Source: Bacteroidota bacterium (GTDB lineage Bacteria; Bacteroidota; Bacteroidia; Bacteroidales; F082). Taken from it: 64,000 nucleotides of DNA. Location of the stretch: contig JAERTD010000011.1 in the NCBI GenBank assembly GCA_016845175.1, positions 1-64,000 of the forward strand, read 5' to 3'. The notes beneath the pieces are model-generated. The model made no database searches and was not told where the DNA came from. It saw nothing but the letters and a program-made list of their open reading frames with translations. Every line of letters begins with the position of its first letter. The first letter of the stretch is position 1. Position numbers and translations under genes: made by a program. This document shows, one piece after another, positions 1-64,000 of this stretch.

Positions 1-2313
1 GTCCTTTTTGGTCTTCAGGTCAGTGGATTTAATCTGGATGTCATAGGTTTCAGTGCCTTGCTTAAATGACACACCAGTATTAAAATGAGTAGGGAAGGAG
101 TTAAGTTCTGAGAGTATGGAAGTAGGAGGGATGTCATATAAAGACATCAGCTCTTTGTTAAGGTTTAATTGTATTTCAGGTCTCTTATCCGGTAGTCTTA
201 GGTTGATCTGCTGAATAGAAGACAACTGACCAAGAAAATACTCTATGTCATGGGCCAGATTGAGCATTTTTTCAAAGTCCTGCCCCTTGATAACAATCCG
301 TTCTCTTTGGGTGCCAATACCCAATATTCTTGCAAATTCATCGTCATCTCCAAAACCACCGCTGCCAAAGCGACCACCGCTGGCCGGTGGGTCCCAGCTG
401 AATTCCGCCTGTTTGAGCTCTGACAGGTGCTCAAGTATATCGTTCTTAATTTCTGGTACCGAAAGATTTCTTGCATCTCTGTAATCTTCAATGAGAGACA
501 CCCTAAGGATAGCTTCTTCTTCGTAGATCTGGCTGATCACATCTTTTTTCTCTTCCAGGTCTTCGAGTTTGGTTTCTGCATCCGCAATCAGGAGGTCGGT
601 ATTGTCCAACGTAGTTCCCTTAGGCATGGTAACATAAAGGGTGAGTTCCTTAACCTCAGGTTCTTCTGTGGAAATAAAACTCACACCCAGACTAATAATC
701 AGGGTGATGAAAAAGATGCCAAGGGCTCCCATTATGGTTTTGCCAGGATTTCTGATGCTGGTTTTTAGTAATACCAGGTAGATCTGTACCAGACGGTTAT
801 GGTAGGAGATATTTTCAAACAGCACTTTTTTGGATCTTGATCGCCATTTCAGGAAGGCATGTGTGATCATGGGTATGAATAACAAAGCCACCGCCAGGGA
901 TACCAGGAGTGTTGAAATGATGGAAACACCAATATGTTTGCCCAACAGTCCTATAAAGAAATTGGTGGAGAAAACGAAGGGCAGAAAGACCGTTACTGTT
1001 GTTAGTGTGGCTGCAAAAATAGATCGCCAAACTTCTTTCGTTCCTTGTACTACGGCTTTGTCGATGTCATCATCTTTCGCCGCAAGCCGATATATATTTT
1101 CCAATACGACCACGCTGTTATCCAATAGCATACCTATAGCCAAAGCCATGCCTAATAAGGTTAAACTATTGATACTGACATCATATGCATAGAAGAAATT
1201 AAAGGCACTGTACACGGAAATGGGTATTGCCAGGGCGACTACAAAAACCAGTCTAAGGTTCTTAAGGAAAATCCATAGAATGAAAATGGCCAACAAACCG
1301 CCAATGAGAGCCAATTGGATGATGAGATCAATATTCTTTTCCATGATCTCAGCGGCATTGTATTGCACCACCATTTGGACATCCTTGCTCTCAAATTCCT
1401 TATTTAGATGTGTAATTAATCGAATGACTGTATTGGCAAGCTCAATGATGTTGGATTGAGAATCCCGGGTTAACTGGATTGTGACAGACTCTTTCCCATT
1501 TACTCTTGAATAGGAATCCTGTTCCTTTAAACCGAAATGAATTTGAGCAATATCCTTTAGTTTAATATTACCATCTTCCCTGATGACCAGTTCATGTAAA
1601 TCGCTTAGTTCGGTGTACTCAGAAACTACATTGACAAAGTGCAGGCGATTGTTCTGATTCAATTTTCCTACGAAGGTCCGCGACATGCTGTTTTGATTCA
1701 ATGCAGATCTGACCTCTGATGGGCTAATGTTATAACTTTCGCAGATATCTTCGTCAAGGATTATATCCACAGATTTCTCCTGACCTCCGAATACCACAGC
1801 ATTGGATACACCATTGACGTTCTCAAATTGTTTGATAATATCGTTTTCCACCACCTGACGTACGCGATCCACTCCACCACTTCCTCTGGCCTGAATAGTC
1901 ATGAACATATTGTTCAGCTGTTCCAGATCAAATTTGAAAACCTGTACCCTGAATTCCTCAGGAAGTGTTTTTTTAACCTCGTCTATCTTCTCGACTAGTT
2001 TGAGGTAAGCTATCTTGATGTTAGTAGATTTCTGATAGGATACTCTGATACTTCCCTGCTGCTGACCTGCTTGTGATTCAATCTTTTCTACACCTTTAAG
2101 TGTGCCAACGGCTCCTTCCAAAGGGATGATGGCCTGGCTTTCCATGTATTCCGGGTCCACTTCCAGCATGCTTCCCACATTCACAAACAGGAATGGTATC
2201 TGAGCATTGGGATATAATTCCACAGAAAGCTGTTTGTAAGAGAACCAACCCAACATAGTCATGCCCACAAAGAGCATGCTGATCAGTACTTTCCGTTTGA
2301 TAATAAAATTCAT
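1..2313 (-). CDS. RND efflux permease, second pump subunit (partial, C-terminus outside window)
   Basis: Inner-membrane resistance-nodulation-division permease that would export substrates through the adaptor and TolC encoded upstream. The reading frame is open from an ATG at 2313 to the window edge, about 771 residues, so roughly the last quarter of a usual 1000-1050 residue pump is missing. Visible are the N-terminal membrane helix followed by a long periplasmic loop, the TM4 signature GMLLDNSVVVLEN near residue 400, and the start of the second periplasmic half. It begins 4 bases after the stop of the neighbouring full-length RND gene, so the two are almost certainly co-translated, like heteromeric MdtBC-type pumps. 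The substrate cannot be read from sequence. Confidence 0.93.
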   Translation of the reverse strand, partial: MNFIIKRKVLISMLFVGMTMLGWFSYKQLSVELYPNAQIPFLFVNVGSMLEVDPEYMESQAIIPLEGAVGTLKGVEKIESQAGQQQGSIRVSYQKSTNIKIAYLKLVEKIDEVKKTLPEEFRVQVFKFDLEQLNNMFMTIQARGSGGVDRVRQVVENDIIKQFENVNGVSNAVVFGGQEKSVDIILDEDICESYNISPSEVRSALNQNSMSRTFVGKLNQNNRLHFVNVVSEYTELSDLHELVIREDGNIKLKDIAQIHFGLKEQDSYSRVNGKESVTIQLTRDSQSNIIELANTVIRLITHLNKEFESKDVQMVVQYNAAEIMEKNIDLIIQLALIGGLLAIFILWIFLKNLRLVFVVALAIPISVYSAFNFFYAYDVSINSLTLLGMALAIGMLLDNSVVVLENIYRLAAKDDDIDKAVVQGTKEVWRSIFAATLTTVTVFLPFVFSTNFFIGLLGKHIGVSIISTLLVSLAVALLFIPMITHAFLKWRSRSKKVLFENISYHNRLVQIYLVLLKTSIRNPGKTIMGALGIFFITLIISLGVSFISTEEPEVKELTLYVTMPKGTTLDNTDLLIADAETKLEDLEEKKDVISQIYEEEAILRVSLIEDYRDARNLSVPEIKNDILEHLSELKQAEFSWDPPASGGRFGSGGFGDDDEFARILGIGTQRERIVIKGQDFEKMLNLAHDIEYFLGQLSSIQQINLRLPDKRPEIQLNLNKELMSLYDIPPTSILSELNSFPTHFNTGVSFKQGTETYDIQIKSTDLKTKKD

Positions 2314-2317
2314 CGGC

Positions 2318-5300
2318 CTAATTCTCTTTAGTGATCAGGGGTTCAGTTATTTCATTCATGGGTTTGCCGAACACTTTTTGTTTGCCGCTTTCAAATACGT
2401 AATACACACATGGTATGACCACAAGGGTTAGGAAAGTCGAGCTGAGCAAGCCAGCAATGACCGCAATAGCCATGGGTGAACGAAGTGCTGCACTTTCTCC
2501 AAACCCAATGGTTAGAGGAAATAATGCCAGAATAGTTGTAATACTGGTCATGATGATGGGTCGTATCCTGTTCTCTCCGGCCTTAATAATAGATTGCTTG
2601 ATACTGTGGCCGGCTGCTTTAAACTGATTGATGGCGTCAACTAAAATTATGGAGTCATTCACAGCAATACCTGCCAGCATAATCATGCCAATAAATGCCA
2701 TAATATTCAGAGGCCTACCCAGCAGATAAAAGGCCCAAATGGCACCAATACCTGCCAGTGGTATGGTGAGTAATATGGTGAAGGGGTGGATTAGGGATTC
2801 GAATTGTGAAGCCATCACCATATACACCAGAACAATGGAAAGTATCAGGGCAAAGCTTAGGTTTGACATGGCCTCCTGCCTTTTGGTTTCTTCTCCAACA
2901 ATCTCCAACTGAAAATTAGGAGGAAGGTCTATTTTATCAAGTAGTTCCTGGACTTGCCCTACGATCTTGTCAAAAGCAATATTCCTGTCAATATCAGCGC
3001 TTACCGTACTTATTCTGTTTTGATTGCGACGGATTAATTGTTTGGGAGAAACTGACTCTTCAATGGTGGCTACGGCATAAAGAGGGACTTCTCCACTGGA
3101 GCTGTTAAGTCTAATGCTATTGAACTCAAACAAACTCATTTCAGGAAAAGTGACGGTGATGTCATTCATGGCACCAGAATTCTCATATTTACCTGCATCC
3201 TTACCCAAGAGGCGATCGCTTAATTGGTTGCTTATGTTTTGGGCAGACAAGCCATATAATCCTGCCTGGTATCTGTCGATAATAATATCAATTTCAGGAG
3301 CACCTTCTTCGATACTTGTTTTAGGGTTCATTACAGATGGAAGGCTTTGCAAATCCTGCTTCACTTTGTTTGATAATTCGCTTAAAGTTTCCAAATCTTT
3401 ACCTTTAATCTCTACCACTAACGGGGCTTCTTCTGTTCCCATGGTAGATTGTAAGGCTGTTTCATCACGAATGATGGACACTTCAATATCCGGGATATTG
3501 TTGACGACTGTGGATATAGCGTCGATCAGTGCCTCAGATTGATTCAGGTGCTCTTTATTAAGCTTGACTTTTAAATTGGCCGTATTTTCATTCTGGAACA
3601 CAGTTTTGTCCGTAATGGCTGATGTTGATGGTCCTATGGTTGCATAGATGGTTTCAATCTTGTCTCCATATAAATCATTGAGCATTTCTTCTAGGCTTTC
3701 TACTAATCCTGAAGTTCTTTCCAACCGTGTTCCTTCCTGAAGTTTGATCTCAATACTAAACTCAGAGGCACCGCTCTTGGGTAGGTACTCGCTGCCCACA
3801 TCAGGTAGGATATATAGTGTTAGACCAATAAGTAGCGCGCTAATACCGATAATGGCATATTTCTTATCCAGGATATTTGATAACAATTTTCCATACCAGC
3901 CAATTTTTACTGATTTGAGGGCTTTATTCATACTGCTCTTCCTGTAGGAGAAATTAAAGAGCATGGGTATCACAAGTATGGCCACAAATAGAGAAGCCAG
4001 TAAAGAGAAGGCTACAGTCCATGCCTGATCCTTAAAAAGTTCTCCGGATGCACCATGAAGATAAACGATGGGAAGAAAAACAACAATGGTGGTTAAAGTG
4101 GAAGCAACAATGGCACCTCCAACCTCTGAGGTTCCTGTAACAGCAGCCTCTTTGACCGACATGCCTGATTCCATGTTCCGGAATATATTTTCGACAACAA
4201 CAATGGCATTGTCGACCAACATACCTGCTCCCAATGCAAGACCACCCAAAGTCATAATATTTAAACTGAGTCCGTTGAAATACATCAGGTTAAAGGTGGC
4301 AATAACAGAGATGGGGATGGCAAAGCTGATGATAGCGGTTACCTTCAGTCTCCTAAGGAATATAAACAATACAAATACAGCCATCAGGGCTCCTAACAAG
4401 GCTGTTTCCTGAACCTCATCAATGGATTGCTGAATAAAACTGCCTTGATTAGAAATTGTAACAAACTCATATCCAGGAAGTGTTTTTTCTATTCCCTTAA
4501 AAGCCTCCTTAATTTGTTCAACCGATTTTACCGTATTAAAGCCAGTTTCCTTGTAAATGGCCAGGCCTACACAGCGTTGACCATTGATACGAACGATATT
4601 GTTGGGCTTTTTATTTACATAACTCACGGATGCCACATCCCTAAGCAGGACGGGAACTTTATCAAGACTTGATTCACCTCCAACGGAAGTTGGCAGGCTT
4701 GTACTGGTATTGGGTTGTTGATAACTGATGACAAGGCTTTCCAGGTCATCTAAGCTCTGCATCATGCTCACGCCCTTGATGATGTATTTCTTACCCATCT
4801 CAACAATACTGCCTCCAGATACATTCCGGTTCATGTTTTGAACCTGTTGAACGATCTGGTCAGCTGTGATACCGTAAGCATCCAGTTTAAACTTTTCAGT
4901 TTCTATACGCACCTCTTTTTCTTCAGTTCCCGTGAGTACCACATCTGCAACACCTTCCAGGCGTATCAGTTCATTTTTGATGTAATCGTCAGCTATTAAG
5001 GCAAGTTCTGACATATCATCTATTTCAGGATGCAGCATCCCAATGGTCATAACAGCTGCAGCATTGGGGTCGTGCTGGCTGATACTGAATTCTTCGATAT
5101 CAGAATTCTGACTATATGTGGTTAAGGCTTTCTGTAAATCGAGGAAAGCTTCATCCATATCCTGATCCCAGCTATATTCTACCGTGACTCTAGCCGAACC
5201 TACCATGCATATGGAAGAAACTTCAGTAACGCCTTTTTGTCGTATGGATTGGGCCTCTATATTTTCTATGTATTGCTTTTCTATTTCTTCCGGTGGTTTT

Positions 5301-5461
5301 TCTCCTGCCTGAATCTCCACAAATATTCGTGGGGCATTCATATCAGGGAACAGGTCTACTCCCAATTTGTCAAAGGAAATATACCCCAACAGCAGGATAG
5401 CAATGACCAGCATGGAAACTGTTACCGGATAATTAACAGAAAACTGAGCTATTTTTTTCAT
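2318..5461 (-). CDS. RND efflux permease, first pump subunit (HAE1-like)
   Basis: A full-length 1047-residue RND transporter. It has an N-terminal helix with the FPDMNAP stretch typical of the family, a first periplasmic loop, TM helices from about residue 340 with the signature GMLVDNAIVVVEN near 410, a second periplasmic loop, and a C-terminal helix bundle with GIAVNDSIILVDA near 930. A proton-coupling Asp is present in the TM4 motif. It lies between the adaptor gene (72 bases upstream) and a second RND gene (4 bases downstream), which suggests a heterotypic trimeric pump. It acts in the inner membrane with the adaptor and TolC. Family assignment is secure. Whether it moves drugs, lipids or metabolites is unknown. 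Confidence 0.96.
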   Translation of the reverse strand: MKKIAQFSVNYPVTVSMLVIAILLLGYISFDKLGVDLFPDMNAPRIFVEIQAGEKPPEEIEKQYIENIEAQSIRQKGVTEVSSICMVGSARVTVEYSWDQDMDEAFLDLQKALTTYSQNSDIEEFSISQHDPNAAAVMTIGMLHPEIDDMSELALIADDYIKNELIRLEGVADVVLTGTEEKEVRIETEKFKLDAYGITADQIVQQVQNMNRNVSGGSIVEMGKKYIIKGVSMMQSLDDLESLVISYQQPNTSTSLPTSVGGESSLDKVPVLLRDVASVSYVNKKPNNIVRINGQRCVGLAIYKETGFNTVKSVEQIKEAFKGIEKTLPGYEFVTISNQGSFIQQSIDEVQETALLGALMAVFVLFIFLRRLKVTAIISFAIPISVIATFNLMYFNGLSLNIMTLGGLALGAGMLVDNAIVVVENIFRNMESGMSVKEAAVTGTSEVGGAIVASTLTTIVVFLPIVYLHGASGELFKDQAWTVAFSLLASLFVAILVIPMLFNFSYRKSSMNKALKSVKIGWYGKLLSNILDKKYAIIGISALLIGLTLYILPDVGSEYLPKSGASEFSIEIKLQEGTRLERTSGLVESLEEMLNDLYGDKIETIYATIGPSTSAITDKTVFQNENTANLKVKLNKEHLNQSEALIDAISTVVNNIPDIEVSIIRDETALQSTMGTEEAPLVVEIKGKDLETLSELSNKVKQDLQSLPSVMNPKTSIEEGAPEIDIIIDRYQAGLYGLSAQNISNQLSDRLLGKDAGKYENSGAMNDITVTFPEMSLFEFNSIRLNSSSGEVPLYAVATIEESVSPKQLIRRNQNRISTVSADIDRNIAFDKIVGQVQELLDKIDLPPNFQLEIVGEETKRQEAMSNLSFALILSIVLVYMVMASQFESLIHPFTILLTIPLAGIGAIWAFYLLGRPLNIMAFIGMIMLAGIAVNDSIILVDAINQFKAAGHSIKQSIIKAGENRIRPIIMTSITTILALFPLTIGFGESAALRSPMAIAVIAGLLSSTFLTLVVIPCVYYVFESGKQKVFGKPMNEITEPLITKEN

Positions 5462-5533
5462 GTGTATTCCTTCCTAGAACTATAGTTGCAGTGGTTTTTG
5501 TGTGAAGATTACATCTGTGCTTTTAACTACTTC

Positions 5534-6589
5534 TTATTTAACAACCTTAACTTTGGAACGATTCCTCAGGGTTTCAAAGCCTTTGGTGACGATTCTTTCA
5601 TTAAGATTTAAACCATCAATAATTTCAACCTCATTGGGATTTTCCAGACCAAAGGTTACCACGCGTTCTTGAGCCAGACTTTTATCAATGACATATACCG
5701 TATTTCCCCTTTGCTTACTAAGGATTATATCCTTGGGAATGACGATGGTATTTTCCCGGGAGGAAACGATTACCTCACACTTGGCAAACATACCAGGGCG
5801 CAACAACAGCTCCTTGTTATCTATGGAAACAATGGCTTTAAAGGATCTGGTTTGTGGATCGATGGCAGGAGATATCTGTGCTATCTTTCCTGATAAGGTA
5901 TCATCAGGTATGGTATAATTAATCACCCGAACCTTTTGATTGATGTCCACCAGTGACATGTTTTTCTCTGCCAGATTAAAATCCAATTGAAGTTTGGAAT
6001 AGTCCATTACCCTGAACAATTCAGTGCCCATATCTATGCGATTGTTGGGTGTGATATAAGGCAGTTCCACAATTATTCCTGAAAAGGGTGCCTGAATATG
6101 CATCTTTTTCAAACGAATTTTAGCGTCTTCGTAGGCATAATCAGCATTAATATAGTTGACCTCAGAATTTTTCAATTCGCTCAAGGTAACACCACCTTTA
6201 TCATAAAGCGACAACTGCTTTTCATACACTTGTTTGGAAATATCTAGCTGCAGTTTGAGCGACTTTATTCTGATGTTGTTTTCATATTCAGCGTCCTCGA
6301 TTCTAATAATATCAGTTCCTGCTTTCACATAGTCACCGAGTACAAAACTGCGACGTGTTCTTGGGTTCTTCAGAAGCTTATAATTCCCACCCACTTCTGA
6401 TTTAATGGTTACATCTTTCAGGGGTTGTACCGTTCCAGTGGTATTGATATACTTCTCAATGGATTGAGGTTGAAGTTCCATAACCGAAACCGGAACGGAA
6501 ATGTCGCTATTCAGGTCTTCGCTGTTGTCGTCGCATGAGGCGATAACAATCAGGATAAGAAAAAGGTATGCTATTTTTTTCATGATCAT
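5534..6589 (-). CDS. Efflux RND periplasmic adaptor (membrane fusion protein), lipoprotein
   Basis: Adaptor linking the RND pumps to TolC. It has 351 residues, with a signal peptide and lipobox ending IASC (Cys19 from the first ATG), so it is lipid-anchored like AcrA. After an acidic linker come the barrel-sandwich half, an alpha-hairpin at about residues 100-160, the second half with IQAPFSGIIVELP, and a beta-barrel plus membrane-proximal domain ending NRSKVKVVK. An alternative start two codons downstream (6583, Met-Lys-Lys) gives a more conventional signal peptide, and the sequence does not decide between them. It starts 5 bases after the TolC stop, so the two are one transcription unit. 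Confidence 0.94.
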   Translation of the reverse strand: MIMKKIAYLFLILIVIASCDDNSEDLNSDISVPVSVMELQPQSIEKYINTTGTVQPLKDVTIKSEVGGNYKLLKNPRTRRSFVLGDYVKAGTDIIRIEDAEYENNIRIKSLKLQLDISKQVYEKQLSLYDKGGVTLSELKNSEVNYINADYAYEDAKIRLKKMHIQAPFSGIIVELPYITPNNRIDMGTELFRVMDYSKLQLDFNLAEKNMSLVDINQKVRVINYTIPDDTLSGKIAQISPAIDPQTRSFKAIVSIDNKELLLRPGMFAKCEVIVSSRENTIVIPKDIILSKQRGNTVYVIDKSLAQERVVTFGLENPNEVEIIDGLNLNERIVTKGFETLRNRSKVKVVK

Positions 6590-6594
6590 AGGTT

Positions 6595-8082
6595 TTACTT
6601 AACAGAATTTAGGTTTTCCTGGAGTTCTGCCGGGACAAAGGATATATTGTTTTCGAAGTCCCATAAAGATTGGATCTTCATATTTATTATCTCAATTCGA
6701 TAGTTGATTAATGCATTGGCCAGAGCTATTTTCTTTTCAGATAACTGGTTTTGAAAGCGTTGTAGGTCTATACTGGTTAAATCACCATTTCGGTAGCGCT
6801 CAAGATTTATTTCATAGGTTAGTTCAGCATTTTTATTGTTTTGTTTGGCTATTTCAATTTGCTGAGCAAGGTTCAGGAGGTTTCTGTAAGTCTGACGGAT
6901 ATTGATAACAATATTATCCTTCTGACTGTCTAAATCTATTTCTCTGGATTGCATATCCAGTTCCGCAGCGCGGATTCTTGCTTTTCGTTCACCCCAGTCA
7001 AAAATGGGTATGGAAAAGGTGATACCCAACTGAGGACTACTGGTTGGTTTGTCATAGATCTGCCCAAAATTTTCATTGTTACCCTGAATTCCAACCGAAA
7101 CGCCCACATCACCTCTGAATTCGTTGGTTGCAGATGTTTCCGTCAGGTTGAATTCAGCCATTTTTAAATCAATATTGCGCTGGGTAAGCTCCAACCGTTG
7201 TTCCAGCCCATTGGCAATGGCCTTTTCCAGGTCAACTACAACGGGTTTGAAATTGATGTCTGCCAGCACATCTATTTCCTCATAAAGCGACACGCCTATG
7301 AGTAATTTGAATTGGTCTTCTGCATTAGCCAGGTCAACTTTTCTGTTCTCTACATTAGATTCCGCAGTAGCATAGTTGAGTTCTCCTTGCAATAGTTCTT
7401 CTTTTGCTGATAAGCCACCTTCCACCTTCCTTCTGATGATGTCCAGGCTTACTTTCTGATTCTCAAATTCTTCAATGGCTATATCCAGACTCATTTGTCT
7501 CTGATAGATGGCATAAAAGGCCTGATTTACCTGATATTCCATGTTGAGCATTTCAATGGCGTAAGCCAGGGTAGCCGTTTCCAGGTTTAATTCGATTCGT
7601 TCCAGATTCAATTTAAGCCTGTTGTATGTGAACAAAGGTTGGTTGTATTGTAAAAACAAGTAGTTGTTAAATCCTTTGTCGTAATAAGTCACATTATTGG
7701 CCTCTGAAAAATTATCTTGATAGCCGAAGTTATTCTGAACCGTTAATGTTCCGTCAGTTAGCTTGATGGGCTGTGATATAATTAATGAGGCTGAAGCGCC
7801 TTTTTGCTCGGAAGTATACCATTCCGAGAAACGGGTGTCGTAACTCTGCTGACGCGAATAACTAATGGGTGTGACATCGAAGGAAAACCTTGATTTAAGA
7901 AAGGCAAGCTGAGCCACAAGATATTCCTTGTTTTTTTCCATATTCAGTCGGGATTTCTGAATATTAGGACTGTTGGCCAGGGCAGTATCCATAGCCTGTT
8001 CCAGTGTAAGGGTCATCTGAGCCGATAAGCCGGCTGATATTCCCCACAAAAGCACCAAAACAATTCCTGTTAGCTTATTCAT
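6595..8082 (-). CDS. TolC family outer-membrane efflux protein
   Basis: Outer-membrane channel of the tripartite exporter, 495 residues. It has a signal peptide ending at GLSAQ (residue 21), then the LEQAMDTALANSPNI motif that opens many TolC-family proteins. Two long coiled-coil halves follow, each with an OEP repeat, the second containing FSIPIFDWGERKARI at about 370. Length and repeat pattern match the family. It lies 47 bases downstream of the ABC permease fusion and 5 bases upstream of the adaptor, so the ABC and RND parts probably share one transcript and possibly one outer-membrane exit. Assignment is secure; the substrate is unknown. Confidence 0.95.
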   Translation of the reverse strand: MNKLTGIVLVLLWGISAGLSAQMTLTLEQAMDTALANSPNIQKSRLNMEKNKEYLVAQLAFLKSRFSFDVTPISYSRQQSYDTRFSEWYTSEQKGASASLIISQPIKLTDGTLTVQNNFGYQDNFSEANNVTYYDKGFNNYLFLQYNQPLFTYNRLKLNLERIELNLETATLAYAIEMLNMEYQVNQAFYAIYQRQMSLDIAIEEFENQKVSLDIIRRKVEGGLSAKEELLQGELNYATAESNVENRKVDLANAEDQFKLLIGVSLYEEIDVLADINFKPVVVDLEKAIANGLEQRLELTQRNIDLKMAEFNLTETSATNEFRGDVGVSVGIQGNNENFGQIYDKPTSSPQLGITFSIPIFDWGERKARIRAAELDMQSREIDLDSQKDNIVINIRQTYRNLLNLAQQIEIAKQNNKNAELTYEINLERYRNGDLTSIDLQRFQNQLSEKKIALANALINYRIEIINMKIQSLWDFENNISFVPAELQENLNSVK

Positions 8083-8129
8083 ATGTTAAGTATTTCTAAT
8101 TATATTTTGATAGCCATAGGGCTATTATC

Positions 8130-11100
8130 TCAATCGTTTTCTACCCATTTAATAGCATCAGCAAAAACCATAGTTCCCACCGATTTATTGCTTAGCTCCA
8201 CCCTGGTAGTTGGGGAACTGATAAAAAAGGTGCCCAGATAGTTCCATCCATTCTCCAAATCGCTATCAGCCCTGTGTATGTCATCCACACCACTTTCATG
8301 ATATACTCTGAAATTATAATCCGACTTTCTGGTTTCCCTCCTTCGTCTTCGGTTTACATTTATTTTTTCCACATGACAGTAGACATCATACATGCCTGCA
8401 TTGGGGAGATTCGCAGTCCAGATAGCTGTTCGGTCATTCTGCCCTGATTTTGTATAGGCCGCAGATCTTACATATTTCCCATAAAAACCTGAACGCAAGA
8501 CCGATTTCCATTCATTGGGAGGACTCCAATAACGAATGCCTTCATATTTGTAACCCGGTTTCTTATTCTTGTCAACCAGGGTTTTCAGGTAGCTTTTTTG
8601 AAGCACCTGATTGTACTCAAAGCCTTCATCTTCATTGTCAACGATAATTTCTTTAACTGCAATTATGTGATCAAATACGGGATAATCTATGATAGTGTCG
8701 AAGGTGGCCAGTTTCTTTATCTCATGGAAGGATCCAAAATCATAAATGATATTATTGGGTAGGTTTTCCGAAATATGAGTGAAAATATTCATGCGTGTAG
8801 GTTCATTGGGGAAAACAAAACCAACTTCTTTCGCTGAATGTGCAGGGATGTATACTTTCCGGCTAAAATCAGGAACAATATCTTCACCACGTCTTCTTCG
8901 TCTGTCGTTGGGATTATTCAGATCCACATTTATGGTGACTAATCCTGCAGAGGCTTCAGGATTGGCAATTTTAAAACGAATTTGGTAGCGTGTACGCTCA
9001 TCCTCCAGTACTTTATAAGTCTGCATTTCTTTGATAAGAAAACCAGCTTGCTGATTTTTCGAATACCAATCGGCAATTTCTCCGGTGATTGAAGATCCAA
9101 ATCTGGCCTCAAGCAGACTGTCAAAAGTCAGGAGACTAAAGGTCTTATGCTTATGTTGATCAACCAACTCATTTAAAAAATCATTGAAATCTTCGGTGCC
9201 ATACCTTGCCCGTAACAAAGTGAATAAATGATCACCTTTTGCAATGATTACATCATTAATATCTATTTGATCGTCATTGTCTTTGTCAGCTGCCCTTTCG
9301 ATTCCAGAAACCAATAGTTCTTCGAGAGAAGCTTCCTTTAGCTCCAGGTTAATTCTTTCACCATCACTTAAATCCTGAAAGAACCATCGATAGGAGGAGA
9401 CTGCATTGGCATTTCTGTCTTTTAGGTAGGCCTGCATGGAAAGGTTAAGAATGGGCCATTGTTCTGAACGCATCTGGGTAATAAAAGTCACATAATTAGG
9501 AAATAGGCTTAATGTGTTGCGATCCATATCATCATGCATATACCATTCCTGATGGTTTGCCATGAAGTTACCCTCTGCAAAACGCCTGAATATTCTCGTT
9601 TGAAGTTCTGCTTCAGAAATTTCTTCATTATTGCGCTTCATGCGTCTCTCTTCTCTTTCCTTCCGTTTTCTAAAATCCGTTTCTTCAAGAACAACACCCT
9701 TTTCAGCATAAAATGTCATCTCTGGTTGGACCGCGTCGCTGCTGATGGACCAGATGTGCTTATCGAGTGAGAACTGCAAAGGCACTTCCACCAATGACCA
9801 CCGTTTAAATGGATAGCTAAAACCAATTTCAGCCTCATATTGATTTTTGATTTCTCGTATCAACCCAGGTAAACTATCCGTAAAATCTTCAAAGTGTTCA
9901 ACATAAAACTGGTTGCCATCAATGGTGTAAATGCTGTAAGTGATTGAATCGGAAGTAATACTATAATTTATATAGTCACCAATAACCAGGCTGATCTGGG
10001 GTAGTGCCACTTCTGGTTTAAAGTGAAAACTGCCTGGACCAATACTATCTGTAATACCCTGGGATATGGCTTGCAGATCCGGACGGGAATGAACTGTTAA
10101 ATCGTAGTTTGTGAAATCAGGTGTGTGCAAAGCTGGATAGTCTGATGCGTAGCCAACGCCTGAGATTGGGTACCAAAGTGCGCCACTGGTAAGACAAACA
10201 AAGTCTTCAAGTATATAGGCATAGCGTTTTCTGATCCTGAACATTTCGAAAGAGAAGTTATCCTCGTAGTCATCCATGCTCTGATCCAGAAAATGAGTGT
10301 GTTCCATGATGTGCCCCTGGTAGACTATGTTAATGAGATAGTTCTCATCAGGTTCAACCACCTTTTTAGGTATAATTTTAAGGATTTGTTCTTCTCTGTA
10401 GTAATCAGTTCTAAGGCCATTTGCCTGAAGTTCTGTAATCTGTAATCCCGGATTAAGACTTACTATAATGGTGTCTATCTTGCTCTTGGTTTGATTAGAC
10501 AAAGACATTGTTGCCCGGACCTCTATTTCTTCACCACTATGTGTTAATTCCAGTTTACAGGAGTCGGTGGTTAATCTGGGATAGCCAGCATAAGAGTTGT
10601 TCAGTTCGAGCAAATGCTCAGTATAAGTTTCATTGCCTCGCTTGATGTCTATATAGGAATTGATTAAATAGATCCCGGCTGCCAGACTTAAGATGGTCAG
10701 GTAAATTGGAAAGGAGGTCATCTTTCTTGATTGGGGGAGACGGTCAATTTTAAATACGGTAAAGAAAACCAGTCCCAGACCGATAAAGAAATAAATCCCT
10801 CTATGAATAAGTACTTCCTGCAGATTGCCAAAGCCTCCTATGGTGGATTTCATCATGGGCACCTGATAGGCTATATAATCGAAGAGATGATAAAACTTGG
10901 TATCCAGATAGAATATTGAAATGGCTATATAGCCGAGAAGAACGATGAAGGTTACTGCCTGATTTTTTAACAGAACCATTAGGAAGAATGATAATCCCAA
11001 AATGTAAACTAAGGTGGGCAAGCTGATGAGTAAGGGATAATACAAATACTCTACAATACCTTTTGCTGAGTCGCCACTAAGAAAAGAGAAGCCAGTACCC

Positions 11101-11483
11101 AGGATCAATATGGCTAGATTGAGGAAAAAGAAAACAGACAATACTCCAAGGGCTTTTCCCAGGATGTATTCTCCATTGGTCATAGAGCGGGCATAAATGA
11201 CTTCAACCGTATCATTTTTTTTATCCTGCTTAAGAAATTCTGAAGCAAGGAAAATGGCGACAATGGCCTGGCCCAGGTTGAGAATCAACAAATTAGTGTA
11301 GGGGAGTGATGCTGGTAAAACCCTGTACATCAACGGAGCACCACTTTGAGGGATATTGGCTGCTATATTAAAGATCCCCAATCCCAATACCGATAAACCC
11401 GCAAATATTCTGAAGAACCAGGAGCGCATCAGCGTACGCATCTCGTATCGGGCAATGGTGAATAAATTGTGCAAGGACATCAT
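8130..11483 (-). CDS. ABC-2 type permease fused to a degenerate M1-like domain and a golvesin-like C-terminal domain
   Basis: A 1117-residue protein. Residues 1-280 form an ABC-2 permease with about seven membrane helices (roughly 23-45, 65-85, 107-131, 149-171, 174-193, 226-244, 258-276). Residues about 300-840 follow the layout of the periplasmic M1-aminopeptidase part of known permease/M1 fusions, including the late helical stretch KGDHLFTLLRARYG, but no HEXXH zinc motif or GxMEN motif is present, so peptidase activity is unlikely. A calcium-loop-like DKDNDDQIDIND occurs near residue 735. The last ~144 residues resemble the golvesin/xanthan-lyase C-terminal carbohydrate-binding-like fold. 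The ATPase gene lies 32 bases upstream. The membrane role is secure; the periplasmic part may be a binding or sensing module (inference). Confidence 0.85.
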   Translation of the reverse strand: MMSLHNLFTIARYEMRTLMRSWFFRIFAGLSVLGLGIFNIAANIPQSGAPLMYRVLPASLPYTNLLILNLGQAIVAIFLASEFLKQDKKNDTVEVIYARSMTNGEYILGKALGVLSVFFFLNLAILILGTGFSFLSGDSAKGIVEYLYYPLLISLPTLVYILGLSFFLMVLLKNQAVTFIVLLGYIAISIFYLDTKFYHLFDYIAYQVPMMKSTIGGFGNLQEVLIHRGIYFFIGLGLVFFTVFKIDRLPQSRKMTSFPIYLTILSLAAGIYLINSYIDIKRGNETYTEHLLELNNSYAGYPRLTTDSCKLELTHSGEEIEVRATMSLSNQTKSKIDTIIVSLNPGLQITELQANGLRTDYYREEQILKIIPKKVVEPDENYLINIVYQGHIMEHTHFLDQSMDDYEDNFSFEMFRIRKRYAYILEDFVCLTSGALWYPISGVGYASDYPALHTPDFTNYDLTVHSRPDLQAISQGITDSIGPGSFHFKPEVALPQISLVIGDYINYSITSDSITYSIYTIDGNQFYVEHFEDFTDSLPGLIREIKNQYEAEIGFSYPFKRWSLVEVPLQFSLDKHIWSISSDAVQPEMTFYAEKGVVLEETDFRKRKEREERRMKRNNEEISEAELQTRIFRRFAEGNFMANHQEWYMHDDMDRNTLSLFPNYVTFITQMRSEQWPILNLSMQAYLKDRNANAVSSYRWFFQDLSDGERINLELKEASLEELLVSGIERAADKDNDDQIDINDVIIAKGDHLFTLLRARYGTEDFNDFLNELVDQHKHKTFSLLTFDSLLEARFGSSITGEIADWYSKNQQAGFLIKEMQTYKVLEDERTRYQIRFKIANPEASAGLVTINVDLNNPNDRRRRRGEDIVPDFSRKVYIPAHSAKEVGFVFPNEPTRMNIFTHISENLPNNIIYDFGSFHEIKKLATFDTIIDYPVFDHIIAVKEIIVDNEDEGFEYNQVLQKSYLKTLVDKNKKPGYKYEGIRYWSPPNEWKSVLRSGFYGKYVRSAAYTKSGQNDRTAIWTANLPNAGMYDVYCHVEKINVNRRRRRETRKSDYNFRVYHESGVDDIHRADSDLENGWNYLGTFFISSPTTRVELSNKSVGTMVFADAIKWVEND

Positions 11484-11515
11484 TTCTTAATATATTTTAA
11501 GCCATAGTATTTTAA

Positions 11516-12406
11516 TTAGGACATTTGTTCTTTGCTCAGGTATTCCATAAAATACACGTAGGCATGCTCCAGATTGGGCTCCAGGGCGATTGCGTTTTTA
11601 TTATCTATCTCATCGGCAACCAGTTGTACTTCCCAGCCGTCTTCGGAAGGGATGGTTGAAATAATTGGATATTTATCCTTTAAGAGATCATATTCAACAC
11701 CTGAAGTGTTAATCTGCCACACATGTTCCTTGGCTAAGTCGATAAGCTCTGGAGGGGAGCCGTTAAACCCGAGTGTGCCATTGTCCAGCAAGGCCAGGTT
11801 ATGACATGTACTGGAAATATCACCTACAATATGTGTGGACAGTATGATAATGGCTTCGGTCTGGCTAATCTCAGATAAGATATTCCTGAAGCGAATGCGT
11901 TCCTCGGGGTCCAGTCCTGTAGTGGGCTCATCCACCACAATGATTTTAGGTTCGCCGATGAGTGCCTGTGCAATACCCAGCCTTCGTTTCATTCCTCCTG
12001 ATAATTTGCTTGCACTGCGGTCGCGCGAATCAAACAAACCTACTTTCTCCAGCCACAAATCTACTTTTTGAAGTCGGATTTTCTTGTTTTTGATGCCTGA
12101 GAGTCGGGCCGCATAATCAAGAAATTCCCAGGTTTTTAGCTTGCTGAAAAAACGGAAATCCTGAGGTAAATAGCCCAGTAATTTCCGGATTTCACCACGG
12201 TTTTTGGAAAGATCCAGGTCATTGACCATAATGCGGCCTGAACTGGGTTTCATTAGAGTAACCAATATGCGCATGAGGCTGGATTTACCTGCGCCGTTGG
12301 GGCCCAATAATCCGAACATCCCATTTTCAATCTCAAGATTGATATCTGATAAGGCATGTTTCCCATTGGGATATACCTTGTTTAATTCCTGAATGCTAAT
12401 CTTCAT
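11516..12406 (-). CDS. ABC transporter ATP-binding protein
   Basis: Cytoplasmic ATPase partner of the adjacent permease, 296 residues. Walker A is GPNGAGKSS (about residues 35-43), the signature is LSGGMKRR (about 138-145), Walker B is IIVVDEPTTGLDP (about 156-168), and the switch His lies in LSTHI. The C-terminal ~80 residues are the extra domain common in ABC-2 importers/exporters of the CcmA/DrrA type. It is the first gene of the six-gene minus-strand cluster. No clear -7 TAnnTTTG element was found in front of it, but a spaced inverted repeat at 12547-12562 could be an operator. Confidence 0.95.
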   Translation of the reverse strand: MKISIQELNKVYPNGKHALSDINLEIENGMFGLLGPNGAGKSSLMRILVTLMKPSSGRIMVNDLDLSKNRGEIRKLLGYLPQDFRFFSKLKTWEFLDYAARLSGIKNKKIRLQKVDLWLEKVGLFDSRDRSASKLSGGMKRRLGIAQALIGEPKIIVVDEPTTGLDPEERIRFRNILSEISQTEAIIILSTHIVGDISSTCHNLALLDNGTLGFNGSPPELIDLAKEHVWQINTSGVEYDLLKDKYPIISTIPSEDGWEVQLVADEIDNKNAIALEPNLEHAYVYFMEYLSKEQMS

Positions 12407-12546
12407 GCAACTTTAAGTGATATTCGGGCCTATTGTCAGCCTAAAATTAAACATTTGAACCATAAGTGCCAATACTGTGCCATCATAAACTAAGGTCACG
12501 CAATGTGCATGTTAGACAAATGAAGGTTTGTTTTTATTCCTTGTTG

Positions 12547-12562
12547 TGTACGATACTGTACA
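12547..12562. promoter_or_regulatory. Inverted repeat upstream of the efflux cluster, possible operator
   Basis: TGTAC and GTACA arms are separated by six bases, about 140 bases before the first gene of the export cluster. The arms are perfect, but the site is a single short palindrome, so a role as a repressor operator is only a guess. Confidence 0.2.
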
Positions 12563-12685
12563 TCATAATCACAAAATAGTACAGCCATATGAATGGTGTT
12601 AAAGATTAAAATATTTCATCATAATTGTAAGTATTGACGCAGAAAACTGTTTAGGATTACAACTAGTTCTAGTCATTTTGTAGGA

Positions 12686-12845
12686 GTGAAGCATCTCGTA
12701 TGTATGTGTTGAGCATGAATAGATCCTTCACTTCGTTCAGGATGACAGTGTTGTTGTGTTATTTGTCATGCTTAGCGCAGCGAAGTATCTTTATGAGAAT
12801 TTTATGAACGGAATGGAAACTTCACCATGTTAAGGATGACAGAAC
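12686..12845. repeat. Palindromic intergenic repeat, copy A (left of the GIY-YIG gene)
   Basis: Built from imperfect inverted units: AGATCCTTCACTTCGTTCAGG at 12721-12740 and the opposite-strand version GTCATGCTTAGCGCAGCGAAG from 12765. A shared core continues through TATCTTTATGAGAATTT and ends in TTCACCATGTTAAGGATGAC (12821-12840). The same core recurs at copy B. Units of this kind (GTCATGCTGAGCG... / ...TTCAGGATGAC) are dispersed, repetitive intergenic sequences in many Bacteroidota genomes as far as I know. Here they could fold into stem-loops. The rest of 12407-12685 shows only the possible operator and a small ACTAG/CTAGT palindrome at 12662-12673. Confidence 0.75.
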
Positions 12846-12868
12846 TTCCATTTATGTAACTTTATTCT

Positions 12869-13186
12869 ATGAAAACAATAGGGACACATAATTACTTCCT
12901 TTATATAGTCACCAACAAGAATAAAACAACTCTTTACACTGGAATCACGAATAATTTAGCTTATCGTTTAATCCAACATGAAGAGGATGCTAAGTCCATT
13001 AAAAAGTCATTTGCAGGGAAATATAATTGTTACCACTTAGTTTATTACGAGCATTTTATCTTTATAAATGACGCCATCGATCAAGAAAAAGAGATAAAGG
13101 GCTGGGTGAGAAGGAGGAAGGATAAATTGATTACAGACTTTAATCCCGAATGGCGATTTTTGAATGATGAAGTAGAATATGATTAA
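12869..13186 (+). CDS. Single-domain GIY-YIG nuclease (UPF0213/YhbQ-like)
   Basis: A 105-residue protein that is essentially one GIY-YIG domain. The two signature strands are FLYIVTNK and LYTGITNNL (about residues 10-31), followed by the catalytic-Arg helix AYRLIQHEE (32-40), with a Glu near 86 in the EKEIKGW stretch that should bind metal. The basic C-terminal segment (WVRRRKDK) fits DNA contact. The gene is isolated, on the opposite strand to its neighbours, and sits exactly between two copies of a palindromic repeat. Its cellular role is unproven; association with repeat spread or with repair are both possible. The domain call is secure. Confidence 0.9.
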   Translation: MKTIGTHNYFLYIVTNKNKTTLYTGITNNLAYRLIQHEEDAKSIKKSFAGKYNCYHLVYYEHFIFINDAIDQEKEIKGWVRRRKDKLITDFNPEWRFLNDEVEYD

Positions 13187-13190
13187 CTGT

Positions 13191-13370
13191 GAATTGATCC
13201 TTCATTGTATTCAGGGTGACAATGTTATTGTGCGATTTGTCATGCTGAGCGCAGCGAAGTATCTTTATGAGAATTTTATGAACGGAATAGATTCCTGCCT
13301 GCGGCTTTGTTCCGCTGAAGCTTTGCGAAAGCGAGGCTGGCAGGCTTCACCATGTTCAGGATGTCAGTTG
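13191..13370. repeat. Palindromic intergenic repeat, copy B, with a nested palindrome
   Basis: The same family as copy A: a leading GATCCTTCATTGTATTCAGG, then TGTCATGCTGAGCGCAGCGA from 13238, the shared TATCTTTATGAGAATTT core, and an ending TTCACCATGTTCAGGATG. Between the core and the end, about 50 bases (13293-13344) are inserted relative to copy A. That insert is itself an inverted repeat bounded by CCTGCC and GGCAGG. A short open frame over this stretch is not a gene. Confidence 0.75.
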
Positions 13371-13375
13371 ATGGA

Positions 13376-13411
13376 AAAGAAAAACCCCCATCCCAGAAAG
13401 GGAAGGGGGTT
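13376..13411 (-). terminator. Rho-independent terminator of the serC-serA-DUF1015 unit
   Basis: A G/C-rich stem (AACCCCCATCCC pairing with GGGAAGGGGGTT around AGAAA) is followed on the minus strand by a T-rich run. It lies 22 bases after the DUF1015 stop codon. The plus-strand exit is less T-rich, so it mainly serves the minus strand. Confidence 0.8.
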
Positions 13412-13433
13412 GTGCGTTTTTCAAAAATATAGC

Positions 13434-14681
13434 TTAGTCTAGCTCATGAATGACCAGTCCGCTGCGCAGTTTAGGTTCAAACCAGGTGGTTTTTGGTGGC
13501 ATAATTTGTCCGCTGTCAGCAATATCAATTAATTGTTTCATGCTTACAGGATACAGAGCAAAGGCCACCTCCATTTCTCCGCTGTCTACGCGTTTTGAAA
13601 GCTCACCCAATCCACGGATGCCACCCACAAAATCAATGCGTTTAGAACGACGCAGGTCCTTTATGTCCAATAATGGGTCCAATACCTGCTCTGTGAGAAT
13701 GGTCACGTCAAGTACGCCAATGGGATCATCATCATTATAGGTGTTCTCTTTGGCAGTCAATGAGTACCAATTGCCTTCCAGATACATGGAAAAGTTATGA
13801 AGACTAACAGGCTTGTAGATTTCAGGCCCCATTTTAGTAAGTTCGAATCCTTCTCCAAGTTTAGCAATGAACTCATCAGCTGAATAACCATTGAGATCCT
13901 TTACCACACGGTTATAATCAATAATGGTTAGTTGGTTGTCAGGAAAATGTACCGCCAGGAAATAATTGTATTCTTCATCTCCTGTATGATTTGGGTTGTT
14001 ACTCTTTTTCTCATTTCCTACCAAAGCTGCAGCAGCCGTTCTGTGGTGGCCATCAGCCACATAAGTAGCTGGAAGCGCTTCAAAAAGCTCAATGATCCTG
14101 TCAATTGTTTGCTTTTCATGAATGACCCAAAAGTGATGTCCAACTTCATCCGTTCCGGTGAAATCATAATCTGCTTCATTGTTATCAACAAAATCAGCAA
14201 CAATTTGATCTATTTCAGCCACGGCAGGGTAGGAGAAGAATACAGGCTCCATATTCGCATTGGTAATGCGCACATGCTTCATGCGGTCCTCTTCTTTGTC
14301 AGGTCTGGTAAGCTCATGTTTTTTGATCACATTATTCATATAATCTTCAACACCGGCACAACCCACAATACCATATTGAGTTTTACCAAACATGGTTTGG
14401 GCATAGATATAGAGGTAATCTCCGTCATCAGTGGTAAGCCATTTTTTATCCTTGAATACGTTCAGGTTTTCTTTGGCTTTGTCATACACTTCCTGACTGT
14501 ACAGGTTCACATCCTCAGGAAGGTCAATTTCGGGTTTGATAATATGTAAAAGCGAGTGAGGATTGCCTTGAGCTTCAACACGTGCCTCAGCAGAGTTGAG
14601 TACATCATAAGGTCTTGATGCCAGATCGCTTACAATTTCTTTTGGTGGGCGAAGGCCCTTAAATGCTTTTAGTATTGCCAT
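13434..14681 (-). CDS. DUF1015 family protein
   Basis: 415 residues, matching the usual length of DUF1015. Typical features are the N-terminal FKGLRPPKEIVSDLASRPYDV, a central YVADGHHRTAAA motif (about residue 212), and a C-terminal FVGGIRGLGEL. The HHR motif recalls ParB/sulfiredoxin-type nucleotide-binding folds, but no activity has been established for the family as far as I know. It is the last gene after serC, serA and a four-helix-bundle gene on the same strand, 15 bases from the latter, which suggests a link to serine metabolism. It ends at a strong terminator. Confidence 0.9.
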   Translation of the reverse strand: MAILKAFKGLRPPKEIVSDLASRPYDVLNSAEARVEAQGNPHSLLHIIKPEIDLPEDVNLYSQEVYDKAKENLNVFKDKKWLTTDDGDYLYIYAQTMFGKTQYGIVGCAGVEDYMNNVIKKHELTRPDKEEDRMKHVRITNANMEPVFFSYPAVAEIDQIVADFVDNNEADYDFTGTDEVGHHFWVIHEKQTIDRIIELFEALPATYVADGHHRTAAAALVGNEKKSNNPNHTGDEEYNYFLAVHFPDNQLTIIDYNRVVKDLNGYSADEFIAKLGEGFELTKMGPEIYKPVSLHNFSMYLEGNWYSLTAKENTYNDDDPIGVLDVTILTEQVLDPLLDIKDLRRSKRIDFVGGIRGLGELSKRVDSGEMEVAFALYPVSMKQLIDIADSGQIMPPKTTWFEPKLRSGLVIHELD

Positions 14682-14696
14682 TATCCGTTGTTTTAG

Positions 14697-15224
14697 TTAA
14701 ATATCAAGATCAATTTCATTAGGTGTATTCAAACTTGGATGCATCTCTTCAAATTTAGGACGACCATTACCATGCGTATGAGGGTGATCATGCCCGTTAC
14801 CATTGCCATGTCCGCCATTAGCAGCAGAGCGTTGTAAAGAAGTAATTAATGCACCAAGCATTTTAGTCATTTCCATGAGTTGTCCTCTCGACTCTTCCTC
14901 ATAAGTTTCAGTTATCAGATTTCCTTTATAAGAGACGGTGGTATAAACCAAACACTCTCTAATGGCACTTTTGGCCATTTTCAGATAATAGATAAACTGA
15001 CTCTTGTTGCGAGCCGATCCTTCTGCAATATATAAAGCAATATTCCTTGCAGATTCATTGAAACGAGAAGTCAATCCGGTCTTGTCATTTTCAGGATACA
15101 ACATGCTTACATCCTGCAACCAGTTAATATAGTCTAGAGATTTATGATAGATTCTTAAATCTTCAAAACGAAAAAATGTTCCTGGTCGCTCTGTCTTTTC
15201 AGTCTTCTCTGTTTTATTAAACAT
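14697..15224 (-). CDS. Four-helix-bundle protein (23S rRNA intervening-sequence family) with His/Gly tail
   Basis: 175 residues. Residues about 18-125 match the four-helix-bundle family first described from 23S rRNA intervening sequences, with FRFEDLRIYHKSLDY, the conserved FNESARNIALYIAEG and the later ECLVYTTVS helix. An unusual tail from about 134 alternates Gly, His and Asn (NGHDHPHTHGNG) and could bind metal. It sits between serA (124 bases) and DUF1015 (15 bases) on the same strand. No rRNA gene is present here, so this is a chromosomal relative rather than an intervening sequence. The function is unknown. Confidence 0.85.
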   Translation of the reverse strand: MFNKTEKTEKTERPGTFFRFEDLRIYHKSLDYINWLQDVSMLYPENDKTGLTSRFNESARNIALYIAEGSARNKSQFIYYLKMAKSAIRECLVYTTVSYKGNLITETYEEESRGQLMEMTKMLGALITSLQRSAANGGHGNGNGHDHPHTHGNGRPKFEEMHPSLNTPNEIDLDI

Positions 15225-15259
15225 TAGATAGGGAATTTAAGTTAATTGTTGATATAAGT

Positions 15260-15303
15260 GGTTATCTTACTCATAACCAGATTAAACAATAGCCATATAT
15301 GGC
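15260..15303. promoter_or_regulatory. Inverted repeats between serA and the four-helix-bundle gene
   Basis: Two short palindromes occur in the 124-base gap: GGTTAT/ATAACC with a 7-base spacer (15260-15278) and a perfect 12-base palindrome GCCATATATGGC (15292-15303). They could be operator sites or RNA hairpins. No -7 consensus is next to them, so a role is uncertain. Confidence 0.25.
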
Positions 15304-15348
15304 CGTCGTTTTCTCTGGCTGTGAAATAAGAATTGTTAAAAATTCTGT

Positions 15349-16269
15349 TTAGTTGACTTTGAAAGTGGTGTCACCATTTTCAATGAAACCGATGATCTGG
15401 CGAGCCGCAGCAATACCAGCATTGATATTTGCCTCAGCAGTTTGAGCACCCATTTTCTTAGGTGTGAAGAAACAACGATCGCCAAATCTTTCTTCCATAA
15501 CCTCTCTGTTGTCAGGAGCTATATCAGAAACATACTGGAAGCTATCTTTTTCTTCAAAAATTTTAACCATCTCATCTTCATGGATTACCTCTTTACGAGC
15601 GGTATTCACCAGCATGGCACCTGCCTTCATTTTTGAAAGCAGATCATATCCAATAGATTGTTTGGTTTGAGCATTGGATGGAATGTGCAAGCTAATGTAA
15701 TCACAGGTTTCGTAAAGCTTCTCGGCGGAATCACAAACGATCACGCCTTCTGCTTCCATGCTATCTTTGGGGATAAATGGATCAAAGGCATAAATTTCCA
15801 TACCAAAGCCTTTGGCGATTCTGGCCACATGTTTGCCCACATTTCCATAAGCATGGATACCCAGTTTTTTACCAAACAACTCAGTTCCGGAACTGCCTTT
15901 AAATTGATTCCTTGCCTGATAAACCATCATGCCCAGGGCCAATTCTGCCACTGCATTTGAATTTTGTCCTGGAGTATTCATCACCACCACATCATTGGCA
16001 GTGGCTGCTTCCAGATTTACATTGTCAAATCCAGCGCCGGCACGGACAACTATTTTCAGTGCTTTAGCGGCTTCGATAACTTCAGGAGTTACTTTGTCAC
16101 TTCTTATAATTAATGCTTCTGCTTCGCCTACTGCAGCTACGAAATCTTCCTGACTTGCATACTTTTCAAAGAAGTTACATTCATAATTTGCTTCAGCGAA
16201 TACAGCTTTAATTTGTTCTACAGCTGCTGCAGCAAAAGGTTTTACTGTTGCGACCAATACTTTTGTCAT
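15349..16269 (-). CDS. serA: D-3-phosphoglycerate dehydrogenase, short Bacteroidota type
   Basis: Oxidises 3-phosphoglycerate to 3-phosphohydroxypyruvate, the first step of serine synthesis. 306 residues from the ATG at 16269 (a GTG one codon earlier is less likely), with no ACT or ASB regulatory domain. It has the N-terminal substrate domain with RAGAGFDNV, the NAD-binding loop AYGNVGKHVARI (about 148-159) and the catalytic Arg in NTARKEV. Where classical D-hydroxyacid dehydrogenases have the catalytic His (TPHxGA), this protein reads TPKKMGAQT, so Lys replaces His. I recognise this as a feature of Bacteroidales SerA. Downstream of serC by 39 bases, so co-transcribed. Confidence 0.93.
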   Translation of the reverse strand: MTKVLVATVKPFAAAAVEQIKAVFAEANYECNFFEKYASQEDFVAAVGEAEALIIRSDKVTPEVIEAAKALKIVVRAGAGFDNVNLEAATANDVVVMNTPGQNSNAVAELALGMMVYQARNQFKGSSGTELFGKKLGIHAYGNVGKHVARIAKGFGMEIYAFDPFIPKDSMEAEGVIVCDSAEKLYETCDYISLHIPSNAQTKQSIGYDLLSKMKAGAMLVNTARKEVIHEDEMVKIFEEKDSFQYVSDIAPDNREVMEERFGDRCFFTPKKMGAQTAEANINAGIAAARQIIGFIENGDTTFKVN

Positions 16270-16307
16270 CACGAGTAATTTTAGTTGTTAAAAAGAAAAT
16301 ATTCAGT

Positions 16308-17381
16308 TTAGTTTGATGTCTGTTCAAAATCCTGCATGGTTTCAACCAATGCTTTTACACTCTCAACAGGGAGTGCATTATAAGTAGATGCGCGGAAACC
16401 ACCCACAGAACGGTGACCTTTGATACCAATCATACCTCTTTCAGTGGCAAAGTCGAAGAATGCTTTTTCCTTATCCTCAAATCCATCATTCATAATGAAG
16501 CAGATGTTCATCAGAGAACGGTCTTCTTTATCAAGAACAGTGCCTTTGAACATGGGATTTCTGTCAATCTCATCATAAAGCAGGCCGGCCTTCATTACAT
16601 TGGTTTCATACATGCCTTCTACGCCACCTTTGCTTTTCAACCATTTCAGTGTCTGTAATGCTGCAAAAACAGGAACCACAGGAGGTGTATTAAACATACT
16701 TTCCTTGTCGATATGTGTTTGATAATTCAGCATGGTTGGAATATGACGATCTACTTTGCCTAGCATATCATTACGTACAATGGCAAAAGTTACACCGGAA
16801 GGAGCCAGGTTTTTCTGTGCACCACCATAAATAATGGCATATTTAGACACATCCATGGGACGACTGAAAATATCTGAAGACATATCCGCTACCAATGGTA
16901 CAGGACTATCAATATCATGTTTAATTTCAGTTCCATAAATGGTGTTATTGGTGGTTATATGGAAATAATCAGCATCGGTTGGAATGGTGTATCCTTTAGG
17001 AATATAATTGAATACGGTATCCTCAGAGGATGCAACCACATCAACTTCACCAAAAGCTTTGGCTTCTTTAATGGCTTTTTTAGACCAAGCACCTGTATTT
17101 AAATAGGCAGCTTTTTTATTAAAAAGATTAAAAGGAACCATAGCAAATTGTGTACTGGCGCCGCCACCCACAAATACTACCGAATATCCTTCAGGTATTT
17201 TTAGTAGTTCTTTAAACAAAGATTGGGCTTCATCCATAACAGCAACAAACTCTTTGCTTCTGTGTGAAACCTCCATTACTGATAAGCCAGTTCCTGCAAA
17301 ATTACGAATGGCATCAGCTGTGTTTTCGATAGTGAATTCCGGTAATATTGAAGGACCGGCATAGAAGTTATGTTTCTTCAT
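16308..17381 (-). CDS. serC: Phosphoserine aminotransferase
   Basis: PLP enzyme making phosphoserine from phosphohydroxypyruvate and glutamate. 357 residues from the ATG at 17381: [15 protein letters not shown] is the usual family N-terminus, and the promoter at 17410-17438 lies downstream of the in-frame ATG at 17429, ruling that one out. The PLP Lys is in [12 protein letters not shown] (about residue 196), and the phosphate loop [10 protein letters not shown] is near 76. It heads a serC-serA-four-helix-bundle-DUF1015 unit. Confidence 0.96.
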
Positions 17382-17409
17382 ATCTAAGTTTTTTAGATTT
17401 ATTGTTTGG

Positions 17410-17438
17410 CAAATATATAATATATTCATGCGTACAAA
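17410..17438 (-). promoter_or_regulatory. serC promoter
   Basis: On the minus strand a -7 element TATATTTG (17417-17410) fits TAnnTTTG exactly, and a -33 TTTG (17438-17435) lies 17 bases upstream. Transcription would begin near 17403, about 22 bases before the chosen serC ATG. Confidence 0.6.
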
Positions 17439-17618
17439 GTCGAATTGGAGTTTAGAATTGTTCTAAAATTAACAACAGATAATAGGCTTCATTCACAACT
17501 CTGTTATAGACACGTAACGTATACATAAACAGTCATATAACAAGGTATTCATACTTGCATCTTGGAGCTGAATTTTTAGTTGTATTTTATTTATTTAGAA
17601 AATGCTTTGTTGAATATG

Positions 17619-17626
17619 TATTTTTG
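17619..17626 (+). promoter_or_regulatory. -7 promoter element of the acyl-CoA reductase gene
   Basis: TATTTTTG matches the Bacteroidota -7 consensus. A start near 17633 would leave a leader of about 9 bases before the GTG at 17642 and exclude the longer in-frame start at 17555. No good -33 element is seen. Confidence 0.45.
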
Positions 17627-17641
17627 CACAAAAATCACAAG

Positions 17642-18712
17642 GTGGATACAACAAAAAGGATATCAGCTTTCGCCAAGCTGGGTGAATGTTTGAGACATTC
17701 TGCTAAAGGTGAAACAGCTCCAGCAGATTTGAATTCAGAACAAAGCAAGGCTTATGAATCATTGCAAGACTTGATACCTGGACTTGCACGTCAGAATGCC
17801 TGGTTTACAGAAAAAAATGTGCTCCATATGATCCTCGCATTAGGACAAAGTCTTCAGGAGGAGGAGATTATCAATTGGTTAAATAATTACCCACAACTAC
17901 AATCGAAGAAATCTGAACCTCGAACAATAGCTGTTATAATGGCTGGTAATGTACCTGCTGTTGGTTTCCATGATTTCTGCTCAGTATTGATAAGTGGCCA
18001 TAAATTACTGGCCAAGCTTTCTTCTGATGATGACCAATTGATCCCTGCCATCGCTCATCTTCTTGTAGCCATTGAACCTGGTTTCAAAAACCATATAACA
18101 TTTACAACGGATAAACTAAGTGCTTTTGATGCCGTTATTGCCACCGGAAGTAATAATAGCTCTCGCTATTTTGATTACTATTTCTCTAAATACCCACATA
18201 TAATAAGGAAAAACAGAAATGGTGTTGCCCTCTTAAGTGGCAATGAATCAAAGGCTGAATTATCTCATTTGGCTGAGGATATCTTTATGTACTTTGGTCT
18301 GGGTTGCCGAAATATTTCCAAAATATATTTACCCGCCAATTACACCATTAGTGACTTGCTGGATGTGTTAAGTGAGCATGTTTACCTAAATGAGAACAGT
18401 AAGTATTTTAACAACTATGAATACAACAAAGCCATCTTTCTTGTGAATGGCAGGCCACATTTTGATGCAGGTAATCTCCTGCTCGTTGAAGATGCATCAT
18501 TGGCTTCACCTGTGAGCACTTTGCATTTTGAATACTATACCGATCCAAAGGAGCTTAGTAAAGGTATCGAGGCTCAGCAAGATGAAATCCAGTGTGTTGT
18601 AGGAGATTCGGCGCTCTATACTGGAGCCATTCCATTTGGTAAAAGTCAACAGCCAGCCTTGACTGATTATGCTGATGGCGTGGATACTCTTAACTTTTTA
18701 CTTGCTTTATAA
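17642..18712 (+). CDS. Acyl-CoA reductase (LuxC-like)
   Basis: Member of the acyl-CoA reductase/aldehyde-dehydrogenase-related family that reduces acyl-CoA or acyl-protein thioesters to aldehydes with NADPH. 356 residues from the GTG at 17642. The frame extends up to 17555, but the extra 29 residues are not family-like and lie above a promoter element. Seen are the Rossmann stretch TIAVIMAGNVPAVGFHDF and, near residue 215, the GLGCRNISKIYLP motif with the expected nucleophilic Cys. Divergent from serC and not in an obvious operon. The natural acyl substrate is unknown; no lux genes are present. Confidence 0.88.
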   Translation: MDTTKRISAFAKLGECLRHSAKGETAPADLNSEQSKAYESLQDLIPGLARQNAWFTEKNVLHMILALGQSLQEEEIINWLNNYPQLQSKKSEPRTIAVIMAGNVPAVGFHDFCSVLISGHKLLAKLSSDDDQLIPAIAHLLVAIEPGFKNHITFTTDKLSAFDAVIATGSNNSSRYFDYYFSKYPHIIRKNRNGVALLSGNESKAELSHLAEDIFMYFGLGCRNISKIYLPANYTISDLLDVLSEHVYLNENSKYFNNYEYNKAIFLVNGRPHFDAGNLLLVEDASLASPVSTLHFEYYTDPKELSKGIEAQQDEIQCVVGDSALYTGAIPFGKSQQPALTDYADGVDTLNFLLAL

Positions 18713-18809
18713 TGGCTACCTCGAAGTCCTCAAAGCAAAAGCTTTGTCTTCAATTAGTTGTCAGTAAAATTATTAACAGAGGTAGGTTAAAATAAAATAT
18801 TGTAAAAAG

Positions 18810-18841
18810 TTTGTTTATTATTCAGAAACATAATATTTTTG
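18810..18841 (+). promoter_or_regulatory. rpmE2 promoter
   Basis: TTTG at 18810-18813 and TATTTTTG at 18834-18841 with a 20-base spacer fit the Bacteroidota -33/-7 pattern. Predicted start near 18848 gives a leader of about 110 bases. Confidence 0.7.
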
Positions 18842-18943
18842 CAGCCCCTAAAAAGAAGGTAGGAAATCAATTGAAAGAAACCATTTATTTGGGCTGGTTT
18901 TAAGAGAGTGTCCGGCTCGGGTAAACAAAGGGAACAACCTTTG
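18842..18943 (+). ncRNA. Structured 5' leader of rpmE2, candidate L31 ribosomal-protein leader
   Basis: The long leader holds two paired regions: CAGCCC (18842-18847) with GGGCTG (18891-18896), and a perfect 6-bp hairpin CAAAGG/CCTTTG around GAACAA (18926-18943). Ribosomal-protein leaders for L31 are known in several phyla including Bacteroidia, so autoregulation by L31 is plausible. If transcription starts near 18848, the first arm of the outer stem would be partly upstream, so the exact start matters. Confidence 0.4.
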
Positions 18944-18960
18944 AAAAGAAAATTAGAAGC

Positions 18961-19224
18961 ATGAAAAAAGATATTCATCCAAAGAATTACAGATTTGTAG
19001 TGTTTAAAGACATGTCAAATGACTATGCATTTATCACAAAGTCAACTGTAGACACCAAGGAAACTATTGAATGGGAAGACGGAAAAGAGTACCCACTTGT
19101 AAAACTTGAAATTTCACACAAATCTCATCCATTCTTCACTGGTAAGATGAAACTGGTTGATACCGCAGGTCGTGTTGATAAATTTAAGAACAGATACAAA
19201 AAGCATTACGATAAGAAAAGCTAA
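18961..19224 (+). CDS. rpmE2: 50S ribosomal protein L31, type B (zinc-free)
   Basis: Large-subunit protein at the subunit bridge. 87 residues with the type-B features: N-terminal [15 protein letters not shown], the SHPFFTGK motif and RVDKFKNRY near the C-terminus. The CxxC zinc motif of type A is absent, so it does not store zinc. A single-gene unit between its own promoter and a terminator. Confidence 0.97.
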
Positions 19225-19244
19225 TGCAATAAACTTCTATATGG

Positions 19245-19271
19245 AACCCCTGTTAACGCAGGGGTTTTTTT
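19245..19271 (+). terminator. Terminator after rpmE2
   Basis: AACCCCTG pairs with CAGGGGTT around a TTAACG loop and is followed by a run of Ts, 20 bases after the rpmE2 stop. Confidence 0.9.
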
Positions 19272-19310
19272 ATGCATATTTGTAAGGTAAATTAGTCATT
19301 TATCACAGTT

Positions 19311-19318
19311 TAAGTTTG
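19311..19318 (+). promoter_or_regulatory. -7 element before the GlmU-like gene
   Basis: TAAGTTTG fits TAnnTTTG and lies 22 bases before the ATG. No -33 at the right distance was found. Confidence 0.4.
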
Positions 19319-19340
19319 ATGCCCCTGCAATTATAAACCT

Positions 19341-20519
19341 ATGAACTATATTTTATTTGATGGCGATCGCCGGGAGAACTTGCTACCCTTTACGTTTACC
19401 CGACCGGTGGCTGATATCAGGGTGGGAATCCTTAGCATAAGAGAGAAATGGGAACATTGGTTGAAGACCAAAACCTCTATTTTGACCCAGGACTATCTGA
19501 GTGTTAAGTTTCCGTTACATATTGAAAAAGAGAACACATTGATCTGCGCATCATTCCTGCCTGATGAAGATCTTGTAAGACGAATAAACAACCTGCAGCT
19601 AGGCGAGGCCTTAAGCTATGATAACCGATTAGTAGCAATAAGGCTGTCAGATGATGAAGTTAGTACATTCAATGAGTCTCAACCTTATCATGGAACAGAA
19701 TTAAAGACAATTGAAGAAATTGCAAATACCTGGGATATTTTTTCAAAGAACGGAGAGGCTATTCGCTCGGATTTTGAACGATTGACCTCCGGAAGGATAT
19801 CTACGACTTTAAGTGAAACCAATTTTATAAGGGGTAAGGCTCAAAATATTTTCATTGAACCAGGTGCCGTTGTTGAATATGCCTATTTAAATACAGAAAG
19901 TGGGCCCATCTACATTGATAAGGACGCGGAGATTATGGAAGGCGCTAAAATCCGAGGCCCTTTTTCACTCGGCAAACATGCAGTAGTAAAAATGGATGCC
20001 AAAATATATAAGGATACAACTGTTGGACCCTGGTGTAAAGTAGGTGGCGAAATAAGCAATGCAGTCTTCTTCGGTTATGCAAACAAGGGCCACGATGGCT
20101 ATCTTGGAAATGCAGTAATTGGAGAGTGGTGTAACCTGGGCGCCGATACCAATAATTCAAATCTAAAAAACACCTATGACATAGTTAAACTGTGGGATTA
20201 TCAGGCAAAACGTTTTGTTTCTACAGGTTTGCAGTTCTGCGGACTTATGCTTGGAGATCACTCTAAATCAGGCATTAACTCCATGTTTAACACCGGAACT
20301 GTTGTTGGCGTATCCTGTAATTTGTTTGGTTCCGGATTCCAAAGAAATTATGTGTCTTCCTTCTCTTGGGGTGGGGCTCATGGCTATAAAGCATTTAACC
20401 TGCAAAAAGCCATTGCTGTTGCTGAGGCTGTTTATAAACGCAGGGGCCTGGTGTTTGATCAGGTTGAACAAGATATTTTTAAGCACATTAGTGAACTGCC
20501 CTCATCCATTGTTAGGTAA
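19341..20519 (+). CDS. GlmU-like putative sugar nucleotidyltransferase with left-handed beta-helix
   Basis: 392 residues. The N-terminal ~150 residues look like a nucleotidyltransferase-like domain (MNYILFDGDRRENLLPFTFT), but the GxGTRM-type nucleotide loop of GlmU is replaced, so transferase activity is doubtful. From about residue 165 hexapeptide repeats form a left-handed beta-helix (GAVVEYAYLNTESGPIYI, MEGAKIRGPF), typical of acyl- or acetyltransferases acting on sugar nucleotides. This architecture is widespread in Bacteroidota as a GlmU family protein. It is followed by lon after 190 bases. Confidence 0.85.
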   Translation: MNYILFDGDRRENLLPFTFTRPVADIRVGILSIREKWEHWLKTKTSILTQDYLSVKFPLHIEKENTLICASFLPDEDLVRRINNLQLGEALSYDNRLVAIRLSDDEVSTFNESQPYHGTELKTIEEIANTWDIFSKNGEAIRSDFERLTSGRISTTLSETNFIRGKAQNIFIEPGAVVEYAYLNTESGPIYIDKDAEIMEGAKIRGPFSLGKHAVVKMDAKIYKDTTVGPWCKVGGEISNAVFFGYANKGHDGYLGNAVIGEWCNLGADTNNSNLKNTYDIVKLWDYQAKRFVSTGLQFCGLMLGDHSKSGINSMFNTGTVVGVSCNLFGSGFQRNYVSSFSWGGAHGYKAFNLQKAIAVAEAVYKRRGLVFDQVEQDIFKHISELPSSIVR

Positions 20520-20709
20520 GAATATTAAAACCAAGCTAGAATTTCGTTTGAAATGGCATGCAAATTGCCTAATGTACAAGCCTTATGTTAAGACAAAGGT
20601 GAGCCTCAGGAGTTTTTGATCTAATGCTCACTGCGTCAAATAAATAGGTCAGATTTACTAAATCTCAGGGAAATGGGATGTGACAATTTGGCTGTAAAGA
20701 ATAGATATT

Positions 20710-23148
20710 ATGAGTAATTATATGGCATTGTCAGATATAATGGATCCGGAAACTGAATTTTTTCCATTGCTTTCTTCAGAGGATGAAGAACTCATGAACG
20801 CAGAAGAAGTTCCCGGAGACCTTCCAATTTTACCCCTTAGAAATACCGTTTTGTTTCCTGGTGTGGTGATACCCATTACCGTTGGTAGAGATAAATCTAT
20901 CAAACTGATTAAAGAATCCTATAAAGGAGATAAAACCATAGGAGTGGTGGCTCAGAAGGATCCTGAGGTTGAGGATCCGGATATTGAGGACCTCCATAAG
21001 GTAGGAACTGTAGCGCGTCTGATTAAGATTTTACAGATGCCCGACGGGAATACCACAGCGATTATACAGGGAAAAAAGAGATTTGAGATCATCGAGGTGA
21101 TCGAAAAAGATCCCTACTTCAAAGCTAAGGTTCAGAGTTACGAGAAAAATGCTCCGGTGCCTGATGGAAAATCATTTGAAGCATTGATCTCATCGGTTAA
21201 GGATATAGCTGTACAAATCGTTGAGAAATCGCCAGCCATCCCTTCGGAAGCTGTATTTGCCATCAATAATATTGAAAGCGCTGTTTTTCTAGTAAACTTT
21301 GTGTCTTCCAATCTGAATGTTGACAATGATGAGAAGCAGCATTTGCTTGAAATGACTGATTTAGATGCCCGTGCCAAACGGGTATTGGAATTATTGTCCA
21401 AAGAACTTCAAATGCTCGATCTTAAATTTGATATCCAGAAGAAGGTCAAGGTTGATATGGATAAACAGCAACGCGATTTCATGCTGAACCAGCAATTGAA
21501 GACCATTCAGGAAGAGCTCGGTGGAGGACCTCATGAAATGGAAATTCGTGAACTGAATGAAAAGGCGGCTAAGAAAAACTGGTCTGATAACATAGCAGAG
21601 ACTTTTAAAAATGAAATGATAAAACTGCAGCGAATGAATCCATCTGCTGCAGAATATTCCATTCAGCTGAATTACCTGGAACTATTTGTGGAACTGCCAT
21701 GGGAGGAGTATACCAAGGATAACCTCGATTTGAACCATGCCCAGCAAGTTCTGGATGAAGACCATTACGGCTTAGTAAAGATCAAAGAAAGGATCATTGA
21801 ATACCTGGCTGTTCTTAAATTAAAGAACAATATGAAAGCTCCAATATTGTGTTTTGTCGGCCCTCCGGGTGTTGGTAAAACCAGTTTGGGTAAATCTATC
21901 GCCCGAGCCCTTGGACGTAAATATATTAGAATGTCTTTGGGTGGGGTCCGTGATGAAGCTGAACTCAGAGGACACCGCAAAACATATATCGGTGCTATGC
22001 CAGGCCGTGTGATCCAGAATCTCAAAAAAGTCAAATCCTCCAATCCGGTATTTATGCTGGATGAAGTGGATAAAGTGAGTGGCAGCAATTTCAATGGTGA
22101 TCCTCAAGCAGCCTTGCTGGAAATACTGGATCCCGAACAAAACAATAGTTTTTACGACAATTATCTTGAAGTTGAATATGATCTCTCAAAGATTATGTTC
22201 ATTGCTACAGCAAATACATTGTCAACTGTACATCCCGCTTTAAGAGATCGTATGGAGATTATCGACTTAAGCGGGTATCTGTTGGAAGAAAAGGTTGAAA
22301 TTGCCAAAAGACACCTCATACCCAAGCAAATAGAAGAGCACGGTGTCAAGAAAAATCAGGTGAAATTTGTAAAATCTGTCCTTGAGAGCATTATTGAAAA
22401 TCATACCCGTGAGGCTGGGGTCAGAACCCTGGAAAAGCAAATTGCAAAAGTGATCAGGAACAGAGCCAAATTCATTGCCATGGAAGAGGATATTCCAGCC
22501 AAAGTTGAATCTGCCGATCTGCAAAAAATCCTTGGACCGCCACGTTTTCAAAAGGATAAAGCCATTACAAATGATGTGGCAGGTGTGGTTACCGGACTGG
22601 CCTGGACGGCAGTAGGAGGGGAGATCCTATTTATTGAAGTAAGCCTGAGTAAAGGCAAGGGATTGCTCAAGCTCACTGGAAACCTTGGTGATGTGATGAA
22701 GGAATCAGCAAGTATTGCTTTTGAATACCTGAAGTCTCATGCTGATCAACTGAATATAGATGCAGCCCTATTTGAAAAATGGAATGTTCATGTACATGTG
22801 CCCGAAGGAGCCACGCCCAAAGACGGACCATCTGCCGGTATTACCATGTTAACTGCTCTTACTTCAGCTTTTACACAGCGTAAAGTCAGGGCGCGCATGG
22901 CCATGACCGGAGAAATTACCCTTAGAGGTAAGGTGCTTCCAGTTGGCGGTATTAAAGAGAAAATCTTAGCGGCTAAAAGAGCGAAAGTTACCGATATCAT
23001 TATTTCGAAGGAAAACGAAAAGGATATCATCGAAATCAATGAGGATTATCTAAGTGGTTTGAATTTTATTTTCGTAGATACGATGATGGAGGTATTGGAG
23101 CATGCTTTGCTGAAAGAGAAAGTTAAGTCTCCCTTGAAACTAGGATAG
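20710..23148 (+). CDS. lon: ATP-dependent endopeptidase La (Lon)
   Basis: Cytosolic quality-control protease. 812 residues with the N-terminal substrate domain starting at about residue 38 ([18 protein letters not shown]), coiled-coil middle, AAA+ module with Walker [10 protein letters not shown] (about 384) and Walker B FMLDEVDK, sensor region, and the C-terminal protease domain with the catalytic Ser in DGPSAG (about 708) and the Lys in VGGIKEK (about 751). Complete and canonical. No clear heat-shock-type operator was seen upstream, and no TAnnTTTG element in the 190-base gap. Confidence 0.98.
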
Positions 23149-23161
23149 AATAGCTCTTAAA

Positions 23162-23500
23162 TTAAGATACGTAATACACCACAATATAGGTGCTTACTGC
23201 AGCGATCTCAAGATAAAGCATCCGTTTAAAAATCTTTTTCTCGAAGTACCAGACGAACTTCCATTGTCTGAAGACAAACCCCCAAAAAAGAAAGAGCATT
23301 TGGTAGGCAGGCATAAAAACTATGATGTAGGAAAGCACATAGTTTAAGGTGGGCATTGTTTCTTTACTAATATCAAATAGATCGAATATGGGTTTCTTCA
23401 CATAAAGGGAAGTGCTTCCCGCCAGCGAAAACACAATGAGAACAGCAATAACATCCCAGGTAGTATGCAAATGCCAGCGTTGCTTTAATTTTTCTATCAT
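23162..23500 (-). CDS. Small membrane protein, DUF6787-like
   Basis: 112 residues with three predicted membrane helices (about 17-35, 52-75, 92-111). The N-terminus IEKLKQRWHLHTTWDVIAVL followed by VFSLAGSTSLYV resembles the DUF6787 family found in Bacteroidota. The function is unknown. Convergent with lon, 13 bases apart, with no terminator between. Confidence 0.75.
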   Translation of the reverse strand: MIEKLKQRWHLHTTWDVIAVLIVFSLAGSTSLYVKKPIFDLFDISKETMPTLNYVLSYIIVFMPAYQMLFLFWGFVFRQWKFVWYFEKKIFKRMLYLEIAAVSTYIVVYYVS

Positions 23501-23630
23501 GCGTTAAAAATAAGCGGCAAATCTAATATTTTTAACTGATAGAAAACTGTAATGCGCTAATGATTGCCGATTTCTTGAGACAATATGCAGACTAGCAAGA
23601 GGTGTCCTTATATTTGAAAATGGCATTCAC

Positions 23631-23661
23631 TTGACCCCCATTGGCTTTCATATTATCTTTG
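23631..23661 (+). promoter_or_regulatory. Promoter of the secreted GEVED/T9SS protein gene
   Basis: TTG at 23631-23633 and TATCTTTG at 23654-23661 with a 20-base spacer. The predicted start near 23668 leaves about 118 bases before the ATG at 23786. Confidence 0.55.
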
Positions 23662-23785
23662 CCGCATCTGTTGGATTTCAAAACCTGATATATTGCATAA
23701 AATCCAATTGCAACTATTCCTGGTCAATATGGCTCCTTGTGGTATATTGATCCGGGAAATTATCAATAAACCAAAAAGCAAAAAA

Positions 23786-26731
23786 ATGAAGAATTTAATG
23801 ACGTACTGCGTGATTAGCATACTGCTGGTCATAAGTACCATGAGTGTCAGTGCTCAAGATAAAATACAACACAAACCCAGTGATTATGGCTTTCTGCCTG
23901 AACCCATTGTGGTTCCAAGTATTGCTCAGCAAATTAAGGACGGAACCTTTGTAGGCGTTAATCCTGAGGAGGAAATCAGAGCCGGTCAGCCCAAGAGAAG
24001 CGGTGCCAATATGACTGTTCCTGGTAAAGGTTTACCAAAAGGTGATGATGCCCTCGTACAGGACCATAACTCCATGATGAAACACTATGGAAGAGAACCT
24101 CTTCTGGTATTTGATGCCCATACCACCAATGTTACCCCGTCTGACCCTACCGGAGCTGCAGGACCAGACCATTTTATAGGTGGTTGGAATATGTCCTTCA
24201 GAATATTTGATAAGGATGGCAACCCGCTGACTAATACAGCATCTCTTAGCACATTGTTTCCAGGAAACAATTTGGGTGACCCCATTATACTTTACGATGT
24301 AGCTGCTGACAGATTTATTATTACAGAATTTGATAACAATCCAAATGGGTTTAATGTAGCCGTTTGTCAGGGACCAGACCCTGTAAATGACGGATGGTAT
24401 ATTTACACCAGTGGGTTCAATACAGGTCAGTTTCCTGACTATACTAAATTCTCTATTTGGTCGGATGCTTACTATGTGACAGCAAACATCAATGCCACCA
24501 ATAAAGTTTTTGCCATTGAGCGGAATGAAATGCTGTTGGGAAATACCTCTCAGTTTGTTAGTTTTCCATTACCAGGTATATCTACATCCGGCTTCTATTC
24601 TCCACAGTTTTTCAGTGTAACTGATGGTGAATTACCCCCGGATGGCAATGCCACTGTTGTCTACCTCCAGGATGATGCCTGGGGAGGTGTAAGCACGGAC
24701 CATTTAAAATTATGGACGGTCGATGTGGATTGGAGCAATACTTCCAACTCTACCATTTCTTCTCCGGAGGAAATAACTACAACACCATTTATATCCGTAT
24801 TTGATGGTGGATCCTTTTCAAATGTACCCCAACCTGGGGGACCCGACCAGGATGTATTGCAAGCTACCATCATGAATCAGGCACAATACAGAAGATTCAC
24901 TGCCCATAATTCTGCAGTATTTAATTTTGTGGTTGATACCGATGGCTCAGGTGCTGAAATGGCAGGGATTCGCTGGTATGAACTCAGACAAGATAATGAC
25001 GGTGATCCATGGACCATTTATCAGGAAGGTACCTATACCTCTCCCTATAATAATAAACATGCCTTCTCAGGAAGTATGGCCATGGATGGACAAGGAAATA
25101 TTGGTATGGGCTATACCACCTGTAGTTCTTCCGAAAAAATCGCCATTTATTATACCGGAAGATTTGCCTCGGATTCTTTGGGACATATGACGGTAGACGA
25201 GACGCTAATTGCGCAAAGCACACATAATAACAATTCCAATCGTTTGGCTGATTACGTACACCTGACAGTTGACCCGGCTTCTGACAATACCTTTTGGCAT
25301 ATAGCCGAGTACTTTAAAAATGGAACCCGAACCGATGTGGTTGGTGTATTCCAGATTTCAGTTGATATTCTTCAGGATATTGGATTGCAGGGTATCAATT
25401 CACCAACTTCCGGAACCTTGTCAGATGAAGAAGAAGTAACCATTACGGTTTATAATTATGGATTGGATACTTTAACTGATATCCCCGTAAATTATCATGT
25501 GGATGGCGGAACTCTGGTGAGTGAGGTGATTACCGACTCACTGGCCAGCGGCGAATCCATGCAGTATACCTTTACTCAAACAGCTAACCTGGGAGTGTTG
25601 GGACAGACCTACGAGATTACTGCTTACTCAAGCATGCACACAGACGAGAACCTGATGAATGATACCGTAACCAAAACTGTGCAGCACATACCTGCAACAG
25701 ATATCGGGATCAGCAGTATAGTAACTCCAGTTTCAGGTACAGGATTAAGCGATGAAGAAGAAATTAAAGTAGTGATCTCGAATTTTGGTGCAGACTCTCA
25801 AACTGATTTTGATGTGACCTTTGATCTGGATGACTATACACATACAGAACAGGTGGCAGGCCCACTGGTATACCCATGGTCTCTTGCCTATACTTTTGAA
25901 GAAACTGTTAATTTATCAGCCCTTGGGGATTACAATTTGTCAGTATATACGTCACTTGAGAATGATTTTGATTTGAGTAATGATACCACGGCTGCCATAA
26001 TTGAAAACAGTCTTTGCCAACCACTGTCCAACTGTGAAGATGGACACGGGTTTTATTTGTTACAACTGGGGACCATTGATAATACGAGTGATTGTTCAGC
26101 TGCTGGTTATGGTGATTATACCGACCAAATTACTGAACTTGAAAACAACAGTACCAATGAACTTACCATAACCACCCATCATGGAGACCAATATGTATCA
26201 GTATGGATAGATTATAACGACAATTTTGTATTTGAGCCAGAGGAATTGGTGATTGATAATCATATAGTGGCTGCCGGATCAGGCCCGGGAGTATATACTG
26301 AAAAAATTGAACTTCTTATTCCGGATGGCGTAATGCTGGGTCAACATATTATGCGTGTAAAATCCAATTGGAATGAGTTGGTGCCACTTGATGCCTGTGA
26401 AGGAACAACCTATGGCGAAACTGAAGACTATACAGTTGATCTGGTACTCCATTTAGGTGTTAACCAAATGCCCTTACAAGATGCAGATCTGATTGTGAGG
26501 ACCTTTGCCAACAATCAGTTCCAGATCATCCTTGAGTCCTTAGAGGTAACAGAAACGCTTACCATTAATTTACACAATGTACTGGGCCAGAAATTGGTTG
26601 AGAACAGGGTGGAAAAAAGCAATGGAAGATATATTTACGACCTGGATATGTCCTATGCAAAACCAGGAGCCTATATTGTAAGATTTGGGAATGCCAAATA
26701 CGGTAAAGTAAAACGTATAATGGTACAGTAA
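23786..26731 (+). CDS. Secreted multidomain protein with CARDB-like repeats, GEVED domain and T9SS sorting domain
   Basis: 981 residues from the ATG at 23786, where a proper signal peptide begins and ends at SVSAQ (residue 24); the frame extends 31 residues upstream without signal character. Residues about 100-560 form a large conserved region without a recognised catalytic motif (FDAHTTNVTPSDPTGAAGPDH, repeated Asp-rich turns). Two CARDB-like Ig repeats follow (about 565-670 and 675-770, both with LSDEEE), then a GEVED domain with WIDYNDNFVFEP and YGETEDYTVDL, and a type A T9SS C-terminal domain (about 905-981, ending KRIMVQ). Predicted to be exported by T9SS to the cell surface or medium. 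The enzymatic role is unknown. Confidence 0.85.
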   Translation: MKNLMTYCVISILLVISTMSVSAQDKIQHKPSDYGFLPEPIVVPSIAQQIKDGTFVGVNPEEEIRAGQPKRSGANMTVPGKGLPKGDDALVQDHNSMMKHYGREPLLVFDAHTTNVTPSDPTGAAGPDHFIGGWNMSFRIFDKDGNPLTNTASLSTLFPGNNLGDPIILYDVAADRFIITEFDNNPNGFNVAVCQGPDPVNDGWYIYTSGFNTGQFPDYTKFSIWSDAYYVTANINATNKVFAIERNEMLLGNTSQFVSFPLPGISTSGFYSPQFFSVTDGELPPDGNATVVYLQDDAWGGVSTDHLKLWTVDVDWSNTSNSTISSPEEITTTPFISVFDGGSFSNVPQPGGPDQDVLQATIMNQAQYRRFTAHNSAVFNFVVDTDGSGAEMAGIRWYELRQDNDGDPWTIYQEGTYTSPYNNKHAFSGSMAMDGQGNIGMGYTTCSSSEKIAIYYTGRFASDSLGHMTVDETLIAQSTHNNNSNRLADYVHLTVDPASDNTFWHIAEYFKNGTRTDVVGVFQISVDILQDIGLQGINSPTSGTLSDEEEVTITVYNYGLDTLTDIPVNYHVDGGTLVSEVITDSLASGESMQYTFTQTANLGVLGQTYEITAYSSMHTDENLMNDTVTKTVQHIPATDIGISSIVTPVSGTGLSDEEEIKVVISNFGADSQTDFDVTFDLDDYTHTEQVAGPLVYPWSLAYTFEETVNLSALGDYNLSVYTSLENDFDLSNDTTAAIIENSLCQPLSNCEDGHGFYLLQLGTIDNTSDCSAAGYGDYTDQITELENNSTNELTITTHHGDQYVSVWIDYNDNFVFEPEELVIDNHIVAAGSGPGVYTEKIELLIPDGVMLGQHIMRVKSNWNELVPLDACEGTTYGETEDYTVDLVLHLGVNQMPLQDADLIVRTFANNQFQIILESLEVTETLTINLHNVLGQKLVENRVEKSNGRYIYDLDMSYAKPGAYIVRFGNAKYGKVKRIMVQ

Positions 26732-26737
26732 GAATAC

Positions 26738-26770
26738 AGTGATCGGATGACTTGTAGTCATCCGGTCACT
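26738..26770. terminator. Bidirectional hairpin between two convergent genes
   Basis: AGTGA-T-CGGATGAC pairs with GTCATCCG-G-TCACT around TTGTA: 13 pairs and one mismatch in the 44-base gap. No long T run follows on either strand, so it may act as a weak terminator or mRNA 3' end stabiliser for both genes. Confidence 0.6.
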
Positions 26771-26775
26771 CATTT

Positions 26776-27276
26776 CTAATTGTAAGTACCACTATCAGGC
26801 TTGTAAATGACCCATTTGTTATTGAATGCCAGTTCGTTAGATTTGAATTTCTTGGCATTTGCTCCATGTGCTACTACTCGAAAGGTCTTAAATGGGATTT
26901 TCACGCTCATCAGCTCATCTTTAAAATCATTGAAAGGGCAGGATAGTACTTGATGCTGGGCTACCTCTAGATTAAATTCTGAAAGTGCGGGTGAGAACAT
27001 TTGTTTTACCGGAAGACTGTGCATCTGTCGGTCTTGCATAATCAATTCCACTTTAATATCATTAATGTGGATGGATTGCCGCCCATATATTTCGATCTGG
27101 ATGTGACTGGTTTTGTTTTTTTCCTTCCGCACCAAAACCTTTAGCATGACCTCGGGATAGATCTGTTGAGACAACAGATGTGGCCTGGCATGGGCATGGC
27201 GGATTTTATAAACGGCAAAAACCAAAAGGCCAATCACAATAAGTATCAGGTAGGTGAGTGCATTTTCCATAGACAT
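26776..27276 (-). CDS. Hypothetical membrane-anchored protein
   Basis: 166 residues with one N-terminal membrane helix (about 7-23, LTYLILIVIGLLVFAVYKI), then a basic stretch and a beta-rich domain of about 120 residues without a family I recognise. The first ATG (27276) and one two codons in (27270) are both possible starts. It lies 67 bases downstream of the BamA-like barrel gene on the same strand. The function is unknown; topology suggests a soluble domain next to the inner membrane. Confidence 0.7.
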   Translation of the reverse strand: MSMENALTYLILIVIGLLVFAVYKIRHAHARPHLLSQQIYPEVMLKVLVRKEKNKTSHIQIEIYGRQSIHINDIKVELIMQDRQMHSLPVKQMFSPALSEFNLEVAQHQVLSCPFNDFKDELMSVKIPFKTFRVVAHGANAKKFKSNELAFNNKWVIYKPDSGTYN

Positions 27277-27343
27277 ACAAAATTACAAATTCAAGCGTCA
27301 TGGATGAACTTAAGTTTTTGGTAAAGATGTTGGAGACTTACTG

Positions 27344-29284
27344 TTAATCAAAGATCACTTTTGTAGGTCTGGTGTCCAGAAAGTTAATGAGAGGGAAGAG
27401 CGGTAATAGGCTGACTTCAAAACTAAAATTGGATACATTGTCGGGTGTAATAGGGAAGTAGGATAATCTGAATTGGAAAGCATCGAAAACGAGAAAGTTG
27501 TTTTTTACATAAAAGCCTGCTCCAATAGCGCTTATCATATCAGTCTCCCAAAGGTTTTTATTCTCACTTGTAATCCATCCACCATTATAGGAAACAAATC
27601 CAGCGAATTTAAACCCCAGAATACTATAGGGGGTAAAATCAACCAATTGTGCCCCATAGTAGAAGCGCTTGTTACCTTCAAAAGCATTGCCACTTAAGCC
27701 GAAAATACCATGATCATCATCCAGGTATATCAAATCTCCTGAACGCCTGTCAAGTCCGGCGAGGTAAGATATTCCGGCCATTAATCTGAAGTGGTGCGTT
27801 TTATAAGTTATCAGCCTGGATAGCAAATTTGATTCCAGTTTTATGGCACCCTGAAAGATCTTGTTATCAGAGAAATGAAACCCCAAATCAGCTATATAAC
27901 TAATGTAGCCCAATTGCTTCACATAATGAGTGAGGTCGAATCCAACGCCTGCATATGGACTTGTATAATACTCCGAAACTGTATATCCTCCATTGATTCT
28001 TATTTGATAACCATAGGGGATGTACTCGATTTTACCAAAATCAACCAAATAATTGGTGATATCATAATTTTGTCTGGCCATTACCAGGTTTCCGATCACA
28101 AAGGTTTCATTGATAAATCGGCTGCTGCTATCCATAGCAATGGCAGGTCGTCGACTATAATTTCTCTGAAAATACCTTAGTCCTGGAATAAGATAGTTTC
28201 GCTTCAATAAATCTGAATTTTTGTTTAAGGTGATCAGGTGCGAGGTCCAAACATCAAAATCGCGGTAATGAAATATATACTCCTGGCCTCCTGAGTTTGG
28301 ATCGTATGGATATTGTTCAAGTTTATCCTGAATAATAAACTCTCCACCCCAACGAACGTAAGAAGGAATCAGATCTCTGTTGAGTCGCAAGGCATATATC
28401 TGGCTTTTTTCTCCAACCTCATAATTCACTTCTGCATCAATAAAATGGGTTAAATTATTGATTCCGTAATTGATTTGTGCAATATACAGATTGGGTGTCG
28501 ATTCTGAATGGAAAGTCATACCTCCTCTAAGCTTATGGCCCAGGCCCATAAAGTTTTCGGTCCATGCATAGGCAGTAAAATTGTCAATACTTCTGATGAT
28601 AGGAAAACCTGCATAGGGGAATTTATCTCTGGTTACTACTAAGATGTCAACAGAGTCGGCGTGTGTATTAGTAACGCTAATGGAGGCATCCTCTATATAT
28701 GGGAGTTGGGATAATATCCTCATATTCTCAACCATTTGAATGGGGTCTAGTGCGTCGTGAACAGAAAACATCAGGTTCTTTCTAATAACCCACTCCTGGG
28801 TTTTTATATGCATCTTGTTCATGGATTTCACAGTTGAGGAGGAGTCAACACTAAGTGTGTCATATATACTGGTGCCGAAAGGGGGGAGGCGTTTAATTCT
28901 GATTTTCCTGATGGCATCACCTTCAAAAGGGAGAAATTTCTCTTCAGCTTTGAAAACCCTGACCATAGTGGCCAGAGTATCAATATTAGGGTTGCTGACA
29001 AGGGTATTATACAGCCCAAGCAGTAATTTTTTGTCTTCTACTCCCTTTCTTAGCTTGTCATAGAAACTTTTGCCATTTTCATGGGTCAGTAGTCTTGTAT
29101 GTTCACATATTTCGATCAGGGTATCTCCTGATAGATAAATCAAAGAGTCATCCAGCACAATAAATTCATGTCCTGTGATGAGAACGGTGTCACATGTTAT
29201 CATTCCTGCCGTCTTCACTTGTGCGTAAGTGTGGGTACCAAGCAGTACCCATAGCAATACCCCTAAAATGAATAATACTTTCAT
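27344..29284 (-). CDS. BamA/TamA-like outer-membrane beta-barrel protein
   Basis: 646 residues from the ATG at 29284, where the signal peptide MKVLFILGVLLWVLLGTHTYAQ begins. Residues about 130-260 include POTRA-like segments (IRKIRIKRLPPFGTS and, nearby, ISVTNTHADSVDILVVTRDKFP), fewer than the five POTRAs of BamA. The rest is rich in amphipathic beta-strands and aromatic turns and ends in an FD dipeptide, typical of a surface-antigen (Omp85) barrel. Probably an outer-membrane translocation or assembly factor of the smaller Omp85 class. The substrate is unknown. Confidence 0.75.
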   Translation of the reverse strand: MKVLFILGVLLWVLLGTHTYAQVKTAGMITCDTVLITGHEFIVLDDSLIYLSGDTLIEICEHTRLLTHENGKSFYDKLRKGVEDKKLLLGLYNTLVSNPNIDTLATMVRVFKAEEKFLPFEGDAIRKIRIKRLPPFGTSIYDTLSVDSSSTVKSMNKMHIKTQEWVIRKNLMFSVHDALDPIQMVENMRILSQLPYIEDASISVTNTHADSVDILVVTRDKFPYAGFPIIRSIDNFTAYAWTENFMGLGHKLRGGMTFHSESTPNLYIAQINYGINNLTHFIDAEVNYEVGEKSQIYALRLNRDLIPSYVRWGGEFIIQDKLEQYPYDPNSGGQEYIFHYRDFDVWTSHLITLNKNSDLLKRNYLIPGLRYFQRNYSRRPAIAMDSSSRFINETFVIGNLVMARQNYDITNYLVDFGKIEYIPYGYQIRINGGYTVSEYYTSPYAGVGFDLTHYVKQLGYISYIADLGFHFSDNKIFQGAIKLESNLLSRLITYKTHHFRLMAGISYLAGLDRRSGDLIYLDDDHGIFGLSGNAFEGNKRFYYGAQLVDFTPYSILGFKFAGFVSYNGGWITSENKNLWETDMISAIGAGFYVKNNFLVFDAFQFRLSYFPITPDNVSNFSFEVSLLPLFPLINFLDTRPTKVIFD

Positions 29285-29369
29285 TTTATTCTTCACAGAA
29301 TTAGGTAGGGATTGACGGGATAACATTCTTTACAAAGGTAGCCCAAGAGATCCATTAGCAATCAAAAAA

Positions 29370-30425
29370 TTACTTTTTTCTAAAGGCTCTGAAACTTGAA
29401 TCATCACCAAGAAGAATTCCCAGGTTTTTGGTTTTTTCCTGATTATCCAGGATGATCTTAAAGGTCATGGTTAATGGTGTAGCGATAAGCATACCTACCG
29501 TACCCAGTATCCATCCCCAAAAAAGCAAAGATAGAAATACCACCAAGGTTGACAAACCAAGGTTTTTACCCATTAATGGAGGTTCTATCATATTCCCTAT
29601 AACAAAGTTGACCACCAGATATAAGATAGCAGTGGCAATTGCTGAATAAGGATTTAATTGCACGAAAGCTAAAAACACCGCAGGTAGGGCAGCTATTATT
29701 GATCCAATATTGGGAATGAAGTTTAATAAAAATGCCAATGCTCCCCATAATATTGGGAAATCAACCCCAATGATTATTAAACCGATACTTACGATGACAC
29801 CGGTGGCAAGACTGGTAAGTGCTTTGATGCCAAAATACTTCTTTAAACGCTGGGTTAACTGCCCCATCCCTTTAAGTGATTTAGGTGCAATTCTTTTGAG
29901 CTTTCTTTCAAGGCTGCTTAATTCAAGCATCATAAATATGAAAATGAAAAGAATGATAAATGAATTGGATAGCAAGGCACTAAAGCCGGAAAATACTGTT
30001 CCCGCAAGCGAAACTACCTTTCCGGGATTAAGGTCTTTCATTAACTCAAAATTGCTATCTATGTATCCATGCGAGATAAGCCATTGATGTAATAAGGCCC
30101 ATGTTTCCTCGAATCGCTGCTGATAAAAGGGCAGCTTGGCAGTAAATACAGCCGTTCTGGAACCCAATAAAATGATGAGTCCTGAAGCAATGACCACAAG
30201 GCTGATAATGATAATGGTAAGAGCAAATACCTCATGTATACCTTTCGATTTTAGCCAGTCAAAGGGTGCCAGAAATATAGAAGTGAGTAATAATGCCACG
30301 AGTATAAGTGTTACAAAGTGGCTCATTTCTCTGATACCGGCAATTATAATTACAAGTGAGGCTGCAACAATCCAGAATTTCATGCGTGTTACAACTGATA
30401 ATAGTTTATCTGATTCCATAGACAT
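29370..30425 (-). CDS. AI-2E family transporter
   Basis: 351 residues with about eight membrane helices in the arrangement of the AI-2E (YhhQ/TqsA/PerM) family: two early helices (about 16-55), a helix at 65-85, a soluble segment, then a C-terminal block with FLLNFIPNIGSIIAALPAVF (about 240-260) and the late IGNMIEPPLMGKNLGLS motif (about 288). The family exports small molecules, with substrates established only for a few members. It is 18 bases downstream of a GNAT gene, likely the same transcript. Confidence 0.9.
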   Translation of the reverse strand: MSMESDKLLSVVTRMKFWIVAASLVIIIAGIREMSHFVTLILVALLLTSIFLAPFDWLKSKGIHEVFALTIIIISLVVIASGLIILLGSRTAVFTAKLPFYQQRFEETWALLHQWLISHGYIDSNFELMKDLNPGKVVSLAGTVFSGFSALLSNSFIILFIFIFMMLELSSLERKLKRIAPKSLKGMGQLTQRLKKYFGIKALTSLATGVIVSIGLIIIGVDFPILWGALAFLLNFIPNIGSIIAALPAVFLAFVQLNPYSAIATAILYLVVNFVIGNMIEPPLMGKNLGLSTLVVFLSLLFWGWILGTVGMLIATPLTMTFKIILDNQEKTKNLGILLGDDSSFRAFRKK

Positions 30426-30443
30426 AATTATTGTAGGAGGATG

Positions 30444-31625
30444 TTAGCTTACTGCTTTTGCTCTTTTAAATTCTTTATTTCGGTCGAACAAATACCGATA
30501 GGTAATATGGGTTTTTCTGACCGTACCGCCTATATGTTCAAGTAGTTTTATCATGCTTGGATTAAAATCGCCTATCCAGTTCATTTCCAATACCTCATAT
30601 TTAAAGCCAGGTTTTAGTGATTCTTGCTCAAAATGCATCACGAGACCAGCTGCCACTCCTTTTCCCTGAAATTCAGGTATTACACCAAAGATGAGCCCTA
30701 TCAATCGGGTACACACCTTCTTCACCTTTAAGGCATACATCAGACGTAATTCGTTGAGAATATGGAATTTTCCATTGAAATTGCGTGTCACCTGGTACAA
30801 ATCGGGTATCATCACAAAAAAGGAAATGGGTTCATCACGGTAATAGCCAAAAATAATGACACGAGGATCGATGATCGGTTTCATTTTTCTGAACAATTTA
30901 ACCGCTTGTTGAATACGCATTGCTTTTACACCAGGGAATCTGGCCCAGGCCTTATTAAATACAGTTACAAAATCCTGTGCGTATTTGTCGAGATCCTTCA
31001 TTTCCAAAGTTTTGAAATAGAAATCCGGGTTTTGTACCAGACTTTCCGCATTTCGCTTCAACACAGGATCGATGCTGTTATTAATGATGTGTGTATAATA
31101 AGTGAATTGGTTGAAATAGTTTTTAAAACCATAATTTTCGAACAATTCATTGTAGTAGGGATAGTTATAGGGCATATTATAGATTGGTTCGTGAAAACCA
31201 TCCGACAAACACCCCCAGAAATAATCTCTGGTTCCAAAATTAATGGGGCCATCCATGGCTTCCATTCCGTTGGATTGCAACCAGTTTTTTGCAGCATCAA
31301 ATAATAGGTTTGCCGCCTCCTGATCATGTATGCAATCAAAAAACCCGCTTCCACCCGTTGGTTGCTCCTCTTTATCAGCTGTTTTGGGATCAAAAAAGGC
31401 TGCAATGCGTCCTACGGTCTTATTTGTTGCATCAGTGAGTATCCAACGTATGGCTTTACCCTCCTTAAAAAGCTTGTTTTTATTGTGGTCGAAAACTTTC
31501 TCAATATCCTCATCCAAAGGTCTGATCCATAAGTCATCATCTTTATACAAATTTACAGGAAGCAGCAGGAAAGCTTTTTTGGTGGCATTTGAATTTACTT
31601 CTGTTAGGGTAAACTTACTACTCAT
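30444..31625 (-). CDS. GNAT-fold protein, long Bacteroidota type
   Basis: 393 residues. A GNAT-like core lies in the C-terminal half, with the acyl-CoA loop PEFQGKGVAAGLVMHFE at about residues 312-328. The N-terminal half contains another GNAT-like strand pattern (AIRWILTDATNKTVGRIAAFF) and conserved GPINFGTRDYFWGCL, which I recognise from a family of uncharacterised proteins in Bacteroidota. Acetyltransferase activity is likely but the acceptor is unknown. It lies 21 bases after the CAP-SPOR gene and 18 before AI-2E, suggesting an operon. Confidence 0.8.
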   Translation of the reverse strand: MSSKFTLTEVNSNATKKAFLLLPVNLYKDDDLWIRPLDEDIEKVFDHNKNKLFKEGKAIRWILTDATNKTVGRIAAFFDPKTADKEEQPTGGSGFFDCIHDQEAANLLFDAAKNWLQSNGMEAMDGPINFGTRDYFWGCLSDGFHEPIYNMPYNYPYYNELFENYGFKNYFNQFTYYTHIINNSIDPVLKRNAESLVQNPDFYFKTLEMKDLDKYAQDFVTVFNKAWARFPGVKAMRIQQAVKLFRKMKPIIDPRVIIFGYYRDEPISFFVMIPDLYQVTRNFNGKFHILNELRLMYALKVKKVCTRLIGLIFGVIPEFQGKGVAAGLVMHFEQESLKPGFKYEVLEMNWIGDFNPSMIKLLEHIGGTVRKTHITYRYLFDRNKEFKRAKAVS

Positions 31626-31646
31626 CTGTGATTGGTTTTGGTTATG

Positions 31647-32498
31647 CTAATCTTTTAAAATCCAGGCCTCATTGTATGTGTATGGGAGTCCCTGTTTGGC
31701 AAACATGGCTTCCTTAAGGCTGCTGAATTGTAATAAATATATTCTGAAATGGTTGTTTTTCGTCAGAATTCCGGCATCATCATAGCCATTTTTCTTAATT
31801 CTTTTTAGGGCTTCCCTTGCATCTTTTATATTGTCGAAGCTGCCAAAAATCACATAATATATGGGTAATTGAGCATCGGTTTCTTTTCTTTCAGCCACTT
31901 GCACCACAGCCGTGGTATCTACCGTTTCACATAATTTGGGTTCAGACGCGCGGTCACGCCTCTGGCCAAACCATATGGAAGCATAATGATCGTTCATGGC
32001 CAAACCCATACAAATCCATTTCTTTTGTTCATAGGCTCCTCTGGTTAATAACATATCAAGCATTTCCTTGGAGTCCGACCATAACTTCATCAGTGAATCC
32101 AAACTTATTTTATCATCAAAATATACCACCATTTCATAGCCCCGGTATGGATAGCTTGTGAGTTCCTTGGGTTTTCCCCACATGCATTCGGGATTTGGTA
32201 TATAGGAATTATAGCAACATGGCGACCAATTACCTTTATCTGACCAGCTGGAAAGATTACAGATGCTGGTATCAGGATGGTTGTTCATCAAATCATCCAC
32301 ATGCAGCTGGGCCACATAAGTTAGGGAAGATGAATGTTGCAGCCTTGGTTTTCCGTAGGCCTCTCTTAGATCGTTTGCTGCCTGAAAAAGCTCACTTTCC
32401 TGTGCATTGATGCAAAAATCCTTCGGCATGCTATGTTGAGCCATCAGAAACTGCAAGCTGAAAGCAAACAAAGCTACTAATCCTAGACGCAAATGCAT
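31647..32498 (-). CDS. Secreted CAP-domain protein with C-terminal SPOR domain
   Basis: 283 residues. Signal peptide to about residue 20 (LQFLMAQ), then a CAP/SCP-like region (about 35-175) with LFQAANDLREAYGKPRL and LTYVAQLHVDDL followed by CxWGKP and WICMGLAMNDHYASIWFGQ. The C-terminal 70 residues are a SPOR domain (YYVIFGSFDNIKDAREALK ... LLQFSSLKEA), which binds denuded peptidoglycan glycans. Together this points to a cell-wall- or septum-targeted periplasmic protein. Several Cys residues suggest disulfides. The CAP activity is unknown. Confidence 0.85.
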   Translation of the reverse strand: MHLRLGLVALFAFSLQFLMAQHSMPKDFCINAQESELFQAANDLREAYGKPRLQHSSSLTYVAQLHVDDLMNNHPDTSICNLSSWSDKGNWSPCCYNSYIPNPECMWGKPKELTSYPYRGYEMVVYFDDKISLDSLMKLWSDSKEMLDMLLTRGAYEQKKWICMGLAMNDHYASIWFGQRRDRASEPKLCETVDTTAVVQVAERKETDAQLPIYYVIFGSFDNIKDAREALKRIKKNGYDDAGILTKNNHFRIYLLQFSSLKEAMFAKQGLPYTYNEAWILKD

Positions 32499-32580
32499 AA
32501 TCTTCTGTGGTATTAGATGAATAAGTAACTGCTGTTAATCATAGGGCAATCACTCGACCGTAAATTTACAAATTATTGCT

Positions 32581-33414
32581 TTAATACTTGCTCCATTGAA
32601 AAGCACCTTGATAGGCTGCCACAAGAGCGTCATAAGCTTTCATGATATTAAGTGTTACAGGGTGTTTGGGCTGAAATTGAATTCTGTTGATAGCCTTGAC
32701 AGGCATGACTTTGGTAGAACTACCTGTGATAAAAACAGCATCAACCTTATTGAGTTCTTGTATGGAAAGGCTCGTTTCCGAAAAATCCAAACCCAATTGT
32801 TGGCAGATGAGTATAATCTTTTGCCGGGTAATCCCTGACAACACATGTTCTACAGGACTTGTAAAAACTTTGTTGTTCTTGATGAAGAATATGTTCGACC
32901 GACTGCATTCTGTAATATAGCCAGATTCGTCTATCAAGACAACTTCAAACAGCTTGGAACCCTTAAGAATTTCATTGGCTTTTTCCCTCACAGGAAGGCC
33001 GGATGCTTTGGCATTTGGCTGAGGACGACTAGCCTGTAAACTAGCCAGGTGTACACCCTGTGAATAGTTTTCAACAGTTGGGTAATGTGATGAGCAAATC
33101 CAGAAGAATAGTTGGCTCGATTTAACTTGAAGTGGTAACAGCACTTTTATGTTGCCGTTAGTCAGCCGATTGGCATCAATAAGACTTTTGATACTGTTTG
33201 TGAATTGCTTGTTATTAATGTCATGTTCAAGCTTTAGTAGCCTGGCAGATTGAAAAAATCTATCCATGTGTTCCTGCAGAAACAGTGGTATGCTATCAAT
33301 AACCCTAATAACTTCATAAATACCCAAAGCTGTATCGATGGTATCCTGCGGAAAATCACAGCTGCTTTTTATTTCATCATTGCATATGAAATAGGACATC
33401 AGGCAGTTCCCCAT
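32581..33414 (-). CDS. Class IV PLP aminotransferase (branched-chain/aminodeoxychorismate lyase-like)
   Basis: 277 residues of the fold-type IV PLP family. The N-terminus has GIYEVIRVIDSIPLFLQEHM, where the dimer interface and substrate loop lie. The probable Schiff-base Lys is in PQPNAKASG (about residue 142), the PLP-binding Glu in ITECSRSNIFF (about 178), and the phosphate loop in VLSGITRQ (about 197). Branched-chain aminotransferase, D-amino-acid aminotransferase and PabC-type lyase cannot be told apart from sequence alone. Start could also be the Met at codon 6 (MSYFICND). Confidence 0.85.
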   Translation of the reverse strand: MGNCLMSYFICNDEIKSSCDFPQDTIDTALGIYEVIRVIDSIPLFLQEHMDRFFQSARLLKLEHDINNKQFTNSIKSLIDANRLTNGNIKVLLPLQVKSSQLFFWICSSHYPTVENYSQGVHLASLQASRPQPNAKASGLPVREKANEILKGSKLFEVVLIDESGYITECSRSNIFFIKNNKVFTSPVEHVLSGITRQKIILICQQLGLDFSETSLSIQELNKVDAVFITGSSTKVMPVKAINRIQFQPKHPVTLNIMKAYDALVAAYQGAFQWSKY

Positions 33415-33452
33415 AATCGGTAGTTGATCATCAATAAACTAATCAGCTTGAA

Positions 33453-33689
33453 TTACTCTTCTCGGCTGGCAAAATAATCGTCAAGTATTTTTCTTGCTTT
33501 ATCAAAATTGAAAATCTCTACAAATAGTCTTATGGTATCTTCAGGGGCTCCATCAGCCCAACCAGCTTGAACACTAGCACTTAGGGTGTCTCTTTTGATA
33601 ACACCTATACCATTTTCAACAAGCATTTCTTCCAGAAACATACCTTCGACTCTCGAACCTGTGTAAACCAATTTAATTTCGTCTGTCAT
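33453..33689 (-). CDS. DUF2007 domain protein
   Basis: 78 residues that make up one DUF2007 (putative signal-transducing) domain: an N-terminal KLVYTGSRVEGMFLEEMLVENGI and a C-terminal IRLFVEIFNFDKARKILDDY. Resembles PII-like small regulators in fold, but no ligand is known. It lies 38 bases upstream of the aminotransferase gene on the same strand. Confidence 0.85.
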   Translation of the reverse strand: MTDEIKLVYTGSRVEGMFLEEMLVENGIGVIKRDTLSASVQAGWADGAPEDTIRLFVEIFNFDKARKILDDYFASREE

Positions 33690-33778
33690 GGTAATAATAT
33701 TAGTGTTTGTAACAAATTTAGTACTTAAAGATAGAGAAATTATGCGAGATCTTATGGTAGAAATCCATTTAAATGAGG

Positions 33779-34681
33779 CTATCTATTCAATCTTATTATG
33801 GCAAAAACCATGATGGCGGCACTAAGAATCTGAATTGGAGAAAGAAAGCTGTCATTTATCAGATAATCAAAAAATATGGCGGAAATGGGAAACAATAGCT
33901 CACTGATAGTGGCTACAATGGCTTTAACCCTGCGCAAGCCATAATAATAGATGAAAATAGCTCCGGATCCGGTGGTAAGGCCTATGATAAGAAAGTAGAT
34001 CCAATTGGTTTGGGTGGTGGCCTGAAATTCTGTATACTGTCCAAATATCAACACATAGATAAACATGAAAAAGGCTGTAAACCCATACCTGTAAAATGTA
34101 GCAGTAATAAAATTATGATTCTGCAACAAACGTTTGGAAAAAACCGTTGAGCTACCGAAAGAAAACGCAGCCAGTAATGCATAAAGTGCAGCGTAAATGG
34201 TATTGCTGTTGGCATTCATATTGGGCAGACTCCACCCGAAGGTCAGAAAATAACTGGCTACAATGGCTACCCCCGCCCAGATCGCAAAGTTTTTCTTTAT
34301 TTTCTCCTTTAATAAAATGGCTGCCAGGATGATAGCAAAAATAGGCTGAAGTTTTTGCAACAAAACAACCACAGAGAGGTGCTGAAAGTTCACCAGAAAC
34401 AGGGCCTTAACTATGGCAATGGTTCCCATGGCTCCCCCAAACAAACTGATCAGGATAAGTAGAATATAATCCTGTCGCATAAAATTTTGAAGGTGTTTAT
34501 ACTGTTTAAACAGAAAAACATTCATTAAAAGAAAAGGAATGAAGTGGAGCATGAATACCACATATCCGACTTCAAGATTGAAAAGCCTGGGTGTAAGTAC
34601 AACACCGTCGAAACCCCACATGATAGCCGAAATGCTGATGGCAATGGTGCCTCGGATAATCTGGCTGTGGTTTATCTTCAT
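33779..34681 (-). CDS. EamA (drug/metabolite transporter) family permease
   Basis: 300 residues from the ATG at 34681. A longer in-frame start at 34732 lies upstream of the -7 element at 34700-34707 and is not needed. Ten membrane helices in two EamA repeats: GTIAISISAIMWGFDGVVL begins the first and TIYAALYALLAAFSFGSSTV the second. Such proteins export amino acids or nucleotide-type metabolites; the substrate here is not readable. Confidence 0.88.
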   Translation of the reverse strand: MKINHSQIIRGTIAISISAIMWGFDGVVLTPRLFNLEVGYVVFMLHFIPFLLMNVFLFKQYKHLQNFMRQDYILLILISLFGGAMGTIAIVKALFLVNFQHLSVVVLLQKLQPIFAIILAAILLKEKIKKNFAIWAGVAIVASYFLTFGWSLPNMNANSNTIYAALYALLAAFSFGSSTVFSKRLLQNHNFITATFYRYGFTAFFMFIYVLIFGQYTEFQATTQTNWIYFLIIGLTTGSGAIFIYYYGLRRVKAIVATISELLFPISAIFFDYLINDSFLSPIQILSAAIMVFAIIRLNR

Positions 34682-34699
34682 GCTGTGTATTTGCTGATG

Positions 34700-34707
34700 C
34701 AAAAATA
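34700..34707 (-). promoter_or_regulatory. -7 element of the EamA gene
   Basis: TATTTTTG on the minus strand, 19 bases before the ATG at 34681. It fits TAnnTTTG; no good -33 was found. Confidence 0.45.
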
Positions 34708-34809
34708 GCAAAAGACAAACATCATTTAACACCCTTCTTAATTCTATTCCTGTGGTCCCCTACATAGGTGGAAACCATTTTCCTTATTATTTGTCTGGTC
34801 AAATTGAAG

Positions 34810-34817
34810 TAGCTTTG
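34810..34817 (+). promoter_or_regulatory. -7 element of the SDR gene
   Basis: TAGCTTTG fits TAnnTTTG and lies 17 bases before the ATG. A TTTG at 34790-34793 is 16 bases upstream, a little short for a -33. Confidence 0.45.
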
Positions 34818-34834
34818 TTAAAAAAATAAAACCT

Positions 34835-35611
34835 ATGGATTTAAAAATAGATAAGCATTATTTTGTGGTGGGAGGGGCCGGAAGTGGATTTGGTAAAGCC
34901 ATTTGCCTGGCTCTTGCAAATGAAGGCTCTCAGGTATTGGCAGTTAGCCGAACCTTGGAAAAGTTAGAGGAAGTACAGAAATTATTCCCCCACAACATTG
35001 ATATTTTAGGTGCTGATATTACCCTCGATGAAACCCATGACCTGATCATGAGTAGATTACAAGGTAAATCACTGAAGGGTATACTGGTTAATGGTGGTGG
35101 ACCACCAGCCGGGAACTTTCAGGAAATCAAGATGCAGCAGTGGGATGAATCATGGAAAAAAATTGTAAGCTGGAAGATTGCTTTAACGAAAAAGTTGCTG
35201 CCCATTTTATCTGCCGAATCTTACGGGAGAATACTTTTTATTGAGAGTGTCTCGGTAAAACAAATGGTACCCAACCTGATACTGTCCAATGCATTAAGAC
35301 CGGCAGTTGTAGGTTTTGCCAAAACCTTATCCCGTGAAGTCGCAGATCAGGGTATAAATGTGAATATTCTGGCACCGGGTTACCATTTAACCCCTGCATT
35401 GGAAAGACTCTTTGTTAAAAAGAGTGAACTTGAAGGAATTAGTGTCCAGGAAGCTCAAAAGGCCTTTGAAATAGAAACTCCGGTTAAACCCATGGGTCAG
35501 GCTGATGAGATGGCTGGACTTGCACTGTGGTTATTGTCACCTTTGTCAAGATTTGTAACCGGTCAGACCATTACCCACGATGGTGGGATTGTCCATGGAT
35601 TATGGGGCTAA
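34835..35611 (+). CDS. SDR-family protein lacking the canonical YxxxK
   Basis: 258 residues with a Rossmann fold: the cofactor loop GGAGSGFG (13-20), VNGGGPPAG in place of NNAG (about 85-93), and a Ser in IESVSVK (136-142). The usual catalytic Tyr and Lys are missing: at that position the sequence reads SNALRP (151-156), so Asn and Arg occupy the area. The C-terminus ends with the SDR stretch GQTITHDGG. Related atypical SDRs with SNxxR are known to me as a subgroup. Reductase activity is therefore uncertain. Divergent from EamA, and 10 bases from the convergent M1 peptidase gene. Confidence 0.85.
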   Translation: MDLKIDKHYFVVGGAGSGFGKAICLALANEGSQVLAVSRTLEKLEEVQKLFPHNIDILGADITLDETHDLIMSRLQGKSLKGILVNGGGPPAGNFQEIKMQQWDESWKKIVSWKIALTKKLLPILSAESYGRILFIESVSVKQMVPNLILSNALRPAVVGFAKTLSREVADQGINVNILAPGYHLTPALERLFVKKSELEGISVQEAQKAFEIETPVKPMGQADEMAGLALWLLSPLSRFVTGQTITHDGGIVHGLWG

Positions 35612-35621
35612 CCATAACTCA

Positions 35622-37619
35622 CTAGTGCTGGACCACCAGTTTTTGAACACTGGTCATGCCATTAGCCTGAAGGCTATATAAATATATGCCATTCTCAAGT
35701 GTACTGGTTTCCAATTCAAGTTTTTGGGAACCAGATATTAGCTGACCTTCATAAAGTACCTCCAGACGCTTTCCGGTAAGGTCAAATAACTCAAGTTTAA
35801 CCTGCCCGTTTTCTGGTAGGTGATAAATAATAGTAGTTTTATTGGTAGCAGGATTAGGAATATTTCTTAAAAATATTCCCATGGGTTTTTCATCTTTTGC
35901 CTCATCAGAAATGATTAAACTGGCTTGTTTGAGGACGATTTCATTATCAAAATCAAAACCCAAGTACATGGGCTCTTTATCAAAATCAAAAACAAAGGAT
36001 TCCTCATTTACCATATTCCTGAATCGAATGGTAGTATCGGTCAAATCTTTAAATACTACATAGATATTCAATTCCATGGGGAAGAAAGGAGCATTTTCCT
36101 GCACCTGTTTTGTCAGGAAATGGGCTTGCCAATGACCACTGCCCAAATCGGTAAAGTAATACTCATTTTCATAGACCGGATGGTTGGCCTGCTCTACCCA
36201 TGATTCAAAATACCAGTGCATATCTTCACCTACCGACTCGCTCATCTTGTCGATGAAATCCTCAGTGACCGCAGACTGATGCATGAAATTAATCGAATCA
36301 TTGGCATATTCATACACGGCTTTAAAGAATAAACTGTCACCCACGATATATCTGAACTGATGCAGTATACAGGCAGACTTGGCATAGGTGATGGCATAGT
36401 TAAACAGGATATTTTTGTTTGGTGTATTCACTGCCCAATCCGGATTGTAAATGGGCCAGCCAGGATTTCCTGCCAGATAACTGTTCGCCTCATTTTGAAT
36501 ATTCGCTTTGTAAGCAAGATAGCCTCCACCAGCTTCATCCCAATGGGCTTCCGACCAAGTGGCAAATCCTTCGTTGAGCCATAGATCTGCCCAGGTACCA
36601 GGACTGATCATATCGCCAAACCATTGATGGGCAAATTCATGTGCCAGCAGACTTTCGTACCAGCAGGCAGTACATAAACTGGTCAGGGTTTGATTTTCCA
36701 TGCCTCCCCAGGTAAATTCATTATTTAAACTGGCAAAGCCATTCTTTTCGAAAGGATATTCACCAAAGCTTTCCGAAAAATGGTCTGCCATACCCATGAC
36801 CTGCTCTTTGGTGAGTGCTGAAGGTTGTGTTTGGTGCCAATAATATCTGAAAGGGATTAAAGCGCCATCGGAAGGTCTTTCCCAGTAATCAATGTCCAGA
36901 TTATAATTGCTTTTTGCCGTCATGACCATAATATACGTTGCAATGGGATTCTCACTGAGCCAGTGATAGGTTAGGGTGTCTGCATTCATTACTGAGTCAA
37001 CCAAAACACCATTGGAGCCAAACAAAACGTTGGACGGGACTTTGGCATATATTTCCAGAGCAGCCTTGTCACTTGGCTTGTCATAACAGGGAAACCACCT
37101 GCGGGCTCCTTCAGGCTCGCAATCGGTGAAGACGAATCCATTGGATACGTAGAATGCACCATCATCCACATTCAGATGAGTATAATTGATGCTCACATCT
37201 ACCATTTCTCCCGGGTTGTAGGTTTGATCAAGCTGGATAAAAAGGGTATCGTTGTTTTGTACAAAGCTCTGGGCCGCCAGTCCAACATCCTGCACATTTA
37301 TGGAAGCAGTTGCAGCGTGAAGCTCAATACTATTTAAAGCTGAATCTACGCGAAAATTCACTATTACCTCAGCTGTGAAATCATGTGGGTAGGGGCTGCT
37401 AAAGTTCTTGTGCAAGTCAATATCTATGGTGTATTTTTGTACGTCATAGGTATGCTCAGGTGTGTTGGGACCCATAATCTGCCGGTCAAATTGATGGCTA
37501 TGATGGTTCTTCATTGAGCAATACCATGCGCCGTTTTTTTCATGTTCTTGTGCCAATAGGTTGCTGATCAACAACAATAAGCTGCACAGTAAAATTGAAA
37601 TGGTAGCGATTTTTTTCAT
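35622..37619 (-). CDS. Secreted M1-family metallopeptidase with T9SS sorting domain
   Basis: 665 residues. A signal peptide (residues 1-23, ending LLAQ) precedes the M1 aminopeptidase core: the N-terminal beta domain (about 55-240), the exopeptidase motif GGMEN (305-309), the zinc site HEFAH (327-331) and the second zinc ligand in LNEGFATW (Glu350). All catalytic residues are present, unlike the M1-like part of the ABC permease fusion in this window. After a short C-terminal domain comes a T9SS type A sorting domain (about 585-665) with LELFDLTGKRL. Predicted to cleave N-terminal residues from extracellular peptides at the cell surface. Confidence 0.93.
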   Translation of the reverse strand: MKKIATISILLCSLLLLISNLLAQEHEKNGAWYCSMKNHHSHQFDRQIMGPNTPEHTYDVQKYTIDIDLHKNFSSPYPHDFTAEVIVNFRVDSALNSIELHAATASINVQDVGLAAQSFVQNNDTLFIQLDQTYNPGEMVDVSINYTHLNVDDGAFYVSNGFVFTDCEPEGARRWFPCYDKPSDKAALEIYAKVPSNVLFGSNGVLVDSVMNADTLTYHWLSENPIATYIMVMTAKSNYNLDIDYWERPSDGALIPFRYYWHQTQPSALTKEQVMGMADHFSESFGEYPFEKNGFASLNNEFTWGGMENQTLTSLCTACWYESLLAHEFAHQWFGDMISPGTWADLWLNEGFATWSEAHWDEAGGGYLAYKANIQNEANSYLAGNPGWPIYNPDWAVNTPNKNILFNYAITYAKSACILHQFRYIVGDSLFFKAVYEYANDSINFMHQSAVTEDFIDKMSESVGEDMHWYFESWVEQANHPVYENEYYFTDLGSGHWQAHFLTKQVQENAPFFPMELNIYVVFKDLTDTTIRFRNMVNEESFVFDFDKEPMYLGFDFDNEIVLKQASLIISDEAKDEKPMGIFLRNIPNPATNKTTIIYHLPENGQVKLELFDLTGKRLEVLYEGQLISGSQKLELETSTLENGIYLYSLQANGMTSVQKLVVQH

Positions 37620-37635
37620 GAGGGCTATGTTTTCG

Positions 37636-37643
37636 TAACTTTG
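37636..37643 (+). promoter_or_regulatory. -7 element of the binding-protein gene
   Basis: TAACTTTG fits TAnnTTTG in the 52-base divergent gap. It places the start near 37650, consistent with the unusual TTG initiation codon at 37672. Confidence 0.4.
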
Positions 37644-37671
37644 ACTAAAAATACATATAATACCATCATAA

Positions 37672-39333
37672 TTGAAGAAAATTAAGCTGAAGAAATCATC
37701 AATTTATCCACTCTTTCTTTTGTTGATACTGGGTTCTTGTTTTCACGATGATTCACAGTATGCTGACAAAAACATTTTCAGGTATAATGAAGCAGCTAAT
37801 ATTGTCACGCTTGATCCTGCTTTTGCCAGAGATCAGGCACATTTATGGGTCTGCAATCAACTATATAACGGCTTGGTGCAGCTTGATGATGAGCTTAAGG
37901 TTATTCCAGCCATTGCAAAATCATGGCAAATATCAGAAGATGGCTTAGAATATACTTTTACCTTAAGAGATGATGTGTATTTTCATGATGATGAATCATT
38001 TAATGGTCATAAACGGAAGGTGATCGCCGATGATTTTGTTTATAGTTTCAAGCGCTTGTTGGATCCTGCCACTGCCTCACCAGGTGTTTGGGTTTTTAAT
38101 GCCATTAAATCCGATTCAAATTATCAAGCCATTAGAGCCTTATCGGATACGGTTTTGATGATAAGTCTGAATAAACCTTTTCCTCCTTTTTTAAGTATTC
38201 TTAGTATGCAATACTGCTCAGTTATTCCATTTGAGGCTGTTCATTATTACGGACAAGAATGGAGAAAACATCCTGTGGGTACCGGGCCATTTAAAATTGT
38301 GAACTGGGAAGAAAATATCAAACTTGTCCTGCGTAGAAATGATCATTATTTTGAGAAAGATAACTCCCTGTCCTTGCCCTATTTAGATGGTGTTGCTATT
38401 TCGTTTACTGCTGATAAAATGACGGCTTTCATGGAATTCGTTCAGGGTAAACTCGATTTCATTTCTGGTATTGATGCGTCATACAAAGATGAAATTCTCA
38501 GTAAGGATGGCCAACTCAGGAGTAAATACAAGGACAAATTCGTCTTGAGTAAACTTCCTTATCTTAATACCGAGTATCTGGGAATACTGGTGGATACTAG
38601 TAATCCTCAGGAAATTAAGAGCCCATTAAAAATCAAAAAAATCCGTCAGGCCATCAATATGGGTTTTGATCGGAATAAAATGATCCATTATTTGAGAAAC
38701 AATATTGGTGTGCCCGGTGAAAAGGGGATCATACCCATGGGACTTCCTTCGTTTAATACGGAAGCTTCCTATGGTTACACATATAATCCCATAAAGGCCA
38801 GAGAACTTATTGAAGAAGCCGGTTTTGGAGCATCCAATCCAGTACCAGCCATAAGTCTTGTGACCACTGCTGAGTATCTCGACCTTTGTAAGTTCGTACA
38901 GGCGCAGCTGCTCCTCATAGGTCTTGACCTGGAAATAGAAGTAGTGCCTCCGGCAGCAGCCATAGAAATGCGCGCGCTGTCGAAAGTAAACTTCTTCCGA
39001 GCATCATGGATAGCCGACTATCCTGATGAAGAAAACTATTTGTCACTTTTTTATAGTGAAAATTTCTCACCAGACGGGCCAAATTATACACATTTTTCCC
39101 ATGAGACATTTGATCATTATTATGAAAAGGCATTGCTGGAAGAAGACCCTGTAATACGCCGTGGTATGTATGCCTCCCTGGACAGTATTGTAATGGAGGA
39201 GTCTCCTGTGGTTATTTTATACTATGATCAGGTACTTCGTTTTAAACAGAAATATGTAAAAGGTTTGGGCAACAACGCCATTAACTTACTCAACCTTAAA
39301 CGGGTTCGCTTTGAAAAAGAAGGCTTGAATTAG
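37672..39333 (+). CDS. Peptide/nickel-type ABC substrate-binding lipoprotein
   Basis: 553 residues of the SBP_bac_5 family that capture oligopeptides or similar ligands for an ABC importer. No in-frame ATG precedes the lipoprotein signal, so initiation is at the TTG, giving MKKIKLKKSS. The lipobox GSC is at about residue 23. Typical features are ANIVTLDPAFARD near the start, GTGPFKIVNWEE (about 203-214) and the C-terminal YYDQVLRFKQKYVKGL. No permease genes are adjacent, so the importer must lie elsewhere or be shared. Overlaps the convergent downstream gene by 4 bases. Confidence 0.9.
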   Translation: MKKIKLKKSSIYPLFLLLILGSCFHDDSQYADKNIFRYNEAANIVTLDPAFARDQAHLWVCNQLYNGLVQLDDELKVIPAIAKSWQISEDGLEYTFTLRDDVYFHDDESFNGHKRKVIADDFVYSFKRLLDPATASPGVWVFNAIKSDSNYQAIRALSDTVLMISLNKPFPPFLSILSMQYCSVIPFEAVHYYGQEWRKHPVGTGPFKIVNWEENIKLVLRRNDHYFEKDNSLSLPYLDGVAISFTADKMTAFMEFVQGKLDFISGIDASYKDEILSKDGQLRSKYKDKFVLSKLPYLNTEYLGILVDTSNPQEIKSPLKIKKIRQAINMGFDRNKMIHYLRNNIGVPGEKGIIPMGLPSFNTEASYGYTYNPIKARELIEEAGFGASNPVPAISLVTTAEYLDLCKFVQAQLLLIGLDLEIEVVPPAAAIEMRALSKVNFFRASWIADYPDEENYLSLFYSENFSPDGPNYTHFSHETFDHYYEKALLEEDPVIRRGMYASLDSIVMEESPVVILYYDQVLRFKQKYVKGLGNNAINLLNLKRVRFEKEGLN

Positions 39334-41474
39334 ATTTTAATAAGCTTGTAGGTAAAGGTTCCTTCCACTGATTTCAGGCGCAGATAGTACATTCCTTTTT
39401 GCCAGTGATTAGTGGTGATGGTCAAATGATCTTCAGTTATTGCCTTAACTTCTGATAGGAGTACACCATTGACATTGTATATTTCAAGACTGGTCTGGGT
39501 TTGACTTTGTAGTTCAATGTGGATCTTGTCAGTAAATGGGTTAGGATAAACCGACAAAACTTCAAAAAGAGCCTCTTCTACATCAGACTCCAGCGTAGAG
39601 CCGCTAAGATAAACCTGAGTAGCAATTCCACAGCACTCGGTTTGATTGATCAGTGTTATTTTACCTTCAAAATAGCCATCAAATATGGGATTGAAACTTA
39701 TGGGGATTTTAGTTGCAGCATTAGCCTGAAGCGTGATGGGCAGGTTCTGTTCCAACTCAAATACATTTAGATTGATATGGCTTCCTGTAATTTGGATATC
39801 GTGACCATTAGGGTTAAAGAGTATCAATGAATCCAAATAAATGTTGCCAGGAACATTTTGTGTCCCAAAATCCAAAGTGTCTGTATGAGCTTCAAAGTAA
39901 GTGGTTTTCCATGGAAATTTAAATGACCGATAGGAATTGTTGATGATGGTAGTGTCATAGGTGATATTGGTGACCACGGATCCATCCGGGTTAAATTCTG
40001 TAGCTGATGCTGCTACACTATTGTAACCCCAGCCTAAAATGATTTGTCCATTTTGTGTTTCCTGCATATGTCCGGCAAAAAAACAGAGTATGGGAGGATT
40101 TGTTTCGTACTCAATGAGCAATTGAGCAGTCCAGTTAGTAGTGTCAATCAAGTATTTGACACCCCTGCTACTTAAGTGTTCGGTGGAAGCACTATTGTCG
40201 AAGATGCTGATGACACCTTCTTCAATTTCATGGGCCGAATGTTGATCGAAAAACCCATTCCTCGGATCATTGGAGAGGTTAAACATATTGTTATAACCAC
40301 CAAAGCGCCAAATGATATCACCAGTTTCCCGATTTATTTTCGTGACTTCATTCATATGCCGACTACTGATGAGAATATTTCCTGCATCATCCAGGGCTAC
40401 TGAATTTACATGACAAAAATTGACATTGTTGGCGCAAAAATCTACCTGAGTACTGTCTCCATCCATAATGTTGAAATGATCGAAGGTGCGCCATTGGAAT
40501 ATCACATTATCACTTTCGTCAAGCTCCTGAATCACATGGAAGCGAACGGTTGCGCTGGTTTGGCCACAGGATGTGTACTGGGACATATCGATGAGCATGA
40601 ATTCTAAACCAATGGTAAAATAATGCCCTGAAGGTAAGACTAGTATATCGTGAAAATCGGTAATAAACCCATTTCCACAGCTATAAGTTCTTTGAGGTAC
40701 ATAGGCGGAATCGTACTCAACGAAATGGCCGGCATCCACATCGAAATAAATAGGATACCCTTTGTTGTTTATCTTAAAATCAACTGATCGTCCCTCGGTT
40801 TTCCGATAAAACAAAGGGATATTGTCACGATCAAATATGCATTGATAATAAATGTCTCCAATACTCGCTCCTTCAAAATAATAATCGTCATCAGCTGCCT
40901 CACTTTGATTATTAATGAAGTAAGTAGGATAGTCAACAGGAAGTTGTATGCCCCTGGTCTGGCGGGGAGAGCCCTCAGAAATCACTGGATCAAAAGTAGG
41001 GTAGTCCCCAGACTGAGCTTGTTTGTAGTCTGTGAAAAAGAATTCGTTGGAATGCTTCTTTGTAGTGAATGTATAGGTAAATGCTCGGGTCTCACTACCT
41101 GTATTTAGTGGCAGGGCCGGCAGCTGCAGGTATATAATCGAATGGAGTGGTAGTTTGGTATGAGGTGTAAACAGCAGTGTTTTACCATCTTCTGCCAATA
41201 CTATCGTGCCCGGATAAACTACACCATTATCATCCCTCAGCCTGATTTGACTTTGGGTAGCAGTTGCATGAAAACAATCCTGATGTTTCAGGATAATATT
41301 GGTTTCCGGGTTGATTTCAGTAGCATTTGGAAAGGGGAACAAATAACTGAAGCCATGTTCTGGCGCTTGGTAAACTTGTGCATATGTCCCTTGGGGGATG
41401 ATAAATAATAGAATTACAATGAGCTTAAAACAGGCTATAGTAAGGATATATAAATGCGATCTTGTTTGATTCAT
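39330..41474 (-). CDS. Secreted arylsulfotransferase (ASST)-like protein with T9SS sorting domain
   Basis: 714 residues. A signal peptide of about 32 residues (ending GTYAQ), then an Ig-like N-terminal domain (about 45-140), then a beta-propeller of the arylsulfotransferase family with NFCHVNSVALDDAGNILI, EVTKINRETGDIIWRFGG, FFDQHSAHEIEEG and a further blade with GHMQETQNGQIILGWG. The His of HSAHE and of NFCHVNS fall where the family keeps conserved His residues. A choice-of-anchor-like Ig domain (about 555-630) and a T9SS domain (about 640-714, YPNPFTDKIHIEL) follow. Family members transfer sulfate between phenols; whether that holds for this secreted form is unknown. Confidence 0.88.
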   Translation of the reverse strand: MNQTRSHLYILTIACFKLIVILLFIIPQGTYAQVYQAPEHGFSYLFPFPNATEINPETNIILKHQDCFHATATQSQIRLRDDNGVVYPGTIVLAEDGKTLLFTPHTKLPLHSIIYLQLPALPLNTGSETRAFTYTFTTKKHSNEFFFTDYKQAQSGDYPTFDPVISEGSPRQTRGIQLPVDYPTYFINNQSEAADDDYYFEGASIGDIYYQCIFDRDNIPLFYRKTEGRSVDFKINNKGYPIYFDVDAGHFVEYDSAYVPQRTYSCGNGFITDFHDILVLPSGHYFTIGLEFMLIDMSQYTSCGQTSATVRFHVIQELDESDNVIFQWRTFDHFNIMDGDSTQVDFCANNVNFCHVNSVALDDAGNILISSRHMNEVTKINRETGDIIWRFGGYNNMFNLSNDPRNGFFDQHSAHEIEEGVISIFDNSASTEHLSSRGVKYLIDTTNWTAQLLIEYETNPPILCFFAGHMQETQNGQIILGWGYNSVAASATEFNPDGSVVTNITYDTTIINNSYRSFKFPWKTTYFEAHTDTLDFGTQNVPGNIYLDSLILFNPNGHDIQITGSHINLNVFELEQNLPITLQANAATKIPISFNPIFDGYFEGKITLINQTECCGIATQVYLSGSTLESDVEEALFEVLSVYPNPFTDKIHIELQSQTQTSLEIYNVNGVLLSEVKAITEDHLTITTNHWQKGMYYLRLKSVEGTFTYKLIKI

Positions 41475-41559
41475 TTTTTGATTTTTCTTGATAGGCTTTA
41501 TTTGACTCTGGTTATGGCTTTTTTCCTATACAAAACTAAAAAATTAATCCACTGAATAA

Positions 41560-41589
41560 TTGGGTGTTAACAGTATTTTTGTACTTTTG
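41560..41589 (+). promoter_or_regulatory. thrS-infC-rpmI-rplT operon promoter
   Basis: TTG at 41560-41562 and TACTTTTG at 41582-41589 with a 19-base spacer; a second -7-like TATTTTTG lies directly before it (41574-41581). The start near 41596 excludes the in-frame TTG at 41560. Confidence 0.65.
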
Positions 41590-41619
41590 CAGCCAATTTT
41601 TTTAGACGCGAACAGCATA

Positions 41620-43560
41620 ATGATACAGATAACTTTACCAGATAATACAGTCCGGGAATATCGAGAAGGCATTACCGCAATGGAGGTTGCCCAAGATATT
41701 AGCGCAGGATTAGCAAGAAACGTTTTGGCAGCACAAGTAGGTGATGAGGTATGGGATGCCAACAGACCCATTACGGAAGACGCTTCAATTCAACTGCTTA
41801 CCTGGCGTGACGAAAAGGGTAAAGCTGCCATGTGGCACTCTTCTGCACACCTTATGGCAGAAGCCATTGAGTTATTATATCCTGGTGTTAAATTTGGAAT
41901 CGGTCCTGATATTGCCGCTGGCTTTTATTACGATGTGGACTTTATGGATTATTCCATATCGGAAAAAGATTTTGATAAGATAGAGAAGAAGATTATTGAA
42001 TTGGCCAGAGAGAAACAGCAGTTTCTGCGTAAGGATGTTTCCAAAACAGATGCCCTTCAGTATTTTTCTGAGAAAGGTGATGAGTACAAGCTTGAGCTGA
42101 TTGAGGATTTGAATGATGGTGAAATTACCTTTTACGAGAGTGGTCATTTCACAGATTTGTGCCGTGGACCTCATATTCCCGACACCAGCACCATTAAAGC
42201 TGTGAAACTGCTCAAAGTTGCCGGTGCCTACTGGAGAGGTGATGAAAAGAGAAAGCAGTTAACCAGAATATACGGCATTACTTTTCCCAAGAAGAAAGAA
42301 CTTGATGAATATCTGGTTTTATTGGAAGAGGCAAAGAAACGCGACCACAGATTATTGGGAAGAGAATTGGAATTATTTACCTTTTCCCAACAAGTTGGAC
42401 AAGGATTGCCTCTTTGGTTACCCAAAGGAGCAGAACTTCGCGAGCGTTTGGAGAATTATTTGAAAGAGGTTCAAAGAGAGGCTGGCTACGAACCGGTGAT
42501 CACACCACATATTGGTAATGTAAACCTTTATAAAACTTCAGGGCACTATCAAAAATACGGTTCTGAATCTTTTCATCCCATTACTACACCAGTTGAGGGC
42601 GAAGAGTTTTTTCTGAAACCTATGAATTGTCCTCACCACTGTGAGATATTCAATGCCAAACCACATTCATACAAAGAATTGCCTCTGAGGCTGGCTGAAT
42701 TTGGAACAGTTTATCGTTATGAGCAGAGTGGTGAACTTCACGGCCTCACCAGGGTACGTGGATTTACCCAGGATGATGCGCATATTTTCTGTACTCCTGA
42801 TCAGATCAAAGATGAGTTCAATGGTGTCATTGATATTATTCAAAGGATATTTACAGCTTTGGATTTCAAAGATGTATTGATCCAGATCTCACTTCGCGAT
42901 CCTGATAACAAAGAAAAGTATATCGGTAGCGATGAAAATTGGGATAAAGCGGAAAAAGCCATTATTGAGGTGGCAGAAGAAAGAGGATTAAATGCCAAAA
43001 CTGAATACGGCGAAGCGGCATTTTATGGTCCCAAAATGGACTTTATGGTAAAAGATGCCATCGGCAGAAAATGGCAATTGGGAACCATACAGGTTGATTA
43101 TAACCTGCCGGAACGTTTTGACCTGACTTATATTGGAACAGATAATGAGAAGCACAGACCAGTAATGATTCACAGAGCTCCTTTTGGTTCTATGGAACGA
43201 TTTGTGGCTGTGTTGATTGAACATTGTGGTGGTAATTTCCCGCTTTGGCTGACACCAACACAGGCTATCGTACTGCCAATCAGTGAAAAATATCAGAATT
43301 ATGCGGAAAAAGTTTTACAATTGCTAAAAAAACACGAAATTCGCGGCCTGATAGATGACCGTAGTGAGAAGACCGGCAGAAAGATTCGTGATGCCGAATT
43401 GAAAAAAATCCCATTTATGTTGATAGTAGGGGAGAAGGAAGAAGCTGAAGACAGCATATCTGTAAGGAAACATGGTCATGGCGATATGGGTACTTTTAGT
43501 ATACCTGATTTCGCAAACTTGATAAATGAAGAAGTTGATCAAATGATCAATAAGAAATAA
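41620..43560 (+). CDS. thrS: Threonine-tRNA ligase
   Basis: Charges tRNA-Thr. 646 residues from the ATG at 41620, placed after the promoter. Order of domains: TGS (about 1-60), second additional/editing domain (about 60-240), class II catalytic core and anticodon-binding domain (about 545-646). The zinc-binding residues are visible as MNCPHH, DDAHIF and [14 protein letters not shown], and motif 2 as [17 protein letters not shown]. First gene of a conserved operon with infC, rpmI and rplT. Confidence 0.98.
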
Positions 43561-43579
43561 ATAAAAGTGTCACTAATAT

Positions 43580-43585
43580 AGGAGG
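43580..43585 (+). promoter_or_regulatory. Strong Shine-Dalgarno of infC
   Basis: AGGAGG, a full anti-16S match, lies 8 bases before the ATA start. Bacteroidota genes usually lack such sites, so this one helps to fix the rare start codon. Confidence 0.8.
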
Positions 43586-43593
43586 ACAAAACT

Positions 43594-44145
43594 ATAGCAC
43601 AGTTTAGAGGCAGAAGGCAAAGAACGCCATACCGCAAAAAAGAAGATCCGCATCGGATCAATGAAAAAATCACCGTTCCTGTAGTAAGGGTTGTTGGTGA
43701 AAACATCGAATCTGGTATCTATCAGACCCGGGAAGCCTTGGCCATGGCCGATGAGCAGAATCTGGATCTGGTTGAAATTTCACCTTCAGCTAACCCACCT
43801 GTTTGTAAAATAATAGACTACAAGAAGTTTCTCTTCGAACAGAAGAAGAAACAGAAAGAAATCAAGGCAAAAACAGCCAAGGTGGTGGTAAAAGAAATCA
43901 GGTTAGGACCCAACACCGACGACCATGATTTTGATTTTAAATTGAAACACGCTATCAAGTTTCTCCAGGATGGTGCAAAAGTTAAGGTAGACGTCTTTTT
44001 TAAAGGCCGCTCTATCATTTATAAAGAAAAAGGAGAGTATATGTTGCTTCGCTTCGCTCAGGAACTGGAAGAGTATGGCAAAGTGGAACGTATGCCTAAA
44101 TTAGAAGGAAAGCGAATGATTATGATCATCGCCCCTAAAAAGTAA
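43594..44145 (+). CDS. infC: Translation initiation factor IF-3, ATA start
   Basis: Binds the 30S subunit and rejects non-cognate start codons. 183 residues when read from ATA at 43594, giving an N-terminus (initiator)[15 protein letters not shown] followed by [16 protein letters not shown]. Domains: N-terminal alpha-beta with [19 protein letters not shown], the lysine-rich linker helix, and the C-terminal domain with [18 protein letters not shown]. No ATG, GTG or TTG occurs in frame until TTG at 43738, which would cut off the conserved N-terminal domain. Atypical infC starts are known to allow IF-3 to repress its own synthesis. Confidence 0.95.
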
Positions 44146-44193
44146 ATTCTATTTTAATAGAAGGAGTAATCATTAATAATTAAATTTTTTGTA

Positions 44194-44388
44194 ATGCCAA
44201 AAATGAAGACGAAGTCTAGTGCAAAGAAGAGATTCACATTCACTGGCTCCGGTAAAATCAAGAGGAAGCATGCTTACAAAAGTCACATTTTGACCAAAAA
44301 GTCAAAAAAACGCAAACGTAACTTAACTTACTTTGCTGTGATCGACAAAGCAGATGAGAAAACCATCAGAAGCTTGCTTCGCAGTTAA
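44194..44388 (+). CDS. rpmI: 50S ribosomal protein L35
   Basis: 64 residues, basic, with the family N-terminus [13 protein letters not shown] and the central [19 protein letters not shown]. Third gene of the translation operon, 48 bases after infC. Confidence 0.98.
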
Positions 44389-44410
44389 TTAACACAATGT
44401 TTAACTTTTG

Positions 44411-44452
44411 TTATAGCTCATAAAGTTTTTCGCCTTTGCGAAAGCGCTATAA
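44411..44452 (+). ncRNA. Nested hairpin in the rpmI-rplT spacer, candidate regulatory RNA
   Basis: Outer stem TTATAGC (44411-44417) with GCTATAA (44446-44452) encloses an inner stem TTTCGC/GCGAAA with a short loop. It occupies the 82-base gap before rplT, where L20-dependent control is known in other bacteria. No T run follows, so it is not a terminator. Confidence 0.35.
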
Positions 44453-44470
44453 TGAAGAAAAAAAATTACA

Positions 44471-44815
44471 ATGCCAAGATCAGTTAACGCAGTTGCCTCT
44501 AAGGCAAAAAGAAAAAAGATCATGAAGGAGACCAAAGGACAATTTGGTCGCCGGAAAAATGTTTGGACGGTCGCGAAAAACGCATACGAAAAAGGCCAGG
44601 TATATGCCTACCGTGACAGACGCGCTAAAAAACGCAACTTCAGGGCTCTATGGATTCAGCGTATCAATGCTGCTGCCCGTTTACACGACATGTCATATTC
44701 CGTATTTATGGGGAAATTACATGCCAAGAATATCGAGATCAGCCGTAAAGTTTTAGCCGACCTCGCTATGAACAACCCTGAAGCTTTTAAAGCTATTGTG
44801 GATGCTGTGAAGTAA
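44471..44815 (+). CDS. rplT: 50S ribosomal protein L20
   Basis: 114 residues binding 23S rRNA early in 50S assembly. The N-terminus is [19 protein letters not shown], with the conserved [18 protein letters not shown] and [18 protein letters not shown]. Last gene of the operon, ended by a terminator. Confidence 0.98.
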
Positions 44816-44838
44816 ATACTTTATATAGCATAAAAAAA

Positions 44839-44868
44839 AGCCTTGTTTCTCGAAGCAAGGCTTTTTTT
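44839..44868 (+). terminator. Terminator of the thrS-rplT operon
   Basis: AAGCCTTG pairs with CAAGGCTT around a 9-base loop and is followed by a T run, 23 bases after the rplT stop. The preceding A run means it could also serve the convergent minus-strand operon. Confidence 0.9.
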
Positions 44869-44886
44869 ATTGGGGTAAACTGCAAA

Positions 44887-46272
44887 CTAATCCAGCCCGA
44901 ACTTTTTTAGTCTTCGGTCCAGTGCCTGCCAGGTGATATTCAACAATACTGCAGCCTTTGATTTATTACCTGCTGCTTTCTCCAGTGCCTGTTGAATGAT
45001 TCTTTTCTCATTAACTTCCAAATCAAAAACCACCTCTTGTTCCTGGAATAGTTTTGGTTTGTTTTCACTGGCTTGACCATTGTTGTTAAGGGAAAAATGA
45101 TCGGGCAACAAGGTGTCACCCTCACACAAAATGGTGGCTCTTTCGATAAAGTTCTTTAGTTCCCTTACATTGCCTGGAAAATCATAGTTTTGAAGCAATT
45201 GGTATACCTCAGGATCCACTTTAGGGGTTTTGATTTCCATGCGCTTGGCAGAAATATCTAGATAGTAATCCACCAAAGTGGGAATATCTTCTTTACGCTC
45301 ACGAAGTGGAGCAATACGAATCACAAAAATGCTCAAACGGTGAAACAAATCCAGACGGAATTTATTCTCTGAAGCCAGACTCTCCAGATCTTTGTTAGAT
45401 GCGGCTATTACCCTGACATCAACAGTTTTGCTTTGTCTGGACCCCACTTTGCTTACCTTCCTTTCCTCCAGGATTCTCAATAATTTGGCTTGCTGAGAGA
45501 GAGGCATATCGCTGATTTCATCCAGAAACAAAGTTCCCTTATCAGCAATTTCAAACCATCCTTCTTTATCATCCGTTGCCCCGGTAAAGCTACCCTTGGT
45601 ATGACCGAAAAATTCGCTTTCGAATAAGCTTTCCGGCACAGCTGAACAGTTTACTGAATAGAACAACTGCTTGTTTCTTTTGCTAAGATAATGGATCCCA
45701 TGAGCTACCAATTCCTTACCTGTTCCACTCTCACCCAGAATAAGGACAGAAGTATTATCAGAACGGGCTACTTTCGCCATCATACTGGTAAGTTGATGCA
45801 TGGACGGGCTGTTTCCAAGTAATTGAGCGCCAATATTGTCCAATAATCTTTTGGATAAGAGATCGACATTGGTTTTTGCTTTTGTCAGCTTCTTATTCAG
45901 ATCCATGAAGCGCTTGGTTCTGATAATGGCATTGTTGATGTCAACCAAGCGGAAAGGTTTTGGGAAGTAATCTGTGGCTCCCTTTCTCATGGCTTCGATC
46001 ACTGTATTCATGTCTCCATGTCCGGAAATCATAATCACCTCTATATTTGAATGCTCAGCCTTGACTTTTTCTAGTATCTCAAGACCGCTGATATCGGGTA
46101 ATTTAATATCCAGAATCATCAAATCAATTTTGCTCCGGCTTAATATCTTGTACACACCATGGGCATGGTTTGTCGTATGAACTTTAAATTTTTGAGCTTT
46201 TAAAAACTCTTCAATCTCATCCAGCACGCGTTGTTCGTCATCAACTACCAGAATGCTTAATTTTTCTTTCAT
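44887..46272 (-). CDS. Sigma-54-dependent response regulator (NtrC family)
   Basis: 461 residues: a receiver domain (1-125) with phospho-acceptor Asp55 in MILDIKLPD, an AAA+ sigma-54 activator domain (about 150-395) with Walker A GESGTGKE (180-187), the sigma-54 contact loop GSFTGA (227-232, the common variant of GAFTGA) and Walker B LFLDEI (248-253), and a Fis-type helix-turn-helix at the C-terminus (AAVLLNITWQALDRRLKKF). Predicted to activate -24/-12 promoters when phosphorylated by the kinase encoded just upstream, whose stop it overlaps by 4 bases. The target genes are not identifiable here. Confidence 0.95.
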   Translation of the reverse strand: MKEKLSILVVDDEQRVLDEIEEFLKAQKFKVHTTNHAHGVYKILSRSKIDLMILDIKLPDISGLEILEKVKAEHSNIEVIMISGHGDMNTVIEAMRKGATDYFPKPFRLVDINNAIIRTKRFMDLNKKLTKAKTNVDLLSKRLLDNIGAQLLGNSPSMHQLTSMMAKVARSDNTSVLILGESGTGKELVAHGIHYLSKRNKQLFYSVNCSAVPESLFESEFFGHTKGSFTGATDDKEGWFEIADKGTLFLDEISDMPLSQQAKLLRILEERKVSKVGSRQSKTVDVRVIAASNKDLESLASENKFRLDLFHRLSIFVIRIAPLRERKEDIPTLVDYYLDISAKRMEIKTPKVDPEVYQLLQNYDFPGNVRELKNFIERATILCEGDTLLPDHFSLNNNGQASENKPKLFQEQEVVFDLEVNEKRIIQQALEKAAGNKSKAAVLLNITWQALDRRLKKFGLD

Positions 46273-48491
46273 ATATTCTCTTGTAACAAGGGTAGGTGAA
46301 TTATCATTTTAGTATACTCATTTTGAACACTTTCTACTTTTATCTCTCCATCCATTTCATTTATAATGCCATAGGAAATGGAGAGACCAAGACCAGTTCC
46401 TCTCTCAGAACTCTTAGTAGTAAAGAAAGGGTCAAAAATATTATGTATGTGCTCCTTGGAAATACCAATGCCATTATCAAAGACTTCAATGGCAGCAGTT
46501 TCATTTATAGTAAAGGAAGATATAAGGATGGTTTTGATAAAGCCGGAACCTGATATTTTCTCTTTTTCCTCCAATGCTTGTTTGGCATTTGATATCAGGT
46601 TTAATATTACCTGCTCCAGTTTATATGCATTACCCATGGTTTTCAATGCCGAATGACTAAGACCAAGGTTTAGTTGTATATTGTTGTTATTAAGCTGCTT
46701 TTCAATCATCGACAGGGCGTTTCCAATGACAATGTTGATGTCAACCTCATCAATTTTGCTGTCTTGCTGGTCCCTTGAGAAAACCCTCACATGTTCAATG
46801 ATATTCTTTATACGGTCAACATCCTTAAAGAGATAATCAATTTTTCGGTCGATATAATCACCTTCTATGCCTCCTGATAATTTCTTGTGTAAGATATTCT
46901 CCAGACCCATAGAGATTCCGACAAGAGGCTGGTTAATTTCATGCGCTAAACCTGCGGACAACTCACCAATGGATTCGAGTTTGGATTTCTGTATAAGCAA
47001 TTGCTGCTGCTTCTCCACCTGGCTGACTTCTTCCTTAACCCTGTCTTCCAGTTCCTTATTCAGCTCTTTCAGGCCTGATTCGGCTTGCTTCCTTTTAGTT
47101 ATGTCAGAAGCAAACAGTAAATATGCCGGGCTGTAGTCCCAGATAATGTTAGTTGTTTTTATTTCAACCCACTTTTGGTTGTTGGTTAATAACTCCAGGA
47201 CCATTTTTTTGTCACCAATAGTTTCTGATTTGGATTCAAAGTGGTTTACGACCTGCTTTTTGTATGGATTTTTGATAAACTTTGATAAATGATTGCCCAG
47301 AATTTCCCTCGGAGACTGAGCCAGGATCTCTATCATGGAAGGGTTTATGAGCTTGATATTATTGTTCTGTATCAGTAAAATACCATCTGTAGCATTTTCA
47401 AAAATCAACCTGTATTTTTCTTCTGAGTCCTTGAACATTGATTCTGCCAATGTTCTTTCTGCCACTTCCAGTTCCAACTCTTTAGTGCGCTCCCTGACAC
47501 GCCTTTCCAGGCCTTCATTAAGAAGTATCATCTCTTCTTCAGCATTCTTCCTGTAGATGGCAGCACCTAAATTGTAAGCCAGTGCATTTAATGCATTTAT
47601 CTCCGAGTCAGACCACACCCTCTCCATAGAGCATTCATCCAGGCCTACAAATCCCCACCAGCTGTCGTGAACAAAAATGGGAATGGCCAATATGGAAATG
47701 ATGCCTTGTTCCTTGAGAGGTTCTCTTTCTTCCACAGGCAGATCAGCCACATGACTGATAATATTATTGCCCTCTGATAATACTTTCACCCAGCGTGTGT
47801 AGCCTGGATGGTCGAATGGCAGTTGTTGGAGCATTTCATTCTCCATTTCCGAAGAAACACTACCAGCGGTCCATTCAAAAATTTGCTGGGAATATGAGCC
47901 CTCTTTTTCGTGATGGTTTTGGAATATATAGACCCGAGAAGCCTGGGTTGCCTGGCCGATATGTCTCAGTGCATATTGCACTGTTTCAGAATTAAAACCG
48001 GATCTGAAAAAGCTGGCGGTAGCCAGACTCAAAGTCTGCAAAATGCGCTCACTTTTATCTCTGGCAGATTCTGCAGTCCGTCTCATTTTCTCCTCAGCCA
48101 GAAGATTCCTTTCCAATAATACATCGTTGGCCTGTGCTTCGATGGTATTAATCAACTGCTTGTTGTCAATAGGTTTGAGAAGGAATCCCTTAACCCCCGA
48201 CTCAATCGCCTTTAGAAAATACCTTGATTCACCATAAGCAGACATCACAATGATTCTCACATTCTTGTCATGATCCCTGATTTTCTTTACCATATCTAAG
48301 CCATTCATCACGGGCATTTTGATATCGCTCAGAATTAGATCGGGTTTGTACTCCTGATAGGCCAGATAGCCCTCATGACCATTCTCTGCAGTGTAAATGT
48401 GTTCCACCACATCCAATAAAATTTGCTTATAAATTTTAATGATGATGGGATCATCTTCAACAATTAACAGGCTTATATCTAGTTTATTCAT
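46269..48491 (-). CDS. Receiver-GAF-PAS histidine kinase
   Basis: 740 residues with no membrane helix, so cytoplasmic. Order: receiver (1-125, Asp56 in LSDIKMPVMNG), coiled coil, GAF (about 155-315), second coiled coil, PAS (about 355-470) and a C-terminal kinase with His517 in GLAHEINQP and an HATPase domain with FDNGIGI and GTGLGLSI. The N-terminal receiver suggests phosphorelay input from another kinase rather than an output. It begins 4 bases after the DUF218-DUF1684 gene and overlaps the sigma-54 regulator gene, so all three form one operon. Confidence 0.93.
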   Translation of the reverse strand: MNKLDISLLIVEDDPIIIKIYKQILLDVVEHIYTAENGHEGYLAYQEYKPDLILSDIKMPVMNGLDMVKKIRDHDKNVRIIVMSAYGESRYFLKAIESGVKGFLLKPIDNKQLINTIEAQANDVLLERNLLAEEKMRRTAESARDKSERILQTLSLATASFFRSGFNSETVQYALRHIGQATQASRVYIFQNHHEKEGSYSQQIFEWTAGSVSSEMENEMLQQLPFDHPGYTRWVKVLSEGNNIISHVADLPVEEREPLKEQGIISILAIPIFVHDSWWGFVGLDECSMERVWSDSEINALNALAYNLGAAIYRKNAEEEMILLNEGLERRVRERTKELELEVAERTLAESMFKDSEEKYRLIFENATDGILLIQNNNIKLINPSMIEILAQSPREILGNHLSKFIKNPYKKQVVNHFESKSETIGDKKMVLELLTNNQKWVEIKTTNIIWDYSPAYLLFASDITKRKQAESGLKELNKELEDRVKEEVSQVEKQQQLLIQKSKLESIGELSAGLAHEINQPLVGISMGLENILHKKLSGGIEGDYIDRKIDYLFKDVDRIKNIIEHVRVFSRDQQDSKIDEVDINIVIGNALSMIEKQLNNNNIQLNLGLSHSALKTMGNAYKLEQVILNLISNAKQALEEKEKISGSGFIKTILISSFTINETAAIEVFDNGIGISKEHIHNIFDPFFTTKSSERGTGLGLSISYGIINEMDGEIKVESVQNEYTKMIIHLPLLQENI

Positions 48492-48495
48492 CAGA

Positions 48496-49728
48496 TTAAT
48501 GCGAGTCGTCTTTAAATTTCTTTTCTCCTGCTCTAATTTCTACTGAGAGATGATTATCGAAGGGTACCAGAGGACATGACCAACGGTCATAATAAGCACA
48601 ATAAGGGTTATAAGCCCTGTTAAAATCCAGGCTTATGGTATCTTTAGTTGGAATGGGTATGTCAATATAGCGTCCGGCTCCATAAGAATCAAAGCCATTG
48701 GTTAGATCAGTAAAGGGTACAAAAAGCTGACCGCCATACTCAGGATGCTTTCTGTACTTCATATTCTGATAGGCAGTAAGTTGAAGCAGACTATCCCCAA
48801 TATAGAAATGCAGATAACCATATATTCTGTATTCAGGCGTTCTGGAGGTAGTGGTAGGCATTTTAAATGGTGCAGAGGATGTATCCAAAAGAAACTGACT
48901 TGAAATCTTAAAATCCAGATCGGGATCGTAATAATTGAAACCATGGAATTTGGCTAATTCTTCTGCATTAAACGGGGACTTCAGACTGTCTCCAAAAACA
49001 AGTTCCTTCTGAACTCTACTTTCCTTCAGTAATTCGACATAATGACCTTCCTCCAACCTGTTCAGTGATTCGGTTTCGTTGGGATGGAAGAACAGGCTTA
49101 CGAATAAAGTGGCCACCAACTCATTACTTACATTCCTGAAACCTTTGCTGTTTTCCCACCATTTATCAGGATTGAACGACCGATCGGGATAGGCGATAAC
49201 TCCAATCCTGTAATCATCTCCCAGGGCTTCTCTGAACATCATGCGAGAACGTTTGGCATGAACACCTATGGAGAATACATTGAAAGCATGGGACCACTTC
49301 TCATTATTCTCAAATATGAGCTTGGTGGCCAAGGCTGTATTATAGGTCCTGTCAATATAGATGTTTTCCGTTATCCTGGCTGCATAAATGGTATCTGTAA
49401 ACCCCAAGTCTTTTAATGCTGCAATGCTTGCATCTGCCGTATTGAAATACAGTGAGGCACATTCGTTATTGGTAATGGAAATGCCTGTTACCACTAGATT
49501 TTCATATCCATCTTTATGATAGAGGTCTATGGCTTCCTTCAGTGCATATTTCGGCACAAAGCCTTCAATGACCAATGTTTTGGCTTCAACAGTTTCATCA
49601 ATGGCCAGAAAACTGTATATCTTGGAGAAAAGCAGCCAGCCTAGCAAAACAATGAGTAAAATGGTGATCAACCATGCCAGCAGTGTAGGCCTATAAACAG
49701 TTCTTTTTACAAATAGAAGATTTCCCAC
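48496..49728 (-). CDS. Membrane-anchored DUF218 (SanA/YdcF-like) - DUF1684 fusion protein
   Basis: 410 residues from a GTG; no in-frame ATG precedes the membrane helix (about 17-35). Residues about 45-200 match the DUF218 fold of ElyC/SanA/YdcF, with TLVIEGFVPKYALKEAIDLY and LVVTG. Residues about 260-405 match DUF1684, with YGGQLFVPFTDLTNGFDSYG, DFNRAYNPYCAY and a final CPLVPFDNHLSVEIRAGE. I know both families as separate proteins; their fusion is unusual to me. It leads an operon with the kinase and the sigma-54 regulator. Topology suggests a periplasmic sensor or envelope enzyme for the same system. Function unknown. Confidence 0.8.
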   Translation of the reverse strand: MGNLLFVKRTVYRPTLLAWLITILLIVLLGWLLFSKIYSFLAIDETVEAKTLVIEGFVPKYALKEAIDLYHKDGYENLVVTGISITNNECASLYFNTADASIAALKDLGFTDTIYAARITENIYIDRTYNTALATKLIFENNEKWSHAFNVFSIGVHAKRSRMMFREALGDDYRIGVIAYPDRSFNPDKWWENSKGFRNVSNELVATLFVSLFFHPNETESLNRLEEGHYVELLKESRVQKELVFGDSLKSPFNAEELAKFHGFNYYDPDLDFKISSQFLLDTSSAPFKMPTTTSRTPEYRIYGYLHFYIGDSLLQLTAYQNMKYRKHPEYGGQLFVPFTDLTNGFDSYGAGRYIDIPIPTKDTISLDFNRAYNPYCAYYDRWSCPLVPFDNHLSVEIRAGEKKFKDDSH

Positions 49729-49771
49729 AACAATAAATAAGAATGGATTTCCAGTGTGATGCTATAATTAT

Positions 49772-49779
49772 CAAAAGTA
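49772..49779 (-). promoter_or_regulatory. -7 element of the DUF218/two-component operon
   Basis: TACTTTTG on the minus strand, 43 bases before the GTG start of the first gene. It fits TAnnTTTG; no clear -33. Confidence 0.4.
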
Positions 49780-49830
49780 AGAAAATCATGAATAGCCTAC
49801 ACACAGCTAAGTGCTCTCCTGATCTAATTG

Positions 49831-50052
49831 CTAAACCTTGGTTTCGGCTTTGTCTTTCATTTCATCAACAAAATCCTGAATCTGCTTTGTATCAAAACCT
49901 TTTTCTGTGGCGGCATCTTCCAGGCTTCCCCAAATGGGTTCTCCACACCGAATGCATCTGATGCCCTTTTCCATAAGATATTCAGCGGCGAACGGATAGT
50001 TTTCTATGAGGTTCTCAATGCTGATGTCCTTGGTGATTTCAGTTTTACCCAT
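49831..50052 (-). CDS. DUF1858 domain protein
   Basis: 73 residues forming one DUF1858 domain: an N-terminal ITKDISIENLIENYP, then the AAEYLMEKGIRCIRCGEP segment with a CxxC pair. Such small proteins are often linked to redox or iron-sulfur enzymes, with hybrid-cluster-like ScdA_N domains as relatives. No partner gene is adjacent. Single-gene unit. Confidence 0.85.
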   Translation of the reverse strand: MGKTEITKDISIENLIENYPFAAEYLMEKGIRCIRCGEPIWGSLEDAATEKGFDTKQIQDFVDEMKDKAETKV

Positions 50053-50262
50053 TGGATTAGGAAATTATAAGTCAACAAAATTACAAATGAAATAGGGGAA
50101 TGCATTGCTTGATAAAGAGTTATGATTAACAATTTTTCAACATTTTTTGTCTCAAACTAGCTCATATTTTTATATTTGCCTCGTCAAGCAAACAAACCCA
50201 TCCTTAACATTTTCTTAATATTAAAATAACACAGGGCTAATATCCAGGAGGTTTTCAGCATA

Positions 50263-50270
50263 TATATTTG
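50263..50270 (+). promoter_or_regulatory. -7 element of the CarboxypepD_reg-like protein gene
   Basis: TATATTTG fits TAnnTTTG, and its start near 50277 leaves 18 bases before the ATG at 50295, ruling out the in-frame TTG at 50268. Confidence 0.5.
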
Positions 50271-50294
50271 CAACAAACAATAAAAAATAAACTC

Positions 50295-50621
50295 ATGAAA
50301 AAATTTGTTGCAATTATAGCCATCGTTTTTATCAGCTCTTCAATTCTTTTCGCAGGTGTAGATAAAGCTCCAGTAGCAAAAGCATCAGTTAATGGTGTGA
50401 TCGTAGATAAAGCCACGGGTGAGGCATTGGCAGGAGTAAAAGTCAGTATCGAAGAAATTAACAAAGTTGTTTATACCGATCTTGATGGCAATTTTGAATT
50501 TGAGTCACTATCAACAGGAACATATAACATTAAAACTGATCTTATCTCTTATGAGGACAACAAGATGAAGGTTGATGTTGAAGCTACTACCTCTTTAAAA
50601 ATTGAGGTTAAAAGTGAATAA
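50295..50621 (+). CDS. Small secreted protein with a single carboxypeptidase-regulatory-like (Ig) domain
   Basis: 108 residues from the ATG at 50295. A signal peptide ends near FAG (residue 20). The remainder is one CarboxypepD_reg-like beta-sandwich (SVNGVIVDKATGEALAGVKV ... DGNFEFESLSTGTYNIK), the module usually found at the N-terminus of TonB receptors. It stands alone here with its own promoter and terminator. Function unknown. Confidence 0.85.
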   Translation: MKKFVAIIAIVFISSSILFAGVDKAPVAKASVNGVIVDKATGEALAGVKVSIEEINKVVYTDLDGNFEFESLSTGTYNIKTDLISYEDNKMKVDVEATTSLKIEVKSE

Positions 50622-50642
50622 ACATTAATTAGATAAACATCT

Positions 50643-50673
50643 AAAAGACAAGCCAAAAGGTTTGTCTTTTTTT
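50643..50673 (+). terminator. Terminator after the CarboxypepD_reg-like gene
   Basis: An 11-bp stem (AAAGACAAGCC with GGTTTGTCTTT, one G-T pair) around AAAA and a T run, 21 bases after the stop. Confidence 0.9.
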
Positions 50674-50706
50674 ATTGTTACTCATTCCCAGTCAGCTTTT
50701 CTTTAG

Positions 50707-50714
50707 TACTTTTG
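50707..50714 (+). promoter_or_regulatory. -7 element of the MORN-like gene
   Basis: TACTTTTG fits TAnnTTTG; the predicted start fits the ATG at 50732 and excludes the longer frame from 50675. Confidence 0.45.
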
Positions 50715-50731
50715 TATCAAATATATTGATT

Positions 50732-51187
50732 ATGAAAATCATATTTTCTATTGCATGTATGCTAATCTTTTCTGGCGTTTTACTGGGCCAGGAAGTTGTT
50801 AAATCCGAAGATGGTAAGTACCGTCAGAACGGAGAAATCTACACAGGCACTCATAAAACCTATCACAGCAATGGTGAATTAGCCACTGAGCGTACATTTG
50901 TAAATGGTCTCGAGCACGGGATATCCTTATACTTTTTTGAAAATCTACAGAAGAAAGAAGAGAGGGCTTTTAAGGAAGGGAAAAAGGATGGAAAATGGAC
51001 TACCTGGAATGTCAAGGGTCAGGTGACGGCTATAGCTCATTATTTAAGTGATAAGAAACACGGCAAATGGTTTGTATACCATGGTGGTGTTAAAAGGTTT
51101 GAAATGAACTATGATAATGGTGAGAAAGTAGGCACCTGGTTTATGTGGGACGAAAATGGAGAATTGATTTCTGAAAAAACCTTCTAA
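50732..51187 (+). CDS. Secreted MORN-variant repeat protein (YwqK-like)
   Basis: 151 residues from the ATG at 50732. Signal peptide ends at about residue 20 (LLGQE). Then come four to five MORN_2-type repeats of about 22 residues with the pattern G-x-W-x-x-(F/Y), for example YRQNGEIYTGTHKTYHSNGE, KDGKWTTWNVKG, KHGKWFVYHGG and KVGTWFMWDENG. This repeat family is often labelled as an antitoxin-like protein, but no toxin gene is nearby. The role is unknown. Confidence 0.85.
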   Translation: MKIIFSIACMLIFSGVLLGQEVVKSEDGKYRQNGEIYTGTHKTYHSNGELATERTFVNGLEHGISLYFFENLQKKEERAFKEGKKDGKWTTWNVKGQVTAIAHYLSDKKHGKWFVYHGGVKRFEMNYDNGEKVGTWFMWDENGELISEKTF

Positions 51188-51206
51188 CGGAATTTTTGTA
51201 ATATCT

Positions 51207-51237
51207 AAAGCCGATACTTGAGTATCGGCTTTTTTTT
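51207..51237 (+). terminator. Terminator after the MORN-like gene
   Basis: An 11-bp perfect stem (AAAGCCGATAC with GTATCGGCTTT) around TTGA, followed by Ts, 20 bases after the stop. Confidence 0.92.
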
Positions 51238-51325
51238 GTCATATATAAGTTATCGGCAAGTTTGAAAAATACTATTTTTAAAATCGTAATAAACTATTTT
51301 TTTAACTCAATTTAATTTTAACAGT

Positions 51326-52096
51326 ATGAACAAAATTGTTTTCAAATTATTTATTGGAATTTTGTTTTTAAGCTTCATCAGTTGTAACCAAACAAATCAG
51401 AAATCAAAACAAGCTGATGAAATAAAACTAACTTCTACGGAGCTAGTAAAAGAAGTTATGACAAAGCAAGCGCAGGAGAATATGACACCCGATGAGGCAT
51501 TAAAAGACCTTATGAAAGGTAATGAACGTTATGTGTCAGGAGAATTAATTAATCGTGATCTGCCAGCTCAAGTCGAAGCGACAACTAACGGGCAATATCC
51601 TAAAGCAGTTGTTTTAGCCTGTATCGATTCCCGTGTACCTGTTGAGTATATATTTGACCAGGGGATTGGAGATATGTTTGTAGTTCGGGTAGCAGGAAAT
51701 ATTGAGGATGAAGAACTGCTGGGAAGCATGGAGTATGGTGTAGGGGTTGCCGGTTCGAAACTGATCATGGTGCTTGGCCATGAAAACTGCGGTGCTGTAA
51801 AATCTGGGATTAACCAAGTAGATGTTGGAAGTGAAAATGTTGATGCTTTGCTAAGCCACCTGGAGCAAGCTATTCAGGAAGTTGAGGGCGAAAGGAATGC
51901 AAAAAACAAAAAATACTTCGATGATGTTGTCAAAAACAATGTTGACCAAACGGTGGAAGACATTAGGAATAAAAGTGCCATAATCAGTGGGCTGGAAAAA
52001 GAAGGCAAAATAAAAGTAGTAGGTGCCTATTATAGTCTAACAGATGGAAAAGTCACAATTCTTGAGAATGGTTCGCATAGTCACCCTGAACATTAA
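51326..52096 (+). CDS. Beta-class carbonic anhydrase, lipoprotein
   Basis: Hydrates CO2 to bicarbonate. 256 residues. The lipobox FISC puts a lipid-anchored Cys at 20, so the enzyme lies outside the cytoplasm, unlike most beta carbonic anhydrases. The acid after Cys20 needed for surface export is missing (CNQTNQ), so a periplasmic face is likely. Zinc ligands: Cys99 in ACIDSRV, His152 and Cys155 in GHENCGAV; Asp101 and Arg103 form the catalytic dyad. C-terminal histidines (HSHPEH) may also bind metal. Single-gene unit. Confidence 0.92.
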   Translation: MNKIVFKLFIGILFLSFISCNQTNQKSKQADEIKLTSTELVKEVMTKQAQENMTPDEALKDLMKGNERYVSGELINRDLPAQVEATTNGQYPKAVVLACIDSRVPVEYIFDQGIGDMFVVRVAGNIEDEELLGSMEYGVGVAGSKLIMVLGHENCGAVKSGINQVDVGSENVDALLSHLEQAIQEVEGERNAKNKKYFDDVVKNNVDQTVEDIRNKSAIISGLEKEGKIKVVGAYYSLTDGKVTILENGSHSHPEH

Positions 52097-52396
52097 TATC
52101 ATTTTTGATATACCCAGTTGATCACATAATGAATAAGTTCTATCACATGTTGTGGTAAATATCAAGCTTTGCGGCGCGTTCATGCTCTGTAGCGGTTTAA
52201 CAGAAAACTGCCACAACTCATGCAATTAAGCATTATATAGTTTATCCCTTCTCTGGACCAGCAGTTCGTAAGTTGCATACTGAAAACCGAAATTTTACAA
52301 AGCAAAAAAAACTGCTGCTAATTTATTTATTCTCACTATTCGATTCACGCTAGATGGTTGAGTAGGAGGGCAGGTACATCACTTGCGATAATGTCA
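52097..52396. other. Intergenic stretch without a recognisable gene
   Basis: I see no coding frame with family character and no clear promoter in this stretch. It ends at the terminator of the TonB receptor unit at 52397-52430. Confidence 0.6.
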
Positions 52397-52430
52397 TAAA
52401 AAAACCCCTTCCCAAATAATGGGTCGGGGT
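52397..52430 (-). terminator. Terminator of the TonB receptor/beta-helix lipoprotein unit
   Basis: A stem with two mismatches (ACCCC-TT-CCCA with TGGG-TC-GGGGT) around AATAA, followed on the minus strand by seven Ts, 55 bases after the receptor stop codon. Confidence 0.85.
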
Positions 52431-52484
52431 GCAATGAAAGATTTTAAATGGATTTAGATAGACTAATTCCTGGAAAGGCAAGTC

Positions 52485-55334
52485 TTAAAAGCTGTACGAA
52501 TATTTTAGGCTAACAGCAGTTCCGGGATTATATTTGCTGAACACCTGGTCTTTAGCATCATAGGATTTATAATGCATTTCAACTGTCTGGTTCAGGATAT
52601 TGTCGATACCCAGAGTAATTCTGCTATTGTATTCTTTGCCGAAACTGTAATAGGCATTAAAGTTCAGACTATGAAACGGATTGAGGTAAACATCAGGAAT
52701 TCTACCTGAACCAATAATGCTAAGTTGTTCACCTTTTACATTATAGGCAAGGCTTATGGCAGTTTTTCTTTCAATTATTTCATAGGAGATATTGGCATTA
52801 ATAGCGTAGGGGGATTGACCTGCCATATCTCTGAATTGATTAATAGTTTCACCAGTTCTCGCATTGTTCTCCCTTAGCTCATATTCAGTTTGGTTTTCAT
52901 TACCCGTATTTACCTTTTTCATGTCGACCAAGGATTGCACCAGGGTTACATTACCTCCAAGGAATAAACGATTCAGGAATGTACTCGAAGCATTGGGGAA
53001 TCCCTTTCTGATTTCGAATTCAACACCTGTAACACTGGCGTCACCAGAATTTCGGGGTTTAACGTTATCAGGATCCTGCTCAAAAGAAACCAACTCGATA
53101 TGTCCATCGAACATTTTGTGGAACACAGCTACAGAAATAATTTCCTTGGGTGAGAAAAACCATTCATATCTCAAATCGAGGTTTACAATTTTTGTTTGTT
53201 CCAGATCGATATTGCCCACAAATGTTCGTTTAGATATGGGATCATAGATTTGTGATATGGATTTCTCCTTAAAACTTGGTCGTGCAATGGTCTGGGTTCC
53301 TGTAAGTCTGATGTTCATATCATTCCTGACAGAGTAGACAATATTTGCTGAAGGCAGAAAATTGAATTCATCAAGCGTTTTCTCACGATCATAGATCACA
53401 TCACCTGAATTGGATTCACCGGTATAAAACATTTCACCTTTTTCAATACGAAGGCCATATATAAATTTAAATTTCTCACCTGCATTCTGTTCTGCCATCA
53501 AATAGGCGCTGAACACATTTTGTTGGGCTTTGAAGTTGTTGGCGGGCTGGAAATTTCCTGTGGTATACGTACCACTTCTGTCCCCACCATATTCCCAAAC
53601 ATTTCCATCAGCCAGAAACCAGTCAGGATCACCACTCACATTACTTTTATCCCTTCTGTCGTGTTTATAACTCAGGGTTTCAAACTCACGCCATTTGATT
53701 AATCCATTGATCCCGGCTTTAAGGGTAAATTTCTCACCCAATGCTGAAGCCACATCTATCCGGAAGTTTTCGTTTTGCTCATTAAGGTCACGCCAGAACC
53801 TTCCAATGGTGGCACCATCACCAGTACTCAGGGTGGTATCGCCTTGTTTAATGGATAGGGCAGTAGTCCTAAAATCCGGATCATAAACTCTTGATACAGT
53901 AAAAGCATTGGACCAACTCAGACGGGTGGTGCCAAACAGGTGCTCACCATTAATAATTCCAGTGGAAAGTGACCGCTGGGTATAGGTTAATATATCTTCA
54001 AGCAAGGTAGCTTGTGTTTGGTTATAGTTCTGACTGACTCTTTTGGAAGCCGTTGATTCATTGCTTTGGTTCATCAGCAACATCAGGCCAACAGAGTGCT
54101 TGTTCTTTTTGTAAGACCCTGAAGCCATAGCGCTCCATTGTGCAGCGCGTCCACCTACGATACCACTGCGTCCTTCATCTTGTTCGAGTTCCATTTCGCC
54201 GGGATTTGAACTCTTTAAATAGGAATTGGATTGGTAATCAGAATAGAAACTAGATGAGTTTTTATAGTTTAAAACAAAGTTGTATCCAATGGCCGATCCG
54301 TTTTCAGAATTGATTTGATTTCCATGGTTAAATGAAAAGGAGCCTCCAGGGAGAGCTGTCTTCGATTCAACAGCCATTTGTTGATTGAATGACTTTGTAA
54401 TGCTTTCCAGCTTAGGTCCTTCTACATCATCAAATGCAGCTACTACTTCCAGTGGAATCTCTGTTTGTTTATCAAAGGGTAATGATCTCGTACCATCATC
54501 AAAACCTGTCCAGTCGAATTTTCCACCTGTGTAGAGTATATAATCCGAATTGAAGGTTTGGCCATCAATATATTCGAGTCCAATGGAGAAACTTGTGCTT
54601 TTCACATCAGGAAAGCTTTTGGTTTCCACATCAACTAATCCTCCTGTAAAATCACCAAACAAATCGGGTGTGAATGTTTTGTAAACCGATACATTTTCTA
54701 ATACAGCTGTCGGGAAAATGTCGATCTGCACCGCATTAACATCAGGGTCCAATCCAGGAATAGCCATGCCATTCAGGGTGGTTTTGGTATACCTGTCACC
54801 TAGCCCTCTGACATATACATATTTACCTCCTTCAACAGTTACACCGGTAACCCTTTTGATAGCACCTGAGAGATCACTATCACCAACTTTTCTAAAGGAC
54901 TGGGCTGAGAGACCATCCACAATATTAGTTGAATTTTTCATTCTGGTCAGCATGCCAACAACTGAGCTCTGCCTGGCCTTTGCTACGATTACCACTTCAG
55001 TTAAAAGTTCGTCAGCAGGTTTTAATACAGCATCCACAACGGTCGTTTCACCTTCCTTAATTTCAACCTCTTTAAAAGAAAGTGTTTCATATGAAATATA
55101 GGACATGGTTATGGTGTATGTACCTGGTGCCAGACTTAAAGAATAGTTACCATCAAAGTCGGTTACTGTACCTATGGAAGGCTGATCGGCTAAAATTATT
55201 GTGGCACCAATTAATGGGCCTCCAAAATCGCCATCTACCACATTGCCACGCAAAAATCCCTGACCATTCGATACAAGATGAGCGAATAGAAAAGAGCTGA
55301 AAAAGAATACAAGAATAATTCGGTTAAGCTTCAT
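52485..55334 (-). CDS. TonB-dependent outer-membrane receptor with N-terminal carboxypeptidase-regulatory domain
   Basis: 949 residues from the ATG at 55334; the longer frame starts at a TTG inside a hairpin. After a signal peptide ending at SNGQ comes a CarboxypepD_reg-like domain (about 28-110, FLRGNVVDGDFGGPLIGAT), a plug (about 115-235) with YVRGLGDRYTKTTLNGMAIP and DLFGDFTGGLVDVETKSFPD, and the barrel ending VSLKYSYSF. No SusD gene is adjacent. Two beta-helix surface lipoproteins lie upstream on the same strand, 70 bases away, with Pho-box-like sites before them. A role in uptake of a phosphate source is therefore plausible but unproven. Confidence 0.93.
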   Translation of the reverse strand: MKLNRIILVFFFSSFLFAHLVSNGQGFLRGNVVDGDFGGPLIGATIILADQPSIGTVTDFDGNYSLSLAPGTYTITMSYISYETLSFKEVEIKEGETTVVDAVLKPADELLTEVVIVAKARQSSVVGMLTRMKNSTNIVDGLSAQSFRKVGDSDLSGAIKRVTGVTVEGGKYVYVRGLGDRYTKTTLNGMAIPGLDPDVNAVQIDIFPTAVLENVSVYKTFTPDLFGDFTGGLVDVETKSFPDVKSTSFSIGLEYIDGQTFNSDYILYTGGKFDWTGFDDGTRSLPFDKQTEIPLEVVAAFDDVEGPKLESITKSFNQQMAVESKTALPGGSFSFNHGNQINSENGSAIGYNFVLNYKNSSSFYSDYQSNSYLKSSNPGEMELEQDEGRSGIVGGRAAQWSAMASGSYKKNKHSVGLMLLMNQSNESTASKRVSQNYNQTQATLLEDILTYTQRSLSTGIINGEHLFGTTRLSWSNAFTVSRVYDPDFRTTALSIKQGDTTLSTGDGATIGRFWRDLNEQNENFRIDVASALGEKFTLKAGINGLIKWREFETLSYKHDRRDKSNVSGDPDWFLADGNVWEYGGDRSGTYTTGNFQPANNFKAQQNVFSAYLMAEQNAGEKFKFIYGLRIEKGEMFYTGESNSGDVIYDREKTLDEFNFLPSANIVYSVRNDMNIRLTGTQTIARPSFKEKSISQIYDPISKRTFVGNIDLEQTKIVNLDLRYEWFFSPKEIISVAVFHKMFDGHIELVSFEQDPDNVKPRNSGDASVTGVEFEIRKGFPNASSTFLNRLFLGGNVTLVQSLVDMKKVNTGNENQTEYELRENNARTGETINQFRDMAGQSPYAINANISYEIIERKTAISLAYNVKGEQLSIIGSGRIPDVYLNPFHSLNFNAYYSFGKEYNSRITLGIDNILNQTVEMHYKSYDAKDQVFSKYNPGTAVSLKYSYSF

Positions 55335-55348
55335 TTTAATATAGGTCA

Positions 55349-55376
55349 AAACCCTGTGGTAAAAACCACAGGGTTT
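55349..55376 (-). terminator. Hairpin between the beta-helix lipoprotein gene and the TonB receptor gene
   Basis: AACCCTGTGGT pairs with ACCACAGGGTT around AAAA, an 11-bp perfect stem placed between the upstream gene's stop and the receptor ATG. On the minus strand it is followed only by TTTTG, so it may be a leaky terminator or an mRNA stabiliser that sets the ratio of the two products. Confidence 0.55.
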
Positions 55377-55404
55377 GATTAAACTATCTTATTTCAATAT
55401 AATA

Positions 55405-57027
55405 TTATAATTCACCACGTTCTCCAGCACATGTCCATCCGAAAGTAGCAGCTACATCAAGTGTGGCACCAGCACCATTAAATTCAATAATACTAGCAGC
55501 CGTTGCATTGGCAGCATCAAGTTCATCCACGCAAACTGCTGGATCTGGTTTGTCACCATCATATACTTTTACGGCATCCAGTATAACGTCTGAGAAAACA
55601 AGTGTTGCCGGGTTATCTATGGCAAGATGTGAATAGGCATCTTCCTTATGTGTACAATCCACACCAGGATCCACAAATTTTGTTCTGAATTTCACTGGAA
55701 GATCTGCACCATAGTTAATCCATGTTACATTGTTTATATAACCCTGAGCTTTTGATTTGAAATCAGCAGCTGAACCATCTTCAGTACCATCTCTTTTAAT
55801 AACCCCATTGGTTAAGGTAAACATACCATCCTTATAGGTGTCGCCTTCAGGTCCGTCAATTTCAAGACCTTCATCAGTTCCCACGCCATCGCCGTGTATA
55901 ACTGCAAAGTCAGAAATGGTTCCTGCATAGTTCATGTCTAGGTCCACTCCGTCATCACCCTGATAAAATACCAAGGCATTGCTAATGTTAACAGTTCCGC
56001 CAAAACACTCAATTCCATCATCGAGGGTAGCATAAACTTCCACATTGGAAATGCTGGTTCCTGTTCCTACACCACCCAGTGTAAGACCATTGATTTCATT
56101 ACCTTCTCCAATTGAGATTCCGCCGTGACGGATAGAGATATAAGAAATAACTCCTGAGTTATCATCAGCCTGGTCACCACCAAATAAGCCATAACCTTCT
56201 TCTGGTGGAATGCCTTCGATATTGGTTTCTGTGTCACCATTTTCAGCTGAAATAGGCGCTTTTCCGAGTACAATTAAACCACCCCAAAGCTTGTTATCTA
56301 CTTTTTCAAGATTGGTTCCAACAGTACCACCGAAGGTAATATTGTCAGCCTCAGCAGTGAAGATAATTGGCTTTTCAGCAGTTCCTCCTGCCATAAGTTT
56401 CCCACCACGGGCAACCACCAGGGCAGAAGCCAGGGTTTCTTCACCAGGTTTACCCTTGATGATAGTACCTGCTTCAATGGTCAGTGTTACGCCATCAGCA
56501 ACAACGACTTTTCTGTCAAGCAAATAAATATTGTTCGCTGTCCAGGTTTCGTCGGCTGTAATCTGACCATTTTTGGTAATGGTTTCATTGGTTGTTCCAT
56601 CAAGACCAATGCTCTGTGATTGTGAAGATGACATGGCAGTTCCAGCTGCGTTGTAAATACTAGCATCAGGAGTAACTGTCACAGTCTCGCTTCCAGTTGA
56701 AAAATCAGCCAATTCAATGGCGATGGTAGCAGTTGTGCCACCAGCAGTATGAGTTACTTCATAAGCACTCAAAGCTGAACCTCCATCAAGAGTTACGTCG
56801 AAGTTAGCATTATCAAGATCACCACTTGCATCAGTGTTTTTATATACTGCTTCGCTAAAAGTAATACTTACTTCAAAAGCTTTGTTTTCACCACTTACAT
56901 CAATTGCATCCATGGTTGGTGGTACTGGGGTTGGTGTAGGATCGTCATCATCACTACATCCGGTAAAGCCAATTAAAATAGCAACTGTTAAGGCCGCAAT
57001 AATTTTAAATTCTTTCATTTTTTTCAT
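55405..57027 (-). CDS. Surface lipoprotein with right-handed beta-helix domain, second paralogue
   Basis: 540 residues. The lipobox ends in TGC (Cys24), followed by SDDDD, an acidic stretch that in Bacteroidota acts as a lipoprotein surface-export signal. Residues about 40-145 form a beta-sandwich domain (SGENKAFEVSITFSEAVYKN), and residues about 160-440 a parallel beta-helix with LTIEAGTIIKGKPG, WGGLIVLGKAPI, ISIRHGGISIGEGNEING and DDGIECFGG. The C-terminus is Cys-containing. It shares architecture with the next gene upstream (57138-58838). No T9SS domain. Pho-box-like repeats precede it at 57081-57109. The ligand is unknown. Confidence 0.85.
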   Translation of the reverse strand: MKKMKEFKIIAALTVAILIGFTGCSDDDDPTPTPVPPTMDAIDVSGENKAFEVSITFSEAVYKNTDASGDLDNANFDVTLDGGSALSAYEVTHTAGGTTATIAIELADFSTGSETVTVTPDASIYNAAGTAMSSSQSQSIGLDGTTNETITKNGQITADETWTANNIYLLDRKVVVADGVTLTIEAGTIIKGKPGEETLASALVVARGGKLMAGGTAEKPIIFTAEADNITFGGTVGTNLEKVDNKLWGGLIVLGKAPISAENGDTETNIEGIPPEEGYGLFGGDQADDNSGVISYISIRHGGISIGEGNEINGLTLGGVGTGTSISNVEVYATLDDGIECFGGTVNISNALVFYQGDDGVDLDMNYAGTISDFAVIHGDGVGTDEGLEIDGPEGDTYKDGMFTLTNGVIKRDGTEDGSAADFKSKAQGYINNVTWINYGADLPVKFRTKFVDPGVDCTHKEDAYSHLAIDNPATLVFSDVILDAVKVYDGDKPDPAVCVDELDAANATAASIIEFNGAGATLDVAATFGWTCAGERGEL

Positions 57028-57052
57028 TTTTTTTTGGTGTTAAGAATTAGGG

Positions 57053-57060
57053 CAAAAGTC
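57053..57060 (-). promoter_or_regulatory. -7-like element of the second beta-helix lipoprotein gene
   Basis: GACTTTTG on the minus strand, one base off TAnnTTTG, exactly 20 bases after the last Pho-box-like repeat and 25 bases before the ATG. Confidence 0.45.
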
Positions 57061-57080
57061 GTTTATGGAAATCATATGGG

Positions 57081-57109
57081 TGTTAAGCAAACATTAACTT
57101 TAGGTTAAC
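57081..57109 (-). promoter_or_regulatory. Pho-box-like triple direct repeat before the second beta-helix lipoprotein gene
   Basis: Reading the minus strand, three 7-mers GTTAACC, GTTAATG and CTTAACA are separated by 4 bases each, giving an 11-bp period. The core TTAAC recurs in all three. This is the layout bound by PhoB/PhoP-type OmpR-family regulators in other phyla. The -7-like GACTTTTG begins exactly 20 bases further on. Confidence 0.6.
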
Positions 57110-57137
57110 TAAATATAAACGGATAACTGATAATCAG

Positions 57138-58838
57138 CTATTTATCCCTATTCATATATTTGGAAAATAATGTCCACCCCTTGGCCCAGTTTTCTTCGGG
57201 GTCAATTGCACCCTTGTAATTTACCTGGGTAAACCAATTATCGGTAGGTAAATCAGCCATGTTTTCACTGACATTTGCTGATGGTACAATATCGAATGTA
57301 AGGCCGTTAAGCTCGAAGCCTGGATCCTGGTAAGAATTTCCTGCATCCACAAAATAGCTGGCTAGGGATTCATTTGCAGCCTCTTCTTCTTCCGTGCCCA
57401 CATTTTTTGCTGCGACAAATAGATAGGGGTCATTTATTCCATAGATGATATTATTCTTAATACTAAGGTTATTGTTTTCATATTGATCATAACTACAATC
57501 TCCGGCTAATAATTCAATGTCGATTCCAAAGGTTTGGTCATAGAATATTGAATTGGCATAATGCCCGCCAGCATTGTATCGAAAAGTGATCAAATTATTG
57601 CCATCGGATTGCCCACGGCCCACATAGGTTGTATTATAAATAATAGGAGTAGCAAGAGGTTCACCAAGCTCAGGATTTGTTCCTCCATCGTGTTCTCCCA
57701 GCCGATCACCTCTTTCAAAACCCTGGATTCCTGCCCAAAACTGACCATAGCCACGGTATCCCTGGTCATAGTCGAATGAATCATCACCTACAAAAGCAAC
57801 CAGAATATTTTTCAATCGTGCAGTACCACCAAAAATTTCTACCCCATCATCACGATTGGCAAAAACTTCAATAAACTCTATGGTGGTTTGGCTTCCTACA
57901 CCACCTAAGGTAAGTCCATTAATTTCGTTTCCTTCACCAATATCAGTACCTCCATGACGGATAGAAATATACCGAAGGATACCAGAATTATCTTCATCAT
58001 CTGTACCACCATACACACCGCGGGATTCTGCTGCAGGGATACCCTCAATTTGTTGTTCATTGGGTAGAGTATTCAAGCCGGCTTTACCCAAAATTATCAG
58101 GCCTCCCCATTTTCCACTTTCCAAATCATCGATTGACCCGTTCAGATCATCATCTTCCGAGGTGAATACAATAGGCTTTTCCTTTGTGCCATCAGCAATT
58201 ATAGTTCCACCTCGTGCCACAATTAAGGCAGAGGCGTTTTCACCCTGGCCGGATTTGCCCTTAATCACTGTTCCAGCTTCAATGGTGAGTGTTTGTCCTT
58301 CATTGACAAAAACCAGACCGTCTAAAAGGTAGGTATTTGTTGCAATCCAATTTGTAGTTCCTGTTCCGCTACCATCATCTTCAATGGTAATTGTTTCATA
58401 TTCTATGCCGTCCGTGGAAATCGTTTTGATTTGATCGGAGGGCATTAGCGTTCCATCATTGTTGTATATGGAAGCGCCTGAAGCATTATTTATGCTTACT
58501 CTTTCCAATCCACTGGCGTCCTTATCGAAATTCAATTTAATGTTTGCTATTTTATTGCCAGCATTATGAACCACAGAATAACTGCTTAATTGGGCAGATC
58601 CATAAGCCACTGTGACATTAAAATGACTTTCATCCAAATCACCGGAAATGTCATTGTTGGCATACACTCCAGTATTAAAACTAAGGCTCATCTCATAGTT
58701 CTTTCCATTACCGTCTATGGCGATTCCTGAAAATACTGGCGTTGAATCGGAGGGTTGACTTTGCTCTTCCTTTTTACAGGAACTTAGGCCATAGATAATA
58801 ATGGCCATCATTAATAAAACGATTGATCTTTCTTTCAT
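57138..58838 (-). CDS. Surface lipoprotein with right-handed beta-helix domain, first paralogue
   Basis: 566 residues. The lipobox LSSC gives Cys21, followed by KKEE, matching the K-(D/E)2 surface-export signal known in Bacteroidota. Residues about 35-150 form the same beta-sandwich as in the neighbour (YEMSLSFNTGVYANNDISGD), and the beta-helix from about 165 has LTIEAGTVIKGKSG, KWGGLIILGKAG, ISIRHGGTDIGEGNEINGL and RDDGVEIFGG. The C-terminal 60 residues end in a Trp- and Lys-rich segment without Cys pairs. Tandem paralogue of 55405-57027. Pho-box-like repeats precede it at 58902-58930. Confidence 0.85.
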   Translation of the reverse strand: MKERSIVLLMMAIIIYGLSSCKKEEQSQPSDSTPVFSGIAIDGNGKNYEMSLSFNTGVYANNDISGDLDESHFNVTVAYGSAQLSSYSVVHNAGNKIANIKLNFDKDASGLERVSINNASGASIYNNDGTLMPSDQIKTISTDGIEYETITIEDDGSGTGTTNWIATNTYLLDGLVFVNEGQTLTIEAGTVIKGKSGQGENASALIVARGGTIIADGTKEKPIVFTSEDDDLNGSIDDLESGKWGGLIILGKAGLNTLPNEQQIEGIPAAESRGVYGGTDDEDNSGILRYISIRHGGTDIGEGNEINGLTLGGVGSQTTIEFIEVFANRDDGVEIFGGTARLKNILVAFVGDDSFDYDQGYRGYGQFWAGIQGFERGDRLGEHDGGTNPELGEPLATPIIYNTTYVGRGQSDGNNLITFRYNAGGHYANSIFYDQTFGIDIELLAGDCSYDQYENNNLSIKNNIIYGINDPYLFVAAKNVGTEEEEAANESLASYFVDAGNSYQDPGFELNGLTFDIVPSANVSENMADLPTDNWFTQVNYKGAIDPEENWAKGWTLFSKYMNRDK

Positions 58839-58873
58839 TGCGTTATTATATGCTTAGAATAGTATTCTACTTG

Positions 58874-58881
58874 CAAAGGAA
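58874..58881 (-). promoter_or_regulatory. -7-like element of the first beta-helix lipoprotein gene
   Basis: TTCCTTTG on the minus strand, exactly 20 bases after the last Pho-box-like repeat; one mismatch to TAnnTTTG. The same spacing is seen in the paralogous gene. Confidence 0.45.
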
Positions 58882-58901
58882 AATCGAATGGCTCAATTCA
58901 A

Positions 58902-58930
58902 TGTTAAGCTATTGTAAAGTCTATGTTAAG
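58902..58930 (-). promoter_or_regulatory. Pho-box-like triple direct repeat before the first beta-helix lipoprotein gene
   Basis: On the minus strand CTTAACA, CTTTACA and CTTAACA are separated by 4 bases each (11-bp period), and a weaker fourth unit (CATCACA) continues the period at 58935-58941. The period and the TTAACA core match PhoB/PhoP binding sites described in other phyla. The layout equals that at 57081-57109. Confidence 0.62.
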
Positions 58931-59052
58931 GTTTTGTGATGGTAATAGATCTATTCCAAATAATAGCATGGTAAAGTTGCATTTAAGACATTATTAAAGT
59001 GTAGGTAAAAAGCATATTATTACTTAGTTTTACCCGTCATAAATCAATAGTT

Positions 59053-60588
59053 ATGGAAAATCAGTTGCTGCTGATAAGTATTATGGTCACCTATATTACC
59101 CTCCTCATATTATGGGGGATTTATCAGGGGAGAAAGGTGAAAACAGAAAAGGATTTTGCCATTGCAGGACGTGGGTTACCCGGTTGGGTAGCGGCCCTTT
59201 CAGAAAGAGCCACCGGTGAGTCTTCCTGGGCTTTGCTTGGACTACCTGGTGCTGCCTATGCCACAGGATTGATGGAAGTATGGACAGCGGCTGGTTGTGT
59301 GCTTGGAATCATTGTGGCCTGGCTAGTCTTATCCTGGCGCTTGCGTAACGAAGCTGCCAAATATGAGTCGGATACCTTTACGGATTATATAGCACAAAAA
59401 CACCATGATTTTGGGAAGTGGATACGAATAGTAGGCAGCTTGACCATCGTTTTCTTTTTCTTTTTTTATGTGGGTGCTCAGATAATAGGAGGAGGTAAAA
59501 CTCTTGAGAATGTCATAGGAATTGACCGGAACTGGGGCATGTTTCTGGTGGTTGTGTTTGTGGTACCCTATACCATCTATGGTGGTTTCAGAAGCGTTTC
59601 ATATACCGATGTTATCCAGGCAATCATCATGATTGTCACTCTTATTGCAGCACCCATAGCAGGAATAATATATTTATCGAACCAACCGGAAGACTCACTG
59701 TATGCTATTTCCATTTCAGAGGCCCTTTTAAAAGCCGGAGAAAGCTATAGTACGTTAACCGGAGGTGCAATATTGGAAAACCATACTGCCTTGTCGGATT
59801 TTCTGAATAACCTTCTTCCAAACTCTGCGAATCTAATCAGTGGCCTGGGTTCAGGAATCATAATTGCAGGAGCGTTTTCATGGTTCTTCGGCTATTTGGG
59901 AGGACAACCACAACTCAGTATGCGGTTTATGGCCATTAAAAGTCCTAAGCAAGCCCGTCAGGCTCGTAATATAGGCGTTGTATGGACTATTATAGCTTAT
60001 ATCGGTGCCCTGATGATTGGATGGATCGGTATAGCCATCTTTGGACCTGAAGGATTGAAGGACCAGGAAACCGTCCTGCCTGAAGTAATAACCACGCTGT
60101 TTCACCCTGTGGTTGCCGGCATATTGATTACAGGGGTGTTGGCTGCCGTAATCTCAACAGCCAATTCACTACTCATTCTTTCAGCTACTGAATTATCTGA
60201 AAACCTGATAAAACCCTTAAGAGGCAGGTCTTCTCAAGCAAAAAACGCCTTGCTGCAATCCAGAATAGTCACGGCAATCTTATCTGTCATTGCCCTGCTA
60301 CTGGCATACTTCATTCAAGGTGACCTTATTTACACCATTGTAGGATATGTTTGGGCAGGTATTGGAGGCACTTTTTCGGTAGTAATTCTGTTAAGTCTTT
60401 TCTGGAAAAAATACCATGGAAAAGCTGTGGTGGTAACCATGGTGGTGGGTTTGTTATTTACCATTGTTTGGATTCAAAGTGGTATGGAAGAGATCATTAC
60501 CTCGAGGATACTCACTTTCTTTGTTGCCCTAACGGTAGCTTTATTGGCTACTTACCTTTTACCTTCGCATAAAAACAAAACAGTCTGA
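59053..60588 (+). CDS. Sodium/solute symporter (PutP-like)
   Basis: 511 residues of the SSS family that couples substrate uptake to Na+. Typical motifs: an N-terminal LWGIYQGRKVKTEKDFAIAG, GRGLPGWVAALSERATGESSW (about 40), FGYLGGQPQLSMRFMAI (about 280) and the SSS signature region with GILITGVLAAVISTANSLL (about 355). Thirteen or so membrane helices. The sequence looks most like proline transporters, but other substrates are possible. Divergent from the beta-helix lipoprotein genes with a 214-base shared gap. A -7-like TAGTTTTA at 59025-59032 is one base off consensus. Confidence 0.9.
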   Translation: MENQLLLISIMVTYITLLILWGIYQGRKVKTEKDFAIAGRGLPGWVAALSERATGESSWALLGLPGAAYATGLMEVWTAAGCVLGIIVAWLVLSWRLRNEAAKYESDTFTDYIAQKHHDFGKWIRIVGSLTIVFFFFFYVGAQIIGGGKTLENVIGIDRNWGMFLVVVFVVPYTIYGGFRSVSYTDVIQAIIMIVTLIAAPIAGIIYLSNQPEDSLYAISISEALLKAGESYSTLTGGAILENHTALSDFLNNLLPNSANLISGLGSGIIIAGAFSWFFGYLGGQPQLSMRFMAIKSPKQARQARNIGVVWTIIAYIGALMIGWIGIAIFGPEGLKDQETVLPEVITTLFHPVVAGILITGVLAAVISTANSLLILSATELSENLIKPLRGRSSQAKNALLQSRIVTAILSVIALLLAYFIQGDLIYTIVGYVWAGIGGTFSVVILLSLFWKKYHGKAVVVTMVVGLLFTIVWIQSGMEEIITSRILTFFVALTVALLATYLLPSHKNKTV

Positions 60589-60597
60589 GGCTACCAA

Positions 60598-60638
60598 TAA
60601 AAAAAAGCCCGGCGAATCATAAGCATAGGCCGGGACTT
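60598..60638 (-). terminator. Bidirectional terminator between convergent genes
   Basis: AAGCCCGGC pairs with GCCGGGACTT around a 15-base loop. The minus strand exits into nine Ts, the plus strand into four, so it is strong for the lipoprotein gene and usable for the symporter gene. Confidence 0.8.
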
Positions 60639-60669
60639 TTCAAATATATTGGGTTAGGTTAATAATTAG

Positions 60670-61155
60670 CTACATATTTATAGTACCACTAAAGTTAATA
60701 GTTTGCTCATTGTAGTATCCTTTTGCCACCACATTAAAGCTTCCTTTAAGATGAGAGCCATCTACTTCTGTTATAGTAAGTGTTCCGGATTGTGCCTTAT
60801 AGAATTCATTGTCTGTACCATGAACCACCAACTCAATATATGCCGGTTCATCGTAACCACATGAGTAAGTTCCGGGACCAGTAAATCCAGAGTAGGACTG
60901 AAGGGTACAACTATAAATAGGATCTCCATCTTGTCGGGTAACCATGCTGAAGGATTCACCAGGACTATAATCGTAACTTACCAAAACTTCAAAGCAGTAG
61001 GTGCCATTTAGTGCACCAGTTGTTGAACCGCTAACAAAGGCAGTACATCCACCACTACCAGGATCGTCCGGATCATCTTTTTCGCAAGTGGTACTCATAA
61101 AGACAGTCATGAGCAAACTCAGACCAAATAATAAAAACAGTTTTTTTAATTTCAT
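60670..61155 (-). CDS. Small hypothetical lipoprotein
   Basis: 161 residues. Lipobox STTC (Cys24) followed by EKDDPDDP, an acidic stretch resembling a surface-export signal. Then about 120 residues of beta-rich sequence with four Cys (GGCTAF, TYCFEV, YSCTL, YSCGYD) that could form disulfides. I do not recognise a family. Expected in the outer membrane facing outward. Confidence 0.75.
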   Translation of the reverse strand: MKLKKLFLLFGLSLLMTVFMSTTCEKDDPDDPGSGGCTAFVSGSTTGALNGTYCFEVLVSYDYSPGESFSMVTRQDGDPIYSCTLQSYSGFTGPGTYSCGYDEPAYIELVVHGTDNEFYKAQSGTLTITEVDGSHLKGSFNVVAKGYYNEQTINFSGTINM

Positions 61156-61404
61156 TGCATAGATTGTTTAAGTTAATTGAAATGTAAATGTAAGGTCAGA
61201 GTGATTAAGTTGTTGGCATGTCAAAGGATTCGCTGCCAACCAATGAATAAGTGCTGGAAAAGGCTGAGTATTTGATTAAAGAAAACGGGAAAGAAGGCTG
61301 AGATTAAGAATGCAAGCCAGTAAGTATCCTCAGTCCAAAAGTGAATTCTTGTGGAAGTGCATTAAAACTTATATGTAGCTTTAAGTGATTATTGTAGAAG
61401 ATAA
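61156..61404. other. Intergenic region without a recognisable feature
   Basis: The 249 bases between the lipoprotein and DUF4301 genes hold no coding frame with family character and no good promoter match that I can see. Confidence 0.5.
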
Positions 61405-62958
61405 TTATTCAGGCTGATGTTGAGTCCGGAGCAGGTCATTAATGGTTTTAACCGGGTTAAAAGTGATCAAGGGGGTCTCCACAAACACAGTTATCCAATC
61501 GGCCATAGCCCCATTCCATAAGCCAGGTAATTCCTGCGCTTTCAGATTCTTTCCACCCTGTGATTTAACGGAGATAAAGCCTGTATTTGGATCTACAAAC
61601 TCCTTCAGGTCAAAGGCTTCTCCTTTAAAATCTTTTACCCCGCAAACCAAATCCACAGGATTAAAGTGAGTGGCTGAAGACACGATCTCCTTTTGGGCTA
61701 AATCATCAAGATTAATTTGTGAAGATTCTACGATTTGAAGGCTGGCCTCCTCATTCTCATTCAGTACCCAAAACGGACCTCCTCCTGGTTCTCCTTCATT
61801 CTTAACCATACCACAAATCCTCATGGGGCGATTCAGTTTATTGAACAGGAAATCTATTTTGTCCATGTTGTCATAGCCTTCATAGGCTTCGGGGATAAAG
61901 ATATTCAGATCTAACTCCGCCATTTCTTTAATCCCGGTCAATTCATCATCGCTCAGATTACCATCTTCAAGCATATCAAGGGCTTCAAAGGCCTTTTCCT
62001 GAAGTTGCATAAGTAAACCGCCAATGACCTTCTTGTACAAATAGGTTGTTTCCCTTAGCCGGTCAGGCACAATATTATCGATGTTCTTTACGAAAATGAT
62101 TTCCTGATCCAGATCATTCAGGTTTTCAATTAAAGCACCATGGCCACCGGGTCGGAATAAAAGGCTACCATCCGAAGTACGGAAAGGTTCATTATCCATA
62201 TCCACAGCAATGGTATCGGTGGCTGGTTTTTGCTGAGAGAAATTGACATCAAAGGTGACACCATAGTGGTCTTCATGCTTAGCTTTTTTATCAGCAATGG
62301 CCGATTCAAATTTTTGCTGGTGTTCAGGTGAAACCGTTAAATGGACTTTGGCTACCTTATCATTATCCGTCGAATAATTGGCGGCTTCTACCAGATGTTC
62401 CTCTACGGCATACCTTGAATCGTCTTCATACCAGTGAAATTGCAACAAACCCTTGGGAAGTTTGGCGTAATTCAGTCCTTGATCTGTAAGAAAGTAGCTT
62501 AAAATGCTATTGTAGTCATGGTCTTTTCTGAGTTGTTCGATATTCAGTCCGTTGACTTCAAGAACCTTCATTAAATCTTTATAACAGGCCTGCTTGTGGA
62601 TATTTCTAAGAAAATAACCCACGGAATTGAAGTCAGTTTCTGCCTCCAGTGCAGCAATGGTTTCAGGACTCCCGTCATAGGATTCCATGAATTCAAACAA
62701 TTGCTTAAACATACGACTGGCAGCACCAGAGGCCGGTACGAATTTTAAAATATCATAATCCCTGCGGTTATTATCGAAATAAGCGGCCAACTTCCTGGCT
62801 TCTTCCTCAGAAAATGAATGCAGTCCATGGCTGGGTATGGCTGCTGCTTTCAGACGTATAAATGGAAAGCCACGTTTAAAATTGGATATTTGCTTTTCGA
62901 CAATAGCAAGCTCGATTCCTTTGTCGTTGATTTGTTTCAGGTCCTCTGGGCTTATCAT
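61405..62958 (-). CDS. DUF4301 family protein
   Basis: 517 residues, matching the family length. Conserved segments include FVPASGAASRMFKQL (about 76-90), LLQFHWYEDDSRYAVEEHLVE, the LLFRPGGHGALIENL motif (about 268) and GGPFWVLNENEEASLQI (about 395). The pattern resembles sugar-nucleotidyltransferase-type folds in places, but no activity has been shown that I know of. Restricted mostly to Bacteroidota. Single-gene unit. Confidence 0.88.
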   Translation of the reverse strand: MISPEDLKQINDKGIELAIVEKQISNFKRGFPFIRLKAAAIPSHGLHSFSEEEARKLAAYFDNNRRDYDILKFVPASGAASRMFKQLFEFMESYDGSPETIAALEAETDFNSVGYFLRNIHKQACYKDLMKVLEVNGLNIEQLRKDHDYNSILSYFLTDQGLNYAKLPKGLLQFHWYEDDSRYAVEEHLVEAANYSTDNDKVAKVHLTVSPEHQQKFESAIADKKAKHEDHYGVTFDVNFSQQKPATDTIAVDMDNEPFRTSDGSLLFRPGGHGALIENLNDLDQEIIFVKNIDNIVPDRLRETTYLYKKVIGGLLMQLQEKAFEALDMLEDGNLSDDELTGIKEMAELDLNIFIPEAYEGYDNMDKIDFLFNKLNRPMRICGMVKNEGEPGGGPFWVLNENEEASLQIVESSQINLDDLAQKEIVSSATHFNPVDLVCGVKDFKGEAFDLKEFVDPNTGFISVKSQGGKNLKAQELPGLWNGAMADWITVFVETPLITFNPVKTINDLLRTQHQPE

Positions 62959-63045
62959 AAGATGAGTTGTTTATTCGCTGCATAAAAATACTGAAAATCT
63001 GTTCCCTTCGGTGCCAGCCTCAAGAAACATTTTTAAAGAAAAGAC

Positions 63046-63075
63046 TTTGTCAAAAGTGAAATAATACTATTTTTG
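63046..63075 (+). promoter_or_regulatory. Promoter of the tRNA-Leu pair
   Basis: TTTG at 63046-63049 and TATTTTTG at 63068-63075 with an 18-base spacer; the start would lie a few bases before the first tRNA at 63089. Confidence 0.7.
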
Positions 63076-63088
63076 CACTCCTTTTTAA

Positions 63089-63172
63089 GCCCAGATGGCG
63101 GAAATGGTAGACGCGCATGGTTGAGGGCCATGTTCCCGTTAGGGAGTGCAAGTTCGATTCTTGTTCTGGGCA
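63089..63172 (+). tRNA. tRNA-Leu (GAG anticodon)
   Basis: 84 bases with acceptor pairing GCCCAGA/TCTGGGC, A as discriminator, the D-loop motif AATGGTAGAC, the anticodon stem CATGG/CCATG around loop TTGAGGG (anticodon GAG), a long variable arm (TTCCCGTTAGGGA) and the T-loop GTTCGATTC. CCA is not encoded. Confidence 0.95.
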
Positions 63173-63177
63173 CAGAG

Positions 63178-63264
63178 GAATGTAGAAAGATGAGTGAATA
63201 ATGTAGAAAAAGGAAGTAATTCTTACAAACTCTACATTCGACATTATTAAATCTACATTCAATT
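63178..63264. repeat. Inverted repeat in the tRNA-Leu spacer
   Basis: GAATGTAGA and AATAATGTAGA in the first half recur as TCTACATTC and ACATTATTAAATCTACATTC in the second half, so the spacer between the two tRNAs could form a long imperfect hairpin, possibly a processing site. Confidence 0.55.
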
Positions 63265-63351
63265 GCCCAAGTGGCGGAATTGGTAGACGCGCTACATTCA
63301 GGGTGTAGTGACCGCACGGTCGTGAAAGTTCGAGTCTTTTCTTGGGCACCA
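63265..63351 (+). tRNA. tRNA-Leu (CAG anticodon)
   Basis: 87 bases including an encoded CCA. Acceptor pairing GCCCAAG/CTTGGGC, D-loop ATTGGTAGAC, anticodon stem CTACA/TGTAG around loop TTCAGGG (anticodon CAG), a variable arm (GACCGCACGGTC) and T-loop GTTCGAGTC. It differs from the neighbouring GAG gene by having CCA encoded. Confidence 0.95.
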
Positions 63352-63353
63352 CT

Positions 63354-63391
63354 AACCTCAATGTCAAGTAATTGATTTTGAGGTTTTTTTT
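63354..63391 (+). terminator. Terminator after the tRNA-Leu pair
   Basis: AACCTCAA pairs with TTGAGGTT and is followed by eight or so Ts, directly after the encoded CCA. Confidence 0.85.
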
Positions 63392-64000
63392 ATGCCCGTA
63401 AAAATGTAAATGAACGAACCTGGAAGCAATCTGGAAACAATGTTCCGGTTAAACAATAATTTAATTTCAAAGGTAAGCAATTCACAAACCCCACCATTTT
63501 CAAATCTTAAGCAACCAAAACGGATGATTTGAGGCTGGTCAAGGCCGCAATTCCATAAAAGTAAGCGATCCATTGCGTTCATATAGCCTTTACGAGCCGA
63601 AAAGCAGCAGTAAATTTGCGAAATGTGGTGAAATATGGCCAGAAATCGGTTTTATATGGACTGTATGCCGAAAAAAGTAGGCTTACAAGAACACAAAAGT
63701 TGACCCATTAGGTACGGGTATTTAATGGTTGAGCAATTTTTGCTCTTCCGTAAATCACCAAAAAAGGCAGGGACGTCTACACTCCCTTCGTTTCACATCT
63801 GCAGTTAAAATTCATCTTGAATCATGTTCAAAATTGGTGTTCACTTGTTGGGTTTGTCTCATCTGAGTGGATCCAACCTCCAATTTAGCATTTGGGCATT
63901 TGTTCATGAGTCATTTTGATGTTATTCATTGATTCATCCAAAACTTTCGTAAATGTTAATTGTTGACATGTTGTTTAGTTGGATTATTTATTACATTTGA
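63392..64000. other. Intergenic region downstream of tRNA-Leu without a supportable gene
   Basis: No frame here has family character. Visible are a direct repeat CTGGAA (63420-63425 and 63431-63436, 11-bp step), a TTCCGG inverted partner at 63443, a 6-bp hairpin GAGCAA/TTGCTC (63731-63745) and an inverted repeat TTGAA/TTCAA around TCATG near 63820. The 3' end of a tRNA is a frequent integration point for mobile elements, but no integrase or repeat of the tRNA end is within the window. Confidence 0.45.

Follow-up and report, generated by a model that had tools for sequence, protein, structure and literature searches.

Bacillus PhoP boxes are TTAACA-like direct repeats set on an 11-bp step, and they serve Gram-positive promoters and targets. 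The PhoB box of Escherichia coli (CTGTCAT) follows the same plan, with 7-bp units separated by 4 bp to give 11-bp direct repeats, on which an OmpR-family regulator assembles head-to-tail, and the box keeps a constant distance to the promoter core (PMC4415409, PMC1906773). In cyanobacteria, the SphR boxes (CTTAACCT) that precede pst and phoA consist of three 8-mers joined by 3-bp linkers (PMC1906773).

Phosphate-starvation regulons of Bacteroidota have so far been derived from expression data, and no Bacteroidetes Pho box was found in the searchable open literature. The genes reported to be induced by Pi starvation in Flavobacterium johnsoniae include those for FI, FII, FIII, TonB receptors, PhoA1 and a MauG-like protein in the PhoX cluster, with FII situated in the phoBR cluster (PMC8115612). 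A comparable Pi-starvation lipoprotein, ElpS of Caulobacter, also has a TonB receptor as its neighbour, and its overexpression raised extracellular phosphatase activity (PMC2996285). These starvation-induced surface lipoproteins, several of them encoded beside TonB receptors and some pectin-lyase-like, are presented in the accessible portions of both reports without a promoter element (PMC8115612, PMC2996285). Another regulator is PhoP of Riemerella anatipestifer, an OmpR-type protein of the Flavobacteriales that recognises TTTAACA and binds its own promoter as well as those of moxR and TonB receptors. However, it is described as ArcA-like and is tied to virulence and redox, and the accessible part of the report mentions no 11-bp triple repeats, -7 spacing or phosphate genes (PMC9603813).

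Here we analyse a 64,000-nucleotide stretch of a Bacteroidota genome (hereafter the window), in which tandem 11-base repeats stand ahead of two lipoprotein genes. As predicted, it is very probable that a PhoB-type regulator of phosphate starvation docks on these repeats.

Three repeat arrays in the window

The original prediction described the two genes as encoding paralogous surface lipoproteins, and this description holds. Proteins A and B share 46% identity over 381 aa, and each was recognised by eye as a lipoprotein from a signal peptide followed by Cys. An AlphaFold model of lipoprotein B (mean pLDDT 88, built from 26 sequences) combines an N-terminal Ig-like beta-sandwich with a right-handed beta-helix, and its matches in the PDB, all weak, are to beta-helix carbohydrate-active enzymes, tailspikes and adhesins. 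Both the fold and the TonB-receptor neighbourhood agree with ElpS and FI-FIII, as compared by description, although the window proteins differ in having the extra Ig-like domain. FI-like proteins from a Flavobacterium-like genus align to them at 29-33%. No Pho-box promoter of its own was found upstream of the receptor gene.

Table 1. Features of the window, and of related loci elsewhere, with their positions and strands.
Feature	Position	Strand	Sequence or description	Remarks
TonB-dependent receptor	52485..55349	-	CarbopepD_reg, Plug, TIGR01782-like	Downstream of lipoprotein A
Lipoprotein A	55405..57027	-	540 aa, paralogue of B	Downstream of site A
Lipoprotein B	57138..58838	-	566 aa	Downstream of site B
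Site A, three units	57109-57103, 57098-57092, 57087-57081	-	GTTAACC, GTTAATG, CTTAACA	Letters verified one by one
Site A, spacers	57081-57109	-	GTTAACC-taaa-GTTAATG-tttg-CTTAACA	
Site A, degenerate fourth unit	57120-57114	-	GTTTATA	In phase; site A overall 57081..57120
Site A, -7-like element	57053..57060	-	GACTTTTG	8-mer ending TTTG
Site B, three units	58930-58924, 58919-58913, 58908-58902	-	CTTAACA, CTTTACA, CTTAACA	Letters verified
Site B, spacers	58902..58930	-	CTTAACA-taga-CTTTACA-atag-CTTAACA	11-bp step
Site B, -7-like element	58874..58881	-	TTCCTTTG	8-mer ending TTTG
Site C, four units	50203..50242	+	CTTAACA-tttt-CTTAATA-ttaa-AATAACA-cagg-GCTAATA	
Site C, -7 element	50263..50270	+	TATATTTG	Perfect TAnnTTTG; TTTG 24 bp past last unit
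Site C with -7 element	50203-50270	+		
Small secreted protein	50295..50621	+	108 aa, CarboxypepD-regulatory-like, signal-peptide-like start	Downstream of site C
Hairpin (by eye)	55350-55375	-	AACCCTGTGGT-tttt-ACCACAGGGTT	26 bp; between lipoprotein A and receptor
ORF	51326-52096	+		
Candidate regulator	L008:1492-2172			
Kinase	L008:375-1424			Beside candidate regulator
Second OmpR-type gene, Flavobacteriales	L028:10906-11583, L029:10320-10997, L030:11043-11717, L032:10980-11657	-		Near lipoprotein/receptor cluster

The repeats had been characterised as 7-mers of the CTTAACA type with 4-base spacers and an 11-bp period (Table 1, sites A and B). The geometry is as claimed at both sites, but only site B as a whole comes close to perfect CTTAACA, site A being looser. 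A letter-by-letter check bore out the claim that exactly 20 bases separate the last repeat from a -7-like element at each site; adding the first half of the 8-bp element, TTTG begins exactly 24 bp past the last 7-mer. Both elements have TTTG only and lack the TA of the consensus TAnnTTTG.

The full pattern matches twice in the window compared with a mean of 0.09 in shuffled sequences, and none of 100 shuffles reached two matches, in keeping with the earlier argument that two such copies are hard to explain by chance. Across the whole 3.9 Mb genome, no position other than sites A and B matches with at most one mismatch, and the remaining matches at three mismatches resemble background. Among the weak matches, C11:188080 (before a MarR-like gene) and C40:121915 were judged to be background, as was the C14 match, which falls within a gldM-like gene and has the wrong orientation. 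A second promoter on the reverse strand at sites A and B was rejected, the matches there being an effect of the near-palindrome TTAAC/GTTAA.

A further array, site C, had escaped the original prediction. Orthologues of the small protein encoded downstream of it adjoin lipoprotein genes in four other loci (L018, L019, L020 and L024), where in-phase repeats again lie upstream. Compared with E. coli, the units have a TTAAC rather than a TGTCA core, number three to four, and precede a TAnnTTTG rather than a TATAAT promoter core. The SphR boxes share nearly the same core sequence, the 11-bp period and the count of three units (PMC1906773). However, they belong to another phylum and promoter type, whereas the sites described here are paired with Bacteroidota -7 elements and lipoprotein/TonB genes.

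Recurrence of the arrays and the genes behind them

A scan of GTDB genomes with lipoprotein B returned 43 loci, and 77 regions upstream of lipoprotein and receptor homologues were scored for repeat periods from 6 to 17. With an 11-bp period, 35 of the 77 reach at least 12 of 15 core bases, whereas any other period yields at most 8. Promoters of orthologues retain the repeats at protein identities as low as about 30-60%, and the triple repeat recurs as far as Ignavibacteria, where two loci (L039 and L042) present 15 of 15 core bases. The original prediction had been staked on such conservation, which is present even in distant orthologues.

The spacing to the promoter is similarly constrained. 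In 32 strong sites outside the window, TTTG lies at a distance of 24 bp (19 sites), 35 bp (5 sites) or 13 bp (2 sites), with all others seen once each. These three distances are in 11-bp phase, and seven sites are one 11-bp step away from 24. We also compiled a profile of 53 non-redundant sites anchored on TTTG, in which the TTAAC and TTTG columns are conserved by construction and were left out of the evidence. Columns outside this selection are nonetheless conserved, namely TA at -4/-3 (TAnnTTTG), the C that follows TTTG and, at the promoter-proximal end, a weak fourth repeat. The C is the weaker evidence, because some profile sites came from the 296-genome pattern matches described below and had been preselected for TTTGC.

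Words resembling TTAAC are frequent at 40% GC and the two genes are paralogues, as would be expected if the repeats had no regulatory function and were either AT-rich sequence that arose by chance or a leftover of gene duplication. Yet shuffling never gave two sites, the geometry is shared by distant orthologues and by unrelated genes, and controls with a period of 12 or altered spacing do not find the sites. Conservation across phyla refutes this explanation, whose probability we consider practically negligible.

When the full pattern was searched in 296 Bacteroidota genomes with one mismatch allowed, 21 matches were obtained in 17 genomes. A control with a period of 12 gave a single match, and another in which the -7 element was moved 5 bp nearer gave none. 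Excluding the window genome, the 19 matches comprise eight at phosphate genes (L077, L083, L086, L088, L090, L092, L094 and L096), nine at TonB receptors (L078, L079, L080, L081, L084, L087, L089, L091 and L095) and two others (L082 and L085). The phosphate genes encode PstS, a porin then PstS, Porin_O_P alone, or a PstC-like permease. All of the receptors except that of L091 are homologous to the window receptor (29-40% identity), and in L089 and L095 a divergent PstS gene lies about 2 kb from the receptor match. The strict consensus is an incomplete regulon finder, since most genomes have no match at such stringency.

In a Flavobacterium-like genus, 24 matches were recorded against 11 for a reversed-pattern control, so some of them are background. 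Their targets include genes for PHO4/Pit, PhoU_div (three), PhoA, PhoX, CCP_MauG (four), Porin_O_P and FI-like lipoproteins (four). Regions upstream of PstS were evaluated separately. The first sample (the 30 best-scoring loci; 3 of 30 versus 0.12 expected) was skewed to one family, f71, and a second set of 40 was drawn instead, in which 7 regions reach 15 of 19 versus 0.43 expected. The Pho box is not universal on pst. Nevertheless, matches stand phylum-wide before pst, Pit, PhoU-like, PhoA, PhoX and phosphate-selective porin genes, which are the kinds of targets (pst, pho and phosphatase genes) that the original prediction expected a scan to uncover. This association with phosphate genes is a direct result of the computations, as are the sites themselves, the way they are spaced and the degree to which they are conserved.

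For the genome that contains the window, PstS (PF12849) and PhoU (PF01895) gave no match in the assembly, which is 91.7% complete, and no good site was found at its Porin_O_P genes other than that of L128, where the gene could be located. Given an assembly without PstS or PhoU matches, the motif occurs within this genome only at the lipoproteins and the small protein. Either the contigs with these genes are absent from the assembly, or the box is used here chiefly for the surface system.

The candidate regulator and its signal

Six matches to the OmpR-type DNA-binding domain (Trans_reg_C) were found in the window genome. The protein that scores best against PhoB models (Table 1, L008) is encoded next to a kinase gene and is the best candidate regulator, as judged from its homology and from the neighbourhood of its orthologues. 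In contrast to E. coli PhoB, it falls below the PhoB equivalog cut-offs, with 207.6 versus 270 bits for NCBIfam NF053854 and 206.1 versus 296.2 bits for TIGR02154, but these are nevertheless its two top-scoring models. In Flavobacteriales loci L028-L032, a PhoB-like regulator with 58-61% identity to the L008 protein is encoded divergently from the lipoprotein, whereas the other regulators of the window genome are only about 30-36% identical to it. The kinases of L028 and L032 share 45-47% identity with the kinase of L008. Repeats are present in the regulator promoter in L028, L029, L030 and L032, and no clear triple repeat was seen in the promoter of L008 itself.

A PhoP/PhoB-like OmpR regulator might own these sites and yet respond to envelope or redox stress rather than phosphate. 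Such stress has been proposed for Riemerella PhoP, which has TTTAACA as its DAP-seq motif and was mapped to its own promoter and to moxR; the Bat operon, like moxR, belongs to its regulon (PMC9603813). Two of the Flavobacterium-like matches (L134 and L140) stand before a gene for a MoxR-type ATPase, the window genome has no PstS and PhoU matches, and the L008 protein is under the PhoB cut-off. However, matches elsewhere are mostly at phosphate uptake or phosphatase genes, and in F. johnsoniae the genes that react most strongly to Pi starvation include related lipoprotein/receptor families (PMC8115612). Induction of Caulobacter ElpS by Pi starvation points the same way (PMC2996285). We regard a stress signal as unlikely and phosphate as the preferred one.

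The Flavobacteriales loci also carry a second OmpR-type gene near the lipoprotein/receptor cluster (Table 1). Its product starts with an ISIFSSN-like sequence rather than ILLVDDE and lacks the acidic pair (by eye), and the gene has its own triple TTAAC repeat. It is possibly a pseudo-receiver paralogue of PhoB. These loci lend some weight to the idea that the sites are repression operators, or that they serve this second paralogue, rather than support PhoB-like activation. Against this idea, the array stops a constant 24 bp short of the -7 element, like those of activators that replace the -33/-35 element. In addition, no orthologue of the second gene was recognised in the window genome among the six Trans_reg_C matches, five of which were compared. 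This idea is very improbable.

Proposed mechanism of phosphate control

In all likelihood, the three arrays of the window are Pho boxes of the Bacteroidota, at which a PhoB-like OmpR-family regulator would act as an activator. Conservation, phosphate-gene targets and a motif-bearing PhoB-like regulator beside the lipoprotein in Flavobacteriales make this interpretation well supported, and the specificity for period and spacing is further genomic evidence in favour of the PhoB/PhoP assignment first proposed. Like known Pho boxes, the arrays are 7-mer direct repeats on an 11-bp step, they occupy a fixed place before the promoter core in lieu of a -35/-33 element (TTTG at +24, +35 or +13), and they precede phosphate uptake and phosphatase genes across Bacteroidota, incompletely so on pst.

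From these data we infer which protein the regulator is, that it binds the sites directly and activates the genes, and that in this organism it answers to phosphate. Under low phosphate, the PhoR-like kinase of L008 would phosphorylate the neighbouring PhoB-like regulator, three or four protomers of which would bind the TTAAC cores head-to-tail, one per 11-bp turn. The array would stand in for the usual -33 element, its end lying 24 bp ahead of TTTG in a -7 element of the TAnnTTTG type. At this distance, the last protomer could touch the primary sigma factor and bring in polymerase. The genes switched on would be those for the two ElpS/FI-III-type beta-helix surface lipoproteins and the small CarboxypepD-like protein, and the co-oriented TonB receptor would probably follow by read-through. 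At the cell surface, their products are predicted to capture phosphorus compounds or to mobilise them.

On balance, we favour a broader proposal with three linked parts. First, a box of three to four (C/G)TTAAC(A/C) units on an 11-bp step, 24 bp before TAnnTTTG, would be used phylum-wide. Second, it would control pst, phosphatases and a dedicated pair of TonB receptor and beta-helix lipoprotein for surface phosphorus. Third, it would persist where no pst has been assembled, and there may serve the receptor/lipoprotein pair alone.

The repeats would define the form that a phosphate switch takes in Bacteroidota. A pattern of constant repeat period, set at a constant distance from the -7 element of the phylum, would make part of the regulon predictable from sequence, and the pattern should help to tell phosphate-scavenging TonB systems from the numerous sugar ones. 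In addition, a previously uncharacterised lipoprotein/receptor family would now be tied to phosphorus acquisition, and PhoB-type activation at a promoter that is not of the sigma70 type becomes directly testable.

Two minor elements of the window lie near these genes. The hairpin listed in Table 1 may be an attenuator of read-through into the receptor. The product of the ORF listed there resembles, by eye, a beta-carbonic anhydrase whose N terminus is like that of a lipoprotein.
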